From positions 1-64,000 of the forward strand of contig CANMFQ010000022.1 of NCBI GenBank assembly GCA_947497145.1: a stretch of 64,000 bases of DNA. Reading direction: 5' to 3'. This document shows, in pieces, positions 1 through 64,000 of this stretch (its first letter is position 1; every line of letters begins with the position of its first letter). Under the pieces are notes generated by a model that worked only from the letters and a program-made list of their open reading frames with translations, was not told the DNA's origin and did no database searches. The stretch is from an uncultured Flavobacteriaceae bacterium. Lineage in GTDB: Bacteria > Bacteroidota > Bacteroidia > Flavobacteriales > Flavobacteriaceae. The position numbers were made by a program, and so were the translations under genes.

Positions 1-206
1 GAATATTCAAAAACTGGATCAACTGCTACCCAACTCTTTTAAAGAAAATGCCAGCACGTAGTTGCTCGGACGGATACTTTTATTGCATAAAACAGCGCAA
101 AAAATATTCGTCAGTACCTAGCTTTGTAGTCGGTTGACGGTACGAAGTTGCAAACTTCGCACAGCATGCTCTAAGGAGAACCGTCTCCAACGCCAGATGG
201 GAAGCG
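1..206 (+). repeat. Right part of accessory-region repeat (unit 0)
   Basis: From about 85 to 206 this matches 5590-5720 almost base for base: GCATAAAACAGCGC, ATATTCGTCAGTAC, a TTTGTAGTCGG block and two hairpins, CGAAGTT-GCA-AACTTCG at about 139-155 and GGAGA-ACCG-TCTCC at about 175-188. The match stops after GGGAAGCG at 206. No gene was recognised in 1-84, which may be the tail of an element outside the window. No gene is seen in 207-489, which is very AT-rich and probably holds the promoter of the next gene. Confidence 0.75.
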
Positions 207-452
207 TTTACATAAATTTTTTATTAACTGTTGATTAAAAGGAAACGTAATCCAGATAACTTTTTTATCTCGATGTGTTGCTACCGAAAATGAATATTTA
301 GAAAAATTAATTGTGTATTTTGCATATACTACAAAGCCAAAAATTATTTTAGTATATACAAAATAAACATAGATAAAAAATCTGTTATTACATTAATAAT
401 AAGACTTATAACACGCTTACTATAATGAATTTCATTTATTATTAATTATACA

Positions 453-470
453 TATATTTGTGTTGTACAA
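453..470 (+). promoter_or_regulatory. Possible -7 box and GTTGTACAAC palindrome before the first gene
   Basis: TATATTTG (453-460) fits the Bacteroidota -7 element TAnnTTTG, but no TTG is found at the expected upstream distance. It is followed by the perfect palindrome GTTGTACAAC (462-471). The sequence GTTGTACAA recurs at 1053-1061, just after the gene, so the gene is bracketed by a short direct repeat. Confidence 0.35.
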
Positions 471-489
471 CATTTGATAAAAACCGTAT

Positions 490-1047
490 TTGGAAAAAGA
501 AATTATAAAAAATATTGAGCAGTTATTTAAAAATTATCCTGAATTGATTAGTATCGGATTTAAATCTAACCAAAATATTTTTCAGATACTCAAGAGACAA
601 GTTCAAAATAAAATTCCGAATTGGTATAATAAATTCTTAACTGAATATCCGATTACGGCATTGAAAATTGGAATTCCTTTTAATTATGGCTGGGAATCAT
701 TAAAAGACAAAAAACAAAATGAACTTCCCTTTATGATTACGAAATTTAATGGAATTGAAGATATTGAATTTACAGCTAATAAAGAATTTCCCGGTCTTGA
801 ACTGATAAAAGCAAACTATATCTGCATTGCACCGAATGAAAATAATGATGGAGATGGCTTTTATATTAACACTACAGAAAAAAATCCAAGTGTAATTTAT
901 ATTTACCACGATTGCGGAGAAAATGCTTCTGAATTAATAAAAAACGGACAAATTATAAGTAAATGTTTCTCAGACTTTTTAACTATTATTCGACCAACCG
1001 AATTTGCTAACAAATGGTTAGATGAAAATCAACACTTATGGAAATAA
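490..1047 (+). CDS. SMI1/KNR4 (SUKH)-like protein
   Basis: A 185-residue soluble protein with no signal peptide. The order of features fits the SMI1/KNR4 (SUKH) family: an N-terminal IPNWYNKFL helix, a middle ANYICIAPNENNDGDGFYIN strand pair (the family pattern of a hydrophobic strand followed by a DGD turn), and a C-terminal ISKCFSDFL helix. In bacteria SUKH proteins often act as immunity proteins for polymorphic or contact-dependent toxins, but no toxin gene is adjacent, so the role here is inference. The only start available is TTG at 490; there is no upstream in-frame ATG. The gene stands alone between two repeat-bearing spacers, and the repeat core starts 16 bases after its stop. Base composition looks AT-richer than the core genes. 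Divergent match; moderate confidence in the family. Confidence 0.6.
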   Translation: MEKEIIKNIEQLFKNYPELISIGFKSNQNIFQILKRQVQNKIPNWYNKFLTEYPITALKIGIPFNYGWESLKDKKQNELPFMITKFNGIEDIEFTANKEFPGLELIKANYICIAPNENNDGDGFYINTTEKNPSVIYIYHDCGENASELIKNGQIISKCFSDFLTIIRPTEFANKWLDENQHLWK

Positions 1048-1052
1048 AAAAC

Positions 1053-1264
1053 GTTGTACAATAACTAAGCCTTCGTGTGGTCTGTACGACCCAACATAAT
1101 GGTAGTATTGACTGAACTGACTACTTTGCCGATACTATGGGGATTGTTTTGGGTTTATGGTGTTTTATTGCATAAAACAGCGCAAAAAAATATTCGTCAG
1201 TCCGAGTTTTGTAGTCGGTATTTGCTCATTATGCAAGCGCAAATAATCTTCAGTTGTTGCTAAC
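1053..1264 (+). repeat. Cassette-type repeat unit A
   Basis: It begins with GTTGTACAATAACTAAGCC right after the SUKH-like gene and ends with CTTCAGTTGTTGCTAAC. The core (1063-1165) is shared with 3020, 5491 and 6943: CGACCCAACATRATGG, TTGACTGAAC, TTTGCCGATACTATGG. The next part (to about 1218) is shared with 1-206 and 5590-5650. The two ends are near-inverted copies of each other (AACTAAG against CAGTTGTT). A short ORF spanning it is considered spurious. Confidence 0.75.
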
Positions 1265-1523
1265 GGTTAGCAACCTTGCAGCTACTAATGGTTCAAGACG
1301 TTACCCCTGCCCATAAGGGACTTGCACCCTCTAGATTAATAAACTACTTTTAGGTAGTTTAAAAGATGCCCATGCTGGGCACATACACCGTATATAATTA
1401 ATGGCTGGTTCTCGCCTATTTACAAAAATCCTTGCAGATTTTCTATTCGGTTTTTATTTGCTAAATTAGGTACTTAAACACGTCACTAATCATACACAAA
1501 TACGTTACCACATAAAAACAAAA
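1265..1523. other. Gene-free spacer with structured repeat-like DNA
   Basis: No gene is supported. It contains the hairpins AAACTAC-TTTTAG-GTAGTTT (about 1341-1360) and GCCCA-TGC-TGGGC (about 1367-1380), and the phrase ACCCCTGCCCATAAGGGACT (about 1302-1321). A loosely similar ACCCCATAGGTTACCCCCTA occurs at 7085-7110 behind another repeat unit. This suggests a second, more diverged repeat type in the same spacers. Confidence 0.4.
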
Positions 1524-3017
1524 ATGAGACTAGAAAAAATCATACAGATATTCCTAATACTTGGACTTATTGGCTGTTCCAACAAAGAAAATAATATAGT
1601 AATCATAAATGGAAAAGTTAAAGGGAAACAACCCGAAAATATTGAATATACGACACCAATTAACGGAAAATGGTTTTATGGAAATAAAAAAAGTATAGAA
1701 CCTGATTCAATCGGTAAATTTAAAATAGAAATTGATAGTAAAAAACCTTCATTTGTAACATTATACGTTATGGGTAAAGCAAGTGGTATTTTGCTTATAG
1801 AGCCTGGGAAATTTTACAATGTAAATTTTGATTTAAGTTCAAAGGATAAAAAATTTGTAGTTACATCGCAGGACAGTTTGTCACAGAATTTTTATAATAC
1901 CTTGCCTTCGCCGGACTTTTATATGATTGGACTGAATCAATTTTACAAGGATTCGGTTCCTTCTGAGATATCATCCAAAATAAGTGAGTTTAGGGAAAAA
2001 GAGATTTCAAAATTTGACAAATTATTTAAGCAAGGAAAAATTTCAAAACAATACCATAAATTGGCATTGTTGGACAGAAATGTCTATTATAAATCCTTAG
2101 AAACTGGTGCGGCATCAATTCTTTTACGAAAACTTTTGATTGAAGAAAAGACCAAAAAAATTGATGAACTAAAAAAATACTGGGACAAGAAAATCAATAT
2201 TACAGAACTAAACCAAATTGAATATGAGAGTTCTCCTTGGTTTTATACTTTAGTTTATAATTCCATTTGGTATAACCTCTTTTCATCAGAAAAACCAGAT
2301 GCCGATGATATGGAGAAAATGCACGAAACAGCCGAAAGGATGAGATTCAACATTGATGAAGCCAAAAAATATCTTAAAGGAGAAACACTTGAATATTATT
2401 TGGCCTCGTTTATTTTTTTGCAAAGCTGGCAAACAAAAGACAACTCAAAAGAAATAATCAAAATATACGATAATTTCAAAAAAGAACACACTAGCAATCC
2501 TTACAATGAATATATAGCAACTTCGATAAAACCAATCATAGATTTTCACAAAAAGATAGAAAGTGAACCAACAAACGACAAAATACAGATAGTTGAAAAT
2601 AAAGAGAACATTGATACGTTTGATGAGCTAATAAAAACACTTCAAGGAAAAAAAGTCTTTGTTGACGTATGGGGAACTTGGTGCGGACCTTGCAAAAAAG
2701 AACTTCAGCAAAAGGATAAATATTCAAAATTGCTCAAATCAAAAAAAATAACAACCCTTTATATATGTGAAGGCAACAACAGCAAAGAGAAAGTATGGAA
2801 TGAAATGATTAATTTTTATGAGTTAGAAGGATACCATATCCTTGCTAATGAAAAGCTGGTAGCGGATATTATCGAGAAATTTGGAAAAAATGACTCTTTT
2901 GGCTACCCAAGATATTTATTGGTTGATGAAAACGGAAAAGTAGTCAATTCACAAGCAAGTTATCCATCAAATATCGAACAACTAGAAAAAGAAATTAATG
3001 AAAATTACATGTGGTAA
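1524..3017 (+). CDS. Lipoprotein with C-terminal TlpA/thioredoxin-like domain
   Basis: A 497-residue exported lipoprotein. The N-terminal hydrophobic stretch (about 6-17) ends in the lipobox LIGC, so Cys18 should be lipidated. Residues about 25-115 resemble the beta-rich DUF4369-type domain of Bacteroidota thiol-disulfide lipoproteins. A helical middle (about 120-350) follows, then a thioredoxin fold with the redox motif WGTWCGPCKK (around 385-395) and a late cis-Pro region (FGYPRYLLV). The family acts as a periplasm-facing thiol reductase or oxidoreductase; the substrate is unknown. It starts at the ATG at 1524. It stands alone, and the repeat core begins 2 bases after its stop, which fits the cassette pattern of this region. 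The thioredoxin assignment is strong; the physiological role is open. Confidence 0.8.
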   Translation: MRLEKIIQIFLILGLIGCSNKENNIVIINGKVKGKQPENIEYTTPINGKWFYGNKKSIEPDSIGKFKIEIDSKKPSFVTLYVMGKASGILLIEPGKFYNVNFDLSSKDKKFVVTSQDSLSQNFYNTLPSPDFYMIGLNQFYKDSVPSEISSKISEFREKEISKFDKLFKQGKISKQYHKLALLDRNVYYKSLETGAASILLRKLLIEEKTKKIDELKKYWDKKINITELNQIEYESSPWFYTLVYNSIWYNLFSSEKPDADDMEKMHETAERMRFNIDEAKKYLKGETLEYYLASFIFLQSWQTKDNSKEIIKIYDNFKKEHTSNPYNEYIATSIKPIIDFHKKIESEPTNDKIQIVENKENIDTFDELIKTLQGKKVFVDVWGTWCGPCKKELQQKDKYSKLLKSKKITTLYICEGNNSKEKVWNEMINFYELEGYHILANEKLVADIIEKFGKNDSFGYPRYLLVDENGKVVNSQASYPSNIEQLEKEINENYMW

Positions 3018-3268
3018 ATAACTACCCCTCCATGCAGTTGGCACGACCCAACATGATGGCGATGTTGACTGAACCAGCTGCTTTGCCGATACTATGGAGG
3101 TTGCTTTGCGTTAAAACGTGTTCAAGTGCTTTTGGTAATAACCCTTCAAAAAAAAACGAAAATTTACACCCATGTAGCAAATACTTTCAAATCGATTATA
3201 AATCGCTTAGATTAGTACTACTAGAAAAAGAAATATTCGTACTTGAGTACGTGTATACAATTGTTGAC
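3018..3268 (+). repeat. Cassette-type repeat unit B
   Basis: It starts directly after the stop codon with ATAACTACCCC. Its core (3020-3110) is shared with units A, D and E. From about 3154 it is nearly identical to 4652-4770 (unit C): TACACCCATGTAGCAA, ATCGATTATAAATCGCTTAG, ATTAGTACTACTAGAAAAG, TACTTGAGTA. It ends at CAATTGTTGAC. So left and right halves of the repeats occur in different combinations. Confidence 0.75.
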
Positions 3269-3297
3269 AATAATATAGCATTCCAGATAAAAGAGAA

Positions 3298-3630
3298 TTG
3301 AACAAATCAGAGATTGAATTTCTGACTTATTTGTTTAGTAAAGAAAAATCAGAATGGACTAATTTAATTGAAAATCTGAAAGTAATTGCGAGATGTGGAT
3401 GCGGAAAATGTGCGTCCATAATATTTGGAAAAACATTTGACTCGGAAATTCAAAAAGGAAGTTTGATGATTGATTACGCTGGAAAAGGTAAAAACGGAGA
3501 ATTGATTGGAATATCTGTATTCGGAACCTACCAAATGCCAACAGAATTAGAGTTTTACTCAATAGATGGAGAATCGAATATTATTGAATTACCTAAAATT
3601 CAAACATTAACAAACTATGGTATCAAATAA
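3298..3630 (+). CDS. Small Cys-rich protein of unknown function
   Basis: 110 residues, soluble, with no signal peptide. The only recognisable feature is the motif ARCGCGKCASIIFGK (about 31-45), with three closely spaced Cys that could bind a metal or be redox active. The start is a TTG at 3298; no in-frame ATG lies upstream after the repeat. Its end overlaps the next gene (CPBP protease, ATG at 3617) by 14 bases, so the two are probably translated together and form one two-gene cassette between repeat units B and C. I do not recognise a named family. Confidence 0.55.
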   Translation: MNKSEIEFLTYLFSKEKSEWTNLIENLKVIARCGCGKCASIIFGKTFDSEIQKGSLMIDYAGKGKNGELIGISVFGTYQMPTELEFYSIDGESNIIELPKIQTLTNYGIK

Positions 3631-4417
3631 TATTTTTAAAATCACGATTTTAATTTATGTAATCAACCTAATAACCAGCTTATTAATAAATAATAATGAA
3701 TATTTATTAGATAATTCTCTAATCATAAAAATTTGCGTAAAAGCAATTCTGATATTCGCATTAATAATTGCTATTTCCAAATCTAAAAGATATTTTAAAA
3801 TTTGGAATTACAATTTGTATTTTCTATTAGTTGGTTTTTTATTATTATACTTGGCAATAACCAGTAAAACAATTCAATTAAAGGATTCAAATTTAGAACT
3901 CTATTCATATGAGCACTTGCTATTTCTATTCTCCTGCATAATTACGGGTGTTTTTGAGGAATTATTATTTAGAGTTTTTCTTTTTAATGGAATAATCAAG
4001 TCGAAGTTAAGTTCTAAAAAAAATGAAATACTAGTTAAATCCATTTTATGGACAAGTTTACTTTTTGGTATTGCTCATATATCAAATCTTTTAAACCCAA
4101 ATTACCATATATATTCAGTAATTTCCCAAATCATTATTGCTTTTGGTTTAGGGTTGCTATTTCAAAGTTTATATATCAGATTTAAAAATATCTCAATACT
4201 AATTATTCTTCATTCAATCATTAATTATTTTGGTGCTTTTAATAGCAAATTATTAAAAGATGGGAATGACTTAACAAATGATATTTACACTTTTTCAGAA
4301 TTTAAAGAAACTATAATTATTTTTGTTTTTTTCTTAATATTCATAGTTATTCCACTTAGTTATCTAACAATAAAACGTGAATTAAAACATGGCATAACAT
4401 TATATAAAAAAATATAG
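3617..4417 (+). CDS. CPBP-family intramembrane metalloprotease
   Basis: 266 residues with about 7-8 hydrophobic segments. It carries the hallmark motifs of the CPBP (CAAX protease and bacteriocin-processing) family. Motif 1 is FEELLFR (about 113-119), holding the EExxxR glutamates and arginine. Motif 2 is FGIAHISN (about 151-158) with the FxxxH histidine, and a further His lies in ILHSIINYFG (about 192-201). These membrane proteases often give self-immunity to bacteriocins or process peptides. No bacteriocin gene is seen here, so the substrate is unknown. The ATG start overlaps the preceding Cys-rich gene by 14 bases, indicating translational coupling. A hairpin followed by T residues lies 45 bases downstream. 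Confidence 0.8.
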   Translation: MVSNNIFKITILIYVINLITSLLINNNEYLLDNSLIIKICVKAILIFALIIAISKSKRYFKIWNYNLYFLLVGFLLLYLAITSKTIQLKDSNLELYSYEHLLFLFSCIITGVFEELLFRVFLFNGIIKSKLSSKKNEILVKSILWTSLLFGIAHISNLLNPNYHIYSVISQIIIAFGLGLLFQSLYIRFKNISILIILHSIINYFGAFNSKLLKDGNDLTNDIYTFSEFKETIIIFVFFLIFIVIPLSYLTIKRELKHGITLYKKI

Positions 4418-4461
4418 GGCGAATAGTTATTAAACAAAGACTTGGAAGTATTTACAGAGTT

Positions 4462-4485
4462 GCCAAATATTTTGATTTGGCTTTT
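4462..4485 (+). terminator. Rho-independent terminator after CPBP protease gene
   Basis: Perfect 7-bp stem GCCAAAT / ATTTGGC with a 6-base loop, followed by TTTT. It is correctly placed 45 bases behind the stop codon of the protease gene. Confidence 0.6.
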
Positions 4486-4550
4486 AGAAAAATAAGCTAA
4501 AAACAAAATGCAAAAGATTTGGCTTGTGGATAAACGAAAAGAACATTGCT

Positions 4551-4770
4551 TACAACTGTAGCCTACTCGGTTGGCTGAACCAGCTGCTTTGCCGATACTA
4601 TGGGGATTGCTTTGGGTTAAGCCTCAAGTACTTTTAGTCATAACACTTCCATAAAACGGAAATGTACACCCATGTAGCAACAAATACTTTTAAATCGATT
4701 AAAAATCGCTTAGATTAGTACTACTAGAAAAGAAATATACGTACTTGAGTATGGGTATGCAATTGTTGTG
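4551..4770 (+). repeat. Cassette-type repeat unit C
   Basis: From 4574 (GGCTGAACCAGCTGCTTTGC) to 4615 it matches the core of units B and D. From 4652 to 4770 it matches the right half of unit B. The left outer part (AACTACCCC... in the others) is missing or diverged. It ends CAATTGTTGTGGCTAAC, 17 bases before the start codon of the next gene. The gap 4418-4550 before it shows no gene apart from the terminator. Confidence 0.7.
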
Positions 4771-4786
4771 GCTAACTAAACAAAAA

Positions 4787-5479
4787 ATGAGAATAGCATT
4801 AAAATTATCTCTGATTTTTATTCTAGCAATTCAATGCAAAAGTGTTGAAGAAAATAAGCAGTCAGAAAATGATTGGGTGGAAACTCAAAAGTCAAGAGAA
4901 TATTTTGATTACGCTGTCTATATTCAAAAACACCCAAAATCAAAAAATATTGAGAAAGCATTATCCAGATATTTCTTTTTACGAGATAGCGTAGCAGGTT
5001 TTTTAGGGTGTGGAAAGTACAATACATCTCTAAGTTTTGTAGATGAAGAAAAAGTACTATTTGACGACGAATTAAAGAGTATAGATTCTTTAAGTTTTAT
5101 AACATTTGAATATTTGAAAAACGGAATTCCAAATGTGTCAACACATAAATACGATGTTCAAATTCCGCAATCAAAAATGTGGGATTCAATCTCGAAAGTT
5201 CATTTTGATATAGTGTTTTATGAAAAGCCTTTTCCTATAAAATCACTTAAACATGCGTTAAACGAAGTATGTAACGGAATTAATTCGTATAAAAATTATT
5301 TGTCCGATAAATGGTATGGCTTACCATATAACAAATTGACAAACGAAAAGAAAAATGGTATTAATGAGCTAAATGACACGAGATTTTCATTTTTCGATTT
5401 TTCACATATGAAAGGCAAAAGAATTATCCCACCGCCACCTCAAGAATTTTATACTAACGAAGAAGATAGCGAGGAATAA
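4787..5479 (+). CDS. Lipoprotein of unknown function
   Basis: 230 residues from the ATG at 4787. A longer reading from 4745 would put 14 repeat-derived residues in front of the signal peptide, so 4787 is preferred. The signal sequence (RIALKLSLIFILAIQC) ends in a lipobox with Cys18. The mature part is charged and helical, with an early WVETQKSREYFDYAVYIQKH stretch that looks like one TPR-like helical hairpin, and a Pro-rich RIIPPPPQEF near the C-terminus. I do not recognise a family. It stands alone between repeat units C and D, and the repeat core begins 12 bases behind the stop. Confidence 0.6.
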   Translation: MRIALKLSLIFILAIQCKSVEENKQSENDWVETQKSREYFDYAVYIQKHPKSKNIEKALSRYFFLRDSVAGFLGCGKYNTSLSFVDEEKVLFDDELKSIDSLSFITFEYLKNGIPNVSTHKYDVQIPQSKMWDSISKVHFDIVFYEKPFPIKSLKHALNEVCNGINSYKNYLSDKWYGLPYNKLTNEKKNGINELNDTRFSFFDFSHMKGKRIIPPPPQEFYTNEEDSEE

Positions 5480-5483
5480 CTAG

Positions 5484-5720
5484 GCACAATAACTACCCCT
5501 ACATGCAGTCGGCGCGACCCAACATGATGGCGCTGTTGACTGAACCGGCTGCTTTGCCGATACTATGGGGATTGTTTTGGGTTTATGGTGTTTTATTGCA
5601 TAAAATAGCGCGAAAAAATATTCGTCAATACCGAGCTTTGTAGTCGGTTGACGGTACGAAGTTGCAAACTTCGCACAGCATGCTCTAAGGAGAACCATCT
5701 CCAACGCCAGATGGGAAGCG
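5484..5720 (+). repeat. Cassette-type repeat unit D (longest form)
   Basis: It starts GGCACAATAACTACCCC after the lipoprotein gene. It contains the full core (5491-5590), the GCATAAAATAGCGC and ATTCGTCAATACCGAG block, and the same two hairpins as the start of the window: CGAAGTT-GCA-AACTTCG at about 5653-5669 and GGAGA-ACCA-TCTCC at about 5689-5702. It ends at GGGAAGCG (5720), exactly where the match with 1-206 ends, and then runs into a transposase fragment. Confidence 0.75.
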
Positions 5721-6068
5721 GATAATCAAAAAAGAGTGGAACAAAACCCAGAGTACTACAGACTAAGACAGCAAATAACAGAACATCAATTTGGAACATT
5801 AAAAAGACATTGGGGATTTACCTATACCCTGATGAAAGGAAAACAGCATGTACTGAGCGAGGTTAATCTAATGATGATTTGTTATAATCTTAAAAGACTA
5901 ACCTCCATAATTAATCCAAAAGTGCTAAAAAATAGGTTAAAAGCACTTGCTGTTGAAATTTTAGCCTTATTTAGTGCTGTGTTAAACGTTTTAAAAGACT
6001 TTCTTTTTCTTAATAAGAATAACTACCAATTAACAAAAACACATCAATCTTCGCTAATAGTAGCTTAA
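5721..6068 (+). mobile_element. IS1182-type transposase remnant (C-terminal fragment)
   Basis: The reading frame encodes the C-terminal ~110 residues of a DDE transposase of the IS1182 type. The stretch RQQITEHQFGTLKRHWGFTY is the typical C-terminal catalytic-Glu region, followed by a KGKQHVLSEVNLMMICYNLKR helix. An intact transposase of this kind would be some 450-550 residues, so most of the N-terminal part, including the first catalytic Asp residues, is missing. The frame opens right at the edge of repeat unit D (5720). No intact copy or clear terminal inverted repeats are seen. It is probably a non-functional relic trapped between two repeats; an apparent GTG start at 5736 is not meaningful. 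Confidence 0.75.
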
Positions 6069-6093
6069 AATTACTATTGAATCACTATTTTTA

Positions 6094-6129
6094 ACATAAA
6101 AGGAGTTGCTGCGCAGACTCCCGTTATGT
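6094..6129. repeat. Strong imperfect hairpin behind the transposase relic
   Basis: ACATAA (6094-6099) with GGAGT (6102-6106) pairs with ACTCC (6117-6121) and TTATGT (6124-6129), around a loop TGCTGCGCAG. There is no T-run, so it is more likely a recombination or IS-end structure, or part of another repeat type, than a terminator. Confidence 0.45.
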
Positions 6130-6167
6130 GCAATCCCTCATAGACCTCAAAAACTTCAGTACGTTGG

Positions 6168-6269
6168 CTAACGTAAAAATGAGTAACTTGTGGTAAGAAA
6201 TTTGAATAAAAAATAAAAAACTTGACTATTTTTAAAATGTTGATTTTCAATAACTTAATTTTACGTTAG
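6168..6269. repeat. Long inverted repeat just upstream of the last lipoprotein cassette
   Basis: CTAACGTAAAAATGAGTAAC (from 6168) and its near-complement CAATAACTTAATTTTACG (from 6248) form 22-23 bp arms about 57 bases apart, ending CTAACG and CGTTAG. The right arm ends 20 bases before the ATG of the next gene. It differs from the other repeats in sequence but occupies the same place, at the left edge of a cassette. Confidence 0.55.
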
Positions 6270-6289
6270 TCAGAAGCTGAAAAAAATCG

Positions 6290-6928
6290 ATGAAACAACA
6301 AAATACAGTCATTTTAATCATATTACTTCTCATTACTAGTTGCGGAATGAAAAGTAAAAAAGGACTAACTGAAAACTACGATGAAAATAAAACTGGAATA
6401 ATAGAGTTAAAAGAATATTTCGCCAAAATAGTTCCTGAAAAATTTTTAGTAAGAATAAGATATAACTCATCTGACAATATTGACTTGTTTGTTTATCAAC
6501 CAATCGAGAATTCAGAAAAACGTGAATTACTTTTCCAACAATGGGATTTAGATATTGACGATTATGAACCTGAATATCCAAGAAGTGATTATGACAAAAA
6601 ATATCACGGAAAAACTAACTCTCTCGAAACTGTAAAGGAAAAATTAAATTGGAGCGACAAAACCATTACTGAATTATATAATAAATTAGATAACGTTAAC
6701 TGTATGGGAATTTCAAGTCGAAATCCAACCGAAATAGAATACGGATTTAAGGGAATGGGAGTTTTTAGTTATTTAGTTTTTGACCAAAATTTGAACCCAG
6801 AAATGCAAGAAAAATATTCTGACGATTGCTCACAAATGTTTTATAAAGAAAATATAGTATTGAATTATGGAAGTGGAGCAATTGGAAGTTTTTGCACGCC
6901 TGAATTTAAAAGAGTGAAAGCGGAATAA
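6290..6928 (+). CDS. Lipoprotein of unknown function
   Basis: 212 residues. The signal sequence (about 4-17) ends LLITSC, a convincing lipobox, so it is probably an outer-membrane or periplasm-facing lipoprotein. The mature protein is acidic. Visible features are an early FAKIVPEKFLVRIRYNS strand region and three late Cys (in NCMGIS, DDCSQMF and FCTPEF), which may form disulfides. No family is recognised. It is followed after 14 bases by repeat unit E, the last clear repeat before the conserved chromosome. Confidence 0.6.
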   Translation: MKQQNTVILIILLLITSCGMKSKKGLTENYDENKTGIIELKEYFAKIVPEKFLVRIRYNSSDNIDLFVYQPIENSEKRELLFQQWDLDIDDYEPEYPRSDYDKKYHGKTNSLETVKEKLNWSDKTITELYNKLDNVNCMGISSRNPTEIEYGFKGMGVFSYLVFDQNLNPEMQEKYSDDCSQMFYKENIVLNYGSGAIGSFCTPEFKRVKAE

Positions 6929-6935
6929 AGCCTGC

Positions 6936-7050
6936 ACATAACAACTAAGCCTTCGTGTGGTCGGTACGACCCAACATGATGGCGATGTTGACTGAACCGG
7001 CTACTTTGCCCATACTATAGAAATTATTATGCGTTTATGGCTTTTTTTAG
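6936..7050 (+). repeat. Cassette-type repeat unit E (last copy)
   Basis: It starts ACATAACAACTAAGCC. Over 6943-7016 it is nearly identical to unit A and the other cores (CCTTCGTGTGGTCGGTACGA, CCCAACATGATGGCGATG). The match fades after CATACTATAG (about 7020). The remainder to 7257 has no gene. It holds ACCCCATAGGTTACCCCCTA (about 7085-7104), similar in flavour to 1302-1321, and a CTCGCTACGCTAGCT palindromic stretch near 7193. Confidence 0.7.
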
Positions 7051-7257
7051 CGTTCCCATTATGCAGAAAATGGTTTTTCGTTAATACCCCATAGGTTACC
7101 CCCTATTTCACCATGGCTTGTCTAAACAACTGAAATTTATACGCATCACCACATGAATGTCCTGTTTCTTGCCTCTTGTTTCTTGGCTCTCTGCTCGCTA
7201 CGCTAGCTAAAGGCTATATCAATAAAAAAACACTAATGTATTTGGGTTTACCGCAAC

Positions 7258-8079
7258 CTACTTACGTTTACGTTTATTAGCACTATATCTTCGGGCTTGG
7301 TTTTCTTCTTCATAAGCGAGTAAATCTTCTTTAGGAATCACCTTCAAAAATGACGGGTGCTGTTCTATAGCATACTCTAATTTTTCAATAATAGCATCAA
7401 AAGATTCATTTTCGTAATCTATTTTCAACGGTTCTTTAATAACCATTGATTGTAAAATACCTTTCTTTTTTACCCGAAGTCCTTTTTTATCAAACGAACG
7501 CCTAAAACCATCAATTACTACAGGTACTACCACAGGCTTGTATTTTTTTATAATATGTGATGTACCTTTTCGTAAAGGCTTCCAAGGGGTAGTAGTGCCT
7601 TGCGGAAAGGTAATTACCCAACCATCTTCTAGCGCTCTTCCTATGTTTGAAATATCGCTCATCTTCACCTGTCGCTTTACATCTTTACCTTCAGAACGCC
7701 ATGTGCGCTCTACACTAATTGACCCTGCATAGGCCAATATTTTGGTGAGTAAACTCTTCTTCATGGTCTCGGCAGCAGCGATATAGTACATATTTAGTTT
7801 GGGCTGCCAAATATAACCCAAGCCTTTGATACTATTTTCTCTTCCTTTTAAACTAGCATTAAACACATGAAACATAGCCACCACATCAGCAAAATAGGTT
7901 TGATGGTTACTAACAAAAAGCACATTTTTATCAGGTAAACTGCGGATAATATCAGACCCCTCAATTTCTAAGGTATTAAAACGCTTGTAGCGTTGGTGTG
8001 TTATTACGGCTAAAATTCGAATAAGCCATTTCTTCAAGAATAAAACATGACCAAACGGATTTTTTTTAAATAAGCCCAT
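7258..8079 (-). CDS. PlsC-like 1-acylglycerol-3-phosphate acyltransferase family protein
   Basis: 273 residues. It holds the acyltransferase block NHQTYFAD (about 58-65), the catalytic NHx4D-type motif that transfers an acyl group to a glycerolipid. The second block reads FPQGTTTPW where most PlsC enzymes have FPEGTRS, so the phosphate-binding Glu and Arg are replaced; this weakens any claim about the exact substrate. The N-terminal half has a hydrophobic membrane-associating stretch and the C-terminus is strongly basic (RRYSANKRKRK). It probably acts at the inner membrane in phospholipid or acylated-lipid synthesis. It lies 50 bases behind the Nudix gene on the same strand, so the two may be co-transcribed. 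Confidence 0.75.
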   Translation of the reverse strand: MGLFKKNPFGHVLFLKKWLIRILAVITHQRYKRFNTLEIEGSDIIRSLPDKNVLFVSNHQTYFADVVAMFHVFNASLKGRENSIKGLGYIWQPKLNMYYIAAAETMKKSLLTKILAYAGSISVERTWRSEGKDVKRQVKMSDISNIGRALEDGWVITFPQGTTTPWKPLRKGTSHIIKKYKPVVVPVVIDGFRRSFDKKGLRVKKKGILQSMVIKEPLKIDYENESFDAIIEKLEYAIEQHPSFLKVIPKEDLLAYEEENQARRYSANKRKRK

Positions 8080-8129
8080 ACTTTAGTTTAGTTATTTTTA
8101 AGATGCAAGCAATGTACAAAATATGTTAA

Positions 8130-8771
8130 TTATAATAGCTGTTTCAGCAGTTCTTTAATTTCACTAAGCATCATTGCCGTAGCGCCCCAAACCGTATAAC
8201 CATTTAATTTATATGCAGGTACAGCCATATTTTGAGCATAAGAAGTATTTAAAATTTGCTCAGTTACATGGGCTTCATTCATAAAATCAACCAAAGCAAC
8301 TTCTACCAAATCAGCTACCTCATCTTCTTGTAAACGAAAAGGGAATTGCTTTTTGTAGAGCCCTATAAAAGGCTGTACTTCAAAATTACTAGCTGGTATA
8401 TACACGGAACTTAGGGTTTTTACTACATCAACTAAATTGGGTTGTACCCCTACTTCTTCATGAGTTTCTCGTAATGCCGTTTGTTTCAAATCTGCATCTT
8501 CCTCCTCCACTTTGCCCCCAGGAAAAGCCACCTGATTAGAATGTACGCCTTTGTAGGTCTTTCTTAAAATAAGTAACAAATGGGTGTTATTATCTTCATT
8601 GGGGTAAAACAAGGCCATAACAGCTGCCTTTTTTGCCTGTTTCCGCTCCTTATTTAGTTTTTCATAACTAGAAACCCGTATTTTAGGCATCATTTTAAAG
8701 TGTGAAGCCTCGCCCGGTAAGGGCAGATTTTCTATTTTTGAAATCTGTTGTGAAAATAAATTAAAGTCCAT
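8130..8771 (-). CDS. Nudix hydrolase, CoA pyrophosphatase-like
   Basis: 213 residues from the ATG at 8771; a longer reading would extend into the oppositely oriented cyclophilin gene and lacks family support. The Nudix box is complete: GGKVEEEDADLKQTALRETH, followed by EEVG (about 98-121), giving the GX5EX7REUXEEXGU pattern that binds Mg2+. The sequence before it (LRKTYKGVHSNQVAFPGG) is typical of the NUDT7/NUDT8/YeaB group, which splits coenzyme A or its thioesters into phosphopantetheine and 3',5'-ADP. The N-terminal LPLPGEASHFKMMP is also typical of this group and supports the start. Its ATG and that of the divergent cyclophilin gene overlap within a single CATG. Confidence 0.82.
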   Translation of the reverse strand: MDFNLFSQQISKIENLPLPGEASHFKMMPKIRVSSYEKLNKERKQAKKAAVMALFYPNEDNNTHLLLILRKTYKGVHSNQVAFPGGKVEEEDADLKQTALRETHEEVGVQPNLVDVVKTLSSVYIPASNFEVQPFIGLYKKQFPFRLQEDEVADLVEVALVDFMNEAHVTEQILNTSYAQNMAVPAYKLNGYTVWGATAMMLSEIKELLKQLL

Positions 8772-9495
8772 GTTATTTAAAAGAATAGCTTTTTGTGCAA
8801 TACTATTATTATTTTTAATGGGATGCAAAGACGCGTCAAATAAAAAAACAAGTACTCCCAATAAAGAGACTCGTATAGACACAGTTGCGGTGCAGACAAC
8901 TGCTTCAGAAACAAATGAGGAAGAAGAAAAAGAGAAAGAAGAATTCAAGCTTACTGAAGAAAATGCTATTAAATTTTTCTTCGATTACCAAAAAAACCTC
9001 AAAGTCAATAAGGTAAAACTAACCACAAGTATGGGCAGCTTTACCATACAGCTTTATGATAATGTACCGTATCACAAAGCCAATTTTATTTACCTTACCA
9101 GACAAGGCTATTTTAACGGCACGCAGTTTCATCGTATTGTGAAAGATTTTATTATTCAAGGCGGTAATGCTGATGATGAGGAAACGGCAAATAAAAGACG
9201 TAAAATTGGCAGGTACTTATTACCACCAGACACCCGAAAGGGGTATAAACACCATCGCGGAACAATATCAATGCCTAGTAGTGAACATGACAACCCTCAT
9301 AAACTAGCCTCGCCCTACGAATTTTTTATTGTGGTTACCAAACCCGGCTCCTATCATTTAGATGGTGATTTCACTCCCTTTGGAAAAGTTATTCAAGGTA
9401 TGGATGTAGTAGATAAAATTAATAAAGTACCGGTTGGCAAAGGAGATTGGCCTTCTCAAAATGTGTATATTGAAAAAGCCGAAATTATAGAATAA
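8770..9495 (+). CDS. Cyclophilin-type peptidyl-prolyl isomerase lipoprotein
   Basis: 241 residues. The signal sequence ends in the lipobox LMGC (Cys19). A Glu/Lys-rich linker (about 45-65) follows, then a cyclophilin domain (about 80-240) with the signature FHRIVKDFIIQGG and the later FFIVVTKPGSYHLDGDFTPFG. The enzyme catalyses cis-trans isomerisation of X-Pro bonds, here probably as a periplasm-facing folding factor. There is an insertion rich in Lys/Arg (ANKRRKIGRY...DTRKGYKHHRG) between the two signature blocks, which is common in Bacteroidota members. The start codon is well supported because the signal peptide begins immediately. It is divergent from the Nudix gene with overlapping start codons, so its promoter must lie inside the Nudix coding sequence. 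Confidence 0.85.
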   Translation: MLFKRIAFCAILLLFLMGCKDASNKKTSTPNKETRIDTVAVQTTASETNEEEEKEKEEFKLTEENAIKFFFDYQKNLKVNKVKLTTSMGSFTIQLYDNVPYHKANFIYLTRQGYFNGTQFHRIVKDFIIQGGNADDEETANKRRKIGRYLLPPDTRKGYKHHRGTISMPSSEHDNPHKLASPYEFFIVVTKPGSYHLDGDFTPFGKVIQGMDVVDKINKVPVGKGDWPSQNVYIEKAEIIE

Positions 9496-9548
9496 ATCTT
9501 GTCCCCTAGCTAGTTGCAGTGGTATACCTTTACTTGTTTAAAAGAAGC

Positions 9549-10154
9549 TTACTTACCATAAATATTGGGTAGCGAAATCTTAAATTTCACCGCCAATACC
9601 CGAGCCATAATAATAATGACAATAGCACCTACATATACAAAAGTAGGTTCAACGGGTAGTTTTTGAAAGAGAAAATAACAAAACCCACCCAAAATACAGG
9701 CTGTAGCATAAATTTCTTTGCGAAAAATGACAGGAATCTCATTACACAGTATATCTCTAATTACCCCACCAAAACAAGCCGTCATAGTACCCAAAGCAAC
9801 GCACATTACGGGCGACAAATCTGCCATCAGCCCCTTTTCTATGCCCACCATGGTAAAAAGACCAATACCAATAGTATCAAAAAGAAAGAGCGTTCTCCGC
9901 AGGTATTTAAGCTGATTAACAAAAATAATAGCAAAAACCACCGTTCCTAAAACCACCAAAAGGTACGTATGATTTCGCATCCACCCTACTGGGGTGTTTC
10001 CTATGAGCACATCACGCAATGTACCACCGCCTATAGCCGTCACAAAAGCAATGATAAAAACCCCAAACAAATCGAGTTTTTTTTCCATAGCAACCAATAC
10101 TCCCGAAATAGCAAAAGCAATAGTTCCTAAAATATCAATGGCTAGGTAGAACAT
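9549..10154 (-). CDS. TRIC-type (UPF0126/YadS) membrane channel protein
   Basis: 201 residues with about seven hydrophobic segments. The duplicated glycine-rich blocks GGGTLRDVLIG (about 42-52) and GGVIRDILCNEIP (about 129-141) are the signature of the UPF0126 family, now classed as prokaryotic trimeric intracellular cation (TRIC) channels. The blocks lie in two pseudo-symmetric three-helix halves. Predicted role: monovalent cation conductance across the inner membrane. It lies 3 bases behind the RDD gene on the same strand, so they form a two-gene transcription unit convergent with the cyclophilin gene. Confidence 0.85.
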   Translation of the reverse strand: MFYLAIDILGTIAFAISGVLVAMEKKLDLFGVFIIAFVTAIGGGTLRDVLIGNTPVGWMRNHTYLLVVLGTVVFAIIFVNQLKYLRRTLFLFDTIGIGLFTMVGIEKGLMADLSPVMCVALGTMTACFGGVIRDILCNEIPVIFRKEIYATACILGGFCYFLFQKLPVEPTFVYVGAIVIIIMARVLAVKFKISLPNIYGK

Positions 10155-10157
10155 TTG

Positions 10158-10874
10158 TTATAGTTGTTGGGTGTAGTAATTGTAGTCATTAATAACAATA
10201 TCAACAAATTCAACAGGTTGTAGGTCTGAGGTAATTTGAGTTACTTTTTTTATTTGATTACTTAATGACAGAATTACATTGTGGTTACCATTTCTTTTGG
10301 CTGAATCATATAAATTTTTAATTACCTGAATTTCATTATCCTTAAAAACAGTTACTTGCGGAAATCTCGGTTGATAATCTTCAGGCAACTCACGAAGAAT
10401 GGTATCGTTTATAGACACCTTTTTCTTTTCACTAATCACCGTAGTTCCGGCAGCAATATCGCCAATACGCTGCCCTTTACCTCGTATTAAAATAGTCAAT
10501 ACAGCAACACCACCAGAAGAGAGTGCAACATCAACAATACGTAATATCCACCGAATAAAAAAGCTAGAAAAATTAGGCTTTGAGCCATCTAATTTGACCA
10601 CCCTAATTTTCATTACTTCTTTGCCTATCGTTTTACCATCCAACAAAGTCTCTAATAAAACATAATAGAGAAAAGCGGGTAAGGTTAGTATCATATAAAG
10701 TGCCCACATATCTTCAAATTCAACATCAAGAGATGTCAAAAGGAGCATGACAAGCAATATATAGCTTATAATAACAATACTATCTATAATATAAGCCACC
10801 ATGCGATCTCCTAAATGGGCCGTATTTTGGTTAATACTAATATTTTGAGCAGTTTCAATTTGAAATTGTTCCAT
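10158..10874 (-). CDS. RDD-family membrane protein
   Basis: 238 residues. Residues about 15-150 form the RDD domain: LGDRMVAYIIDSIVI holds the first Arg-Asp pair, and TIGKEVMKIRVVKLDG and FFIRWILRIVDV hold the family's later charged positions, between three hydrophobic segments. The C-terminal ~85 residues are soluble and helical. The molecular role of the family is poorly known (transport or stress has been suggested). Placement opposite the SpoIIM/MoxR operon is a recurring Bacteroidota arrangement. A 176-bp divergent spacer (10875-11050) separates it from the SpoIIM gene and must contain both promoters; no clean TTG/TAnnTTTG pair was found in it. Confidence 0.85.
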   Translation of the reverse strand: MEQFQIETAQNISINQNTAHLGDRMVAYIIDSIVIISYILLVMLLLTSLDVEFEDMWALYMILTLPAFLYYVLLETLLDGKTIGKEVMKIRVVKLDGSKPNFSSFFIRWILRIVDVALSSGGVAVLTILIRGKGQRIGDIAAGTTVISEKKKVSINDTILRELPEDYQPRFPQVTVFKDNEIQVIKNLYDSAKRNGNHNVILSLSNQIKKVTQITSDLQPVEFVDIVINDYNYYTQQL

Positions 10875-11050
10875 ATTTTAGTTTCTTTGATACTATCGGT
10901 TTTATAAAAAATAGGTTAGCTTTAAATCTTTGTAACTTGCTGTGCAATTTTAACTTATAAATACAATCTTTTGAAGTTTGCCACAACAAAAATAAATAAT
11001 ATTAGTTTTAAACATACCAATAAACCAATCTCTTTAAATAACTACGATTC

Positions 11051-12025
11051 ATGCGAGAAGCTGCCTTTGTAAAGCAAAACAAGGACAAATGGGTTACTTT
11101 TGAAAATGCACTTTCGAACAAAACGGAAATTGCACCTAATCTATTGTCTGACCTTTACATTGAAATTACTGACCACCTAAGCTATGCAAAAACATTTTAT
11201 CCGGGTAGCAATACAGAATTTTATTTAAATGGAATTGCTTCACAGGCGCATAGACAGATTTACAAAACAAAAAAAGAATCTAAAAACAGGATTATAAGTT
11301 TTTGGAAGATTGAATTCCCTACCCTGTTCTATCAGTATCAAAAAGAACTACTCATCGCATTCTTGGTATTTTCTTTCTTTACAGCCGTTGGTGCTTTCTC
11401 TGCCGCCAATGAAGGAGATTTTGTACGCTCTATTTTAGGTGATGGTTATGTAAACATGACTATAGAAAATATTGAAAAGGGTGACCCTATGGCTGTTTAC
11501 AAACAACAAGGCGAATTTAATATGTTTTTAGGCATTACCATTAATAATATAAGAGTTGCTTTAATGGCCTTCGTATACGGTATTTTACTAGGTATTGGCA
11601 CCTTAATGATTATGCTGCAAAATGGTATTATGCTAGGTAGCTTTCAATATTTTTTCTACGATAAAGGATTGTTATGGGAATCTGTTCGTACGATATGGAT
11701 ACATGGCACCATTGAAATATCGGTTATAATTATTGCTGGCTGCGCCGGTTTGGTCTTAGCTGGTGGTATGCTTTTCCCAGGAACGTATTCTCGCTTAGCC
11801 TCTTTTAAAAGAGGGGTTGTTGATGGTTTAAAAATTATGCTTAGTACCGTACCTTTTTTTATCATTGCAGGCTTCCTTGAAGGTTTTGTCACCAGACATA
11901 CTGAAATGCCCGATTGGCTGGCGATCTTCATCATTGCATCTTCTTTAGCACTAATTTTATTTTATTACGTTATATATCCACACCAAATACATAAAAAACA
12001 ACTACATGAAAACAGATTACATTGA
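11051..12025 (+). CDS. SpoIIM-family (stage II sporulation M-like) membrane protein
   Basis: 324 residues. The N-terminal ~95 residues are soluble (MREAAFVKQNKDKWVTFENA). Five or so membrane segments follow from about 100 to 315, with the typical FLGITINNIRVALMAFVYGI and TIWIHGTIEISVIIIAG stretches of the SpoIIM/DUF95 family. The organism is not a spore former as far as can be seen. In Bacteroidota this gene sits with RDD, DUF4129, MoxR and DUF58 genes, and its role there is unknown. First gene of a six-gene operon; the next gene starts 20 bases before its stop. Confidence 0.85.
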   Translation: MREAAFVKQNKDKWVTFENALSNKTEIAPNLLSDLYIEITDHLSYAKTFYPGSNTEFYLNGIASQAHRQIYKTKKESKNRIISFWKIEFPTLFYQYQKELLIAFLVFSFFTAVGAFSAANEGDFVRSILGDGYVNMTIENIEKGDPMAVYKQQGEFNMFLGITINNIRVALMAFVYGILLGIGTLMIMLQNGIMLGSFQYFFYDKGLLWESVRTIWIHGTIEISVIIIAGCAGLVLAGGMLFPGTYSRLASFKRGVVDGLKIMLSTVPFFIIAGFLEGFVTRHTEMPDWLAIFIIASSLALILFYYVIYPHQIHKKQLHENRLH

Positions 12026-12893
12026 ATTTAAAAAGCAACGCGACTTAGGCGAAACCTTGACAGATACTTTTGCTTTTTTACGTACACAATTCAAACCTTT
12101 TTTTACCACTTACTTTAAAATTGTTGGGCCATTTTTGTTGGTAATGATCGTTGCTTTGGCAATTTACACCTATTATGGGGGTAGTGCATATAGTAATATC
12201 ATTACAGAAGACATGAATAGCGGAGTATCAAATCTTGCTATTACAGCTGGTGTTTCTTTATTATATTTGTTGTCTTTTGTAGTTACCTATACCTTATCAC
12301 AGGCAACAATTTTGTATTACATTAAGTCCTATGACGAAGGAAAGGGAGAAACAAATTTTGAAACAATTCGTTCCAACGTATATAGTCGTTTTTGGAGTTT
12401 TATCGGTTTAGGTATACTAGTAGGGTTATCTGTAGGCTTCGGCTTAGTATTTTGTTTAATTCCAGGCATTTACCTTTGGGTGCCGCTTTCTATTTCTTTT
12501 AGCATTCTGGTTTTTACTAAAAAAGATGTTTCTGATGCGTATAGTTATTCCTTTAACTTAATAAAAGATGAATGGTGGTCAACTTTCGCAACCTTGCTTG
12601 TGGTATTCATTATTGCAACCATAGCGTCAGCTGCATTTAGCATTCCGGCTGTAATTTACAATTATGCGAAAATGGGCGTTTTATCAGGAGAAATAGACAT
12701 TGAAAATATAGGAAGTACCTTTAATGACCCAGTGTACATCGTTTTTAACGTAATAAATAACTTAGCGCAGTTTTTAATAAACCTTATTTCGGTTATAGCT
12801 GGTGCTTTTATATACTTTAATCTCAATGAAAGAAAGAACTTTACAGGTACTTTTGAGCAAATTGAAAATTTAGGTAAAACACCCGAAAACTAA
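12006..12893 (+). CDS. Integral membrane protein of the MoxR operon
   Basis: 295 residues with about six membrane segments (for example about 37-56, 76-98, 132-155, 158-175, 199-220 and 255-275). The N-terminus is soluble and contains LGETLTDTFAFLRTQFKPFF, typical of the glycerophosphodiesterase-like membrane domain or DUF4013-like proteins of this operon. No catalytic motif is visible. It overlaps the SpoIIM gene by 20 bases, so translation is probably coupled. Function unknown; assignment to the operon is secure, the family name is tentative. Confidence 0.7.
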   Translation: MKTDYIEFKKQRDLGETLTDTFAFLRTQFKPFFTTYFKIVGPFLLVMIVALAIYTYYGGSAYSNIITEDMNSGVSNLAITAGVSLLYLLSFVVTYTLSQATILYYIKSYDEGKGETNFETIRSNVYSRFWSFIGLGILVGLSVGFGLVFCLIPGIYLWVPLSISFSILVFTKKDVSDAYSYSFNLIKDEWWSTFATLLVVFIIATIASAAFSIPAVIYNYAKMGVLSGEIDIENIGSTFNDPVYIVFNVINNLAQFLINLISVIAGAFIYFNLNERKNFTGTFEQIENLGKTPEN

Positions 12894-12928
12894 CATTTCT
12901 ATACTTTTCTACCCGAAAAGCTATACCG

Positions 12929-13672
12929 ATGCCAATGCTGAAAAATGTATTCATTTTATTATTGCTGTGGATGCCCACTTCTTTTGTTTGTGGGCAAACA
13001 GATTCTACTACGGTACAATTTGACACGGCACCTTTACAGGTAAAAGAAATAACAGAAGAAGATTTAGAAAGCTACCAAAATGACCCTAAATTTGATTACG
13101 AAGTAACCCCCATCGATTTAACTTGGTGGGACGATTTTAAAACCTGGGTAAATAACCTTTTCTTAAGATTTTTTGAATGGCTCTTTGGCGCTGAAAAAGC
13201 AGTTGGTATATTGGCTATTTTCTTTAAAATAATACCTTACCTATTACTCGTATTTACACTCTATCTGTTAATTCGATTTTTTATCAATGTAAACACACGT
13301 TCTATAATAAACACTGCCAAAAATGAAAGTATTGTATCACTATCTGAGGAAGAGCACATTATAAAAAATGAAGACATTTTAAAACTCATACAAGAAGCTT
13401 TGGCAAACCATAATTACCGATTGGCAGTACGGTACTATTACCTACATATTTTAAAGCTAATGAGTGATAAAGAAATTATTAGTTGGGAAATGCAAAAAAC
13501 CAATGATGATTATATTAAAGAAATACAACAAGACGAACTCATAGCTCCTTTTAGCAAAATTACGGGGCTCTATAATTACATTTGGTATGGCAACTTTGCT
13601 ATTGACCAAACAGCGTATCAAAAACTAGAAGTCCACTTTTCATCCCTACAAAACAAATTGACTAATGGATAG
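12929..13672 (+). CDS. DUF4129-type exported membrane protein
   Basis: 247 residues. A signal peptide (about 3-22, ending FVCGQ) is followed by a short periplasmic part with WWDDFKTWVNNLFLRFFEWLF, one membrane segment (about 90-112), and a cytoplasmic helical domain with NHNYRLAVRYYYLHILKLM (about 160-178). This last block, where a helix of the type AxRxYYLxLLxxL is diagnostic, identifies DUF4129. The DUF4129 protein is a regular partner of MoxR and DUF58 proteins; its biochemical role is not established. The next gene starts 8 bases before its stop. Confidence 0.75.
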   Translation: MPMLKNVFILLLLWMPTSFVCGQTDSTTVQFDTAPLQVKEITEEDLESYQNDPKFDYEVTPIDLTWWDDFKTWVNNLFLRFFEWLFGAEKAVGILAIFFKIIPYLLLVFTLYLLIRFFINVNTRSIINTAKNESIVSLSEEEHIIKNEDILKLIQEALANHNYRLAVRYYYLHILKLMSDKEIISWEMQKTNDDYIKEIQQDELIAPFSKITGLYNYIWYGNFAIDQTAYQKLEVHFSSLQNKLTNG

Positions 13673-14882
13673 AAAAGGAAGAATCTATATCGTTATCATA
13701 ATCATTACAGTGGCTTTTTTAATGCTATTGCAATACAACAAGCCTAAAGAACTAAATTGGTTTGAGTCATATGTATCACAGCACAAAATACCGTACGGCA
13801 CTTATGTATTAAACGATTTAATGGATAAGTTATTTGAAGAAAATTTGCAGCAAGTCAGTATCCCGCCTTTCGAATTTCTTGAAAAAGATACCACTATCAC
13901 AGGCACCTATTTCTTTGTAGACAAAGCTATTACCTTTCATGATACTGAATTAAATACGCTTTTAGATTGGACAGCAGCAGGAAACACACTTTTTATTGCT
14001 TCTTCCAGTTTTGAATCCGCTTTATTAGATACGTTGCACCTAAAAACTTCGGGGCTATTTTCTAGTCTTGGTGAAGAAAAAATGCAATTGCATCAACTGG
14101 TACACCCAAAATTGAAAACCGAAAAAGCATTTCCCTTTAAAAAAGATGCCTACATTAATTTTTTTAAAACAATTGATACCGCAAAAACCAAGGTACTTGG
14201 AGTAGTCGATAACTACAGCGAAGACCTAGTGATTGAAAAAAAGCATTTCAACGTCATTCAACAAGCATTCGGAAAAGGTCAGATAATACTTTCTACCTTT
14301 CCAAAAGCGTTTACTAATTACTTTATTTTAAAAGATGATAACCATAAGTACACCGCTGGCTTACTATCATATATTGATGCTTCAAAGCCTGTTTATATAG
14401 ATAATCATTACAAATCAGGAAAAACATTCTACACCTCACCCATGCATATCTTTTTGAATACAAAAGAGCTAAAATGGGCGTATTACCTTGCCCTAATTGG
14501 CATTTTATTTTATGTGGTTTTTGAAGGTAAACGCAAACAACGAGCTATACCTATAATTACGCCACTTAAAAATCAAACCTTAATTTTCACCCGTACTATA
14601 GCCGATATGTATTTTGAAAGAAAAAAACAAAAACCTATCGCAAGCCTTAAAATCAACCAATTTCTTGAGTATATCAGAACGATCCTTCATGTGCCTACTG
14701 AAAAACAAGATGAACGTTTCTATAACAATCTTGCTTCAAGAAGTGCCCAAAATATTGATGAATTAAAAAAAATGTTTTCATTTTTTAATCGTATCAACAA
14801 ACAACATGAGGTAAGTGATACTGAGCTCAAAAAACTGAATAGCCTAATTGAAGAATTTAAACGAAAAGTAGATGGAAAATAG
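13665..14882 (+). CDS. DUF4350-type membrane protein
   Basis: 405 residues. An N-terminal membrane anchor (about 7-20) is followed by WFESYVSQHKIPYGTYVLND, matching the start of DUF4350 proteins (an ABC-type uncharacterised GATase-like fold). A periplasmic domain follows (about 25-255, with TYFFVDKAITFHDTELNTLL and KGQIILSTFPKAFTNYFIL), then a second membrane segment (about 266-284) and a cytoplasmic helical tail. In this operon type it lies between DUF4129 and MoxR. It overlaps both neighbours (8 and 11 bases), which implies tight co-expression. Function unknown. Confidence 0.75.
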   Translation: MDRKGRIYIVIIIITVAFLMLLQYNKPKELNWFESYVSQHKIPYGTYVLNDLMDKLFEENLQQVSIPPFEFLEKDTTITGTYFFVDKAITFHDTELNTLLDWTAAGNTLFIASSSFESALLDTLHLKTSGLFSSLGEEKMQLHQLVHPKLKTEKAFPFKKDAYINFFKTIDTAKTKVLGVVDNYSEDLVIEKKHFNVIQQAFGKGQIILSTFPKAFTNYFILKDDNHKYTAGLLSYIDASKPVYIDNHYKSGKTFYTSPMHIFLNTKELKWAYYLALIGILFYVVFEGKRKQRAIPIITPLKNQTLIFTRTIADMYFERKKQKPIASLKINQFLEYIRTILHVPTEKQDERFYNNLASRSAQNIDELKKMFSFFNRINKQHEVSDTELKKLNSLIEEFKRKVDGK

Positions 14883-15906
14883 CGAAAAAGACAACATAAA
14901 CACCAATGATGCAGCTACAGAGCAAGCAAATACTGATTTGAATTTTGACAACAGAATTGCTCTTGAAGAATTAAAAAATTCAGTAGATGCCATAAAAGCA
15001 GAATTAGGAAAAGTCATTGTTGGGCAACAGCATTTTATAGAATTATTAATTGTTTCGCTACTTGTAGACGGGCATGTTTTAATTGAAGGAGTACCTGGTA
15101 TTGCAAAAACCATTACGGCCAAACTTTTTGCTAAAACCTTAAAAACCGATTTTAGCAGAATACAATTCACCCCTGACCTTATGCCTAGTGATATCTTGGG
15201 TACTTCAATTTTTAACGTAAAAACCTCAGAATTTGAATTTAAAAAAGGCCCTATTTTTTCTAATGTAATATTAATTGACGAAATAAATCGTGCTCCGGCA
15301 AAAACACAAGCTGCCATGTTTGAAACCATGGAAGAAAGGCAAATAACCATGGATGGCACAACCTATAAAATGGATGCTCCCTTTATGATTTTGGCTACGC
15401 AAAACCCCATTGAGCAAGAGGGTACCTATGCTTTACCAGAAGCACAACTAGACCGTTTCTTATTTAAAATAAAAATAGACTACCCCTCTGTTGAAGAAGA
15501 AGTGAAAATTATACAAACTCATCACAATCGCAAAGGCGGCAAACCGCAAGCATTAATAAATGACATTTTATCACCAACACAATTAATTGAATTCAAAACA
15601 AAGATTCAAGATGTTATTGTAGAAGAAAAAATTATAAAATACATCGCCGATATCATAACAAAAACACGTAATCATCCGCATTTATATTTAGGCGGTTCGC
15701 CTCGTGCTTCTATTGCCACTTTAAACGCCGCAAAAGCCTTTGCTGCAATTAATGGTCGCGATTTTGTCATACCTGATGACATAAAAAAAGCTTTAGTTCC
15801 CGTTTTAAATCATAGAATTATTTTAACTCCAGAGCGTGAAATGGAAGGGATGACAACAGAAAGTGTAATTCATATGATCGTTGAGTCTGTAGAAATTCCA
15901 AGATAA
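14872..15906 (+). CDS. MoxR-family AAA+ ATPase
   Basis: 344 residues, the usual length for the family. Walker A is EGVPGIAKT (72-80), Walker B is VILIDEINRAPAKTQ (about 137-151), and the sensor 1 region is ATQNPIEQEGTYALPEAQLD (about 173-192). A C-terminal AAA lid follows. MoxR ATPases are thought to act as chaperones that assemble or insert cofactors into partner complexes, together with DUF58 and VWA proteins. The start overlaps the stop of the preceding gene by 11 bases. The first ~30 residues are acidic and poorly conserved. Central gene of the operon. Confidence 0.9.
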   Translation: MENSEKDNINTNDAATEQANTDLNFDNRIALEELKNSVDAIKAELGKVIVGQQHFIELLIVSLLVDGHVLIEGVPGIAKTITAKLFAKTLKTDFSRIQFTPDLMPSDILGTSIFNVKTSEFEFKKGPIFSNVILIDEINRAPAKTQAAMFETMEERQITMDGTTYKMDAPFMILATQNPIEQEGTYALPEAQLDRFLFKIKIDYPSVEEEVKIIQTHHNRKGGKPQALINDILSPTQLIEFKTKIQDVIVEEKIIKYIADIITKTRNHPHLYLGGSPRASIATLNAAKAFAAINGRDFVIPDDIKKALVPVLNHRIILTPEREMEGMTTESVIHMIVESVEIPR

Positions 15907-15909
15907 AAA

Positions 15910-17241
15910 ATGCAGTTTTTAAAATCGCTCTACATACATCATACATTTTTTAGTTATATCGCCATTTTGGCGGCAAGCTTTATCTTGTCTTATTGGATAC
16001 CACTACTCTACCCAATCACATGGCTTTTAACATTATTGCTATTGGGGCTGTTTTTATTTGATATATACTTACTATACGGTAATAACAAGGGTATTACTGC
16101 AAAACGCAAGCTGCCTCAAAAACTATCAAACAGTGATTTTAATCCTATCAGTCTTAGCTTTCAATCCTTCTACCCTTTTAAGGTTTCGCTTCTAATTATT
16201 GATGAATTGCCTATTCAGTTTCAAAAACGTGATTTTGAGTACCAATACAGTCTTACAAAAGGAGAACAGCAGCAGTTTGAATACACTGTGCGCCCCGTTG
16301 AACGCGGAGAATATGTTTTTGGAAATATTAATATGTATGCTTCGTCACCATTAAAAATTATAAAACGACGCTTTGTTTTTCAAAAAGACCAAATGGTACC
16401 TGTATACCCAAGCATCATACAAATGCAAAAGTATGATTTTTTGGCCATAAGCAATAAAATCACTCAGGTTGGACTAAAAAAAATACGTCGTATAGGAAAT
16501 ACGCAAGAGTTTGAACAGATAAAAGAATATGTAGCAGGTGACGATTTTAGAACCATCAATTGGAAAGCAACAGCCAAGAGTAATCAATTGATGGTAAATC
16601 AATATCAAGATGAAAAATCGCAACCTATTTATAGTATTATTGATACGGGTAGAGTTATGAAAATGCCCTTCAATAATTTAAAGCTACTTGACTACGCTAT
16701 CAATGCCACACTAGCCTTCTCAAATGTTGCTTTAAAAAGGGGAGATAAAACAGGTATGGTTACTTTTTCAAAAAATATTGAAACTCATGTAGGGGCTTTA
16801 CAAAAAATAACACACCTCAACACTATTCTTGAAAAACTCTATGCTATCAATACGGCATTTACCGATTCTGATTTTGGAATGCTCTATGCGCATTTAAAGC
16901 GAAAAGTGAACCACCGTAGCCTGCTATTGTTATATACCAATTTTGAGCATATTTCGGCAATGCGCAGGCAGTTACCTTATTTACTAGCTATTGCGAAAAA
17001 ACATGTTTTAGTTGTTATATTTTTTGAAAACACAGAGCTAGAAGAACTTATTGCTACTGATGCGGAAGACCTTCAATCCATCTACCATAAAACTATCGCT
17101 GAAAAATTTGCCCTAGAAAAACGTCTAATGCAAAAAGAATTACAGCAGTATGGCATACAAACTATTCTCACAAAGCCTGAACATTTAACTATAAACACCA
17201 TCAACAAGTATTTAGAAATTAAAGCAAGAGGTTTGTTGTAG
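15910..17241 (+). CDS. DUF58 domain protein
   Basis: 443 residues. Two membrane segments near the N-terminus (about 13-30 and 33-54) are followed by a beta-rich region. The DUF58 signature comes next: DDFRTINWKATAKSNQLMVN (about 215-234), then a VWA-like strand PIYSIIDTGRVM where the metal-binding DxSxS is replaced by DTG, as is normal for DUF58. It is the standard partner of MoxR ATPases. It starts 3 bases behind the moxR gene and ends the operon; a small AT-rich dyad (AGTTA-TAAT-TAACT, near 17246) follows without a clear T-run. Confidence 0.85.
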   Translation: MQFLKSLYIHHTFFSYIAILAASFILSYWIPLLYPITWLLTLLLLGLFLFDIYLLYGNNKGITAKRKLPQKLSNSDFNPISLSFQSFYPFKVSLLIIDELPIQFQKRDFEYQYSLTKGEQQQFEYTVRPVERGEYVFGNINMYASSPLKIIKRRFVFQKDQMVPVYPSIIQMQKYDFLAISNKITQVGLKKIRRIGNTQEFEQIKEYVAGDDFRTINWKATAKSNQLMVNQYQDEKSQPIYSIIDTGRVMKMPFNNLKLLDYAINATLAFSNVALKRGDKTGMVTFSKNIETHVGALQKITHLNTILEKLYAINTAFTDSDFGMLYAHLKRKVNHRSLLLLYTNFEHISAMRRQLPYLLAIAKKHVLVVIFFENTELEELIATDAEDLQSIYHKTIAEKFALEKRLMQKELQQYGIQTILTKPEHLTINTINKYLEIKARGLL

Positions 17242-17426
17242 TTTGTTAGTTATAATTAACTGCTAAATACAACATTCCTATCACCCTACACACAACATTG
17301 TTACCCGTTGCGTTAACAACAGTAAAATGATAAAAACTTCCTTATCTTTAACACTACTAAACCAATAATTTGATTAATAGTACAGGTATGTGACTATTGT
17401 GACCAAGAGTAAAAATCAACAACCTA

Positions 17427-17864
17427 ATGTTTGGAATAAAAAAACTATTGTTTGGTGAAGAAATAAAAATTAAGACAGATAGTTTTGGTGTTTTTAAAGC
17501 TAGAGTAAAAACTGTCAATCAAAAAAATATTATTTGGACAGGAAAAATAGCATTTAAACAACATGAATTAATTTTGCTGCTCTTAGGTGACTCAAAAGGC
17601 CCTTACAAACATCAATTAAAAACTACCAATCAGATAATTGAAGAATTAGATGCCATTAAAAGTCAAATTGTGGCGTTAATAAATATGAACGTAGACTTAA
17701 AAGATACTTTTCAAAATCAGCACATTTCTCATTTTCGTTTAGCATGCATAAACCCATGGTTAAAAAATGAAACTAGTTACGAATTATCATTTGATTCAAC
17801 TAAAAATGATGAATATATAGGTGCCATTTTAAAAAATGGCATAATATCAGAAGTAACTATGTAA
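17427..17864 (+). CDS. Hypothetical protein
   Basis: 145 residues, soluble, with no signal peptide. It begins MFGIKKLLFGEEIKIKTDSF, continues with beta-type strands (FKARVKTVNQKNIIWTGKI) and a helical middle (about 65-95), and ends in a WLKNETSYELSFDSTKNDEY region. I do not recognise a family. It stands alone, with 185 bases before it and a convergent amidohydrolase gene behind it. In the 146 bases that follow, only a short dyad (TCACCA-T-TGGTGA, about 17931-17943) is seen. Confidence 0.5.
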   Translation: MFGIKKLLFGEEIKIKTDSFGVFKARVKTVNQKNIIWTGKIAFKQHELILLLLGDSKGPYKHQLKTTNQIIEELDAIKSQIVALINMNVDLKDTFQNQHISHFRLACINPWLKNETSYELSFDSTKNDEYIGAILKNGIISEVTM

Positions 17865-18010
17865 GATGAAAAACTATCCCTTAATAACTAAGTATTGGTG
17901 CTATTATGATAGCTATCTGTTCAAAAATAATTTCACCATTGGTGATGGAATTTCGTATTCCTGTTAACAATACTCATTATTTTTAAATCAATTTGCTTTA
18001 AACAACACCA

Positions 18011-19105
18011 TTATTCCAAAGGAAACAGACTCTTATCAAGCTTAGGAATAAGGCGTAATGCATTTTTATAGTACACTTTTTTCAACACCTCATCAGGCAA
18101 ATTTAAACCATACATTGCCCAAAATGCGTGGTATTTTTTGTAATACGGAAAGTACTCATCATCAGACTCTAATACACGAAAATAGGTAGGAAATTCTTTA
18201 GGTTTCCAGCTATCTTTTCCAAAAAGAATACGGTCTTGGTACTTTATAAAAAAGGCTCTGGCATTTTTGGGTTGCCTGCCTAGCTCTGCAATAACGGCTG
18301 CAATACCCACATTCATATTTGGTATTTCATCTAAAAGCGCGCCTAATTTGGCTAGGTTGTTTGCATACCACCCCATATGCGCATTTATAAAATTGGTATT
18401 GGGGTGTTTTTTAAAAACATGGTGTTGCTCATCTATTATTTGTTGCCAAGGTGCTGGGTCGGTCTCAGAACGTTTTCTACGCGGATGTGTTTTAAGCTCC
18501 AACCAACGCTCATTATCACTATCCATAGGGCCCCAAAACGATTTAGGGTCGGCAGCATGTATCAATACGGGAACACCCATTTCGCCACATTTAGCCCAAA
18601 TAGGATCTAGCCGAGGGTCATCAATAGCCAACCGCTTCCCATTTATATCTTTATATCGCAAACCCAAACTTTTATAAATTTTAAGCCCCTTTGCGCCATT
18701 TTTAATATCCTCTTCTAATTGTGCCGTTGCTTTTTCTGTCCACCCTGGCTTTCCTACCCCATCAAAATCTACATTGGCAAAAACCACAAACCTATTGGGA
18801 TAGTTTTTCTTGATGCTCTCAATTTTAGCATTTAAACTACTGCCTGAACCACCGCTTAAATTAACCATAATACCTTCATTAAGCGCATTCATATCAGTGA
18901 CCAATTTCTTAAGGCTTGCTGCATCCATATTACGCTGGTGACTATGCACATCAATAAAGGGATATTTTGCCTTTGTAATTTCCTTTCCGGGCACCACCAA
19001 GGTAGATTTTGGGTTGTAATCTTCAAAACTCATTTCTTGCGCATTCAAGCTCATTACTAATCCTAGTGCTGCAATGCAAACTGTTATTCTTTTAATCTTC
19101 ATCAT
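18011..19105 (-). CDS. Exported amidohydrolase-family protein
   Basis: About 364 residues from the ATG at 19105; a slightly longer reading exists. A signal peptide (KRITVCIAALGLVMSLNAQ) directs it to the periplasm. The amidohydrolase-2 metal site starts at PFIDVHSHQ (HxH). VLIHAADPKSFWGP holds the next conserved His, FINAHMGW the third, and ILFGKDSW the final Asp. The family hydrolyses C-N, C-O or C-C bonds with a divalent metal; the substrate cannot be told from sequence. It is the last gene of a three-gene run (DUF5916 outer-membrane protein, MobA-like transferase, this gene), 61 bases behind the transferase. Confidence 0.8.
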   Translation of the reverse strand: MMKIKRITVCIAALGLVMSLNAQEMSFEDYNPKSTLVVPGKEITKAKYPFIDVHSHQRNMDAASLKKLVTDMNALNEGIMVNLSGGSGSSLNAKIESIKKNYPNRFVVFANVDFDGVGKPGWTEKATAQLEEDIKNGAKGLKIYKSLGLRYKDINGKRLAIDDPRLDPIWAKCGEMGVPVLIHAADPKSFWGPMDSDNERWLELKTHPRRKRSETDPAPWQQIIDEQHHVFKKHPNTNFINAHMGWYANNLAKLGALLDEIPNMNVGIAAVIAELGRQPKNARAFFIKYQDRILFGKDSWKPKEFPTYFRVLESDDEYFPYYKKYHAFWAMYGLNLPDEVLKKVYYKNALRLIPKLDKSLFPLE

Positions 19106-19166
19106 AATATCTTTAATTACCACCTAATGGGTATCATTCAATTGTTATATGTAATACAGGAATGTT

Positions 19167-19787
19167 CTATTCCTCATTCTCACCTGCTTTTAAGAGTTTT
19201 TGATAATCTTCCCAGGTATCAATATCTAAAACCGACCCCGCTTTTGGCGTAAGAGGCAACACCTTATTTTGGTATTTACGAATTATATCCTTCGCTCCAA
19301 AATCTTTGTTTAGCTGTTGCAGTTCTTGATAATAAGCCGCACCAAAAATAGCTGGCACACCACTTCTATTTTTATACTGTGTGGTTACAATCGCATCGGT
19401 ATTGGCTTTCCACGCTTTTAGCATTGTATTAATATGGTTGGCAGTAATAAAAGGCTGGTCAGCCAACATAATTAATGTAGCATCATATTTTTTGCCTTGG
19501 CTTAAAAAAAACTGCATTGCCGTAGTTATGGAACTCCCCAAACCTTTTTGCCAATGGTGATTTTGTAAAACCGTCATTTTCTCAAAAGATATACGCTTTA
19601 TGATTGTTTCATAATGCGCACCCAACACCACATACATACTATCTGCGTCTGATAAGGTTGCCTGCTCCATAGCATTACCTAATAAGGTTGTGCCTTTCCA
19701 AGGTAACAATTGTTTTATACGCTTTCCCATACGGGAGGCGCTTCCTGCAGCAAGTATGACAATGGCTATAGTTGGTTTTTTATCCAT
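19167..19787 (-). CDS. MobA/MocA-like nucleotidyltransferase
   Basis: 206 residues from the ATG at 19787; a TTG six bases upstream is also possible. The N-terminal nucleotide-binding loop AAGSASRMGKRIKQLLPW matches the LAAGxSxRMGxxKxLL signature of the MobA/MocA/IspD nucleotidyltransferase fold. LADQPFI (about 101-107) holds the metal-binding Asp. The RSGVPAIFG and VLDIDTWEDY blocks are typical of the MocA side of the family, which adds a cytidylyl group to the molybdopterin cofactor. No other molybdenum cofactor genes are in view, so the substrate remains open. It starts 11 bases behind the stop of the DUF5916 gene. Confidence 0.75.
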   Translation of the reverse strand: MDKKPTIAIVILAAGSASRMGKRIKQLLPWKGTTLLGNAMEQATLSDADSMYVVLGAHYETIIKRISFEKMTVLQNHHWQKGLGSSITTAMQFFLSQGKKYDATLIMLADQPFITANHINTMLKAWKANTDAIVTTQYKNRSGVPAIFGAAYYQELQQLNKDFGAKDIIRKYQNKVLPLTPKAGSVLDIDTWEDYQKLLKAGENEE

Positions 19788-19798
19788 CAGCAATAATC

Positions 19799-21973
19799 CT
19801 ATTTATTAAACCAATAGGTGAATTTTAAAGTAAGTGCCCATTGTCGGCCTTCAAAAGGTTCTATAAAATAATCATTTGTATACACCAAAAACAAATCAGA
19901 GGCAGGCGCATACCTCCATTGCAACCTAGAATTTACATTCAAATTACCCGTCTGCTCATTGTACTGAAAGAGATTAGCAAAAAACAATTTATTAGTAAAA
20001 GTAATATCAACCTCAGACCCAATAAGCCAAAATTCATTTGTATACCAAGGGGCAGGAAGCCCAATATTGTTGTAATTTAGGTTTGCACTAAGGCTCACAT
20101 AGGGTTGAAATCTGTACCCCAACTCTGTGGTTATACTGGTGCGATTTCCACCTGCATAATAACCTCCAAAACGGGTGTCAATACCATAAGTAAACAAACT
20201 CTGTGGTTTAGATTGGTATCCTACCCCATAAGCATTCCATTGATGCTCAGTACCTGTTTGCAATTTGGTTTTACCCAAACGCGTGGGATCAAAAGGTGTT
20301 AAAAGCGCTACATAATCATCAGCCAAAAAGAAGGTAAGACCACTACGGTTACGAAAATCAATATCATATTTAATATAACTCGTATTATCAGTTCTATTGA
20401 GGTTTTCATCAAAATAATAGCTAGTATTTAAAGTAGGCCCATGACTGAGTATTTTTCCTTTTTTAGGTAGAAACGAATATCCAACAAACCCCTTAAAATT
20501 AATGTATCCATTCCTTGGTACAAAACCCACTTCAGCAGAATAATCCTTTGAAACCCATTGTTCTTCTATACCCCACTTCCAATTTCTATCTTTATATTCA
20601 ATATTGGATGCTAGGGTAAAACCATCACCTTCTTTATCTGGAGAAAAAGATTTTAAGGCAAACGTCTTTCCGCTCCATGCATTATCAGCGGAAGCTAAAT
20701 TGTATTCAACACCTAAATTTCTGTTGTATTGTGGGTATAGGGTACGTAAAGAGTCTGTTTCATCTCTGTAATTAAAAGACTCTTTGTTTACCAGCATCAA
20801 CCCTATACTAGATCGGCTAAACACTTTTCGCTGTAATGAAATGACCCCAAAATTCTGGCTAGGTAGCCCTGTTTCATCAACGGCAGCTGTTTGCATATCC
20901 ATAACGCCTAACCTCCAGTTATTATTTAGATTACCACTTACTCTTGCTCCTGCCTGAATGGGTACACCCAGCCCAATACGCCTTGAGAAAAATGGCCGAA
21001 TAGAGGGATAGCCAAAGTTGGCAAACAAATCTGCATTTTCAAGGAAAAACTGCCTTCTTTCAGGAAAAAACAGCTCAAAACGGTTTAAATTGGTCACTTG
21101 GCGGTCTACCTCTACCTGTGAAAAATCAGGATTTATCGTTACATCAAGATTCAAAGAAGAACTTAAACTCAATTTTACATCGCCCCCTATTTTAAAGTCG
21201 TAATCCACATCCTCATTATTTTCTATATTTTGACTCGCAATAGAAGAAACATAAGGGATAACGGAAAAATTAAGCTTTGGCGAAGGTGGCGGATTATCCC
21301 ATACCAAGGTGCCCGTATAGGCAAGTGACGCAGTTGGAAATTGCCGTGGAATAGGTGTCCAACTCGATTTTTCTGAGGCCTTTAAATCAAGTCTACTAAA
21401 ATTTATTCCCCATTCTGTAACGCCATCCTTATAACGAATTGACTTAAAGGGAACCGCCATTTCAAAAACCCATTTTTTGTCATCACGAGTGGTTTTAGAA
21501 ATCCATTTACTATCCCAATTTAAATCTATCTTGGAGCCGTTGTACATGGTGCCATCCCATTGTGCTCCATAAGCATTTGAACCAAAAGAAAAACCTGTGG
21601 TTTGGTTATTAAAAGAATCTATAAAAAGTAAAAAATTGTCATTCTTGCCAAAAGAAAAATCACGCCGCAACGATTCTACATAATACTCCCCCAACTCACT
21701 GTGGTAAAAGGTGGCGAGCAGATAAATATTTTTATCATCATAGGTCATCCGTATCTCAGTCTGTTCATTAGCAGGACCATCATCATTTGGCAATACCATA
21801 AAAAAGTCTTTAGCTACTTCAGTGGCTTGCCACGCCTTATCATCGCCAACTCCATCAATGACAATGGGCTCAGTAGTTTTTCGAATATGTAATCGAAAAT
21901 CTTCATTCTTTTTTTGCGCACAAACGGAGGATAATACACCTAAAAAAAGTGATACTTGAATTAACTTCTTCAT
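19799..21973 (-). CDS. Outer-membrane protein with CBM9-like N-domain and DUF5916 barrel
   Basis: 724 residues. Signal peptide (about 1-19, ending SVCAQ). Residues about 30-215 form a CBM9-like beta-sandwich (IVIDGVGDDKAWQATEVAKD, then RMTYDDKNIYLLATFYHSE), which in related proteins contacts carbohydrate. The remainder is DUF5916: FSQVEVDRQVTNLNRFELFF and FPERRQFFLENADLF are its diagnostic blocks. A series of alternating hydrophobic/aromatic strands follows, ending in a barrel-type terminal strand (ALTLKFTYWFNK). The DUF5916 part is predicted to be an outer-membrane barrel. Substrate unknown. First gene of a probable three-gene unit with the transferase and amidohydrolase behind it. Confidence 0.82.
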   Translation of the reverse strand: MKKLIQVSLFLGVLSSVCAQKKNEDFRLHIRKTTEPIVIDGVGDDKAWQATEVAKDFFMVLPNDDGPANEQTEIRMTYDDKNIYLLATFYHSELGEYYVESLRRDFSFGKNDNFLLFIDSFNNQTTGFSFGSNAYGAQWDGTMYNGSKIDLNWDSKWISKTTRDDKKWVFEMAVPFKSIRYKDGVTEWGINFSRLDLKASEKSSWTPIPRQFPTASLAYTGTLVWDNPPPSPKLNFSVIPYVSSIASQNIENNEDVDYDFKIGGDVKLSLSSSLNLDVTINPDFSQVEVDRQVTNLNRFELFFPERRQFFLENADLFANFGYPSIRPFFSRRIGLGVPIQAGARVSGNLNNNWRLGVMDMQTAAVDETGLPSQNFGVISLQRKVFSRSSIGLMLVNKESFNYRDETDSLRTLYPQYNRNLGVEYNLASADNAWSGKTFALKSFSPDKEGDGFTLASNIEYKDRNWKWGIEEQWVSKDYSAEVGFVPRNGYINFKGFVGYSFLPKKGKILSHGPTLNTSYYFDENLNRTDNTSYIKYDIDFRNRSGLTFFLADDYVALLTPFDPTRLGKTKLQTGTEHQWNAYGVGYQSKPQSLFTYGIDTRFGGYYAGGNRTSITTELGYRFQPYVSLSANLNYNNIGLPAPWYTNEFWLIGSEVDITFTNKLFFANLFQYNEQTGNLNVNSRLQWRYAPASDLFLVYTNDYFIEPFEGRQWALTLKFTYWFNK

Positions 21974-22204
21974 TCAATCAATAATGGTTTAATACTATCT
22001 AAACAGTCGGTTATAAAGCATGTTAAACGCTAAATTTTAACAATGTACGAAAACACGCTCAAAATTTACCTTAAAAAAATGAAGGTCGAAAGTTATAAAA
22101 ATATAATTCCGATTCTTTAACTATTGTTTAACACTAATGTTTGGGGTATCCTATAATTTATATGAATTTTGTCCGTTTTCAAGGTTGAACCCAAAAATTT
22201 GAAA

Positions 22205-23299
22205 ATGAAGTCATTTAGCATAGTATTTACCTTGATTTTTTCGTTTACCCTAGTTATGTCATGCGGAAAAGCAGATGGAGATGTTAATTTTAAATTAGAC
22301 GATACCGATGATAGTTTGGGAAAAGGAACCACCGTTGATGAATGTCTAGGTTTTGGAGAAAGTACGTTAGTACTATCCATACAAGAACAATACACCACTT
22401 TACCCGGTAAAATATCTATCTTATTTAAAGTATCTGATACTGACGGAAATCCGGTTTCTGGTTTAAATGCTGACCAATTTACCATTTATGAGCAAGGTAG
22501 AAATGATGATTGCTTTAATACGATTTCTACTTCGGAATCACAGGCGCGTATTTCACCAAATTCGCAAATATTTGCGACCAATACCCTACTGGTTTTAGAT
22601 TTAAGTAATAGTGTATTGAGCAGTAGCTTGGAAGAGCTTAAAACTGCAAGCACCAGCTTTGTTGATAATGTAATGCCAGCCACTACACAACCTTCGTATA
22701 AAATGGCTATCTATTGGTTTGATGGTGAAAATGAGTTGCACGAATTACACGAACTAACGGCTAGCAAAGACGAACTTAAAGAAGCTATTGCCGGCATCTC
22801 TTCTGATATAAGCAATGACCCTTCAACTGATTTATACGGCGCTGTTATAAAATCGACTGATATTGCTACCCAAGTACTTAATGCGAGTACAGAAGATGAT
22901 AAAATAGGCGCTGCATCGGTAGTTATTTTTACTGATGGTACAGATCAAGCTTCTCGTTTTACCAGAGTTGATGCGCAAAAGAAGGTTGATGAAGCCAATT
23001 CAAATATTACATTTTTCACCATAGGCCTTGGTAGCGAAATAGACACCGAAGTACTTAGTGCCTTAGGAAAAACACACAGTGTTTTTGCAGGTAATAAAGA
23101 GGAATTAGAAACCACCTTTAACGAAATATCTGAGCGTGTTTCGCAGCAAGCAAACAGTTTTTATCTCTTTGAATATTGTAGTCCAAAAAGAGATGGCAGT
23201 GGTGAAAATAATTTAGCTATACGATTAAGAGACGGTAGTCGTGAAGGGGCAGTACAAACCAAATTTAATGCCACTGGCTTTACCGGCGGCTGTGAATAA
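22205..23299 (+). CDS. VWA-domain lipoprotein
   Basis: 364 residues from the ATG at 22205; an upstream in-frame ATG at 22169 would add 12 residues in front of a complete signal peptide, so it is rejected. The lipobox is VMSC. A short acidic linker and an Ig-like strand region (KISILFKVSDTDGNPVSG) precede a von Willebrand A domain (about 130-315) with the MIDAS motif LDLSNS (DxSxS) and the later VIFTDGTD. Such proteins usually mediate metal-dependent protein-protein contacts at the cell surface. It stands alone, divergent from the DUF5916 gene, and is followed by a strong terminator. Confidence 0.8.
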   Translation: MKSFSIVFTLIFSFTLVMSCGKADGDVNFKLDDTDDSLGKGTTVDECLGFGESTLVLSIQEQYTTLPGKISILFKVSDTDGNPVSGLNADQFTIYEQGRNDDCFNTISTSESQARISPNSQIFATNTLLVLDLSNSVLSSSLEELKTASTSFVDNVMPATTQPSYKMAIYWFDGENELHELHELTASKDELKEAIAGISSDISNDPSTDLYGAVIKSTDIATQVLNASTEDDKIGAASVVIFTDGTDQASRFTRVDAQKKVDEANSNITFFTIGLGSEIDTEVLSALGKTHSVFAGNKEELETTFNEISERVSQQANSFYLFEYCSPKRDGSGENNLAIRLRDGSREGAVQTKFNATGFTGGCE

Positions 23300-23330
23300 A
23301 ACAGCTTTTATAGAAAACTTAAGATAGTAA

Positions 23331-23357
23331 AAAACACTCCATTTGGGGTGTTTTTTT
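23331..23357 (+). terminator. Rho-independent terminator after VWA lipoprotein
   Basis: Stem AACACTCC / GGGGTGTT (one G-T wobble) with loop ATTT, followed by seven T residues. It lies 32 bases behind the stop codon. Confidence 0.85.
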
Positions 23358-23549
23358 GCTTTTGGAAATAAGGAAGGGTACAAAACCCTTTTGCCAAAAG
23401 AAAAAACGACACATCTTGCTCAAGGGGGCATAACCAAAACTTAACTACTTTAAAAAGACAGTTCCCTAATTAAAACTAGTCGTTCCCTCACTTGCTGTAT
23501 TTCATCTTAACAAACATCATTAGTTTCGTGTAAATCAACCACCAGCATC

Positions 23550-26387
23550 ATGAAACAGATACCATACTTAAAAGGCATATGCTTTCTATTATACTTTTTC
23601 ATTCCTGTAATAATCTTTGCTCAAACTGGCTACGTTTCAGGAACCATTAAAGACAATGACGGAGCACCGCTACCGGGTGTAAATGTCATTATCAAAGGAA
23701 AAAGCATAGGCGTTCAAACCGATTTTGACGGAAACTACCGCATTAAATGTGCTGTTGGAGATGTTTTATTAATAAGTTACATTGGAACGCAAAGTAGAGA
23801 AATCAAGGTCACTACTGCCCTATTTGGTCAAAATCAAATAGCATCTGTTGTTCGTAAAATACCTGTTGCGTTACTTTTAGATAGCACCTATCAAACCGCT
23901 GTTCGAGAAAAGATACCCGCATTTTTACGAGTTCCTCAAATGGAAGAAAGCAATAAAACCTACCAGCGTAAAGGATATTTACAACCAAATCGCATCAAGA
24001 ATATTTCCATAGCAAATAACAAGGTAAAAGTTACATACCTTCCTGCCGATATTTTATATGAAATAGGTTTCCATTACAAAACAGGAGTACAGTTTACACA
24101 AAATAAAAACCTACCTAAAACACAAGCTACGTATGCCCAAGGGATTCCTTTAAATGGTACTAACACACATTTTGGACCTGACGAGGATATCCCTTTTTCA
24201 TACGGGCCCCAATTAAGCAGTCTAGAATTTGATGGTAGTAATTTTCCTTTCGACACCCATGGAAGGCTAGTTAAAAGTGGAAAAGGCAATGGACAAATGG
24301 CCATAGCCTATCCTTCTAATCTCTATAAAAATAGCTTTAAGATCGCACATACCGCTTTCTTCAATATTTCTAATGACACGCATTTTTATGGTTTTGAATA
24401 CACTAATAAGCGCGAAAAAGATGCCTATGCGCAAGAATCAAATTCATTACATTCATTTCGTCTAAATTATAATAATTCTGAAAACTACGATATAATAGAA
24501 TGGCAGGCAGAAATGAAATATATAACTGCCAAAGACAATCAACCTAATATTAATGGTTTCAAAAATAATCTTTTATTGAATGCATTAGTGACCCCTGTGA
24601 GTTTTAGCAACACGCAAGGAAGTTCGTTAGCAAACGGAACACCTAGAAGTTTTAGCCCTACTAAATTCAACAACCCTAATTGGTTATTAAATCACAATAG
24701 AAATAAACTCCTTAACGATTCATTTATTAGTATACTAAGGAATAAATACCACATAAGTGATGAAGTGCGTTTGCAAAGTAAGCTTAGCTATACCCAGCAT
24801 AAAAATGAACAACAGTTTGGGTTTTCTAAAAACACCGTAGGCTATAGCAATGGCTATAGTAGTGACAAATTACAAACTAAAACTACTTTTGACGCCAATA
24901 TTTCAATAAACTGGCATACATACAATCCTGATTTTGACCTGACATCAACTTTTTTCTACACCAACGAAAACTTAAATTACAGCTTTGCAGAAAGCAGTGG
25001 TTTTCTGTCTAATGCATTTCAAAATCCTCAAAAAACTACAACGCGAAAGCATCATTTAAACCGTGATACTTTTCGCTGGTTTAGTAAGTTAGATTTTGAA
25101 TTTATCGATGCTAAAGCAAAAGTATCTTTTGTAAATAATTCATTTGTTTCTAGCCTGCAAAACAGCAAGTGGTTTTTACCTACTCTACAAGCGCAATATC
25201 AATTTGCCAATGCATGGTATTCAAATTTTCTAAAAAAGCTAAACCTGTCTACTACCTTTGGTTATGATGTTAGTTATCTAAACTTGTACTATACAAACCA
25301 AAGTCACTACAGCATACAACTAGCCCCACAAGATAGCTTTGGGTATGTTTCCAATGCTGATTTATTTGTTTCTGATGCTGTTAATTTAGAAGAAAAAAGA
25401 AGCTATGAGCTTAGTCTTGACGTAGGTTTCGAGGTGTTTAACACCTATTGCAATTTAAACACTACTTACTATAATAATGTAACATCAGGCAGTGTATTTC
25501 CTGTCTTTGAAAGCAACCAATTTCAACTTCAAAATATCGCTGATATTCAAAATGAAGGAGTAGAATTTACTCTAGACATAGACACCTATGGGAATCATGA
25601 TTTTAGATATACACCAAGCATTGTATTCTCAACATATAATACCAAGGTGTTACAGTTACATACTTCAGTAAACAGTATTCCTATAGCAGGATTTTCTTCT
25701 GTTTCAAAAAACCTAATAAAGGGAGAAACTGCTGGTGTATTAGTAGGTTCTGCCTATGAAAGAGACGGCAACAATAACATTATTATTGATTCAGATGGAT
25801 TTCCTAAAGTTTCAAGTTCAAAAAAAATAATTGGCGACCCAACGCCTGATTTCAACTTAGGCTTTTCAAATACCTTGAAGTGGAAAAACTTGCAATTAGA
25901 TTTTGTTATTGATTACCAAAAAGGAGGTGACATTTGGAACGGAACGCAACAGGTACTCAACTATTTTGGCACATCAGAACAATCTGCACTTGAACGAGAA
26001 ACTACAGGCTTTGTTTTTAATGGTGTAAATGAACAAGGGGAAATTAACCGCATTCCTGTTGATTTTGCCAATCCTGCAAATGGACTTTCTGGAAATAGAT
26101 TTACTAAATATGGTTTTGATGGTATTGCAGAAGAAGCTATTGTAAATGGCAGTTATGTGAACCTCAAATCCATACATTTTTTTTATGATATAAAAAGCAC
26201 TACCAACACCCCTTTTTTTCGAGAGGTAAAAATAGGGTTGTACGGCAACAATCTTTTGACTTTTTCTAAATATAGCGGCGCATCGCCTTATCAAAATCTA
26301 TTTAGTCAAGCGTCTACTCAAGGTCTTAATTTTTTCAACACCCCCATACTAAGTGAAGTAGGAATGACAATAAATATCAAAATCTAA
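23550..26387 (+). CDS. SusC-like outer-membrane barrel lacking a plug domain
   Basis: 945 residues. Signal peptide (about 8-24, ending FAQ). Residues 27-88 form the carboxypeptidase-regulatory-like domain of SusC-type receptors (VSGTIKDNDGAPLPGVNVII, then TDFDGNYRIK). In an ordinary SusC a TonB box and a ~120-residue plug follow. Here residues 89-150 are a short linker with none of the plug motifs (no VIDG, no LKD, no GxRGxNGV). The barrel begins at about 151 (NNKVKVTYLPADILYEIGFH) and shows the SusC landmarks in order: LPKTQATYAQG, SYGPQL, a FKIAHTAFFNISNDTHFYGF strand, IIGDPTPDFNLGFSNTLKWK, and a late NGSYVNLKSI and NLLTFSKYSGASPYQN. No SusD follows. The next gene, 4 bases away, carries the missing plug. 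Confidence 0.85.
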   Translation: MKQIPYLKGICFLLYFFIPVIIFAQTGYVSGTIKDNDGAPLPGVNVIIKGKSIGVQTDFDGNYRIKCAVGDVLLISYIGTQSREIKVTTALFGQNQIASVVRKIPVALLLDSTYQTAVREKIPAFLRVPQMEESNKTYQRKGYLQPNRIKNISIANNKVKVTYLPADILYEIGFHYKTGVQFTQNKNLPKTQATYAQGIPLNGTNTHFGPDEDIPFSYGPQLSSLEFDGSNFPFDTHGRLVKSGKGNGQMAIAYPSNLYKNSFKIAHTAFFNISNDTHFYGFEYTNKREKDAYAQESNSLHSFRLNYNNSENYDIIEWQAEMKYITAKDNQPNINGFKNNLLLNALVTPVSFSNTQGSSLANGTPRSFSPTKFNNPNWLLNHNRNKLLNDSFISILRNKYHISDEVRLQSKLSYTQHKNEQQFGFSKNTVGYSNGYSSDKLQTKTTFDANISINWHTYNPDFDLTSTFFYTNENLNYSFAESSGFLSNAFQNPQKTTTRKHHLNRDTFRWFSKLDFEFIDAKAKVSFVNNSFVSSLQNSKWFLPTLQAQYQFANAWYSNFLKKLNLSTTFGYDVSYLNLYYTNQSHYSIQLAPQDSFGYVSNADLFVSDAVNLEEKRSYELSLDVGFEVFNTYCNLNTTYYNNVTSGSVFPVFESNQFQLQNIADIQNEGVEFTLDIDTYGNHDFRYTPSIVFSTYNTKVLQLHTSVNSIPIAGFSSVSKNLIKGETAGVLVGSAYERDGNNNIIIDSDGFPKVSSSKKIIGDPTPDFNLGFSNTLKWKNLQLDFVIDYQKGGDIWNGTQQVLNYFGTSEQSALERETTGFVFNGVNEQGEINRIPVDFANPANGLSGNRFTKYGFDGIAEEAIVNGSYVNLKSIHFFYDIKSTTNTPFFREVKIGLYGNNLLTFSKYSGASPYQNLFSQASTQGLNFFNTPILSEVGMTINIKI

Positions 26388-26391
26388 GCAG

Positions 26392-29300
26392 ATGAAAGCA
26401 CTACTATATTACATACAAAAAACAATATTCCTTTTTTTCATAGCAATGATTATGGTGTCGTTTAATGCAGACGAACCCAAAATTGACCTCATAGAAAAAG
26501 TATACACACATACTGATAGACCCTTATATTTTCATGATGACACTATATGGTTTAAAGCCTATGTGGTAAATAGTACAAATACCATTTCTGCCATTAGTGA
26601 AATGCTTTATGTAGATTTAATATCTCCAAAAGGCTCGGTTGTAAAAACTTTAAGACTGCCCGTAACTAATGGGTATGCGTATGGTAACTTTCATATAAAC
26701 AAAAATTGGGTTGGTGGTATTTACACTATAAAATCATACACCAATTGGATGCGAAATTACGGCCAAGACCATCTATTTACAAAGGAAATAACGGTTCAAA
26801 AAATAGTGCAGCCTAACCTTTTAATGCAGTTAAAATTTGAAAAAGAAGCGTACGGAAAAGCATCAACAGTTACTGCCAAATTTGAAGTTAAAGATTTAAA
26901 AAACCAACCCCTTAAAAACACCGAAATTACCATGGCAGTGCTCATTAGTGGTAAAACCTACATTAAGAAAACGCTTGCAACTGATACCAACGGCATACTC
27001 AAACCCACCTTTAAATTACCTGCTAATCTCATAACTACAGACGTTCTTTTAAATATTTTGACACCCTATAAAGGCAGTACAGAATCTATTTCGAGAAGTG
27101 TTCCTGTAGTACTCGATAATTTAGATGTTCAGTTTTTTCCTGAAAGTGGAAAAATTATTGCTGGCACGCCAAACACAATTGCCTTTAAAGCAGTTAATGA
27201 ATTTGGAAAACCAGCTGATATATCAGGTAAATTGATAGACCAACAAGGAAATATAGTTTTAAATTTTAACAGTTATCATGATGGTATGGGAGGTTTTGAG
27301 TTTAACCCCAAAGCTGAAACCATCTATTTTGCTCAAATAACAAAACCGTTTATCTCAGCAAAAAAAATAGCCCTCCCTGAGGTTCATAAAAATGGCGTTC
27401 GATTTTCTGTATCTCAAGAAAATCATTCCCTAAAACTTTCCATTTTTTCAAATACGAAAGAAAAATTACAATTAAAAATCACTAAAAGTTCTGGAGAATT
27501 ACTTACCCGACCTATAGCATTCAATGAAAAAACCATCACCGTAAATACCGAAAAATTCCCACCAGGAATAACCAAAATTTCTATTCTCGGAGAAATGAAA
27601 AATATTCTTTCAGAACGGCTGGTATTTATGAATTATGACAACCAACTTACTATAGACATTCAACTAGACAAAGAAACCTACAACACAAGAGAAAAAGTGT
27701 CGGTCACTATTAAAACCACAGACGTTAATGGAAAACCTATATCATCAAACCTGTCTATTGCTATAGCAGACAATAAACTACTTTCCTTTGCTGATGATAA
27801 GCAAGACCATATTTCATCATACTTATTAATGTCATCAGAATTAAGAGGAAAAATACACAAGCCCCAATTTTATTTTAATCTCAAAGAACCAAAGGCAAAA
27901 AAAGCTTTAGACTACGTTATGCTCACCCATGGTTGGCGGTCTTATATAGCAAAAAACAACGTGACTTTAGTAAATGCTAGTTATCAGCCTGAGCAATTAG
28001 CTATACAACATGGCGAAGTAGTTGATTTAAATGGCCAACCTATATCTGCTCATCTTTTATTGTTTGAAACCCACGGGGATAAAGTGTTGGCTTTTGACAC
28101 CCAACCGAATGGTAAATTCTCATTTAAATTATCAGACCGTAAAAGATATACCCTTGTTGCCTATACCGACGACAACCAAGTGGTATACATTCATAGAAAA
28201 AACAGCAATACTGGTTTTTCTAGTAGTTCTAAAAACAAAACAGGCGTTCCTAATCCAAACACACCAGAAAACTTTTTTGGTGTAAAAAAACCTATGCAAA
28301 AAACGATAAAACAAGAATCAAAAATTAGTTTATCCTTAGATGAAGATGCATCAGCACTTGATGAAGTTGTAATTGTTGGTTATGGCATTACCAAAAAAAG
28401 CAATGCGACAGGTAGTAGTACTATCATAAAAACAAGTGAAATTGCCACCCAAGAAAACATAGCGCATCTCTTGCAAGGTAAAGTATCTGGTGTACAAATC
28501 ACCCATGCGGATGGTATTTCGGGCGCAGCTGCAAAAATCAATATTCGTGGTTATGCTTCAATTTCTGGTAACAATGAACCTTTGTTTGTTATTGATGGTA
28601 TTCCTATGCAGTTCAATAATCAAATAGATATCAATACAGACCAAATAGCATCTGTTTCTGTTTTAAAAGATTTGGCAGCAACTACCCTTTTTGGAACAAG
28701 GGGTAGCAATGGAGTTATTTTAATCAGCACTAAAAATTATCGAAGAAATAGTTACAACAAGAAAAAAATAAACAACAAAAAGCAGAATAACTATACTGCA
28801 TTAGATTTTTATGGCAATGGTGGAAACACATTTGATAGACCCGATAAATTTTACATTCCCATTTATGAAGGGGAAGCCTTAGCCGAAGAACGAACAGATT
28901 TTAGAAGCACTATTTACTGGAATCCGGTTGTACAAACAAATGCCAATGGTGAAGCACAGTTTGAATTTTACAACTCAGATGCTATAACCGCTTTCAAAAT
29001 AACAGCCGAAGGTATTGCACATAACGGCCTTATCGGCAGGCAAGAGAAAGATTATAGTACAAAAAAAATGCTCCATATAGATTTTAAATCTCCAAACTAT
29101 ATGACCGTAGGTGACATTATAAGTCTACCACTAACTATTAGCAACGAGTCTAAAGAAACTTTATTTACACGTTTACAATTAGACTTACCAAATCATATAG
29201 AACTAATAGATGCTATTGATACAAATATCACAATCGCGCCTGAGTCTTCAGTTCTTAAAAACGTAAAAGTAGTTGCACGTAGAAAAGGAGATAATGTAAC

Positions 29301-30957
29301 TATCAATGCTACCGTAACATCAGAAAACTATGCTGATTATCTGCGTAAACCCGTAACTATAATTAGTCCTTATTTTCCAATTGAAACATCTATAGCTGGA
29401 GTTCAAGACCAAACCTTTGAAATTGATATTGACCATGTTGTTCCCAACTCTTTAAAGGCCAATTTCACCTTATACACAAACATTGTAGGTGATGTAATGA
29501 ATGGTATTGCAGCTATGCTAAGGCAGCCTTATGGATGTTTTGAACAAGTTTCATCCACTACTTACCCCAATGTTTTGGTCCTTAAATATTTACAAGAAAC
29601 AGGAAGCAGCAAACCTAGGATAGAAAAAAAAGCTAAAAAATTCATTAAAAACGGTTATCAACGAATGGCTGCTTACGAAACCAAAGAAAATGGTTTTGAG
29701 TGGTACGGAAATACGCCTCCGCACGAAGCATTATCTGCCTACGGCTTGTTACAATTTAAAGAAATGACCGATGTTTATGAGGGTGTTGACCAAAAAATGG
29801 TACAAAGAACTATCAACTGGCTATTAAGTAGACGAGACCATAAAGGTGGTTTTCTTCAAAACAAGGGTAAATACGGTTTCTCAGGTGCTCCCAAAAAGGT
29901 AAACAACGCCTATATCGTATATGCGCTTACCGAAACCAATCCGAAAATTGATATCGAGAAAGAATATCAAACCACCTATTTTGATGCTTTAGATAGTTTG
30001 GACGCCTATAAATTGGCACTAACAGCCCTGTCAAGCAAAAATCTAAATAAACAACTAGAATATGATAATCTGATGTCGTATTTAAAAATGCACATTAAGA
30101 AGCGTGGATTTGAAAAACTGCCTGTAAAAAATACAATTACAAGGTCATATGGGGTTTCAAGAAATTTAGAAACTGTTGCCCTCACCCTTTTAGCGTTGAT
30201 GCGAGATTACAAAACTAATGAGCTCATAATTAACGAAGGGATCAAGTATCTTTTAAAAAATAGAAATCATGGCAGATTTGGCGCTACCCAATCTACAGCA
30301 ATGGTTCTTAAAGTTCTTATAGCATATACCCAATTTACCAAACAGAAAATAATTGAAGAGAATGATAGTGTAGCAATTCATTTAAATGGAAAAATTCTAC
30401 ATAAAAAAATACAATTTAATGATGATGGAAAAATTACCATAGATAGCCTTGAAAACTACCTTAAAAATGGAAAACAAAAAGTAAGTATAAAATTCAACAA
30501 CCCTAAAACAAATTTTGCCTACAATATGAATATCAAGTGGAATAGTAAATTACCACGTTCTTCTGAAAATTGTAAGTTAGATTTAAAAACCACCATACAA
30601 GACAGTTCGCATAAAGTAGGTGATATTGTACGCATGCAGGTAGCTGTTACAAACACTCAAAAGCATGGTTTACCTATGGCTACAGCTATTATTGGCATTC
30701 CCTCAGGCCTAGGGGTACAACCATGGCAATTAAAAGAAATTTTAGAACAAAAAAAAGTTGCCTACTATGAAACTTTTGACAATTATTTGGTGTTATATTG
30801 GCGTGAAATGGGACCCCAAGAACATAAAATAATCAACCTAGATTTAAAAGCCGAAATAGCAGGCGTCTATATCGCACCGCCAAGTAACGTATATTTATAC
30901 TATACCGATGAATATAAAAAATGGATAAAAGGAAATCAGGTAACCATTCTAGATTGA
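26392..30957 (+). CDS. Alpha-2-macroglobulin-like protein with internal SusC-type plug and thioester motif
   Basis: 1521 residues. Domains in order: signal peptide (about 7-26, no lipobox); macroglobulin-like MG domains (about 35-520), opening VYTHTDRPLYFHDDTIWFKA; a carboxypeptidase-regulatory-like domain (about 537-605). Then comes a complete SusC-type plug (656-783) with LDEVVIVGYG, GKVSGVQI, INIRGYASISG, PLFVIDGIPM, ISV-type VLKDLAA and FGTRGSNGVILISTK. An A2M core domain follows (about 830-1040; TDFRSTIYWNPVVQTNANGE), then the thioester motif PYGCFEQ with Cys1049 and Gln1052, a helical thioester domain (to about 1330), and a receptor-binding-like C-domain (about 1390-1515). A2M proteins trap proteases through the thioester; the plug belongs to TonB-dependent transporters. 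The pairing with the plugless barrel 4 bases upstream suggests that the plug acts in trans. Periplasmic location is inferred. Confidence 0.88.
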   Translation: MKALLYYIQKTIFLFFIAMIMVSFNADEPKIDLIEKVYTHTDRPLYFHDDTIWFKAYVVNSTNTISAISEMLYVDLISPKGSVVKTLRLPVTNGYAYGNFHINKNWVGGIYTIKSYTNWMRNYGQDHLFTKEITVQKIVQPNLLMQLKFEKEAYGKASTVTAKFEVKDLKNQPLKNTEITMAVLISGKTYIKKTLATDTNGILKPTFKLPANLITTDVLLNILTPYKGSTESISRSVPVVLDNLDVQFFPESGKIIAGTPNTIAFKAVNEFGKPADISGKLIDQQGNIVLNFNSYHDGMGGFEFNPKAETIYFAQITKPFISAKKIALPEVHKNGVRFSVSQENHSLKLSIFSNTKEKLQLKITKSSGELLTRPIAFNEKTITVNTEKFPPGITKISILGEMKNILSERLVFMNYDNQLTIDIQLDKETYNTREKVSVTIKTTDVNGKPISSNLSIAIADNKLLSFADDKQDHISSYLLMSSELRGKIHKPQFYFNLKEPKAKKALDYVMLTHGWRSYIAKNNVTLVNASYQPEQLAIQHGEVVDLNGQPISAHLLLFETHGDKVLAFDTQPNGKFSFKLSDRKRYTLVAYTDDNQVVYIHRKNSNTGFSSSSKNKTGVPNPNTPENFFGVKKPMQKTIKQESKISLSLDEDASALDEVVIVGYGITKKSNATGSSTIIKTSEIATQENIAHLLQGKVSGVQITHADGISGAAAKINIRGYASISGNNEPLFVIDGIPMQFNNQIDINTDQIASVSVLKDLAATTLFGTRGSNGVILISTKNYRRNSYNKKKINNKKQNNYTALDFYGNGGNTFDRPDKFYIPIYEGEALAEERTDFRSTIYWNPVVQTNANGEAQFEFYNSDAITAFKITAEGIAHNGLIGRQEKDYSTKKMLHIDFKSPNYMTVGDIISLPLTISNESKETLFTRLQLDLPNHIELIDAIDTNITIAPESSVLKNVKVVARRKGDNVTINATVTSENYADYLRKPVTIISPYFPIETSIAGVQDQTFEIDIDHVVPNSLKANFTLYTNIVGDVMNGIAAMLRQPYGCFEQVSSTTYPNVLVLKYLQETGSSKPRIEKKAKKFIKNGYQRMAAYETKENGFEWYGNTPPHEALSAYGLLQFKEMTDVYEGVDQKMVQRTINWLLSRRDHKGGFLQNKGKYGFSGAPKKVNNAYIVYALTETNPKIDIEKEYQTTYFDALDSLDAYKLALTALSSKNLNKQLEYDNLMSYLKMHIKKRGFEKLPVKNTITRSYGVSRNLETVALTLLALMRDYKTNELIINEGIKYLLKNRNHGRFGATQSTAMVLKVLIAYTQFTKQKIIEENDSVAIHLNGKILHKKIQFNDDGKITIDSLENYLKNGKQKVSIKFNNPKTNFAYNMNIKWNSKLPRSSENCKLDLKTTIQDSSHKVGDIVRMQVAVTNTQKHGLPMATAIIGIPSGLGVQPWQLKEILEQKKVAYYETFDNYLVLYWREMGPQEHKIINLDLKAEIAGVYIAPPSNVYLYYTDEYKKWIKGNQVTILD

Positions 30958-30968
30958 TTGCATTTCTT

Positions 30969-32432
30969 TTACCTATAAATCATTGCATTCTTAAAATTAC
31001 CTGCTCCTTTTTTAAGGTCAATTAAAAATCCATTGATAACAGCATAATCATAAACTCCATTTTTTTCAAGTAAAAAAGTGGGGTTTATACCAACATTTAA
31101 ATGAAACTCTGGTATTTTAAAATTCTTTGAAACCAAATGTATGGGCATTGAAAAATCTACCCATTCTAGGGGGATATTTTTAGAGCGTACATAGGTATGC
31201 CCTTTTCGTAGCATTGCCATTACCGCTTTTTCATTTAGCTGGCTAGGAGATTCTACTACAGCTGGAGCTACTTTTCCTTCATGAATGGTATAGCCTGTAG
31301 CATCAAAAGTTTCATACCCATAATAGGTAGACAAATCACCTTGGTCTAAAATGCGACTGCTATACCAAAAATCCGTATGTTCTGCTTTATCAACCTCCAA
31401 TCTATTCATACCCACATCTAAAATATAGGGTTTACCATCAATCTTATAGGTGGCATTAGTGATTTTTAAATCAAACAATTTTCGGTCATTTTCAGGTATT
31501 TTTTCATAATCTTCTAAAGGGATGTCCTTATAATTTTCTCTCGCTATGGTGTAAATAGCAGAAAGAATAGACACATAATTCAACCTTCTAATCTCCTGTT
31601 TTTCAATATCATTGGCATACCCACCTGATTCAATTAAAATGGTACTTGTGCCCCATTTTTGAATATTATCACCAAAAGCCCTTGGTTCAAAATCGTCATT
31701 ATATCGTCCTACCTGCCCTGGGGCATATTTTTGAATAATGGCATTCATAAAAACAATCACCTTCATGGCATTGGCTCGGGTTTCATTTATTTCCTTTTCG
31801 TAGTTATACGCAGGGGCTAAATAAGAAATTGTAGCTGGTTTATTGGTACGTTCAGCATTGTAGTAGGTACTTTGGTCATGTAAATTAAATCCAAAATCTG
31901 CACTTAGGCTATCACGAACCCGCTTTAATGTTTTGCTTTCTGGTGATTGCAGGCGTAGCGCATCTCTATTAATATCAACCCCTAACACATTTCTGCGTTG
32001 GTAGCGTTCTGCGCCATCAGGGTTTAGCATAGGCAGAAAATGGAGGGTTAAATTATCAAGTATTTCTTTTTTCTCTTCACCAAAAGCATCACTAGCAAAA
32101 AAATTAAAAATATCAAATATAGCCTGTGTTGCTGTGGGTTCGTCGCCATGCATTTGCGACCATAAAAAAACGTTCGTACTCCCCTGCCCTATACTCACCA
32201 AAGACAAATTACGACCTTCAATAGACCTCCCAACAACGTTTACCTCAAACTTAGGATTTGCTAAATATTTTGCCAGCAAGGGTTGTAATTGATGGTGTTT
32301 AATTCTTCGTTTATCCAATGTCTTTTCTTTAAACATTGGGTAGGTTTCATATAATTGAGCGGTAATGTCTTTCTGTTGGGAAAAGGAAAAATAGGTGGTA
32401 AAGAGTACTACGAATACTAGTGTAAAGCGCAT
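30969..32432 (-). CDS. Exported M14-family zinc carboxypeptidase
   Basis: 487 residues. Signal peptide (FTLVFVVLFTTYFSFSQ). The M14 zinc site is complete: HGDEPTATQ supplies His and Glu, FNLHDQS supplies the second zinc His, and ILIESGGY supplies the catalytic Glu. NPDGAERYQRRNVLGVDINR is the typical substrate-binding stretch with the NR pair. The protein is longer than a simple carboxypeptidase domain, with a ~170-residue beta-rich C-terminal extension. It cleaves C-terminal residues of peptides, possibly peptidoglycan stem peptides given the amidase next to it. It is convergent with the macroglobulin gene (11 bases apart) and lies 5 bases behind the amidase gene, so it belongs to the leftward unit. 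Confidence 0.85.
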   Translation of the reverse strand: MRFTLVFVVLFTTYFSFSQQKDITAQLYETYPMFKEKTLDKRRIKHHQLQPLLAKYLANPKFEVNVVGRSIEGRNLSLVSIGQGSTNVFLWSQMHGDEPTATQAIFDIFNFFASDAFGEEKKEILDNLTLHFLPMLNPDGAERYQRRNVLGVDINRDALRLQSPESKTLKRVRDSLSADFGFNLHDQSTYYNAERTNKPATISYLAPAYNYEKEINETRANAMKVIVFMNAIIQKYAPGQVGRYNDDFEPRAFGDNIQKWGTSTILIESGGYANDIEKQEIRRLNYVSILSAIYTIARENYKDIPLEDYEKIPENDRKLFDLKITNATYKIDGKPYILDVGMNRLEVDKAEHTDFWYSSRILDQGDLSTYYGYETFDATGYTIHEGKVAPAVVESPSQLNEKAVMAMLRKGHTYVRSKNIPLEWVDFSMPIHLVSKNFKIPEFHLNVGINPTFLLEKNGVYDYAVINGFLIDLKKGAGNFKNAMIYR

Positions 32433-32437
32433 AAAAT

Positions 32438-33094
32438 TTAGTTTTTTATTGGAACAGGTTTAAAATTATTTTTCAAAGTAGCTTTTCGTACTTTTTCCAT
32501 AAAATCTTCGCCAGGGTCTGTTTTCACAGTTCTATAGCCAGCATCCTTTTCTAGCCAAAGTTCATGGCCTTCAAAATTAGTATATTCATAGTGACCAATG
32601 AGGTATTCTATATCATATTTTTCAGATAAGTAATTTACCAGCCAAATATTGGCGGCTACTTGTTTTTTTGTCAATGGTAACGCTGCTGTACCTCCTACAT
32701 TTTCAACTCCAATAGCGCAATGGTTTAAACCAATAACATGCCTTGCCATAGTTGTTTCTGGTAGTAAACGATAAATAGTACCATCTCTATCTACCATAAA
32801 TTGTGAGCTAACATTCAACGCGCTAGCAGCTTTAATATCAGGTCTACTAGGCAATATTGCAGGGTTGAATGTTTCAAAAGAAGCTTCAAAAGTGGGTATC
32901 ACAGTCCAGTGTAATACAATCATTTTTGGTACTATGGTTGGCTCTTGTTGTTGCAAACCATAATGCTCATCTAAATACTTTAATGTTAAGTTTTTTCGCT
33001 CCTTATTAAAAACAATAGGTTTATCAATAATTTGATAACTACTGCCACAAGAAAACAAAAACAACACAAAACAACCGCCTATTATTCTTTTCAT
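32438..33094 (-). CDS. N-acetylmuramoyl-L-alanine amidase lipoprotein (Amidase_2)
   Basis: 218 residues from the ATG at 33094 (a TTG one codon upstream is ignored). Lipobox LFSC. The amidase_2 fold is shown by VLHWTVIP (first zinc His), SSQFMVDRDGTIYRLLPETT, ARHVIGLNHCAIGVENVGG (second His, conserved Glu) and the late VKTDPGEDF, where other members carry the zinc His/Cys and catalytic Lys. It cuts the amide bond between muramic acid and the stem peptide. Middle gene of a leftward unit with a 3D-domain lipoprotein 48 bases upstream and an M14 carboxypeptidase 5 bases downstream: a small wall-remodelling set. Confidence 0.85.
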   Translation of the reverse strand: MKRIIGGCFVLFLFSCGSSYQIIDKPIVFNKERKNLTLKYLDEHYGLQQQEPTIVPKMIVLHWTVIPTFEASFETFNPAILPSRPDIKAASALNVSSQFMVDRDGTIYRLLPETTMARHVIGLNHCAIGVENVGGTAALPLTKKQVAANIWLVNYLSEKYDIEYLIGHYEYTNFEGHELWLEKDAGYRTVKTDPGEDFMEKVRKATLKNNFKPVPIKN

Positions 33095-33142
33095 CAATTA
33101 TAGTTTATTTAAAAGCAATACCAATTAGCAATCACAGAGCTA

Positions 33143-33586
33143 CTATTTTATGGGTTGCTTATTTTTAAGTTTATCTTTTGGTATGCCGTAATGTATGGAA
33201 AGCTTCTTTCTTCCCCATTCTTTTGCTTTTTTTACATCATTACCCATATAAATATCGATTTTACCTCTATATTTTTTATTCATTTTATCTTTTACAAGAT
33301 AAATCCCCTCCAAACCTTCTATTTTTACTGGGGTATTATGTTCTATTCCCAACCGAAGTAAATCTCTTGATACCGCTATGCATTTCATACCTTCAACCAA
33401 GGTGTCACCCCAAGCCGCAATATTGGGTGTACCATCCGTTTGCGAAGGCACCGAATTATACGCCGTAGCCGTAACATCAATACATTTCCAAACATATTTA
33501 TCTTCCTTTTCACTTTCACAAGATACCATCAAAACAAAAAGTACGATTACACAGCTATAAAAAAACACATGCTTATGTTGCTTCAT
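33143..33586 (-). CDS. 3D-domain lipoprotein (MltA-like double-psi barrel)
   Basis: 147 residues from the ATG at 33586, which directly precedes a signal peptide; an in-frame ATG at 33604 is less likely. Lipobox LMVSC. Residues about 45-125 form a 3D domain: VTATAYNSV, then CIAVSRDLLRLGIEHNT, and the catalytic-type VKDKMNKKYRGKIDIYMGND with the Asp residues that name the domain. Similar domains occur in MltA-type lytic transglycosylases and resuscitation factors. First gene of the leftward wall-hydrolase unit. Confidence 0.8.
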   Translation of the reverse strand: MKQHKHVFFYSCVIVLFVLMVSCESEKEDKYVWKCIDVTATAYNSVPSQTDGTPNIAAWGDTLVEGMKCIAVSRDLLRLGIEHNTPVKIEGLEGIYLVKDKMNKKYRGKIDIYMGNDVKKAKEWGRKKLSIHYGIPKDKLKNKQPIK

Positions 33587-33763
33587 TGGTTTGGTTTTAA
33601 GCAAAAACTATGATTTTCTAATACGAATCATCCATTAGTGATTTCAAAAACTAGTTACGTTCTTAAAAAGAAGTCCTAAATCAAATATCTAGAAAATAGA
33701 CATCTACGAAATCAAATAGTTATATTCGTTTTAAATTTACAACAAATACAAATTCCTACGACG

Positions 33764-35089
33764 TTGAAAGTACTAAAAAGGTTTCTTCTCTTATTGGGTA
33801 TTGCTCTGCTAATTATCGCAGCATATAACTATCCTAAACTAAATATTATTTCAGGGTATGCCTCAAAAAATTTGGCATCAACACATTTTATATCCAAACG
33901 TCCTTTTTCAGAAATCGTTGAAAATGATAATAATGTTCCTCTCATTAAACTAGCAAAACTTGAAAACGCTAACAACAATGAAGTAACCGCATCTGTTTTT
34001 GGGCTTATGCACCGTAAAACTGTTTGCTATGACGGTTTGGGTTGTATTTTAATTAATGACTCACAGCACGAAAACCAAAAACCCGAAAAACCACAAAGAC
34101 AAAAACAAGCGAATGACTTGCCTTTTCCGTACGGTAACAATGGCGCAAAAGATTCCATTTTTTCAAATATCAATTACGACGCACTTAATAATGCGATTAA
34201 AAATGCCTTTGCCTACTATGAAGTACAAAAAACAAGAACGGTATTAGTGGTATACAAAGGGTACATTATTGCTGAACGCTACAAAGAAGGTTTCTCAAAA
34301 GAAACACCCATTTTAGGCTGGTCTATGACCAAAAGTGTTCTTGCTACATTATACGGTATTTTAGAATACCAAAACAAACTTTCGATAAACAAGGATTCGC
34401 CCTTTAATAACGATGATACACGTAGTGCTATAACCTTAAATCATTTGTTACGAATGCAAAGTGGTTTGGAGTGGAATGAAGATTATACAAGCATATCTGA
34501 TGTCACCAAAATGTTATTTTTAGATGCTGACATGACAAAAGCACAAGCTGAAAAAGAACCGATTGCTGCGCCAACAGAAATTTGGAATTATTCATCAGGA
34601 ACAACAAATTTTTTATCGGGATTATTACGTAAAAGGTTCAACAGCCACCAAGAATATCTCAATTTTCCGTATGCTGCTTTAATAGATAAAATAAGCATGC
34701 ACTCCATGTTACTAGAAACTGACATGGTAGGGAATTTTGTTGGCTCTTCTTACGGATGGGCTAATACTCGCGATTGGGCAAAGTTTGGACTATTACATTT
34801 AAATAAAGGACATTGGAATGGGGAACAATTATTTGACCCGAAATGGATTGATTATATCACCAAACCAACTGCTAAATCTAACGGGACTTATGGTGCTCAT
34901 TGGTGGCTAAATGCTGCGGGGAAATACCCCGATGTTCCTAGAGATTTATATTCTGCCAATGGTTTTCAAGGGCAGTATGTTTTCGTAATTCCTTCTAAAG
35001 ATTTGGTTATTGTACGAACAGGCCTAGCCGAAGCACCTGAATTTAACGTTAATCGCTTTTTAAAAGAAATAATAGCCGCCATTCAATAA
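33764..35089 (+). CDS. Serine hydrolase, class C beta-lactamase/PBP4-like
   Basis: 441 residues. N-terminal membrane anchor or signal (LLLLGIALLIIAAYNY). The S12 family motifs are present: GWSMTKSV (SxxK, nucleophile Ser), NYSSGTTN (YxN-type, Tyr-Ser-Ser), and GAHWWLN in place of the HxG motif. There is a ~90-residue N-terminal extension with three Cys. The family includes esterases, D-aminopeptidases and beta-lactamases; no substrate can be named. The start is a TTG at 33764; no suitable ATG lies upstream or near the signal. It is divergent from the 3D-domain gene. Confidence 0.78.
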   Translation: MKVLKRFLLLLGIALLIIAAYNYPKLNIISGYASKNLASTHFISKRPFSEIVENDNNVPLIKLAKLENANNNEVTASVFGLMHRKTVCYDGLGCILINDSQHENQKPEKPQRQKQANDLPFPYGNNGAKDSIFSNINYDALNNAIKNAFAYYEVQKTRTVLVVYKGYIIAERYKEGFSKETPILGWSMTKSVLATLYGILEYQNKLSINKDSPFNNDDTRSAITLNHLLRMQSGLEWNEDYTSISDVTKMLFLDADMTKAQAEKEPIAAPTEIWNYSSGTTNFLSGLLRKRFNSHQEYLNFPYAALIDKISMHSMLLETDMVGNFVGSSYGWANTRDWAKFGLLHLNKGHWNGEQLFDPKWIDYITKPTAKSNGTYGAHWWLNAAGKYPDVPRDLYSANGFQGQYVFVIPSKDLVIVRTGLAEAPEFNVNRFLKEIIAAIQ

Positions 35090-35205
35090 GGTGCCAAAAA
35101 CACGTCATATTTTTAAAATCTAGAGTATACTATCATTTTTCACATACTACACCACAAAAACATACACTCTCACAACAATATTTTAGTAAACTCAGATGAT
35201 GCCAC

Positions 35206-35298
35206 TATATTTACAATGTAATTAAAACAAATAATTTTTTCATTTTCATATAGTGTTCTCGTAAAAGAGCTCAGTCTTACAAAGATTGAGCTCTTTTT
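35206..35298 (+). terminator. Strong hairpin terminator, possibly ending a short independent transcript
   Basis: Stem AAAAGAGCTCA (35263-35273) / TGAGCTCTTTTT (35287-35298) with a 13-base loop. It lies 170 bases behind the hydrolase stop, which is far. A box TATATTTA (35206-35213, one base off TAnnTTTG) lies just before it, so a ~75-base RNA is possible. The remaining gap 35090-35419 has no gene. Confidence 0.6.
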
Positions 35299-35375
35299 AG
35301 TTATATCCTTTTTAATATTGATCACGTTTAGTTATATTCATTCATCATTTTAGTATCAAAAAGAAGATAGTGAAT

Positions 35376-35383
35376 TAACTTTG
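35376..35383 (+). promoter_or_regulatory. -7 box of the beta-helix lipoprotein gene
   Basis: TAACTTTG matches the Bacteroidota -7 element TAnnTTTG and lies 36 bases before the TTG start codon. No TTG is seen at the -33 distance. Confidence 0.5.
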
Positions 35384-35419
35384 TGCCCGATACTACATTT
35401 TTTTTATAAAACGTAAGAC

Positions 35420-36955
35420 TTGAATTTAATACCTAAAATTCCATTTTATCTTATTAGCCTATTAACGGTGTTCCTGTTTGTTTTAGGGAATTCATGCAGA
35501 AAAGATTTTGAATACCCACCCAGTGAAGGCAACTTAGCCTTTTCTAAAGATACAGTATACCTCGACACCATATTTTCTGGTATTGTAAGCAGTACCTACA
35601 GCCTAAAAATATATAATAGAACGGAAACAGATATCGAAATACCCAGTATTAGATTAACACAAGGTCAACAAAGCAAATACCGTTTAAATGTAGACGGGCG
35701 CGCTGGAAAAGAATTTAGTAACATACCTATTTTTGCAAGAGACAGTATCTTCATTTTTATTGAAACTACTATTGATATTAGCAACAACGCAACGTTGAAT
35801 TTTTTATATACCGATGCTATTGAATTTGACTCTGGCGTGAATGCGCAAAAAGTACAATTAGTCACCTTAGTTAAGGACGCCCATTTTTTATATCCAAAAA
35901 AATTAGCCAATGGTTTAAAAGAAACCATAAATTTTGGAACTGACGACTCCGGAAATGGGGTGCAAGTTGAGGGCTTTTTTTTAGAAGATGATGAATTAGA
36001 ATTCACCCGTGAAAAACCGTACGTCATTTATGGGTACGCAACTGTAGCTGAAGGCAAAGAACTACTAGTACAGGCAGGAGCAAGGATACATTTTCATAAA
36101 AATTCAGGTATTTTAGTTAAAGCCAACGCTTCTTTAAAAATTAATGGTACGCTAAGTGAAAGTCAAGAATTACTTGAAAATGAAGTTATTTTTGAAGGTG
36201 ATCGTTTACAAAGCAACTACAAAAACCTATCTGGTCAATGGGGAACGATATGGCTATCACCTGGCAGTAAAAATAACAGTATTACCCATGCAACAATTAA
36301 AAATGCTACCGTAGGGCTACTTGCAGAAGGTGATGAAGTACCGAATACTCCCACCTTAACCATTAAAAACAGTCAAATATATAATAGTACAAGTACCAAC
36401 CTTTGGGCAAAAAATGCTATCATTAGAGCAGAAAATTTAGTTTTAGGAAGTGCCGGTAACACTTCTTTGTTTTGCAATTCAGGTGGTGACTATGTGTTTA
36501 CTCATTGTACGATAGCGAATTATTGGAGTGCTAGTTTCCGTACGGGAGCAGCACTACAGATAGATAATTTTGATGCAAATACATCTCATGATCTTATCCA
36601 AGCGACCTTCACCAATTGTATTATTGATGGCGATCATACTACAGAACTGCTCTTGAACAAAAATGATACAAACAGTTTTAACTATTCCTTTAAAAATTGT
36701 CTGCTTACATTTAACACTGATGCTAATATTGACAACAATGACATGCTCTATGATTTTCAAAATGAAGCGCACTACCAACAACTCTTTTTAAATCAAAATG
36801 TAGACTTTATAGATGTAACAAAAAACAATTTTGAAATAACAACAACATCTGCCGCAAGAAATAAGGCTAACGAAGAAGGAAGTACGTCAGTTCCTTATGA
36901 TATTTTAGGACAAAAACGGATATCTCCAGCTACCATTGGTGCATATGAAAACTAA
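35420..36955 (+). CDS. Right-handed beta-helix lipoprotein
   Basis: 511 residues. Signal peptide with a NSC lipobox (about Cys27). Residues about 35-160 form a beta-sandwich domain (DTVYLDTIFSGIVSSTYSLK). Residues about 190-490 show short repeated strands typical of a parallel beta-helix: ARIHFHKNSGILVKANASLK, NSITHATIKNATVGLLAEG, PTLTIKNSQIYNS, FTNCIIDGDHTT, FKNCLLTF. The C-terminal DILGQKRISPATIGAYE is a frequent ending of such surface lipoproteins. It is probably a cell-surface protein; binding or lyase activity cannot be decided. The start codon is TTG at 35420, supported by the -7 box 36 bases upstream and by the lack of any ATG before the signal peptide. Confidence 0.78.
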   Translation: MNLIPKIPFYLISLLTVFLFVLGNSCRKDFEYPPSEGNLAFSKDTVYLDTIFSGIVSSTYSLKIYNRTETDIEIPSIRLTQGQQSKYRLNVDGRAGKEFSNIPIFARDSIFIFIETTIDISNNATLNFLYTDAIEFDSGVNAQKVQLVTLVKDAHFLYPKKLANGLKETINFGTDDSGNGVQVEGFFLEDDELEFTREKPYVIYGYATVAEGKELLVQAGARIHFHKNSGILVKANASLKINGTLSESQELLENEVIFEGDRLQSNYKNLSGQWGTIWLSPGSKNNSITHATIKNATVGLLAEGDEVPNTPTLTIKNSQIYNSTSTNLWAKNAIIRAENLVLGSAGNTSLFCNSGGDYVFTHCTIANYWSASFRTGAALQIDNFDANTSHDLIQATFTNCIIDGDHTTELLLNKNDTNSFNYSFKNCLLTFNTDANIDNNDMLYDFQNEAHYQQLFLNQNVDFIDVTKNNFEITTTSAARNKANEEGSTSVPYDILGQKRISPATIGAYEN

Positions 36956-37027
36956 AAAAGAAAGATAAAATTTCTAATTTTAAAGAAATTTCTTTCAAAA
37001 AAGACACTTTTAAAGCATTTTAAAGAT

Positions 37028-37052
37028 AAACCTCCATTTATATGAGGTTTTT
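37028..37052 (+). terminator. Terminator after the beta-helix lipoprotein
   Basis: Stem AAACCTC (37028-37034) / GAGGTTT (37044-37050) with a 9-base loop and a short T-run, 72 bases behind the stop codon. Confidence 0.65.
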
Positions 37053-37105
37053 GTAGGTGTATTTTTAGCCTACAATTACTAATTTGCATGTTAAAGTAGC
37101 ATTTT

Positions 37106-37837
37106 TTGGCCTATACCTATTCCATAATCGATTCTGACTCAGTATCAAATTTGAGTTTACAACACTATTTAGAAGAATATAGTGAATTTAGATGTTGCTC
37201 CATTTCTAAAAATAGTTCCGAAGGTTTAAACAATATTCTCAAATATACCCCCGATATCGTTTTCATTAATTTAAATGAAAACGCTAGTATTTGTTTTCAA
37301 ATGGTAATGGAATTACATCAGTACAGTACCACTATACCTGCATTTATAGGTATCTCAAAAAGTAAAAATCATGCTTATGAAGCTATCAAACACAATTTTT
37401 TTGATTATTGGTTGTTACCTTACAGTGAGTTTGATATTCGAAAAACAGTTTTAAAATTAAAGAAGATGATGCCAAAAGAAACGGCACCACAAACATTATG
37501 TTTAAAAACGTATCGTGATTTTCAATATTTAAATACTGACGATATTCTATATCTAAGAGCAGATAATAATGCTACTGAGTTTATTATGAAAGATGGCACC
37601 ATCAACAACGCATTCAAAACCTTAAAAACATTTGAGAGTCAAATGCCTAAAAATTTCATTCGTATTCATCAAAGTTATATGGTAAACATAGACCATATTT
37701 CTCGTATTAGTTATGGTAAATCTGTTTGCACATTAAAGTATCAAAAAATACAATTGCCATTTTCAAAGTCTTACAAACAAAATATAGATACCTTAAAAAA
37801 AGTACTGACAAAAAATGCTATCTCCTCCTTAAATTAA
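37106..37837 (+). CDS. LytTR DNA-binding protein with degenerate receiver domain
   Basis: 243 residues, starting at a TTG (37106); the receiver fold begins at once (YTYSIIDSDS), so no upstream start is needed. Residues 1-115 have a receiver fold but lack its chemistry. The phospho-acceptor position reads IVFINLNEN (Asn55 instead of Asp), and the conserved Lys before the last helix is replaced (DYWLLPYSE instead of a KP motif). Residues about 130-238 are a LytTR DNA-binding domain (LCLKTYRDFQYLNTDDILYL, FIRIHQSYMVNIDHIS). It is therefore predicted to bind DNA without phosphorylation control, or to respond to something other than phosphorylation. It lies just before the small-peptide gene and the TPR kinase. 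Confidence 0.8.
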   Translation: MAYTYSIIDSDSVSNLSLQHYLEEYSEFRCCSISKNSSEGLNNILKYTPDIVFINLNENASICFQMVMELHQYSTTIPAFIGISKSKNHAYEAIKHNFFDYWLLPYSEFDIRKTVLKLKKMMPKETAPQTLCLKTYRDFQYLNTDDILYLRADNNATEFIMKDGTINNAFKTLKTFESQMPKNFIRIHQSYMVNIDHISRISYGKSVCTLKYQKIQLPFSKSYKQNIDTLKKVLTKNAISSLN

Positions 37838-37929
37838 TCAGATACTCATAAACATGGGTCATATACTAGTAAACTAGCAGTGCTGACCCTACATTTTTAA
37901 TATCCTTCTTTTATTTCATCTAGTCTGTT

Positions 37930-37937
37930 TATCTTTG
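37930..37937 (+). promoter_or_regulatory. -7 box of the small exported peptide gene
   Basis: TATCTTTG fits TAnnTTTG and lies 56 bases before the ATG at 37994. No TTG is found at -33 distance. With the terminator at 38184 it would define a transcript of about 270 bases carrying only the peptide gene. Confidence 0.5.
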
Positions 37938-37993
37938 AGTAGAACCTATAATCAGAGTTAAACCGATTTAATAACCCCTCAAAGATTAAGAAA

Positions 37994-38164
37994 ATGAAAA
38001 AAGTAGTTAGTATTGTTGCCGTAGTAGCTTTAGCTATAGGCATGTTTGCCACGCAAGCGGAAAAAATTATTGATTTAGATTTTAGTATTGAAAATATGAT
38101 CGCCTGTAATGATTGTGAAAGAGGTGATATGGATAGAGCTGGAAGAGGTGATTACGATGCATAA
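37994..38164 (+). CDS. Small exported peptide (56 residues)
   Basis: This gene is too short for routine gene calling but has clear marks of being real: a good -7 box 56 bases upstream, a strong terminator 20 bases downstream, and a convincing signal peptide (MKKVVSIVAVVALAIGMFAT). The mature peptide is about 33-36 residues, acidic, and contains IACNDCERGD (a CxxC pair) and a Gly/Asp/Arg-rich end (RAGRGDYDA). It resembles in layout the small NVEALA-like exported peptides of Bacteroidota, but no family is claimed. Its place directly before a TPR sensor kinase gene suggests that it could be a secreted signal or ligand; that is inference. Confidence 0.65.
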   Translation: MKKVVSIVAVVALAIGMFATQAEKIIDLDFSIENMIACNDCERGDMDRAGRGDYDA

Positions 38165-38183
38165 AATTTGCACCAACATATAT

Positions 38184-38218
38184 AAGCCCTAAACTCTTTA
38201 GTTTGGGGCTTTTTTTTT
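38184..38218 (+). terminator. Strong terminator between the small peptide gene and the sensor kinase gene
   Basis: Stem AGCCCTAAACT / AGTTTGGGGCT (one mismatch or wobble) with loop CTTT, followed by eight T residues. It isolates the peptide transcript from the kinase gene, or allows strong peptide expression with limited read-through. Confidence 0.9.
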
Positions 38219-38240
38219 ACCTTAGTTTTAAAATTTTGGC

Positions 38241-40298
38241 ATGCCAACAACCAAACCTACGAACTTCAAACATTACATTCTCTTTTTAGGTTCTATCCTG
38301 TTCATTTTTAGTGCTTGTGATTCAAAAAGACTATCTAAAACACATGTATCTACAGCAGAACAAGATAGTATCCGCCTCTGGTTAAACCAAGCCAGAAAAA
38401 CAAAGATTACCAAAACCAAATCCTATCTATTGAAGAAAGCTTATGAAAAAACCATTACTATCTCCGATGATTCCCTCAAAAGCAAGTATTTGGCTATGCT
38501 TTCGCTCAACTTTTTACGTTTACCAGATTCCACCCTATTCAGAAATATCAATAACACTGCGATTAAGGTAGCTACTAAAGCAAAAGATTCCACTAGTTTA
38601 GCGGGAGCTTATTGGGATTTAGGTGATTTTTTTAGAAGAAAATCGGTTCTAGATAGTGCCTACATAAATTTTGACCATAGCGAAAAAATATTTACCGCAT
38701 TAGGCAATGGCTTTTCTTCTGGCAGGTTACTCTACAGCATGGCGAATATACAGTCATTGGTAGGTGATTATACGGGTGCTGAAACAAATACAATAAAGGC
38801 TATTGAAAAGCTTAAACCTCTAAATAAAAACGTCAACCTCTATTATTGTTACGATTTATTGGCTGATTTATCAAAGCTGCTTAATGAATATGATCGTGCC
38901 TTAGAATACTATCAAGAGTCATTGATTTATTTCGAAAAATCAAATATGCCTCTTATAAAACAGCAGAATTCTAAAAACAATATAGGGTTAGTATATCAAA
39001 AATTAGGGCAACACCAAAAAGCTATTGAGTATTTTTCAGAAGTATTAAATCATGATAGCCTTGGCTATAAAAATCCGCGATTATATGCCAGAGCGTTAAA
39101 TAATTTAGGTAGTAGCTATCTTAAACAAGATTCACTTCAACAGCTACCTGAGTTATTTTATAAAGCCCTAGTTATTCAAGATAGCATTCATGACTTAGGA
39201 GGCAAAGCCGCAAGCACCTATCGATTGGCAGAATATTATTTAGCCAAAAAAGATACAGCAACAGCATTTGACTATTTATCTGAATCAAAAAAATTAGCAA
39301 ATCAAAGTATTGACAATAAAAGGTTATTAGAAATTTTACGACTTTTTCCCAAAGTTGACCCAGCAAACGCAACTAAGCATACTCAAGACTATATTACCCT
39401 AAGTGATCGTCTGCAACATCAAGAACGAAAAATAAGAAACAAATTTGCACGCATACAATTTGAAACCGATGAATTCATTGCTGAAAATCAACTTTTAGCG
39501 CGTCAAAAACAATTGTGGACAGGTATTACCATTGTAATAATGTTATTGGGTATCGCTACATTTATTATCGTTTCGCAACGCATTAAAAACCGAATGCTAC
39601 GATTTAAACAAAAACAACAGGCGAGTAACCAAGAAATTTTCAATTTACTTCTTGCTCAAAATGAAAAAGTAGAGGAAGGGAAAAAACTAGAACAAAAGCG
39701 TGTTTCTGAAGAATTACACGACGGGGTACTTGGTAAAATGCTAGGAGCACGCATGATGCTTTTAGGCCTAAATAAAAAAAACACCCCAGAAGCTATCAAT
39801 GAAAGAGCAAGAGCCATTTCTATATTACAAAGTATTGAAGGTGAAATTCGATCTATTTCACATGAATTAAATCATGCTGCCTACCAAAAAATTCATAACT
39901 TTATTCTTTCTATTGAAGATTTACTAAGAACAACAGAAAGTGCCTCAGGAATAAAAATTAATTTTACTTATGCCGAAAATATCGATTGGGATGCGTTAAA
40001 GGGTGATATAAAAATAAACCTATACCGTATTATACAAGAAAGCATTCAAAACGCAGTAAAGCATGCCGCATGTAATGAAATTAATTTAGACTTTAAAGTA
40101 GATGCCGAATTTTTGAAAATAACTATTGCTGATGATGGTAAAGGTTTTGAAACAAAAAGAGAGAAAAAAGGAATAGGCATGAAAAATATTGCTTCAAGAA
40201 TTGAAAAAATAAATGGTAATTGGCATTTAAAAAGCCATGTAAAAAAAGGTACCACCGTATCTTTGGTTATACCCATTGTTAACCATAAAAAATCTTGA
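38241..40298 (+). CDS. TPR sensor histidine kinase (HisKA_3/DesK-NarX class)
   Basis: 685 residues. The N-terminal signal ends FSAC (Cys26), so the protein may be lipid-anchored or simply exported. Residues about 100-400 contain about seven tetratricopeptide repeats (for example YDRALEYYQESLIYFEK, GQHQKAIEYFSEVL). A membrane segment lies at about 425-444 (TGITIVIMLLGIATFIIV), followed by a coiled coil. The kinase core has the HisKA_3 H-box EELHDGVLGKMLGARMML with His493, the N-box IQESIQNAVKHA, and G-boxes DDGKGF and GIGMKNI. The TPR part should face the periplasm and could bind a peptide, while the kinase faces the cytoplasm. The response regulator gene follows 41 bases downstream. Confidence 0.87.
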   Translation: MPTTKPTNFKHYILFLGSILFIFSACDSKRLSKTHVSTAEQDSIRLWLNQARKTKITKTKSYLLKKAYEKTITISDDSLKSKYLAMLSLNFLRLPDSTLFRNINNTAIKVATKAKDSTSLAGAYWDLGDFFRRKSVLDSAYINFDHSEKIFTALGNGFSSGRLLYSMANIQSLVGDYTGAETNTIKAIEKLKPLNKNVNLYYCYDLLADLSKLLNEYDRALEYYQESLIYFEKSNMPLIKQQNSKNNIGLVYQKLGQHQKAIEYFSEVLNHDSLGYKNPRLYARALNNLGSSYLKQDSLQQLPELFYKALVIQDSIHDLGGKAASTYRLAEYYLAKKDTATAFDYLSESKKLANQSIDNKRLLEILRLFPKVDPANATKHTQDYITLSDRLQHQERKIRNKFARIQFETDEFIAENQLLARQKQLWTGITIVIMLLGIATFIIVSQRIKNRMLRFKQKQQASNQEIFNLLLAQNEKVEEGKKLEQKRVSEELHDGVLGKMLGARMMLLGLNKKNTPEAINERARAISILQSIEGEIRSISHELNHAAYQKIHNFILSIEDLLRTTESASGIKINFTYAENIDWDALKGDIKINLYRIIQESIQNAVKHAACNEINLDFKVDAEFLKITIADDGKGFETKREKKGIGMKNIASRIEKINGNWHLKSHVKKGTTVSLVIPIVNHKKS

Positions 40299-40339
40299 AA
40301 TCTTAAAGCAACATTATTGAAAAACTAAAAATAAGCCAT

Positions 40340-41008
40340 ATGGAAGTCAAACGAATTTTAGCCATAGATGATCATGAAATGACTACTTTAGGATACAAAT
40401 ATATCTTAGAAGGAGAAAATTTTGACGATTTTGAAGTTAAGGTTGATATGGCTTCGAATTATGAATCAGGAAAAGAAAAAATTGAATTTTCAGCGCGAGC
40501 CATAAAATATGATATTATCCTTTTGGATATTCAATTATTCCCTCCTTACTCTAAAGAAATACGTACTGGTGAAGATTTAGGCATCATTGCAAGAAATGTA
40601 GTTCCCGAATCTAAAGTTGTGTTTATGTCTTCGTTTAGTGACAACCTTAGAATAAACAGTATTTTCAAATCCGTAGACCCAGATGGCTACATGGTCAAAT
40701 CTGAAATCGATGAAAAATCACTACGGACTATGGTAGAAACTGTATTAACAAAACCGCCCTACTATACCGCAGGAGCATTCGCTGCCATACGAAGACGGAT
40801 GGCTAATGATATTGTTGTTGATAATTTAGACAAAAAAATACTATACTACCTTTCGATAGGTACAAGAACTAAAGATATAGCACCACTAATTTCATCAGCA
40901 ATAACTACGGTTGAGTCAAGAAAACGCCAATTAAAGGCCATTTTTGGTATTGAAAATGGCAATGACATCTCCCTAATTGAAGAAGCTAGAAAAAAAGGCT
41001 TTATCTAA
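40340..41008 (+). CDS. Response regulator, receiver plus LuxR-like HTH
   Basis: 222 residues. The receiver is complete: acidic pair Asp10-Asp11 (LAIDDHEM), phospho-acceptor Asp63 (DIILLDIQLF), Ser97/98 and Lys120 (GYMVKSE). After the acceptor there is an insertion (QLFPPYSKEIRTGEDLG) seen in Bacteroidota regulators of this type. The C-terminal domain (about 158-222) is a LuxR/NarL-type helix-turn-helix (TRTKDIAPLISSAITTVESR) with a somewhat unusual recognition helix. It is the likely partner of the preceding HisKA_3 kinase: same orientation, 41 bases apart, matching class. Target genes unknown; the peptide gene upstream is a natural candidate. Confidence 0.87.
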   Translation: MEVKRILAIDDHEMTTLGYKYILEGENFDDFEVKVDMASNYESGKEKIEFSARAIKYDIILLDIQLFPPYSKEIRTGEDLGIIARNVVPESKVVFMSSFSDNLRINSIFKSVDPDGYMVKSEIDEKSLRTMVETVLTKPPYYTAGAFAAIRRRMANDIVVDNLDKKILYYLSIGTRTKDIAPLISSAITTVESRKRQLKAIFGIENGNDISLIEEARKKGFI

Positions 41009-41086
41009 ATCATTTTTTTATTTTCTTACCTCTATTTAAATAATTAATAATCAAGGCTTTAATGCAAAGTCAATAAACAAAGCATG

Positions 41087-41112
41087 AAAACCTCATTATT
41101 TATAAGGTTTTT
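41087..41112 (+). terminator. Weak terminator after the response regulator
   Basis: AAAACCT (41087-41093) pairs with AGGTTTTT (41105-41112) around an 11-base AT loop; the paired T-rich arm serves as the T-run. Confidence 0.5.
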
Positions 41113-41179
41113 CTATGGTGAAATAAGGTTGTTAAAATTTAACTTTACTATTCCGATTTAACCTGTTCACCTCAACCAA

Positions 41180-41839
41180 ATGCGCGATTATTATAATTTA
41201 AAAAACAACTACATTGATGAAACTGGAGAAGATCTACAAATTTGTGGTCTTGAACATTTCGTAAATGAACTTGAGAAGCACTTTTTTGCAACAGTAAAGG
41301 TGCGCAAATTTTTAACGGATACATCCGATGTTAATTTATCAATCGAATTGACCTGTAATTATGGAATAATTGAAACATTACATCACTATAACAAGGGAGT
41401 ATGGGGAAAGTTTTCTTCTGAAACTACCACATTTACTGATGCTATTCAACTTTTAGAAGCTAAAAACGACCTTAATATTGCTATTGATGAATTATCATTT
41501 TTTTTAAAAGATACATCTATTATCATCAATCGTATATACCATCAAAGCATACCTGATCAATTTGATAATATTATTACAGAGATAAGTGCACATTTCATTT
41601 ATTTGACTAAAGAACTAACTGAAATTCCTTACGAAATATACCTGCCCATATTTGAATCACCGACACATGATATTGAGAAAAAAATCATTAATGGTGCATA
41701 TTTACTAAATAACTCTGGACAAGATTATTTTAGCTTTTGGGGACTTTATTTCTATTCAGATAACGCTAATGATGCACAAGTATATGATTTAAAAAAGCAA
41801 TCCATTGTAAAAGGAAATCTTCAAATGCTAAACAGGTAA
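41180..41839 (+). CDS. Hypothetical protein
   Basis: 219 residues, soluble, with no signal peptide. It is mixed helix/strand with a conserved-looking CGLEHFVNELEKHFFATVKV start and a late YFSFWGLYFYSDNANDAQVY stretch. Acidic and AT-rich. I do not recognise a family. It stands alone behind the kinase/regulator pair, from which a weak terminator separates it, and faces glyA with a shared bidirectional terminator in between. Confidence 0.5.
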   Translation: MRDYYNLKNNYIDETGEDLQICGLEHFVNELEKHFFATVKVRKFLTDTSDVNLSIELTCNYGIIETLHHYNKGVWGKFSSETTTFTDAIQLLEAKNDLNIAIDELSFFLKDTSIIINRIYHQSIPDQFDNIITEISAHFIYLTKELTEIPYEIYLPIFESPTHDIEKKIINGAYLLNNSGQDYFSFWGLYFYSDNANDAQVYDLKKQSIVKGNLQMLNR

Positions 41840-42001
41840 CTCTATTTGCCTTTGTTTACTTAATACCATCTACCTAGTGTCTAGTCAGAAATTTACAAAA
41901 AGTAAATTTGCCCCTTTTTCGAGCCAATCATTTATACGTAGTTAGCAGGTAAGGTTACAATAAAACTGCTGTTCATCTGGGTTTAATAAACACCGAAAAT
42001 A

Positions 42002-42033
42002 AAAGGGCTAAAATTGTAAAATTTTAGCCCTTT
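42002..42033. terminator. Bidirectional terminator between the hypothetical gene and glyA
   Basis: A near-perfect palindrome: AAAGGGCTAAAATT (42002-42015) and AATTTTAGCCCTTT (42020-42033) around a 4-base loop. The A and T flanks give a T-run on each strand, so it can end both the rightward gene and glyA. Confidence 0.9.
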
Positions 42034-42055
42034 ATTACTTTTAAAGTGTATCGTG

Positions 42056-43330
42056 TTATGAATTAAAAAGTGGTCTCCCACTCATTAAGGCATTTACTTT
42101 CTTTTTTACCGCTTCAATACGAGCCTCATCTTCAGCATTTGTTAACACCTCATCAACCAAATCAACAATTGTTTGCATGTCACCTTCTACCAAGCCACGA
42201 GTTGTAATTGCAGCTGTTCCAAATCGTATTCCCGAAGTAATGAAAGGCGATTTATCATCAAAAGGCACCATGTTTTTATTGGCTGTGATATCTGCTTTCA
42301 CCAATACAGCTTCGGCATCTTTACCTGTAATATTTTTATTTCTAAGGTCAATCAACATCATGTGATTATCTGTACCTCCAGAAATAATATGATAATCTTT
42401 AGCTACAAAAGCCGCTGCCATAGCTTCGGCATTTTTCTTTACTTGTAACATATAATGTAAATACGCATCAGTAAGTGCTTCACCAAAGGCAATAGCCTTT
42501 GCTGCAATAATATGCTCTAAAGGACCTCCTTGGTTACCCGGAAAAACAGCCAGATTTAACAAGGCAGACATCTTTCTAAGATTTCCATTTTTCAACTTAA
42601 TGCCAAAAGGGTTATCAAAATCTTTACCCATTAAAATAAGTCCGCCTCTTGGTCCTCTTAATGTTTTGTGCGTTGTAGTAGTAACAATATGACAATGAGG
42701 AATTGGATCATTCAATATTCCCTTGGCAATTAAACCTGCAGGATGCGATATATCAGCCAATAATAAGGCTCCAACACTATCTGCTATTTCTCTAAATTTT
42801 TTAAAATCAATATCTCTTGAGTAAGCAGAAGCCCCAGCAATAATCATTTTTGGTTTTTCGCGAGTAGCTATCTCTTGAATGGTATCATAATTTAATACCC
42901 CTGTCTCCTTCTCTACCCCATAAAAAACAGGATTGTACAATCTTCCTGAGAAGTTTACTGGCGATCCGTGGGTTAAATGCCCTCCATGTGATAAATCAAA
43001 ACCAAGAATAGTATCACCTGGTTTTAAACATGCATGGTATACAGAAGCATTTGCTTGTGATCCAGAATGCGGTTGCACATTGGCATATTCCGCTCCAAAT
43101 AATTCTTTTGCACGGTCAATTGCCAATTGCTCGATCTTATCAACTATTTCACAACCTCCATAATAGCGCTTTCCAGGGTAACCTTCCGCATATTTATTAG
43201 TCAATACAGAGCCCGCAGCCTCCATCACTTGTGGACTTGTAAAATTTTCAGATGCTATTAGTTCTATGCCACTAAGCTGGCGTTCTTTTTCTGCATTTAT
43301 TAGTTCAAAAATAGTCTCGTCACGTTGCAT
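42056..43330 (-). CDS. glyA: Serine hydroxymethyltransferase
   Basis: 424 residues from the ATG at 43330 (a GTG two codons upstream is less likely). It interconverts serine and glycine with tetrahydrofolate and pyridoxal phosphate, feeding one-carbon metabolism. Diagnostic blocks: [42 protein letters not shown], the PLP-Lys motif [14 protein letters not shown], and [19 protein letters not shown]. The length is normal for the enzyme. It is divergent from uvrA and shares a bidirectional terminator with the gene before it. Confidence 0.97.
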
Positions 43331-43484
43331 ATTCACAGGGTATTTTTAAATGAGGCGTAAAAGTACAAATTGCCTAGCTTTAATTTTAAAGAAACTCAAA
43401 AATTGATTGACTTTTTATCAAATACAAATTAACAATTAGCTTTTAATGAGAAATAGCACTCAGAAAGCAAAAAAAACTAGTTTT

Positions 43485-43528
43485 TATATTTGATGCCTAG
43501 AATAGTGTATTGGCATATTGTATCTTTG
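43485..43528 (+). promoter_or_regulatory. Two candidate -7 boxes upstream of uvrA
   Basis: TATATTTG (43485-43492) and TATCTTTG (43521-43528) both fit TAnnTTTG. The second lies only 8 bases before the ATG at 43537, which would give an almost leaderless mRNA or favour the ATG at 43546. Neither has a TTG at the ideal -33 spacing. Confidence 0.4.
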
Positions 43529-43536
43529 AAAATTGT

Positions 43537-46326
43537 ATGAAAAAGATGGCTAATATTTTAGAAGTTGACCCCAAAAAGAACATCATTATTAAAGGAGCAA
43601 AGCTGCACAATTTAAAAAATATTGATGTTGTCATTCCCAGAAATAAGCTCGTAGTAATTACTGGGTTATCAGGCTCAGGAAAATCGAGTTTGGCGTTTGA
43701 CACCCTATACGCAGAGGGTCAACGACGGTATGTAGAAAGTTTATCATCGTATGCGCGCCAATTTTTAGGCAAGCTAGACAAGCCCAAAGTTGACTATATA
43801 AAGGGTATTGCACCAGCCATTGCAATTGAACAAAAGGTAAACTCAACCAACCCACGATCAACTGTGGGAACTACTACCGAAATCTATGATTATCTAAAGT
43901 TAGTTTTTGCACGTATTGGCAAAACCATATCACCCGTTTCAGGTAAAGAGGTTAAAAAAAATACGGTGAGTGATGTAGTCAATCATGTAAAAACTTATGA
44001 GCAAGGAACAAAACTTCTACTACTTGCGCCCATTAAAATACAGGAAGATAGAGACGCTTTAAAGTCCTTACAACTTTTTTCAAAACAGGGCTACGCAAGA
44101 ATAAAGTATAAAGGAGAAGTTTTACGTATTGATGCTGCACCAAAAGACATCGATAAGGAATTTTATTTGGTTATTGATCGTATCATCACTAAAGATGATG
44201 AAGATTTTTACAATCGTTTAGCCAACGCTATTGACACCGCTTATTTTGAAGGAAAAGGGGCATGTATTATTGAAGAATTGGCAACAGAAAAACAAACGCA
44301 TTTTAGTAATAAGTTTGAATTAGATGGGCTTTCTTTTTTAGAACCCAACGTACACCTCTTTAGTTTCAACAACCCCTATGGTGCGTGCCCTAAATGTGAA
44401 GGTTATGGAGATGTTATTGGTATTGATGAGGATTTGGTGATACCTAATACAGCGCTTTCTGTTTATGAGAATTGTATTTTTGCATGGCGAGGCGAAAGTA
44501 TGGGTAGCTACCGCGACCAGTTGGTAAATAACGCTTACAAGTTTGATTTTCCCATTCATAAACCATGGTTTCAACTATCAGAAGAACAAAAGCAACTGGT
44601 TTGGGATGGCAACAAATATTTTACAGGTCTGCGTGCCTTTTTTTCACAATTAGAAGAGAAAAGTTATAAAATACAAAATAGAGTAATGCTCTCTCGCTAT
44701 CGCGGAAAAACGCGATGTACCGTATGTAAAGGAAAGCGATTACGCCCAGAAACCGATTATGTAAAAGTAGCTGGCAAGTCAATATCTGACTTGGTAGAAC
44801 TTCCTATAGAAAAACTAACCGTATTTTTTGAAAATATTCACTTAAGTGACCACGATAAACAAATTGCTGCTCGCTTACTCAAAGAAATTAATGCCAGACT
44901 TGGTTTTCTAAACAATGTAGGATTGAGTTATTTAACTTTAAATCGAAAATCTAATTCGCTTTCTGGGGGTGAAAGCCAACGTATAAATTTAGCCACTTCC
45001 CTGGGCAGTAGCTTAGTGGGATCAATGTACATTTTAGATGAACCTAGCATTGGATTACATCCAAAGGATACCGAGAACTTAATTAGCGTTTTAAAATCTT
45101 TACGAGATTTGGGCAATACCGTTATTGTGGTTGAGCATGATGAAGACATCATGAAAGCAGCTGATGAAGTTATTGATATAGGTCCTGAAGCTGGTAGCCA
45201 TGGTGGTGAGGTGGTAGCCCATGGCACACTTGATGAAATATTACTCTCTTCCTCATTAACGGCTAGTTATTTAAACGGCAACGAAGAGATTAGTATTCCG
45301 CAAAAACGAAGAGTATCTTCTAATTATATAGAAATTAAAGGTGCGCGCGAAAATAACCTAAAAAATATCGATGTTAAATTCCCTCTTAATATGCTTACCG
45401 TTATCACGGGAGTTTCGGGCAGTGGAAAAAGTAGTCTAGTAAAAAAATTGCTATACCCAATTATACTAAAAGAAGTGGGAGGTTATGGTGAAAAAGTAGG
45501 TCAACACACCTCTTTTGACGGAAAGTTTAAAGACATTAAACATGTAGAATTTGTAGACCAAAACCCAATTGGTAGATCTTCTCGATCAAACCCTGTTACC
45601 TACATTAAAGCCTATGATGATATTCGCAATTTATTTGCCTCACAAAAGTTAAGCAAAATTCGTGCGTACCAACCCAAGCACTTTTCTTTTAATGTAGATG
45701 GTGGACGTTGTGAAAAATGTAAGGGTGAAGGTGAAATTACCGTAGAAATGCAGTTTATGGCCGATGTACATTTAGAATGTGATACCTGCGGTGGAAAACG
45801 CTTTAAAAAAGAAGTGCTTGAAGTAAAATTTGAAGATGCCAATATTGATGATATATTGAACATGACTATCGACGATGCTATCGACTTCTTTGAAAAGCAT
45901 CATCAAAATAGACTTGTAACCAAATTAAAACCCTTACAAGATGTAGGTTTGGGCTATGTAACTTTAGGACAATCATCTTCAACACTTTCAGGAGGTGAAG
46001 CACAGCGTATTAAATTAGCATCCTTCCTTATTAAAGGTAACTCAAAAGAAAAAGCCCTTTTTATTTTTGACGAACCCACAACAGGGCTCCATTTTCACGA
46101 TATTAAAAAACTACTAAAATCTTTTAATGCCCTTATTGCTACCGGACATTCTATTGTTGTGGTAGAACATAATATCGAATTGATAAAATGTGCCGATTAT
46201 ATCATTGATCTTGGTATTGAAGGAGGCGAAAAAGGAGGACAACTTATAGCCTGTGGTACTCCCGAAGAAATTATAAAAAATACAACCTCATATACCGCAC
46301 ATTATCTAAGAGAAAAGCTGCTTTAA
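43537..46326 (+). CDS. uvrA: Excinuclease ABC subunit A
   Basis: 929 residues from the ATG at 43537; a longer in-frame reading has no family support. UvrA recognises DNA lesions for nucleotide excision repair, as a dimer that loads UvrB. Two ABC ATPase modules are visible. Walker A sites are GLSGSGKSS (about 43-51) and GVSGSGKSS. Signature motifs are NSLSGGESQRINLA and STLSGGEAQRIKLA, with Walker B YILDEPSIGLHP and FIFDEPTTGLHF. Cys pairs for zinc binding occur at CPKCEGYG and CTVCKGKR, and again at CEKCKGEG and CDTCGGKRF. Length and motif order are normal. Confidence 0.96.
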   Translation: MKKMANILEVDPKKNIIIKGAKLHNLKNIDVVIPRNKLVVITGLSGSGKSSLAFDTLYAEGQRRYVESLSSYARQFLGKLDKPKVDYIKGIAPAIAIEQKVNSTNPRSTVGTTTEIYDYLKLVFARIGKTISPVSGKEVKKNTVSDVVNHVKTYEQGTKLLLLAPIKIQEDRDALKSLQLFSKQGYARIKYKGEVLRIDAAPKDIDKEFYLVIDRIITKDDEDFYNRLANAIDTAYFEGKGACIIEELATEKQTHFSNKFELDGLSFLEPNVHLFSFNNPYGACPKCEGYGDVIGIDEDLVIPNTALSVYENCIFAWRGESMGSYRDQLVNNAYKFDFPIHKPWFQLSEEQKQLVWDGNKYFTGLRAFFSQLEEKSYKIQNRVMLSRYRGKTRCTVCKGKRLRPETDYVKVAGKSISDLVELPIEKLTVFFENIHLSDHDKQIAARLLKEINARLGFLNNVGLSYLTLNRKSNSLSGGESQRINLATSLGSSLVGSMYILDEPSIGLHPKDTENLISVLKSLRDLGNTVIVVEHDEDIMKAADEVIDIGPEAGSHGGEVVAHGTLDEILLSSSLTASYLNGNEEISIPQKRRVSSNYIEIKGARENNLKNIDVKFPLNMLTVITGVSGSGKSSLVKKLLYPIILKEVGGYGEKVGQHTSFDGKFKDIKHVEFVDQNPIGRSSRSNPVTYIKAYDDIRNLFASQKLSKIRAYQPKHFSFNVDGGRCEKCKGEGEITVEMQFMADVHLECDTCGGKRFKKEVLEVKFEDANIDDILNMTIDDAIDFFEKHHQNRLVTKLKPLQDVGLGYVTLGQSSSTLSGGEAQRIKLASFLIKGNSKEKALFIFDEPTTGLHFHDIKKLLKSFNALIATGHSIVVVEHNIELIKCADYIIDLGIEGGEKGGQLIACGTPEEIIKNTTSYTAHYLREKLL

Positions 46327-46518
46327 TCCAAATTTCTTAGTGTAACCTATTGGTTACAAATATTCGTTAGATGGAATTTACGCAATGCTATAACAGTATC
46401 GTAATCACCTTTATTTTTTACTAGTAAAATGGTTAGGCATAAAAATTCAGATGCCTTAGCGTAAACCCAATAAAACACAAATAACTGATAATTAAATAGT
46501 TACACTAAAGAAGTATTT

Positions 46519-46536
46519 TTTGGCACGCTGTTTGGT
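46519..46536 (+). promoter_or_regulatory. Sigma-54-like promoter
   Basis: TTTGGCACG-CTGT-TTGGT matches the -24/-12 sigma-54 consensus TTGGCACG-N4-TTGCW, with a single mismatch (G for C in the -12 element) and exact spacing. It lies 53 bases before the ATG at 46589. A near-palindrome TGTAACCTATTGGTTACA (46341-46358) lies upstream in the same 262-base gap and could be an activator site or a weak terminator of uvrA. Confidence 0.55.
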
Positions 46537-46588
46537 ATGTACAAACCGAATGTGAATAATTCTCATTCATAATATAAAACCTTATATC

Positions 46589-47815
46589 ATGAGAAATTTA
46601 GTACTCCTCTTTACAGTCCTCGTTTTTGGAACCGCTAGTACTATAGCTAGTACAACTGATGATAAGGTTGCAGACCGCAATGCTTATCGAAACAACAAAT
46701 CTTTCATTTTTGTTGAAAATGGCATTACGTTTTCTGTTTATGCTGATGGCGAATTTGATTTTTACATTGACAATAGAATTGACAACCACAGAAGAAACAT
46801 AACATTTAATTCTGGATATGACTACAGCGCTTATGCACAGTATGATGATTATGGTGCGATCATTCAAATAGAAAATATTCCTGTTTTTTATGATTATTAC
46901 GGACGCGTTTCTCAAATAGGTAGTGTAGAAATAAACTACCACAATAATAGAATATATAGTATTGGCAATATGTTTGTATACTATAATCATAATGGATACT
47001 ACGACTATCACACCGGATACATTAACCGTTATAATCGTCACTATGTATACAGACCGTTTCATAGATACTTTGCAAGACCATCAGTAGAATTTTGCCTAGT
47101 GTATAACAGACCATACAGAAGATATTACAGCCCTGTTAGATATACCTACTATCACCCATACCAATATAATCGAAGAAATAGCTATGCCAGAATAGGAAAA
47201 GAACATAGATATAATCGTATTCGTAATGAGCGAGCTTCCATCTACAGAAATGACAAACGCGTTGCTGTACGTGACAATTCAAGAAGGAGTAACCTTACTA
47301 CAGGACGAAGCATAGCTGCAAACAGAAGCAACAGAACGGTTTCAAGAAGTAATGAAAATTACGCAAAGAGAAGGAATATCAATACAAGAGATAACACCAG
47401 TCGTACAAGAAATAATGCCATTAATAGAAATGCTACAGTTAGAAATAGTAAGTATGGACGATCTACTACGACTAATGGTAGAACAGTTACTAAAAATAGC
47501 GTTCAACGGCCGCAAAGAACAACGATAAAGCGAAGTTCAAACACCACTGTTCGCAAGCCGGCTAATACAAACAGAACGGTAAGAAGTACGGTAAATAGAT
47601 CACAAAGAACAGTTGCAAGACCTACGCAGCAAACTTCTCGAAGCACCAATGCTACCCGTAGAAGTTCATCAAATCAAAGGTCTTACAACAAAGTGCCTGC
47701 AAGAAGTACCCGTAGTACAGCTAGTAGAAGCAATTCATCTTCAAGATCGGTACGACAAGTACCTTCTAGAAGCTCAAGAAGTGTGTCAACCTCAAGAAGT
47801 AGAGGAAGACAATAA
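46589..47815 (+). CDS. Exported protein with Tyr/Asn-rich middle and Arg/Ser/Thr/Asn-rich tail
   Basis: 408 residues. Signal peptide (about 3-21, ending STIAS). Residues about 35-130 form a compact beta-rich domain (FIFVENGITFSVYADGEFDF, IIQIENIPVFYDYYGRVSQI). Residues about 130-195 are Tyr/His/Arg-rich. From about 200 to the end the sequence is low complexity, dominated by Arg, Ser, Thr and Asn (for example TVRKPANTNRTVRSTVNRSQ, RSNSSSRSVRQVPSRSSRSV), giving a very basic unstructured tail. No known domain is recognised. A basic tail on a periplasmic or surface protein could bind polyanions such as DNA, LPS or acidic polysaccharide; this is inference. It has a sigma-54-like promoter and its own terminator. 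Confidence 0.75.
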   Translation: MRNLVLLFTVLVFGTASTIASTTDDKVADRNAYRNNKSFIFVENGITFSVYADGEFDFYIDNRIDNHRRNITFNSGYDYSAYAQYDDYGAIIQIENIPVFYDYYGRVSQIGSVEINYHNNRIYSIGNMFVYYNHNGYYDYHTGYINRYNRHYVYRPFHRYFARPSVEFCLVYNRPYRRYYSPVRYTYYHPYQYNRRNSYARIGKEHRYNRIRNERASIYRNDKRVAVRDNSRRSNLTTGRSIAANRSNRTVSRSNENYAKRRNINTRDNTSRTRNNAINRNATVRNSKYGRSTTTNGRTVTKNSVQRPQRTTIKRSSNTTVRKPANTNRTVRSTVNRSQRTVARPTQQTSRSTNATRRSSSNQRSYNKVPARSTRSTASRSNSSSRSVRQVPSRSSRSVSTSRSRGRQ

Positions 47816-47838
47816 AAATAGTTTTTAGGTTGGTTGGT

Positions 47839-47878
47839 AAGCCCTGTAGCAAACTTGTTTGTTGGAGGGCTTCTTTTT
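47839..47878 (+). terminator. Terminator after the Arg-rich protein gene
   Basis: Stem AAGCCCT (47839-47845) / AGGGCTT (47866-47872) with a 20-base loop that contains a second small inverted pair (CAAAC/GTTTG), followed by CTTTTT. Confidence 0.8.
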
Positions 47879-47879
47879 A

Positions 47880-48192
47880 GGTATACATTTATGTTGTACC
47901 CAATAGTATTTTCTTAATATCTTTAATATGCTTTATGATTGTAGCAATTGTTTAAAAAATACCTGTAAATAAACATGTTGATATTTTTTGAACTAAACCC
48001 ATCCCCCATTATCAAATTTTAAAAAATTATTGCTATCCAAAATTATTTCTAAACAAGATACTTTTAAACCCCGTCAAGAAATCTTAAAAACCTTATTCGC
48101 TCTTCCTAGTAACAGGTCTTACTCAGATCTATTTTATTAATTTGAATTCTTTTGATGGGTTTATGAATAATTTTTATGCAGTAAAACATCTA
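47880..48192. other. Gene-free AT-rich spacer
   Basis: About 310 bases between the terminator and the stop of the HxlR gene. No ORF with coding character, hairpin with T-run, or repeat was seen. Confidence 0.5.
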
Positions 48193-48513
48193 TTAATCTC
48201 GTTCTAACAACCTCCCAAATTGTTCCATTTCAGTAACAATATCTAATGCTTTTATTCCAGTTTCAGAAAGACGGTAACTAACCCTTGGCGGAACCTCTTT
48301 AAAATCTTTTCTAATCACTATTTTATAAGCGATTAAAACCTTCAGCTTTTCGATAAGAACTTTTTCAGAAACATCTGGAATTTCCTTTTTGAGCTGGCCA
48401 AAACGTAGCTCTTCAATCCCTATTGTTTTAATAATGATTAAATTCCATTTACCGCCTAATGCCCGTAAAGCCCTTCTTAATGGACAATGTTTAAGTTTAT
48501 CATCAATTTTCAT
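48193..48513 (-). CDS. HxlR-family transcriptional regulator
   Basis: 106 residues, the usual length. The N-terminal CPLRRALRALGGKWNLIIIK is the family's characteristic start: the Cys lies at a position used for redox or thiol sensing in some members, and GGKW is the conserved turn. A winged helix-turn-helix follows (FGQLKKEIPDVSEKVLIEKL, then KEVPPRVSYRLSETG). Such proteins repress or activate a neighbouring gene through an inverted repeat. Here an inverted repeat built of two TACATTTG boxes lies 28 bases upstream. The likely regulated genes are itself and the bestrophin pair to the right. Confidence 0.87.
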   Translation of the reverse strand: MKIDDKLKHCPLRRALRALGGKWNLIIIKTIGIEELRFGQLKKEIPDVSEKVLIEKLKVLIAYKIVIRKDFKEVPPRVSYRLSETGIKALDIVTEMEQFGRLLERD

Positions 48514-48535
48514 ATACTTACCTTTTTGTTAGTAC

Positions 48536-48566
48536 TTGTGCAAATGTAATCACAATTGTACATTTG
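48536..48566 (+). promoter_or_regulatory. Divergent promoter/operator of the HxlR gene and the rightward unit
   Basis: TTG (48536-48538), 20 bases, then TACATTTG (48559-48566) is a full Bacteroidota -33/-7 promoter on the + strand. Its mirror CAAATGTA (48541-48548) is the same box on the - strand, 28 bases before the HxlR start. Together they form a perfect 8-bp inverted repeat with a 10-base spacer, a natural HxlR operator. Confidence 0.65.
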
Positions 48567-48584
48567 TAAAAATCGAAACGCTAT

Positions 48585-48784
48585 TATGTCAAGAAAAATT
48601 GAATAAGCCAACAAAGACATCTTTATTGTACGGCAACCCAACATTTACGACATGCTGCGGTTTGTGTAAAAACCATGGTTAACGATAGAAAATGTTAAAA
48701 CAGAAGAGCTCATAAACCAAATTAGCAACTGCCTCTCTGGCGCACTATTCTTTTACAAAAAACAACAACAAATAATTTTATAAA
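48585..48784. other. Leader region, possibly with relic coding sequence
   Basis: From the promoter to the bestrophin ATG there are about 215 bases. Short readable fragments in different frames (TSLLYGNPTFTTCCGLCKNH, then ENVKTEELINQISNCLSGA) look like a decayed small gene, but no family could be fixed. No riboswitch or terminator is seen. Confidence 0.3.
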
Positions 48785-49810
48785 ATGCATTCAGGAAAAA
48801 AATTCACCATTAAAGAAACCCTTATTTGGACATTTAAAGAAATAATAATTTTTGCTTTTATTGGGGCTATACCTGCGTTTATATACATAGTTTTAGATAT
48901 TAAAAGCATTGCAATACCATGGCTGCCTATTGCATTGGTAGGTACTGCAGTTGCCTTTATTACTGGCTTTAAAAACAACGCTTCCTACGACAGGTTGTGG
49001 GAAGCGCGAAAAATATGGGGTGCTATTGTAAATACAAGCAGAGCTTGGGGTATGGTATCAATAGATTATGTTACAAATAAGCATGCCGAAAGCAAATTAT
49101 CAGATATAGACTTAAAAAAAATACACCAAAGACTGATTTATCGTCATATTGCTTGGCTCACTGCTTTAAGATATCAACTCAGACAACCGAAAATATGGGA
49201 ATACAGTCATACACATAAAGCTTCTACTAAATATAGAGAAGCTACGTTTCAGGTAGAAGAATTTAATACTCCCTTCGAAGAAATACTCCCTCCTTTTTTG
49301 AGTAAAGAAGAAGAAAAGTATATTCTTGGTAAAAAAAATAGAGCCACACATCTTTTAAAACTACAATCTAAAGATTTAAAAGAATTGTTAGACAAAGGTT
49401 ATATCGAAGATTTTAGGCATATGGAGATGGAAAATCTATTAATAGAACTCTTCAATCATCAAGGAAAAAGTGAACGCATTAAAAACTTTCCTTACCCAAG
49501 ACAATACACTACAATCAATAGTATTTTCATCTGGATTTTCATCATCTTAATTCCCTTCGGAATGATTCAAGAATTTGAAAAAATAGGCGAGCATTCGGTT
49601 TGGCTCACCATCCCTTTTACCACTATTTGTGCATGGGTATTTCATACCATAGACCGAATAGGAACCTCTTCGGAAAATCCTTTTGAAGGAGCAGCATCTG
49701 ATGTACCTATTACCTCCTTAAGCAGGACTATAGAAATTGACCTAAGAGAAATGTTAGATGAAGAAAATCTACCAGCACCTACACCTACTCATAATAACAT
49801 ATTAATGTAA
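48785..49810 (+). CDS. Bestrophin-family ion channel
   Basis: 341 residues. Four hydrophobic segments form the bestrophin core. The N-terminal part has FKNNASYDRLWEARKIWGAI (about 59-78), the diagnostic bestrophin block with the RxWE-type motif. The later YTTINSIFIWIFIILIPFGM and a C-terminal DVPITSLSRTIEIDLREMLD are also typical of the prokaryotic family (UPF0187/YneE-like). Prokaryotic bestrophins form pentameric channels, cation-selective in the studied bacterial case. It begins 25 bases after a run of A-rich leader. The CDGSH/glutamate-synthase-like gene follows after 11 bases, so the two form an operon. Confidence 0.87.
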   Translation: MHSGKKFTIKETLIWTFKEIIIFAFIGAIPAFIYIVLDIKSIAIPWLPIALVGTAVAFITGFKNNASYDRLWEARKIWGAIVNTSRAWGMVSIDYVTNKHAESKLSDIDLKKIHQRLIYRHIAWLTALRYQLRQPKIWEYSHTHKASTKYREATFQVEEFNTPFEEILPPFLSKEEEKYILGKKNRATHLLKLQSKDLKELLDKGYIEDFRHMEMENLLIELFNHQGKSERIKNFPYPRQYTTINSIFIWIFIILIPFGMIQEFEKIGEHSVWLTIPFTTICAWVFHTIDRIGTSSENPFEGAASDVPITSLSRTIEIDLREMLDEENLPAPTPTHNNILM

Positions 49811-49821
49811 TAAACAAAACA

Positions 49822-51333
49822 ATGGATAAACCAAAAATAGCAGACAAAAAACCCATTAAAATAACTCTAAACAAAGGTGACGAGCAATATTGGTGCGCTT
49901 GTGGCCTGAGCAACAATCAGCCATATTGTGATGGTTCGCACAGAACTACAGATATTACCCCAGTAAAATTTGAAGCAGAAGAAACAGGTGATGCCTACTT
50001 ATGCATGTGCAAACACACAAAAAATCCACCTTATTGTGATGGTACTCACGCAACGCTAAAAGAAGAAGATACAACTTCTACTACAAACGCACCTGCAAGT
50101 GGCGGTTCTACAAAAGAAGAACCTACGCTAGCCTATATTAAAGCACTTGCAAAAGATGGCTTATCAAAAACAGGACATCATGGTGAGATGGGTGCTATGG
50201 GCGTACCACTTATTGAGCTACCACAATGGAAAGATATTCAGCTGCTTGCTGCACAAATGGCTACAAAGCCGCTTATGGAGGATGTTGCTGTTGGTACAGA
50301 GTTAATTATTGGGCCTAATGCTAAAAAACCACTAAAACTAGACATTCCTATTTTTGTATCAGACATGAGTTTTGGAGCTTTATCTGAAGAAGCTAAAATT
50401 TCATTAGCCAAAGGAGCAGAATTAGCAGGAACAGGAATTTGCTCTGGAGAAGGCGGTATGCTCCATGAAGAACAACAAGCGAACTCAAAATATTTTTATG
50501 AATATGCTTCTGCAAAATTCGGTTTTGACTGGGAAAAACTAAAGCGCGTTCAAGCATTTCATTTTAAAGGCGGGCAAGGTGCAAAAACAGGAACAGGTGG
50601 GCATCTTTCTGGAAACAAAGTAACTGGTAAAATTGCACAAGTAAGAAACTTACAAGAAGGAACTCCAGCGGTTTCTCCTCCTACTTTTGACGATTTGCAC
50701 ACACCAGAAGATTTTAAAGCATTTTCAAATAAAGTTCGAGAGGTTTCTGGCGGAATCCCTATTGGCTTTAAACTATCAGCAAACCACATAGAAGCAGACA
50801 TACAATTTGCATTAGATGCCAGTGCTGATTACATTATTCTTGATGGAAGAGGTGGTGGAACTGGTGCTGCACCATTAATCTTTAGAAATAATATTTCGGT
50901 ACCCACTATTCTAGCATTAGCAAGAGCTAGAAAGTATCTAGACAAAGTAAACAGAAAAGATGTTACATTAATAATCACAGGAGGCATACGTGTACCAGAC
51001 GATTTTATAAAAGCTATGGCTTTAGGTGCTGATGGTATTGCCGTGTCTAACTCTGCCCTACAATCTATAGGCTGTGTAGCCGCTAGAATGTGTAACACCA
51101 ATAACTGCCCCGCAGGTGTGGCAACTCAAAAACCTGAATTACGCAAATTGTTAAACGTAGATAAATCTGCGCAGCAGTTATACAATTTCTTTTCTGCCTC
51201 AACAGAGCTTATGCAGGTTATGGCAAGAGCCTGCGGACATGACCATTTAAATAAGTTTAATCAAAATGATATTACCACTTGGAAAAAAGAAATGGCCGAG
51301 TGGACAGGGATACAATTTGGAGGTGTGCAATAA
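49822..51333 (+). CDS. Glutamate-synthase-like FMN protein with two N-terminal CDGSH domains
   Basis: 503 residues. Two CDGSH iron-sulfur motifs are fused at the N-terminus: CACGLSNNQPYCDGSH (Cys25, Cys27, Cys36, His40) and CMCKHTKNPPYCDGTH (Cys61, Cys63, Cys72, His76). Each can hold a 2Fe-2S cluster. Residues about 150-495 are the FMN-binding domain of the glutamate synthase large-subunit family: PIFVSDMSFGALSEEAKISL, KGGQGAKTGTGGHLSGNKV, LIITGGIRVPDDFIKAMALG and CNTNNCPAGVATQ (Cys ligands of the 3Fe-4S site). The glutaminase domain of true GltB is absent, so it is probably an FMN oxidoreductase rather than a glutamate synthase. It lies 11 bases behind the bestrophin gene. Confidence 0.88.
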   Translation: MDKPKIADKKPIKITLNKGDEQYWCACGLSNNQPYCDGSHRTTDITPVKFEAEETGDAYLCMCKHTKNPPYCDGTHATLKEEDTTSTTNAPASGGSTKEEPTLAYIKALAKDGLSKTGHHGEMGAMGVPLIELPQWKDIQLLAAQMATKPLMEDVAVGTELIIGPNAKKPLKLDIPIFVSDMSFGALSEEAKISLAKGAELAGTGICSGEGGMLHEEQQANSKYFYEYASAKFGFDWEKLKRVQAFHFKGGQGAKTGTGGHLSGNKVTGKIAQVRNLQEGTPAVSPPTFDDLHTPEDFKAFSNKVREVSGGIPIGFKLSANHIEADIQFALDASADYIILDGRGGGTGAAPLIFRNNISVPTILALARARKYLDKVNRKDVTLIITGGIRVPDDFIKAMALGADGIAVSNSALQSIGCVAARMCNTNNCPAGVATQKPELRKLLNVDKSAQQLYNFFSASTELMQVMARACGHDHLNKFNQNDITTWKKEMAEWTGIQFGGVQ

Positions 51334-51357
51334 AAATTAAATCACACTAACAACTAA

Positions 51358-51400
51358 AAAGCATTCGTCAAGTTAAAAATAGCTGTCGGATGCTTTGCTT
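51358..51400 (+). terminator. Terminator after the bestrophin/CDGSH unit
   Basis: AAAGCATTCG (51358-51367) pairs with CGGATGCTTT (51387-51396, one mismatch) around a 19-base loop, followed by GCTTTT. It lies 25 bases behind the stop. The rest of the gap to 51631 shows no gene. Confidence 0.65.
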
Positions 51401-51631
51401 TTCACATCCATTTCGACACACCTTCAAAGTCATTTTTTACTACAAAAAAATAGCCCATCAGATAAAATATACTCGAAATCAGCAATAAGGCCTTATTGAA
51501 TTTGCAGTAAATAAAAGGAGTATAAGACTTCGTAATAAAGCTCAAAAGCGTAAGACAAAAGGTGATTGAAATTTAAAAAATACATAAATAGTTGTATCTT
51601 AAGTGTCCTATTCTAATCAAATCATTTTCAA

Positions 51632-53032
51632 ATGAAACTCTTGATAACATTTTTATTGTTTGTTTGTTCGAGTCATGTACACGCTAAAATTTGGGTACCC
51701 TCCATTATTTCAGACAATATGGTGCTGCAACAAAATTCAGAAGCCTCTATTTGGGGATGGAGCACCTCATACGGCGAAACCATTACAGTGACTGGGTCAT
51801 GGAATAACATGCCAGTATCTGTAGCACTGTATCAAGGTAAATGGTCTGTAACACTCCCCACTCCAAAAGCAGGAGGCCCCTATACAATTACCATTGAAGG
51901 GCATGAAAAAATTAGTATAAAAAATGTACTCATTGGCGAAGTATGGCTTTGTTCTGGGCAATCTAATATGGAATGGACACCACTACAAGGGCTTGAAAAT
52001 GCCGAAGCGGAAATAGAAAGTGCTAATTATACAAGTATTCGCTTTTTTCAGATAGATAAGCATACCGCAGCTCATCCACAAGAAGACACTCCAGGAAATT
52101 GGATGGAATGTAGCCCAAATACCATGAAAAAATTTAGTTCTGTCGCCTATTTTTTTGGAAAGAAACTGCACCAAGACCTTAATATCCCTATAGGTCTAAT
52201 TAGTAGCAATTGGGGTGGCACTCCTATTGAGACTTGGATAAATGCAGATTTACTGCAATCAGATGTCCATTTAGAAAGTACTTTTAAAGAAATGACTGCT
52301 TATGTTGGCTGGCCCAATAAACCGGGAGTTACCTATAATGCAATGATTTATCCCCTTATTAATTATGATATTGCAGGTTGCATATGGTATCAAGGTGAGT
52401 CAAATAGAGAAAATGCCTTGTCTTATTACAAATCATTCCCGCTACTCATCAGATCTTGGCGAGCACAATGGGGTTATGATTTTCCTTTCTACTTTGCTCA
52501 AATAGCACCTTTTAATTATAAAGATTCTATTAATATTTCTGCAGCTTTAGTGAGAGATGCCCAATTAAACACTATGCTTACTGTACCAAATACAGGTATG
52601 GCTGTAACCAATGATATAGGTAATTTAAAAAATATTCATCCTATTAAAAAACAAGAAGTTAGTCGCAGATTAGCTATTTGGGCTCTTGCAAAAACGTATG
52701 GGGTAAAAGATATAGCCTTTACAGGCCCCATTTACAAATCAAAAGAAATAAAGAAAAATAAGATTGTACTTCATTTTAATTATGCTGACCATGGCTTAAA
52801 GGCAAAAGGTGATCAATTAAGTGAATTTTTTATTGCTGGTACAAATCAAAAATTCTATCCTGCTAAAGCAAGAATTGTTGGTAACACTATTGAAGTATCT
52901 GCAAAAGAAGTTCAAAAACCTGTTGCGGTACGCTTTGCATTTTCAGACACCGCACTACCCAATTTGTATAACAAAGAAGGCTTACCCGCATCTGCTTTTA
53001 GAACCGATAATTGGCCCATCAAATTTAAATAA
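51632..53032 (+). CDS. Sialate O-acetylesterase (SGNH-type)
   Basis: 466 residues. Signal peptide ([16 protein letters not shown]). The start of the mature chain, [20 protein letters not shown], is typical for the family. The catalytic Ser lies in [12 protein letters not shown] (about 108-119), the Gly/Asn of the SGNH fold in [14 protein letters not shown], and a further conserved block is [13 protein letters not shown]. The family removes O-acetyl groups from sialic acids or other polysaccharides. A final Asp-x-x-His pair is less clear ([10 protein letters not shown]). It stands alone, with no polysaccharide utilisation genes around it. A short hairpin (AACAAG/CTTGTT, 53045-53071) follows. 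Confidence 0.87.
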
Positions 53033-53372
53033 GAGCCTTATCCCAACAAGTAATGGCAAAGAATGCTTGTTTTATAAAAAATATTCCGTGTTATGCACTG
53101 CCATGATTAAAGTTAAAAAAGTAGTGTACACGGCATCTTTTGAAGCAAGTTAACGAGATAAATTTTTACATGCATAAAACTGGTGTAATAAGAAACTAAA
53201 TTATGCCAAAATAGGGTTTAAGAAAAGCCTTATGATTTTACGCATAAAGACTTTAGAACACTAAAAACATATCGTACAAAATTTAATTACAGTAAATCGA
53301 ATATTTTGTCCGTTCCTCGAATGAATATATCTCTTTTTGTCATCTTCCCGTTTTTAAAAGAAAAACAAACTT

Positions 53373-53468
53373 ATGAAAGGTAAATCCACTATTAACGATT
53401 ATCTAATTTGTTCTTATTTTGTGGTTTGCTTATTATGGACCATTTATTTGCTGTTTACGGTACTATAA
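53373..53468 (+). CDS. Possible 31-residue single-span membrane protein
   Basis: ATG at 53373 and stop at 53466-53468. The product is a short basic start (MKGKSTINDY) followed by one hydrophobic span (LICSYFVVCLLWTIYLLFTV). There is an A-rich leader but no clear promoter. It lies in a 440-base stretch (53033-53474) between converging genes that otherwise shows only the weak hairpin at 53045-53071. It could be a real small membrane protein or a chance ORF. Confidence 0.3.
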   Translation: MKGKSTINDYLICSYFVVCLLWTIYLLFTVL

Positions 53469-53474
53469 AACGAG

Positions 53475-55010
53475 TTACCCCAACCAGCCTTCACGGTCCA
53501 AACTGCGGTATTGAATGGCTTCGCCAATATGGTTGCCATTAACCTGATTGCATTGCTCTAAATCAGCAATAGTGCGTGCTACTTTCAATATACGATCATA
53601 GGCTCTTGCTGAAAGGTTTAAGCGTTCCATAGCATTTTTTAGGAGCGTTTTTGAAGCCTCGTCCAGTTTGCAGTACTCCCGAATTTGTTTTGTATTCATT
53701 TGTGCGTTGTAATGTACATTTTCTAAAGCATGAAAACGTTTTGTCTGAAGCTCTCTGGCTTCGGTAACACGCTTTCTAATGACTACACTCCCCTCCCCTT
53801 TACGGTCTTCACTTAGTTTTTCAAAAGGTACTGGTGTTACTTCAATATGAATATCTATTCGGTCTAAAAGTGGTCCACTAATTTTACTCAAATACCGCTG
53901 CATTTCCATTGGTGATGAAGTTACGGGCGCATCAGGATCATTAAAATACCCTCCCGGACTAGGATTCATACTCGCTATAAGCATAAAACTGCTGGGATAG
54001 GTTACGGTAAACCGTGCCCTAGAAATTGTTACTTCACGGTCTTCCAAAGGTTGCCGTAATACTTCTAATACGCCTCGTTTAAATTCGGGTAATTCGTCTA
54101 AAAACAATACGCCATTGTGTGATAGCGAAATTTCTCCTGGTTGTGGGTAAGAACCGCCACCGACTAGGGCGACATCAGAAATTGTATGATGCGGACTCCG
54201 AAAAGGGCGCTGACTCATAAGTCCCATATTCTTAGTTTTCCCTACAACGCTATGAATTTTTGTTGTTTCTAATGCTTCATGCAAGGTCATAGGTGGTAAT
54301 ATGGAAGGTAATCGCTTGGCTAACATGGTTTTTCCTGCACCGGGCGGCCCTATTAATATCACATTATGACCACCAGCTGCTGCAATTTCCATGCACCGTT
54401 TAATACTTTCTTGTCCTTTAACATCAGAAAAATCAAACTCTGGAAAATCTAAACTTTTATGAAATTCTGCACGGGTATCTATAATAGTTTGTTCTAGCGG
54501 TGTGCCTTGATCAAAAAAAGCAATTACCTCACTAATATTGTCAACACCGTATACCTTCAAAGAACCTACTATAGCAGCTTCTTTAGCATTTTCTTTAGGA
54601 AGAATAAAGCCCTCAAAACCCTCTTCTTGCGCCTTTATAGCTATGGGTAAAGCTCCTTTTATAGGTTGCAAACTTCCATCTAGTGAAAGTTCACCCATGA
54701 TAATATACTTCTCTAAATTTTCAGCTTTTATTTGTCCTGATGCTGTCAAAATACCTAGCGCTAGCGTAAGATCATATGCAGAACCTTCTTTTCGTAAATC
54801 TGCTGGGGCTAGATTTAAGGTGATTTTTTTACCCGGAATTTTATACCCATTATTCAATAAAGCGGCGGCAATACGGTAGTTACTTTCTTTAATAGCATTA
54901 TCTGGTAAACCTACCAAATGATAGCCTACACCTTTATCTACATTCACTTCACAGGTAATGGTTTGCGCCTCAACGCCAAAAACAGCACTGCAATAGACTT
55001 TTGAAAGCAT
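53475..55010 (-). CDS. comM: YifB/ComM-family Mg-chelatase-like AAA+ ATPase
   Basis: 511 residues, the normal length. The N-terminal ChlI/Lon-protease-like domain (about 1-165) starts MLSKVYCSAVFGVEAQTITC. The AAA+ core follows with Walker A GPPGAGKTML (221-230), Walker B ISLSHNGVLFLDELPEF, and the arginine-finger region REVTISRARFTVTYP. The C-terminal domain has LSARAYDRILKVARTIADLE. In other bacteria ComM is a helicase that promotes branch migration during natural transformation; YifB is the common alias. It starts at an ATG at 55010. The promoter region holds TATCTTTA on the - strand (55033-55026). Convergent with the sialate esterase gene. Confidence 0.9.
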   Translation of the reverse strand: MLSKVYCSAVFGVEAQTITCEVNVDKGVGYHLVGLPDNAIKESNYRIAAALLNNGYKIPGKKITLNLAPADLRKEGSAYDLTLALGILTASGQIKAENLEKYIIMGELSLDGSLQPIKGALPIAIKAQEEGFEGFILPKENAKEAAIVGSLKVYGVDNISEVIAFFDQGTPLEQTIIDTRAEFHKSLDFPEFDFSDVKGQESIKRCMEIAAAGGHNVILIGPPGAGKTMLAKRLPSILPPMTLHEALETTKIHSVVGKTKNMGLMSQRPFRSPHHTISDVALVGGGSYPQPGEISLSHNGVLFLDELPEFKRGVLEVLRQPLEDREVTISRARFTVTYPSSFMLIASMNPSPGGYFNDPDAPVTSSPMEMQRYLSKISGPLLDRIDIHIEVTPVPFEKLSEDRKGEGSVVIRKRVTEARELQTKRFHALENVHYNAQMNTKQIREYCKLDEASKTLLKNAMERLNLSARAYDRILKVARTIADLEQCNQVNGNHIGEAIQYRSLDREGWLG

Positions 55011-55141
55011 AGGTTTTGGTTATGACTTAAAGATAGGGAAAGATTTTTATTTGTAAGCTACTAATTTCAAACTCACGTCTGATTTTCTATCTAAAATACT
55101 TCCTTCTTTACAATTTTGGTCTTCTAACAATAGTATTTACT

Positions 55142-57532
55142 CTAAGGCTTCAAAACCAACCTACTCTCCGCCCCTTTAATAATAGCTTTTTTGTTCATCA
55201 TCATGGGACGAAATTCTCCATTAATGTACATTAGCGCTTGATCTTTGTAGTGCTTACTAAAAGGGTTACCCGATTGTCCTGTGGGTAAAATACTAATGCT
55301 GTTTTCTACATCAGAAAAATCGATAATTCTACGGGTAGAAGGACCAGAACCTACCTTATAAAACCCTCCAGAATTATAACCAAAACCGAGATTATTAATG
55401 ACTTCGCGAGAACCATTTACCGCAAAGGGTCCCACATTAAAAAAAGAACGAAGTGCTTCCACCTGCCCTATAGGGTGACCGTGTTCAAGGCTATGCACCC
55501 GTGACCAAGTCCATTTTTCAATATCAGTACCAAAATCTTTAATCAAAGAGGCCGTTGCTTTACGAAAGGCAGCTTGAACAATATCGCCTCTTGTTTCTAT
55601 CACTTCTTTTGTACTAATATCATCCCACCAAATGGAATTTGAATTATTTGATAAAGGTGCCATCACGCGTTTACTCATATGTGTTGACATAAAGTTGTGA
55701 AAGTCATCACGCCCCAACTCATCCATAAAAGTTTTTCTGAGTACCCAATACTCCCAACGGTGAAAAACAGTGGCAGAAACACTTTCTAAGGTATGTGATC
55801 CTTGCCAATTTTTCATGCGATCTAGCACTTGTAATTCCGTTTCAGAAAGCTCTTTTAAAGCTAAGGTTTTAATAAAATTATCCATAACAGCAGGATCTAC
55901 TGCCGAGGTAACATCTGTTATCATTTCACTTGCCGACTCTTTATCCCAATTATCTTTTGATTCTAGTAAGGTTACAATTCGCTTGGCTCTGTTTTCAGGT
56001 AAATAATACCCAGGATACACTTTTCCGTTAATTGCTTCTGGCTGGTTGTTAGCAGAATACACATAATTCCACGGCGGATTAATCGCTTGTGGGTTCTGTG
56101 AAAAATCTAAAAGACGTCGCTCTGCAGGAAAAGCGGTAGTACTTGTTTGAATAAATTTGGTATTCACACTGTCAGGAATTTCATAAAGCTTTGCCGTAGC
56201 CCACCATGCAACGTTTCCTTCGGCATCTCCATACATGATATTAAGTCCTGGTGCATGAATTTTAGGTAAGGCATTCTCAACTTCACTAAACGTGTTGGCA
56301 TTAGACATTTCATGAAGTGCCTGAATCACCTCATTTTTATGATTTGTATACATCCACCACATAGACACTGGCTGGTCTTCATAAATACCATCAGCGATAC
56401 CGTTTAATATAGGGCCTCGTTCTGTTTTCTGTATGGTAAATACAACATCTTCTGCATCCTTTACCTTAATTGTTTTCGTACTTGTTTCAAAAGGTTTCCA
56501 ACCAGTTTGAGATTTATATTGACCGCTGTTTTTTGGGTTTATTTCTTCGAAATAAAAATCAACATCATCATTTTCAAACATAGTCATGCCATAAGCGAGT
56601 TTACGATTATGCGCCAACAGTGGAAAAGGAACTCCCGCCAAATGGTAACCATATTTTTCATAAGTAGGGGTTACAACATGAGCTTCATACCAAACCGATG
56701 GTTGCGAAAAGCCTATGTGCGGATCATTTGCAAAGATCACCTTTCCATTTTTTGTTTTCTCTGGGGCAATTACCCAGCTATTACTTCCTTCAAACAGTGG
56801 AATTTTAAGGGTTTCTAAAGTTTTAGAAACGTCAGTAATCACTGTATTTTTAATCGTATCAATTGCCCTCTTCTTGTAATTCTTTATTAGGGTTGAGTTT
56901 GGGTCGATATCAATTTGTAAATCTTCAAGATAAGCTACCTCTAATTTATCTTTAAGATGTGTGAGAAAAGGGTCTGTTTTATGCGCCATTGCAAAACTAA
57001 AAGACATATACCCCAGCGTATTGTGTATATCTGTTAGCGTAAAGGGTTGTTTTTCTATTCCTGTCAGAAAAAATTCAATGGGCGTTGGTCCTTCTTCAAT
57101 AAACTGATTAATACCATCAATATACGCCTGCGAAAGCTGAACAGACGTAGCATTCTTATCTAACCGAGAAACTGTTTGTGCTGATGCTTCATCAATACCT
57201 AGAGAAAGGAAGAATTTGTCAGTACTTACAACATCTTTTCCAAAAACTTCAGAAAGACCTCCTCTTGCTATTCTTCGTAATAATTCCATTTGCCAAAGTC
57301 GATCTTGAGCATGTACATAACCCAAACTTCTAAAAGCATCCTTATCATTTTTGGCATAAATATGCGGTATTCCATAGGTATCATAATAGACATCAACAGT
57401 ATCAGAAAGTTGCGCTAATTCTTTTTCTCCTTCGTAATTAGGTTTTAAAAGAAGGTATGTTATGAGTGCCCCACAAACAACAATCAAAATTAAAACACCA
57501 ATTACCCAACCTATTTTTTTTAGTACTTTCAA
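55142..57532 (-). CDS. Penicillin acylase family protein (Ntn hydrolase)
   Basis: 796 residues. Single N-terminal membrane anchor (about 8-29). The alpha part begins DTVDVYYDTYGIPHIYAKND and holds ALGYVHAQDRLWQMEL-type sequence (here SLGYVHAQDRLWQMELLRR). The Ntn nucleophile is Ser250 in FEGSNSWVIAPEKT, where autocleavage would free the beta chain starting SNSWVIAP. ANDPHIGFSQPSVWYEAHV and the oxyanion Asn region follow. Such enzymes cut amide bonds of acylated compounds, including N-acyl homoserine lactones or beta-lactams in studied cases; the substrate here is unknown. It is likely to face the periplasm. It stands alone; a 181-base gap separates it from the T9SS gene. Confidence 0.9.
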   Translation of the reverse strand: MKVLKKIGWVIGVLILIVVCGALITYLLLKPNYEGEKELAQLSDTVDVYYDTYGIPHIYAKNDKDAFRSLGYVHAQDRLWQMELLRRIARGGLSEVFGKDVVSTDKFFLSLGIDEASAQTVSRLDKNATSVQLSQAYIDGINQFIEEGPTPIEFFLTGIEKQPFTLTDIHNTLGYMSFSFAMAHKTDPFLTHLKDKLEVAYLEDLQIDIDPNSTLIKNYKKRAIDTIKNTVITDVSKTLETLKIPLFEGSNSWVIAPEKTKNGKVIFANDPHIGFSQPSVWYEAHVVTPTYEKYGYHLAGVPFPLLAHNRKLAYGMTMFENDDVDFYFEEINPKNSGQYKSQTGWKPFETSTKTIKVKDAEDVVFTIQKTERGPILNGIADGIYEDQPVSMWWMYTNHKNEVIQALHEMSNANTFSEVENALPKIHAPGLNIMYGDAEGNVAWWATAKLYEIPDSVNTKFIQTSTTAFPAERRLLDFSQNPQAINPPWNYVYSANNQPEAINGKVYPGYYLPENRAKRIVTLLESKDNWDKESASEMITDVTSAVDPAVMDNFIKTLALKELSETELQVLDRMKNWQGSHTLESVSATVFHRWEYWVLRKTFMDELGRDDFHNFMSTHMSKRVMAPLSNNSNSIWWDDISTKEVIETRGDIVQAAFRKATASLIKDFGTDIEKWTWSRVHSLEHGHPIGQVEALRSFFNVGPFAVNGSREVINNLGFGYNSGGFYKVGSGPSTRRIIDFSDVENSISILPTGQSGNPFSKHYKDQALMYINGEFRPMMMNKKAIIKGAESRLVLKP

Positions 57533-57660
57533 TGGTTTTTATTTTGTAGGATAAGATAGCCTAAAAAACACAAATAAAAAAAATACATTAAAAATTGAAG
57601 AGTAGTCGTACCATACAAATTTGTATCAATCTATTTCAAATAGAACACTAAAATGCATGT

Positions 57661-57689
57661 AAAAAGCCACCGTTAAACGATGGCTTTTT
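57661..57689 (-). terminator. Terminator after the T9SS type B protein gene
   Basis: AAAAAGCCA (57661-57669) and TGGCTTTTT (57681-57689) pair, with CGT/ACG extending the stem inside. Read leftward it gives a T-run. It lies 24 bases past the stop codon at 57714. Confidence 0.8.
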
Positions 57690-57713
57690 ATTATCATATT
57701 TCTATAGTTGAAC

Positions 57714-59945
57714 TTATTTACTTCCAAAATAGATGAAACCTGTGATGGGTGCAACTAAACCATTGAAGTTAATGGTATAAAAATAGGTTCCAGAGGGTAT
57801 TGTTTCAGAGCCACCCAAAGCTGTATTCGGTGATTTCCCTGACCAATCATTCTGGTAATCGTCAGATTGGTATACAATTCCTCCCCAGCGATTAAATACT
57901 ACAAGTTCATATTTATTATTACAAAATTCAAGACCGCTAATAGTGAATACATCATTTATTCCATCCCCATTGGGTGTCAAGGCTTTTGAAATATGTAATA
58001 GTTCTATATTTATGCATATATCTTCAGGATACACTGTAATAATTTGTGTATGTGTAATGGTATTCCCATCACTATCTGTAGCAGTCCATGTTCGTGTAAT
58101 CTCATAGCCAGTACTACAATCTCTATTATTTGTAGCTGTTTCTGTCAAAACTACTTGTGGAATATCACACTCTCTGGCTGCTCCTATCTCTGGCGCCTCT
58201 GGTATTTCATCACAATGTACAGAAACATCCTCTGGTAAGTCACCTACAAATTCAAGCTCACCCTCATGATTCAATCTAATGGAAATTGGCGTGGCATCTT
58301 TGTTACCTAGACCACAACTATTAAATGTATGCGAACTTACATCTGTAAATTCATTCATATTTATTGCACCTGAAAACGTAGCATTAGTTTGCATTTCAGG
58401 ATTCGCAAAACACCCTAAGACTGACTCAAAGAAAGCATCATCTTCAGCTCTTACATTAAATATCAAACTATATGCTGCTCCATTAGCATTAGTAAGGCCA
58501 TTAGGAACGGTAAATGTTAAATTTCTAGTTGCTTCATCATAAGCAAAAGTTACACCTTCTGGTAACGGTTCAGTATCAACAAACTCAAATTCATTTGGAA
58601 TTCTGGTAACAAATACCAAATCTTCAATATCATCATTACCCGTATTTTTTACATTCAAAGCTAATTGCACAATGCCTTCGGGTCTTACGCTATCAGAAGG
58701 ACTCAACACTTCAAGATTAAGCTTGTTTAGAGAAGGCTCCCAAACTTCAACTGATAAACCAAAAAGATACAAGCCATAAATTTCTCTTGAAGTTGACATA
58801 CGTACCGTTGCATTGGTTTGGTTATTGTCTATTATAGAATTGTTTGGATTGTTTAATTCAAACAACGCTGCATCAAAACCAAGGGTATTGGTGCTTTGAG
58901 GAATTCGGTCTATAAAATCATTATTATTAACCGTAATTCTACTGTTGAAAAAGTTATCTCCAGCACGGTTTGTTGTTGCGAACGGCACCCAGTTATCGGC
59001 GATATCTTTAATAAAAAATCCGTCACCATCAAGCGTACGATCACCTTCTAAAGCACCCATTAATAAGTTTGTTTTCACCTCTCCATTAGGAACAGTTTGA
59101 AAACCATCAACCTCAATATCAAAATTATTTTCATCGGCTGATATGTGGGCATAGCCATCAAAAATGGTAATGTTTCTAGCGTTTAAATCTTCACCTTCGT
59201 ATACAAAAACAATTTGCCAGCCACCAGAAGTACCTGTTCTATTGTGCGCACCTATATCAGAATGTGAGTACAGTGAACCTACTGTTGCTTTAACATTAGC
59301 TACTTGGTATCGGCCAAACGGATCTTCAAGCTCTTGTACCATCGATGTAATATCCTTAACACAAATATAGGGGTCATTGTAAAAATGATTTTCTCTACCG
59401 TTATAAATAACTTCGTCTGCGGTTAATGTTTCTTCATAGTCAGATAAACCGGGTAACATCAACTTTATTTCATTAAAGTTCCAATCTACCTCTTCATTTC
59501 CATCACCACCAAGAACAAGAATTCCGTCTACTTCTTCTCCTTCAATACCCTCTTCATCTTCAGGGTCAATTGGCTCTTGTCCATTCTCTCTATTGGCAGC
59601 AGCCCAATATAAATAAGCTTTTTTTATGGCGACACAGGTAGCTCCATTAACCGGATTGGATAAATTAGCACTACTAGAGTTAAATGTAGTTTCGTCATCA
59701 TCTATATCGACAAAAACATTGTCATTAAAATTGTTGTTATTTCGCTCTCCATTATAATCTTCAGTAGCATTTCTTGAAAGCACACTATTGGCAATCATCG
59801 TAAAATCGCCTCTAACAGTTTCATTATAACGCGGTACATACTCTTGCTGTACTTGTGCATAAGTAGCAATACTGCCTGCAAAGAATAAAAATAAAAAAAG
59901 CTTGAAATACACAACTTTTTTTGGTATAAATGTCTCCATATACAT
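57714..59945 (-). CDS. T9SS type B sorting-domain protein (gliding-associated C-terminus)
   Basis: 743 residues from the ATG at 59945. A longer reading upstream would precede the signal peptide with a Cys/His-rich stretch and is rejected; the ATG at 59939 is an alternative. The signal peptide ends SIATYAQ. Residues about 60-400 are a beta-rich extracellular domain (GATCVAIKKAYLYWAAANRE, GGWQIVFVYEGEDLNARNIT). A DUF11-like repeat (LNLEVLSPSDSVRPEGIVQL) follows, then an Ig/HYR-like stretch (VSVHCDEIPEAPEIG). The type B C-terminal domain of about 85 residues closes the protein: ISKALTPNGDGINDVFTISG, YELVVFNRWGGIVYQSDDYQ, IPSGTYFYTINFNG. Type B domains direct export by the type IX system and attachment to, or release at, the surface. 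It is predicted to be an adhesin-like surface protein. Confidence 0.87.
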   Translation of the reverse strand: MYMETFIPKKVVYFKLFLFLFFAGSIATYAQVQQEYVPRYNETVRGDFTMIANSVLSRNATEDYNGERNNNNFNDNVFVDIDDDETTFNSSSANLSNPVNGATCVAIKKAYLYWAAANRENGQEPIDPEDEEGIEGEEVDGILVLGGDGNEEVDWNFNEIKLMLPGLSDYEETLTADEVIYNGRENHFYNDPYICVKDITSMVQELEDPFGRYQVANVKATVGSLYSHSDIGAHNRTGTSGGWQIVFVYEGEDLNARNITIFDGYAHISADENNFDIEVDGFQTVPNGEVKTNLLMGALEGDRTLDGDGFFIKDIADNWVPFATTNRAGDNFFNSRITVNNNDFIDRIPQSTNTLGFDAALFELNNPNNSIIDNNQTNATVRMSTSREIYGLYLFGLSVEVWEPSLNKLNLEVLSPSDSVRPEGIVQLALNVKNTGNDDIEDLVFVTRIPNEFEFVDTEPLPEGVTFAYDEATRNLTFTVPNGLTNANGAAYSLIFNVRAEDDAFFESVLGCFANPEMQTNATFSGAINMNEFTDVSSHTFNSCGLGNKDATPISIRLNHEGELEFVGDLPEDVSVHCDEIPEAPEIGAARECDIPQVVLTETATNNRDCSTGYEITRTWTATDSDGNTITHTQIITVYPEDICINIELLHISKALTPNGDGINDVFTISGLEFCNNKYELVVFNRWGGIVYQSDDYQNDWSGKSPNTALGGSETIPSGTYFYTINFNGLVAPITGFIYFGSK

Positions 59946-60311
59946 TATTTTAAAAGTTTGACAATTATATAGTAACTGCCTTTTTTTTATATGGCTACTG
60001 CAATACACTCACCTTAAGATAAAATGATGTCGATTAGGTTAAGTTTCTTTTGTAGCAACAATTACTATTTGGGGTATAATTGTTTTCTGGGATCAAATGT
60101 AGCTACACTTGTAGGTAAATCTAAAATAATACGACATGTAGCCTGAAAATTCGGCAAATTTATTAAAAGACTATACAAATCGCCTTTTTATACTTCGTAA
60201 TATACGTTGTACATACATTTTTTAGCGCTACCAATATGTACGTATTACTTGCTACTGATAATCAACGGGGTACATTATATTCTATGTATACCTTTTGTGA
60301 TACCCTAAAAC
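59946..60311 (-). promoter_or_regulatory. Long leader/promoter region of the T9SS type B gene
   Basis: There is no gene here. On the - strand, TAAATTTG (60162-60155) and TACATTTG (60101-60094) fit the -7 element, which would give leaders of about 150-210 bases. A nested inverted repeat lies at 60197-60248: GTAATA and GTACATA pair with TATGTAC and TATTAC around a 19-base centre. It could be an operator or an RNA structure. Confidence 0.35.
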
Positions 60312-60351
60312 AAAAAAGAATTGCATCGAACAAGCAATGCAATTCTTTTTT
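60312..60351 (-). terminator. Terminator after murA
   Basis: GAATTGCAT (60318-60326) / ATGCAATTC (60337-60345), a perfect 9-bp stem flanked by six A and six T residues, usable in either direction. It lies about 150 bases beyond the murA stop; no gene lies between. Confidence 0.75.
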
Positions 60352-60501
60352 ACAACATCAATAGTGTACAAGAAGTATTTAATTATGCATAGATATAGAC
60401 AAAATAAAGGATGCTATTTCAACAGTATCCCTACTAAATAAGCTACAGGACATATAAGAATATACTTCATTACTACATACTAAGCCTGTATGTTAGTATT
60501 T

Positions 60502-61809
60502 TTAAATTCGCTCTATTTTCGCACCGATTGCTCTTAAACGGGTATCAATTTCTTCATAACCGCGATCTATTTGTTCGATATTATGAATAATGGAAGTACC
60601 TTTTGCAGAAAGTGCAGCAATTAATAACGAAACTCCAGCTCTAATATCAGGTGATGTCATGGTGGTACCCTTTAGCGTTGATTTAAAATCATGGCCAATA
60701 ACCGTTGCTCTATGGGGATCACATAGTATTACCTTTGCGCCCATATCGAGCAATTTATCTACAAAAAACAAACGGCTTTCAAACATCTTTTGATGAATGA
60801 CTACTTCTCCCCTAGCTTGGGTGCTCATTACCAAAATAATACTCAACAAATCGGGTGTTAAACCGGGCCATGGAGCATCAGCAATGGTCAAAATAGAACC
60901 GTCTATATAATTTTGTATTTCATATCCATCAACATGTGCTGGAATATAAATATCATCGTTTCTTTGTTCTAATTGAATCCCCAATTTTCTAAAAACACTG
61001 GGAATTTGACCTAAATCTTTCCAGCTTACATTTTTTATAGTAAGCTCACTTTTGGTCATAGCAGCCAAGCCAATCCAACTGCCTATTTCAATCATATCAG
61101 GTAGCATTCTGTGCTCAGTACCTCCTAAAGAATCTACCCCTTCAATGGTAAGTAAATTTGACCCAACGCCTGAAATTTTAGCGCCCATACGGTTAAGCAT
61201 CTTGCATAATTGCTGTAAATAAGGCTCACAAGCTGCATTGTATATGGTGGTTTTTCCTTCTGCAAGAACAGCAGCCATTACAATATTTGCAGTTCCTGTA
61301 ACTGATGCCTCATCTAAAAGCATATAGGTGCCTTTCAATTTATCGGCTTCTACACCATAAAAATACTCCTCTCTATTATACCTAAACTTTGCACCGAGCT
61401 TAATGAAACCTTCAAAATGGGTATCTAATCTTCGACGACCAATTTTATCACCTCCAGGCTTGGGAATATATCCTTTACCAAAACGTGCTAATAAAGGTCC
61501 AACAAGCATAATCGAGCCTCTTAGTCCTCTGCCATCTTGCTTAAATTGATCTGATTGTAAGTAATCAAGGTTTATATCATCTGCTTTAAAGGTGTATGAC
61601 CCCTTTCCTTTTTTTGACACCTTTACTCCCAAATCTTTTAATAAGGCAATGAGCTTATTAATATCGATAATATCAGGAATGTTGGTAATTGCAATTTCTT
61701 CTGAGGTCAATAAAACAGCACATAATATCTGTAATGCTTCATTTTTAGCACCTTGAGGTGTAATCTCACCTGCTAGTTGGTGACCACCTTCAATTTTAAA
61801 AGTTCCCAT
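60502..61809 (-). CDS. murA: UDP-N-acetylglucosamine 1-carboxyvinyltransferase
   Basis: 435 residues, normal length. It transfers enolpyruvate from PEP to UDP-GlcNAc, the first committed step of peptidoglycan synthesis. Diagnostic blocks: the start GGHQLAGEITPQGAKNEALQ, the GRGLRGSIMLVGPLLARFGK stretch, and the late SPDIRAGVSLLIAALSAKG. The active-site loop reads PKPGGDKIGRRRLDTH: position 121 is Asp where E. coli-type MurA has Cys115 (PGGCAIG). Asp at this position keeps activity but blocks covalent attack by fosfomycin. It lies 15 bases behind the DUF4290 gene in a leftward unit, with a terminator about 150 bases downstream. Confidence 0.95.
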   Translation of the reverse strand: MGTFKIEGGHQLAGEITPQGAKNEALQILCAVLLTSEEIAITNIPDIIDINKLIALLKDLGVKVSKKGKGSYTFKADDINLDYLQSDQFKQDGRGLRGSIMLVGPLLARFGKGYIPKPGGDKIGRRRLDTHFEGFIKLGAKFRYNREEYFYGVEADKLKGTYMLLDEASVTGTANIVMAAVLAEGKTTIYNAACEPYLQQLCKMLNRMGAKISGVGSNLLTIEGVDSLGGTEHRMLPDMIEIGSWIGLAAMTKSELTIKNVSWKDLGQIPSVFRKLGIQLEQRNDDIYIPAHVDGYEIQNYIDGSILTIADAPWPGLTPDLLSIILVMSTQARGEVVIHQKMFESRLFFVDKLLDMGAKVILCDPHRATVIGHDFKSTLKGTTMTSPDIRAGVSLLIAALSAKGTSIIHNIEQIDRGYEEIDTRLRAIGAKIERI

Positions 61810-61824
61810 GTAGGATTGAGAATT

Positions 61825-62478
61825 TTAGTATCGCTTTTTTCCGCGATTGTTATTGTTTCTTTGGTTTTTCTTGCCAGAATTATTAGAGCGTACGGTCTTG
61901 GCTACCCGGTTTTTTAAGAACTGTCCGCTATCCGTTAAGGTTTCATCAACAATATTGATTTTACCATCAGACAACTCATATAAATGTTTGAATATCACTT
62001 GATCATCTACGGTATCCTTATTCCAGTTCAAATAGCACTTTTTCATGTGATTTGCAATTGCATACTCCAAACCATCACGCATATCGCCTTTGTCCCACTC
62101 TACGGCAACATCAATCATTCTTTTGATGTTATTACCATAAAATCGATATTTAGGGAAATTTTGAGGATATTCAAGCGGCTCTGGACGCTGCTGTAAAACC
62201 TCTTTTGAAGTTATAGGAAAAGGAGAATCTACATCAAGTTTAAAATCAGACATAATAAATAACTGATCCCAAAGCTTGTGCTGAAAATCTGGCACATCAC
62301 GTAAATGGGGCTGTAAATTTCCCATTACATCAATGATAGACTTGGCAATTTTGTTTCTTTCTTCTCTATCTTCTATAGTGACCGCATGATCAACCATTTT
62401 CTGAAAATGACGTCCATATTCAGGAATAATCAAATGCGAACGCTCGGTATTGTATTCTAAATTTTCTACTAAATTCAA
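61825..62478 (-). CDS. DUF4290 protein
   Basis: 217 residues. It begins MNLVENLEYNTERSHLIIPE, the typical start of DUF4290 proteins, and continues with YGRHFQKMVDHAVTIEDREE and GNLQPHLRDVPDFQHKLWDQ. The C-terminus is a basic, Asn/Lys/Arg-rich tail (VRSNNSGKKNQRNNNNRGKK), suggesting nucleic-acid binding, although that is inference. The family is found mainly in Bacteroidota and its role is unknown. A position directly before murA (15 bases) is a stable arrangement in this group and points to co-expression with wall synthesis. Confidence 0.8.
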   Translation of the reverse strand: MNLVENLEYNTERSHLIIPEYGRHFQKMVDHAVTIEDREERNKIAKSIIDVMGNLQPHLRDVPDFQHKLWDQLFIMSDFKLDVDSPFPITSKEVLQQRPEPLEYPQNFPKYRFYGNNIKRMIDVAVEWDKGDMRDGLEYAIANHMKKCYLNWNKDTVDDQVIFKHLYELSDGKINIVDETLTDSGQFLKNRVAKTVRSNNSGKKNQRNNNNRGKKRY

Positions 62479-62557
62479 ATTGAAATGTTTTTACTTATAA
62501 AAAGGAAGTACTCTTATAACGGTTGCAAATTAACAAAATTATACTACAAAAGCTATT

Positions 62558-62845
62558 CTATAGCGATATTACCCCTTCAACCAAACTAACTTCCTTATAT
62601 TTTGCGATTACGGCATCAGAATTTTTTAATTTCACCGTAATAGAAATACTGGTATAGGTACCGTTTTTTGATTGTTTTGATTGAATTACTGCTCCCATTT
62701 GATCAAAAATAGCATGAATTTGATCAATTTTACCCGCATCGGTTGGCACTATAAATTTATACAGGTAATTTGATGGCCATTTTGAAGTTTCATCTAACTG
62801 CTCTTTTAGCCTTTTATAAAATGCGACAGACTTATCATTATCCAT
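62558..62845 (-). CDS. DUF493 family protein
   Basis: 95 residues from the ATG at 62845. An upstream ATG at 62863 lies inside the -7 box TATATTTG (62868-62861), so a transcript from that promoter could not include it; this decides the start. The fold is the small ferredoxin-like DUF493/YbeD type: WPSNYLYKFIVPTDAGKIDQ, then GTYTSISITVKLKNSDAVIA. The family is sometimes linked to lipoate or allosteric regulation, without a proven role. It is first in the leftward unit ahead of DUF4290 and murA, 79 bases from the next gene. Confidence 0.82.
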   Translation of the reverse strand: MDNDKSVAFYKRLKEQLDETSKWPSNYLYKFIVPTDAGKIDQIHAIFDQMGAVIQSKQSKNGTYTSISITVKLKNSDAVIAKYKEVSLVEGVISL

Positions 62846-62860
62846 TGAAATACTTTTCTG

Positions 62861-62913
62861 CAAATATAGCTGTTCATTGTTATTTTTTTATAGTAATGGT
62901 TTGATTACTTTTG
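62861..62913. promoter_or_regulatory. Divergent -7 boxes between DUF493 and the ATPase gene
   Basis: TATATTTG on the - strand (62868-62861) lies 15 bases before the DUF493 start. TACTTTTG on the + strand (62906-62913) lies 19 bases before the TTG start of the ATPase. Both fit TAnnTTTG; the -33 elements are not clear. Confidence 0.5.
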
Positions 62914-62932
62914 CAGCATCAACGCTTTAACT

Positions 62933-63496
62933 TTGCAAACAAAAAAAATAGTCATTACTGGCGGTCCTAGCACCGGAAAAACAGCTGTAATTGAAAACCT
63001 AGAAGATCAAGGCTTTACCTGTTTGCATGAAGTGATTAGAAGCATGACGCTACAGAAAAAAGAAGAACAGCAAACACGTAATTTCAAATCAAACCCTATT
63101 GTATCTGTTGATGATCCTATGGCTTTTAATAACGCTATTTTAAAAGCTAGAATCGCGCAATATAAAACCATTGAAAGTATTGAAAAAGATGTGGTTTTCT
63201 TAGACAGAGGCATTCCTGATGTGCTTGCTTACATGGACTGTTTTAAACAAACTTACGATGAACATTTTATCGAAGCTTGTACAAAGCATAGCTATGATTT
63301 TGTTTTTTTCATGCCTCCATGGCAAGAAATCTATGTTTCTGATAACGAACGACTAGAAAGTTATGAAGAATCTCTTTTGATAAATGAATGTTTACTTAAC
63401 ACTTATCAGCAATTAGGGTATAATACCATCATTGTGCCTAAAGATAGTATTGCAAACAGAATAGATTTTATATTAAATACAATACAAGCTGGTTAA
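62933..63496 (+). CDS. AAA-type NTP-binding protein (AAA_28-like, NadR/kinase-like fold)
   Basis: 187 residues. The P-loop is TGGPSTGKTAVIENLEDQGF (about 8-27) with GPSTGKT as Walker A. VVFLDRGIPDVLAYMDCF (about 83-100) holds the Walker B-like Asp and a DRGIPD motif typical of small AAA_28 ATPase/kinase-like proteins. FVFFMPPWQEIYVSDNERLE is the lid region. Function unknown; possibly a nucleoside or nucleotide kinase-type protein. The start is a TTG at 62933, the first possible codon before the P-loop strand, 19 bases behind a -7 box. It lies between the DUF493 gene (divergent) and recQ (same strand, 77 bases on). Confidence 0.75.
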   Translation: MQTKKIVITGGPSTGKTAVIENLEDQGFTCLHEVIRSMTLQKKEEQQTRNFKSNPIVSVDDPMAFNNAILKARIAQYKTIESIEKDVVFLDRGIPDVLAYMDCFKQTYDEHFIEACTKHSYDFVFFMPPWQEIYVSDNERLESYEESLLINECLLNTYQQLGYNTIIVPKDSIANRIDFILNTIQAG

Positions 63497-63510
63497 TTTT
63501 TATTAGTAGA

Positions 63511-63518
63511 TAACTTTG
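63511..63518 (+). promoter_or_regulatory. -7 box of recQ
   Basis: TAACTTTG fits TAnnTTTG and lies 55 bases before the recQ ATG. No clear -33 TTG. Confidence 0.5.
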
Positions 63519-63573
63519 CGCTTTAAAAACACTTCATCATTTTAAATCATATAGCTAACGTGAATTTTTTCTT

Positions 63574-64000
63574 ATGAAAAATCCCCTAGAAATTTTAAAA
63601 AAGTATTGGGGCTTTACGTCGTTTAGAGGCTCTCAAGAAGAAATCATCACGGCTATTTTAAAAAAACAAGATACCCTAGCCCTTCTCCCTACTGGAGGGG
63701 GTAAGTCTATTTGTTTTCAAATTCCTGCATTGGCCAACGATGGTATATGTATTGTTGTTTCTCCGCTTATTGCGTTAATTCAAAACCAAGTAAATCACCT
63801 CAAAGAAAGAGGCATAAAAGCCATTGCCCTAACAGGCGGCATTCCTTTTCATGAAGTAAATCAACTGCTTGACAATTGCTTATATGGAAATTATAAATTT
63901 TTATACCTGTCTCCCGAGCGTTTGCAACAAGAAATTGTGCAAGAACGCATTCAAAAAATGAATGTTAACCTAATTGCTATTGATGAAGCACACTGCATTT
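63574..64000 (+). CDS. recQ: ATP-dependent DNA helicase RecQ, N-terminal part (cut by window end)
   Basis: Only the first ~142 residues are in the window. They show the RecQ-family start LKKYWGFTSFRGSQEEIITA (motif 0, with the Gln that contacts ATP). Walker A is LLPTGGGKSICFQIPAL, motif Ia is IVVSPLIALIQNQV, and the DExH box is IAIDEAHCI at the very end. RecQ unwinds DNA 3' to 5' in recombination and repair. The remaining helicase domain, zinc-binding RQC and HRDC domains cannot be checked. The ATG at 63574 follows a -7 box by 55 bases. Confidence 0.93.
   Translation, partial: MKNPLEILKKYWGFTSFRGSQEEIITAILKKQDTLALLPTGGGKSICFQIPALANDGICIVVSPLIALIQNQVNHLKERGIKAIALTGGIPFHEVNQLLDNCLYGNYKFLYLSPERLQQEIVQERIQKMNVNLIAIDEAHCI

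Follow-up and report, generated by a model that had tools for sequence, protein, structure and literature searches.

A plugless SusC-type barrel paired with a plug-carrying macroglobulin: a putative natural two-chain TonB-dependent transporter

Introduction

To the best of our knowledge, barrel and plug form a single chain in the known TonB-dependent transporters, and it is still a matter of debate whether transport involves exit of the entire plug from the barrel. In purified complexes SusC plugs come out of the barrel whole, and removal or mutation of the TonB box of Bt1763 (VDEVVV) abolishes the function of this levan transporter (PMC7782687). A plugless FpvAI barrel is restored when a soluble FpvAI plug is supplied in trans (PMC10994204), and FhuA has likewise been split in the laboratory (Braun et al. 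2003, as cited in PMC10994204). In the alpha-2-macroglobulin of E. coli, the thioester is released once the bait segment has been cut (PMC4498604).

Here we describe two adjoining genes in a 64,000-nucleotide stretch of DNA (hereafter the window; positions 1 to 64,000 of contig CANMFQ010000022.1, assembly GCA_947497145.1) from an uncultured Flavobacteriaceae bacterium. One encodes a SusC-type barrel without a plug and the other a macroglobulin, of the attacker-trapping kind, that carries a complete one. Based on sequence comparison alone, and with no structural evidence of docking, we consider it likely that the pair constitutes a natural two-chain TonB-dependent transporter with the plug docked in trans from the periplasm.

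Results

Organization of the gene pair

The barrel gene ends in the stop codon TAA, which is followed by GCAG and then by the ATG of the macroglobulin gene at 26392 on the same strand (Table 1). A gap of 4 bases and a 1521-residue macroglobulin with a complete SusC-type plug had been reported in a first-pass annotation of this DNA, and both were borne out by the gene coordinates, by the Pfam Plug match (residues 669-775) and by the matches to TIGR04056 and PDB 5fq6_B. Barrel, plug and TonB box are thus all present between the two genes. The first protein qualifies as a SusC barrel (TIGR04056 214-980; 5fq6_B 176-984) and contains a CPD/NTE domain (PF13715, 5e-14), and the second has the alpha-2-macroglobulin domain order MG2, A2M, TED by Pfam.

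Table 1. Features of the gene pair and its 5' flank, in window coordinates.
Feature	Location	Strand	Basis or remark
Terminator-like hairpin between VWA gene and pair	23329..23356	+	Weak: 5 sites of this kind against a chance expectation of 5.2
Plugless SusC-type outer-membrane barrel protein, 945 aa	23550..26387	+	Pfam, TIGR04056, plug profiles; 18 plugless orthologues
CarboxypepD_reg-like (NTE) domain of barrel protein, residues 29-90	23634..23819	+	Pfam PF13715 (CarbopepD_reg_2) 5e-14
Linker of barrel protein (~80 residues), residues 92-171, at SusC TonB box/plug position	23823..24062	+	Fast-evolving, length conserved
SusC barrel, residues 172-945 of barrel protein	24063..26384	+	TIGR04056 214-980; PDB 5fq6_B 176-984, E 5e-39
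Plug-carrying alpha-2-macroglobulin-like protein, 1521 aa	26392..30957	+	Plain signal peptide, without lipobox
N-terminal macroglobulin domains including MG2, residues 30-530	26479..27981	+	Pfam MG2 9e-12; own HMM
CPD-like domain 5' of plug, residues 532-605	27985..28206	+	Weak Pfam match 0.002; conserved in 17 orthologues
5' variable linker of macroglobulin, bait-like, residues 606-655	28207..28356	+	Fastest-evolving segment; long low-complexity stretch there in plugless orthologues
Complete SusC plug, macroglobulin residues 654-784	28351..28743	+	Pfam Plug 669-775, 6e-14; PDB 5fq6_B 4-171, E 5e-39; SusC-plug HMM
TonB box LDEVVIVGYG, macroglobulin residues 656-665	28357..28386	+	Conserved in paired macroglobulins; equivalent of Bt1763 VDEVVV (PMC7782687)
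3' variable linker of macroglobulin, residues 785-819	28744..28848	+	Alignment, rate comparison
A2M (MG7-type) domain, macroglobulin residues 840-929	28909..29178	+	Pfam A2M 2e-11
Thioester domain (TED), macroglobulin residues 1026-1312	29467..30327	+	Pfam 7e-26; human A2M 6tav 1e-38
Thioester motif GCFEQ, macroglobulin residues 1048-1052	29533..29547	+	57/57 orthologues
C-terminal bMG10-like domain, macroglobulin residues 1406-1507	30607..30912	+	Pfam 0.003, under curated cut-off

The terminator-like hairpin upstream of the pair suggests, on weak evidence, that the two genes start their own transcript. Further upstream lies a gene for a VWA-domain probable lipoprotein (22169-23299, +), which is conserved in this position only in the Maribacter-like loci and L123. 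This gene and the downstream M14 gene were considered as third parts of the system and ruled out, because such a neighbourhood is common to the Maribacter-like loci and L123 only; the VWA protein of the window therefore probably just adjoins the system without belonging to it.

The missing plug and its complement

No Plug domain was found in the barrel protein by Pfam. A degenerate plug within the linker was considered as well, and was not found when two plug profiles were run with all filters off (--max) against 19 plugless barrel proteins, none of which exceeded 4 bits; a plug found by profile search is what the first-pass annotation had named as refuting its reading. For a second condition named there, another intact SusC acting as the partner, there is no evidence. 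That annotation had the CPD domain pass through a 60-residue linker into a barrel without a plug; the absence of the plug holds by Pfam and profiles, while the linker has to be corrected to ~80 residues. The family alignment of the barrels contains no conserved TonB-box motif in this CPD-to-barrel linker, and the TonB box sits in the macroglobulin instead.

Aligned to a single SusC chain, the two proteins cover complementary parts. Residues 175-944 of the barrel protein match positions 214-980 of the SusC model TIGR04056 (2e-49), and residues 635-784 of the macroglobulin match positions 57-207 (1e-48). The same division was obtained with family alignment profiles, one per protein, compared against the solved structure of the SusC BT_2264, PDB 5FQ6 chain B: the macroglobulin profile covers residues 4-171 (E 4.8e-39) and the barrel profile, after a gap of four residues, covers residues 176-984 (E 5.3e-39).

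In the barrel tree the plugless barrels fall into a single clade, which is nested next to SusCs that bear a plug. All of its sisters carry the plug in cis, and the barrel has therefore lost a cis plug. By Pfam, no SusD was present among eight neighbours of pairs, whereas two of the closest intact SusCs do have one.

Conservation of the pair

The arrangement recurs in 19 loci from 14 genera and two families, always with the barrel first and the macroglobulin on the same strand 2-5 bp behind, apart from one apparent 20-bp overlap that depends on the start codon chosen. All but one of these loci are complete (18/19), L133 being cut by contig ends. Because the same architecture is found in 19 loci, an assembly or frameshift artefact is ruled out. 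Co-occurrence of a plugless barrel with a neighbouring MG/A2M-plug gene, which the first-pass annotation had proposed as a check, was confirmed: both genes are present in 15 of 396 genomes of the family and neither occurs alone in any (Fisher 2e-27, not corrected for relatedness). A class-wide search added one more pair, in another family (L186), and the two genes also adjoin in three more genomes from the genus of the window, one of them Maribacter algarum.

Except among the Maribacter-like loci and L123, the flanking genes of the pairs are unrelated, and the two genes therefore behave as one unit. Identity among the loci falls to 27% for the barrel and 36% for the macroglobulin with motif and order kept. 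Both trees suggest one or very few origins of the pair, followed by long joint inheritance with patchy loss or transfer.

Two of the pair loci hold additional related sequences. Just upstream of the pair in L124 (5623-6093, +) is a 156-aa secreted protein of two half-plug repeats, and in L130 (18032-18361, +; G152:C14) the truncated C-terminus of a second macroglobulin, with an in-frame stop, lies near an intact pair.

Evolutionary distances of plug and barrel correlate with r 0.36, below the barrel's correlation with other segments, perhaps owing to the short plug alignment. Replacement of the plug by recombination with resident SusC plugs was considered but not supported, since one clade of paired plugs was not rejected (AU p 0.28). 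Grouping four genus-level plugs together was likewise not rejected (p 0.19).

Macroglobulin orthologues and the bait position

Orthologues of the macroglobulin were found in ~60 of 395 genomes of the class, with 31-40% identity over the A2M and TED domains. We read 40 of these class-wide loci, 38 of which had neither plug nor barrel anywhere in the locus; the remaining two were the L186 pair and L207, which has a plug and no barrel. Altogether, the 57 macroglobulin orthologues comprise 18 with a plug and an adjacent plugless barrel, one with a plug alone and 38 with neither. The thioester motif GCFEQ, which conforms to CXEQ, is invariant in all 57.

In the plugless orthologues, the MG domains are separated from the A2M domain by a CPD-like domain and ~100-150 low-complexity residues, a composition that, judged from the residues only, would be expected of a bait region. 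The paired macroglobulins have the TonB box, which is kept among them, and the SusC plug at this bait-like position, set between the linkers that evolve fastest in the protein. An HMM built only from the plugs of intact SusCs scored these at 170-225 bits, paired plugs at 79-152 bits and the plugs of orphan MG-plug proteins at 25-47 bits. The macroglobulin of L207 (1-4403, -; G786:C843) carries a SusC-like plug that scores like the paired ones and has no barrel upstream. No plugless barrel was found in its genome, which is 91% complete and fragmented, and the downstream side of the gene is off the contig.

Inserts of other kinds were seen at the bait position of plugless macroglobulins, with CPDs, a TonB box-like motif and a TonB_C domain in L173 and L193 and a bare TonB box (LDEVVIVG) in L176. 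Common in Flavobacteriaceae are MG-domain proteins of 780-1260 aa (L064-L081; e.g. L064 7733-11428 and 11817-15596, L071 6446-8905), several of which have a plug-like module, its second half best kept, and no adjoining barrel. A stand-alone CPD and plug protein of 229 aa (L075 4928-5617, +; C17 of its own genome) lies beside a glucose-6-phosphate isomerase-like gene, again with no barrel.

Discussion

A proposed split transporter

Docking of the macroglobulin plug in the barrel in trans, as inferred in the first-pass annotation, is supported by the tiling of the two proteins over one SusC chain, their co-occurrence and adjacency, the absence of the plug from orthologues without the barrel, the SusC-like plug scores and the retained TonB box; physical docking itself is inferred. 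AlphaFold models of the single chains were of low confidence (pLDDT 28.7 for the barrel and 36.7 for a CPD-plug-A2M fragment), with only three sequences available for each. In the proposed arrangement, the first protein would supply the SusC barrel and a periplasmic CPD domain, and the second would be a periplasmic thioester macroglobulin supplying TonB box and plug. The plug would seat in the barrel from the periplasmic side, and the chain on which TonB acts would be that of the macroglobulin. In TonB-dependent transporters the plug has its two ends on the periplasmic side, so that the body of the macroglobulin can hang below the pore and the plug can enter without threading. Since the signal peptide of the macroglobulin is a plain one without a lipobox, the barrel may also be its anchor. 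The two genes, which are found in some marine bacteria and stay together in 14 genera, very probably encode one gated and possibly booby-trapped door, again with the docking inferred. That gating, TonB energy and protein trapping are joined in one machine is a further inference, about function.

Alternative explanations

The main functional rival accepts docking in trans and holds that the complex is an importer, with the macroglobulin as periplasmic receiver or anchor for large peptides or proteins and without attack by the thioester. This is possible, if short of probable. SusC-type barrels are established importers of peptides and glycans (PMC7782687), and in the sister barrel L220 a large VIT-VWA module is attached in cis on that side, so that a big periplasmic partner may be general in the clade; invariance of GCFEQ in 57/57 orthologues, however, argues for a working thioester, and a SusD lid was not found beside the pairs examined.

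We regard it as unlikely that the macroglobulin plug is a free-standing TonB- or protein-binding module, with the barrel either an open porin or closed by its own 80-residue linker. Orphan MG-plug proteins without a neighbouring barrel are widespread in Flavobacteriaceae, hence a plug can be of use where there is no barrel, and the L207 orthologue has a plug and no barrel. The orphan plugs are degenerate, however (25-47 bits against 79-152), and within this macroglobulin lineage the plug accompanies a plugless barrel in 18 of 19 cases. As for the barrel, a SusC barrel left empty would form a very wide pore, and the linker, although conserved in length at ~80 residues, evolves fast in sequence, unlike a specific plug. 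Decay of the genes, or an accidental shuffling of domains that serves no function, can be dismissed almost outright: the barrel of the L135 pair is shortened to 806 aa, but both genes are intact, with motif and order conserved, in 19 loci down to 27% and 36% identity.

A possible trap and its wider setting

If the plug does dock in trans, its disturbance, whether by the pull of TonB or by proteolysis of the plug or linkers, could open the pore and arm the thioester, and a protein entering the periplasm at the opened gate would then be bound covalently. We consider this mode of action the most likely one, given that the plug stands where the bait segment would be. How the thioester trap is armed and what its cargo might be are speculative, and the trap function rests on homology only. 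We offer only tentatively, and would not bet on, the broader picture of a booby-trapped door, in which a TonB-powered gate in the outer membrane is stopped by the bait segment of a thioester protein resembling complement, opening or breaking this gate arms the covalent capture of anything that comes in, and complement-like (A2M) and ITI-heavy-chain-like (VIT-VWA) proteins have been wired to TonB several times.

Macroglobulin-like and ITI-like proteins do seem to have been linked to parts of the TonB system more than once. The cases comprise a bare TonB box (L176), a TonB_C domain (L173, L193, L236), the plug in trans described here, and a plug in cis (L220, L240). In L220 (5408-10279, -), which is in the same genome as the L186 pair, a single-chain SusC contains CPD, VIT-VWA (ITI heavy-chain-like), TonB box, plug and barrel; its barrel is the sister of the plugless barrels and its VIT-VWA module lies between CPD and plug. 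In L240 (4781-9475, -) a single chain combines VIT-VWA, a plug and a C-terminal region whose barrel matches are weak; L236 (7235-9652) combines VIT-VWA with TonB_C. A further VIT-VWA protein (L241 5972-9838, -) has a long C-terminal region of barrel-like appearance.

Comparison with known systems

No published description of the pair was found in the open-licence literature, and a description elsewhere is not excluded; the portions available to us of a paper on the Bacteroidota BAM (PMC12611786) yielded no plugless SusC subunit. If our reading is true, this would, to judge from the searchable literature, be the first instance in which a thioester macroglobulin is coupled to an outer-membrane gate and to TonB energy, and bacterial macroglobulins would gain a place and a possible trigger. 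A natural transporter with its plug on another protein would also make whole-plug movement directly testable.

The pair shares barrel, plug, TonB box and CPD/NTE domain with the SusC/RagA transporters (BT_2264, Bt1763, RagA; PDB 5FQ6, 5T3R, 6SLI), but it has plug and TonB box on a second polypeptide, of which a macroglobulin also forms part, and no SusD gene lies beside it. The single-chain L220 protein of G779 (1623 aa) comes near in that its barrel is a sister and a large periplasmic module adjoins TonB box and plug; it differs in having its own plug in one chain and an ITI-heavy-chain-like VIT-VWA in place of the macroglobulin. With the bacterial alpha-2-macroglobulins (E. coli ECAM, Salmonella SaA2M) the second protein shares MG2, A2M, TED, the CXEQ motif (here CFEQ) and the expected periplasmic site, whereas it has CPD, TonB box and SusC plug at the bait position and lacks a lipobox; in place of their inner-membrane anchor, an outer-membrane barrel is likely to hold it. 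The orphan MG-plug proteins of Flavobacteriaceae (e.g. L064, L066, L071) resemble it in that a plug-like module and an A2M strand come after MG domains, and differ in the lack of a TED match, a degenerate plug and no adjoining partner barrel. Comparable too is the laboratory-split FpvAI, in which a plug in trans restores a plugless barrel as proposed for the pair (PMC10994204); the FpvAI and FhuA splits were engineered, whereas the split put forward here would be natural and conserved, with the plug embedded in a large second protein.
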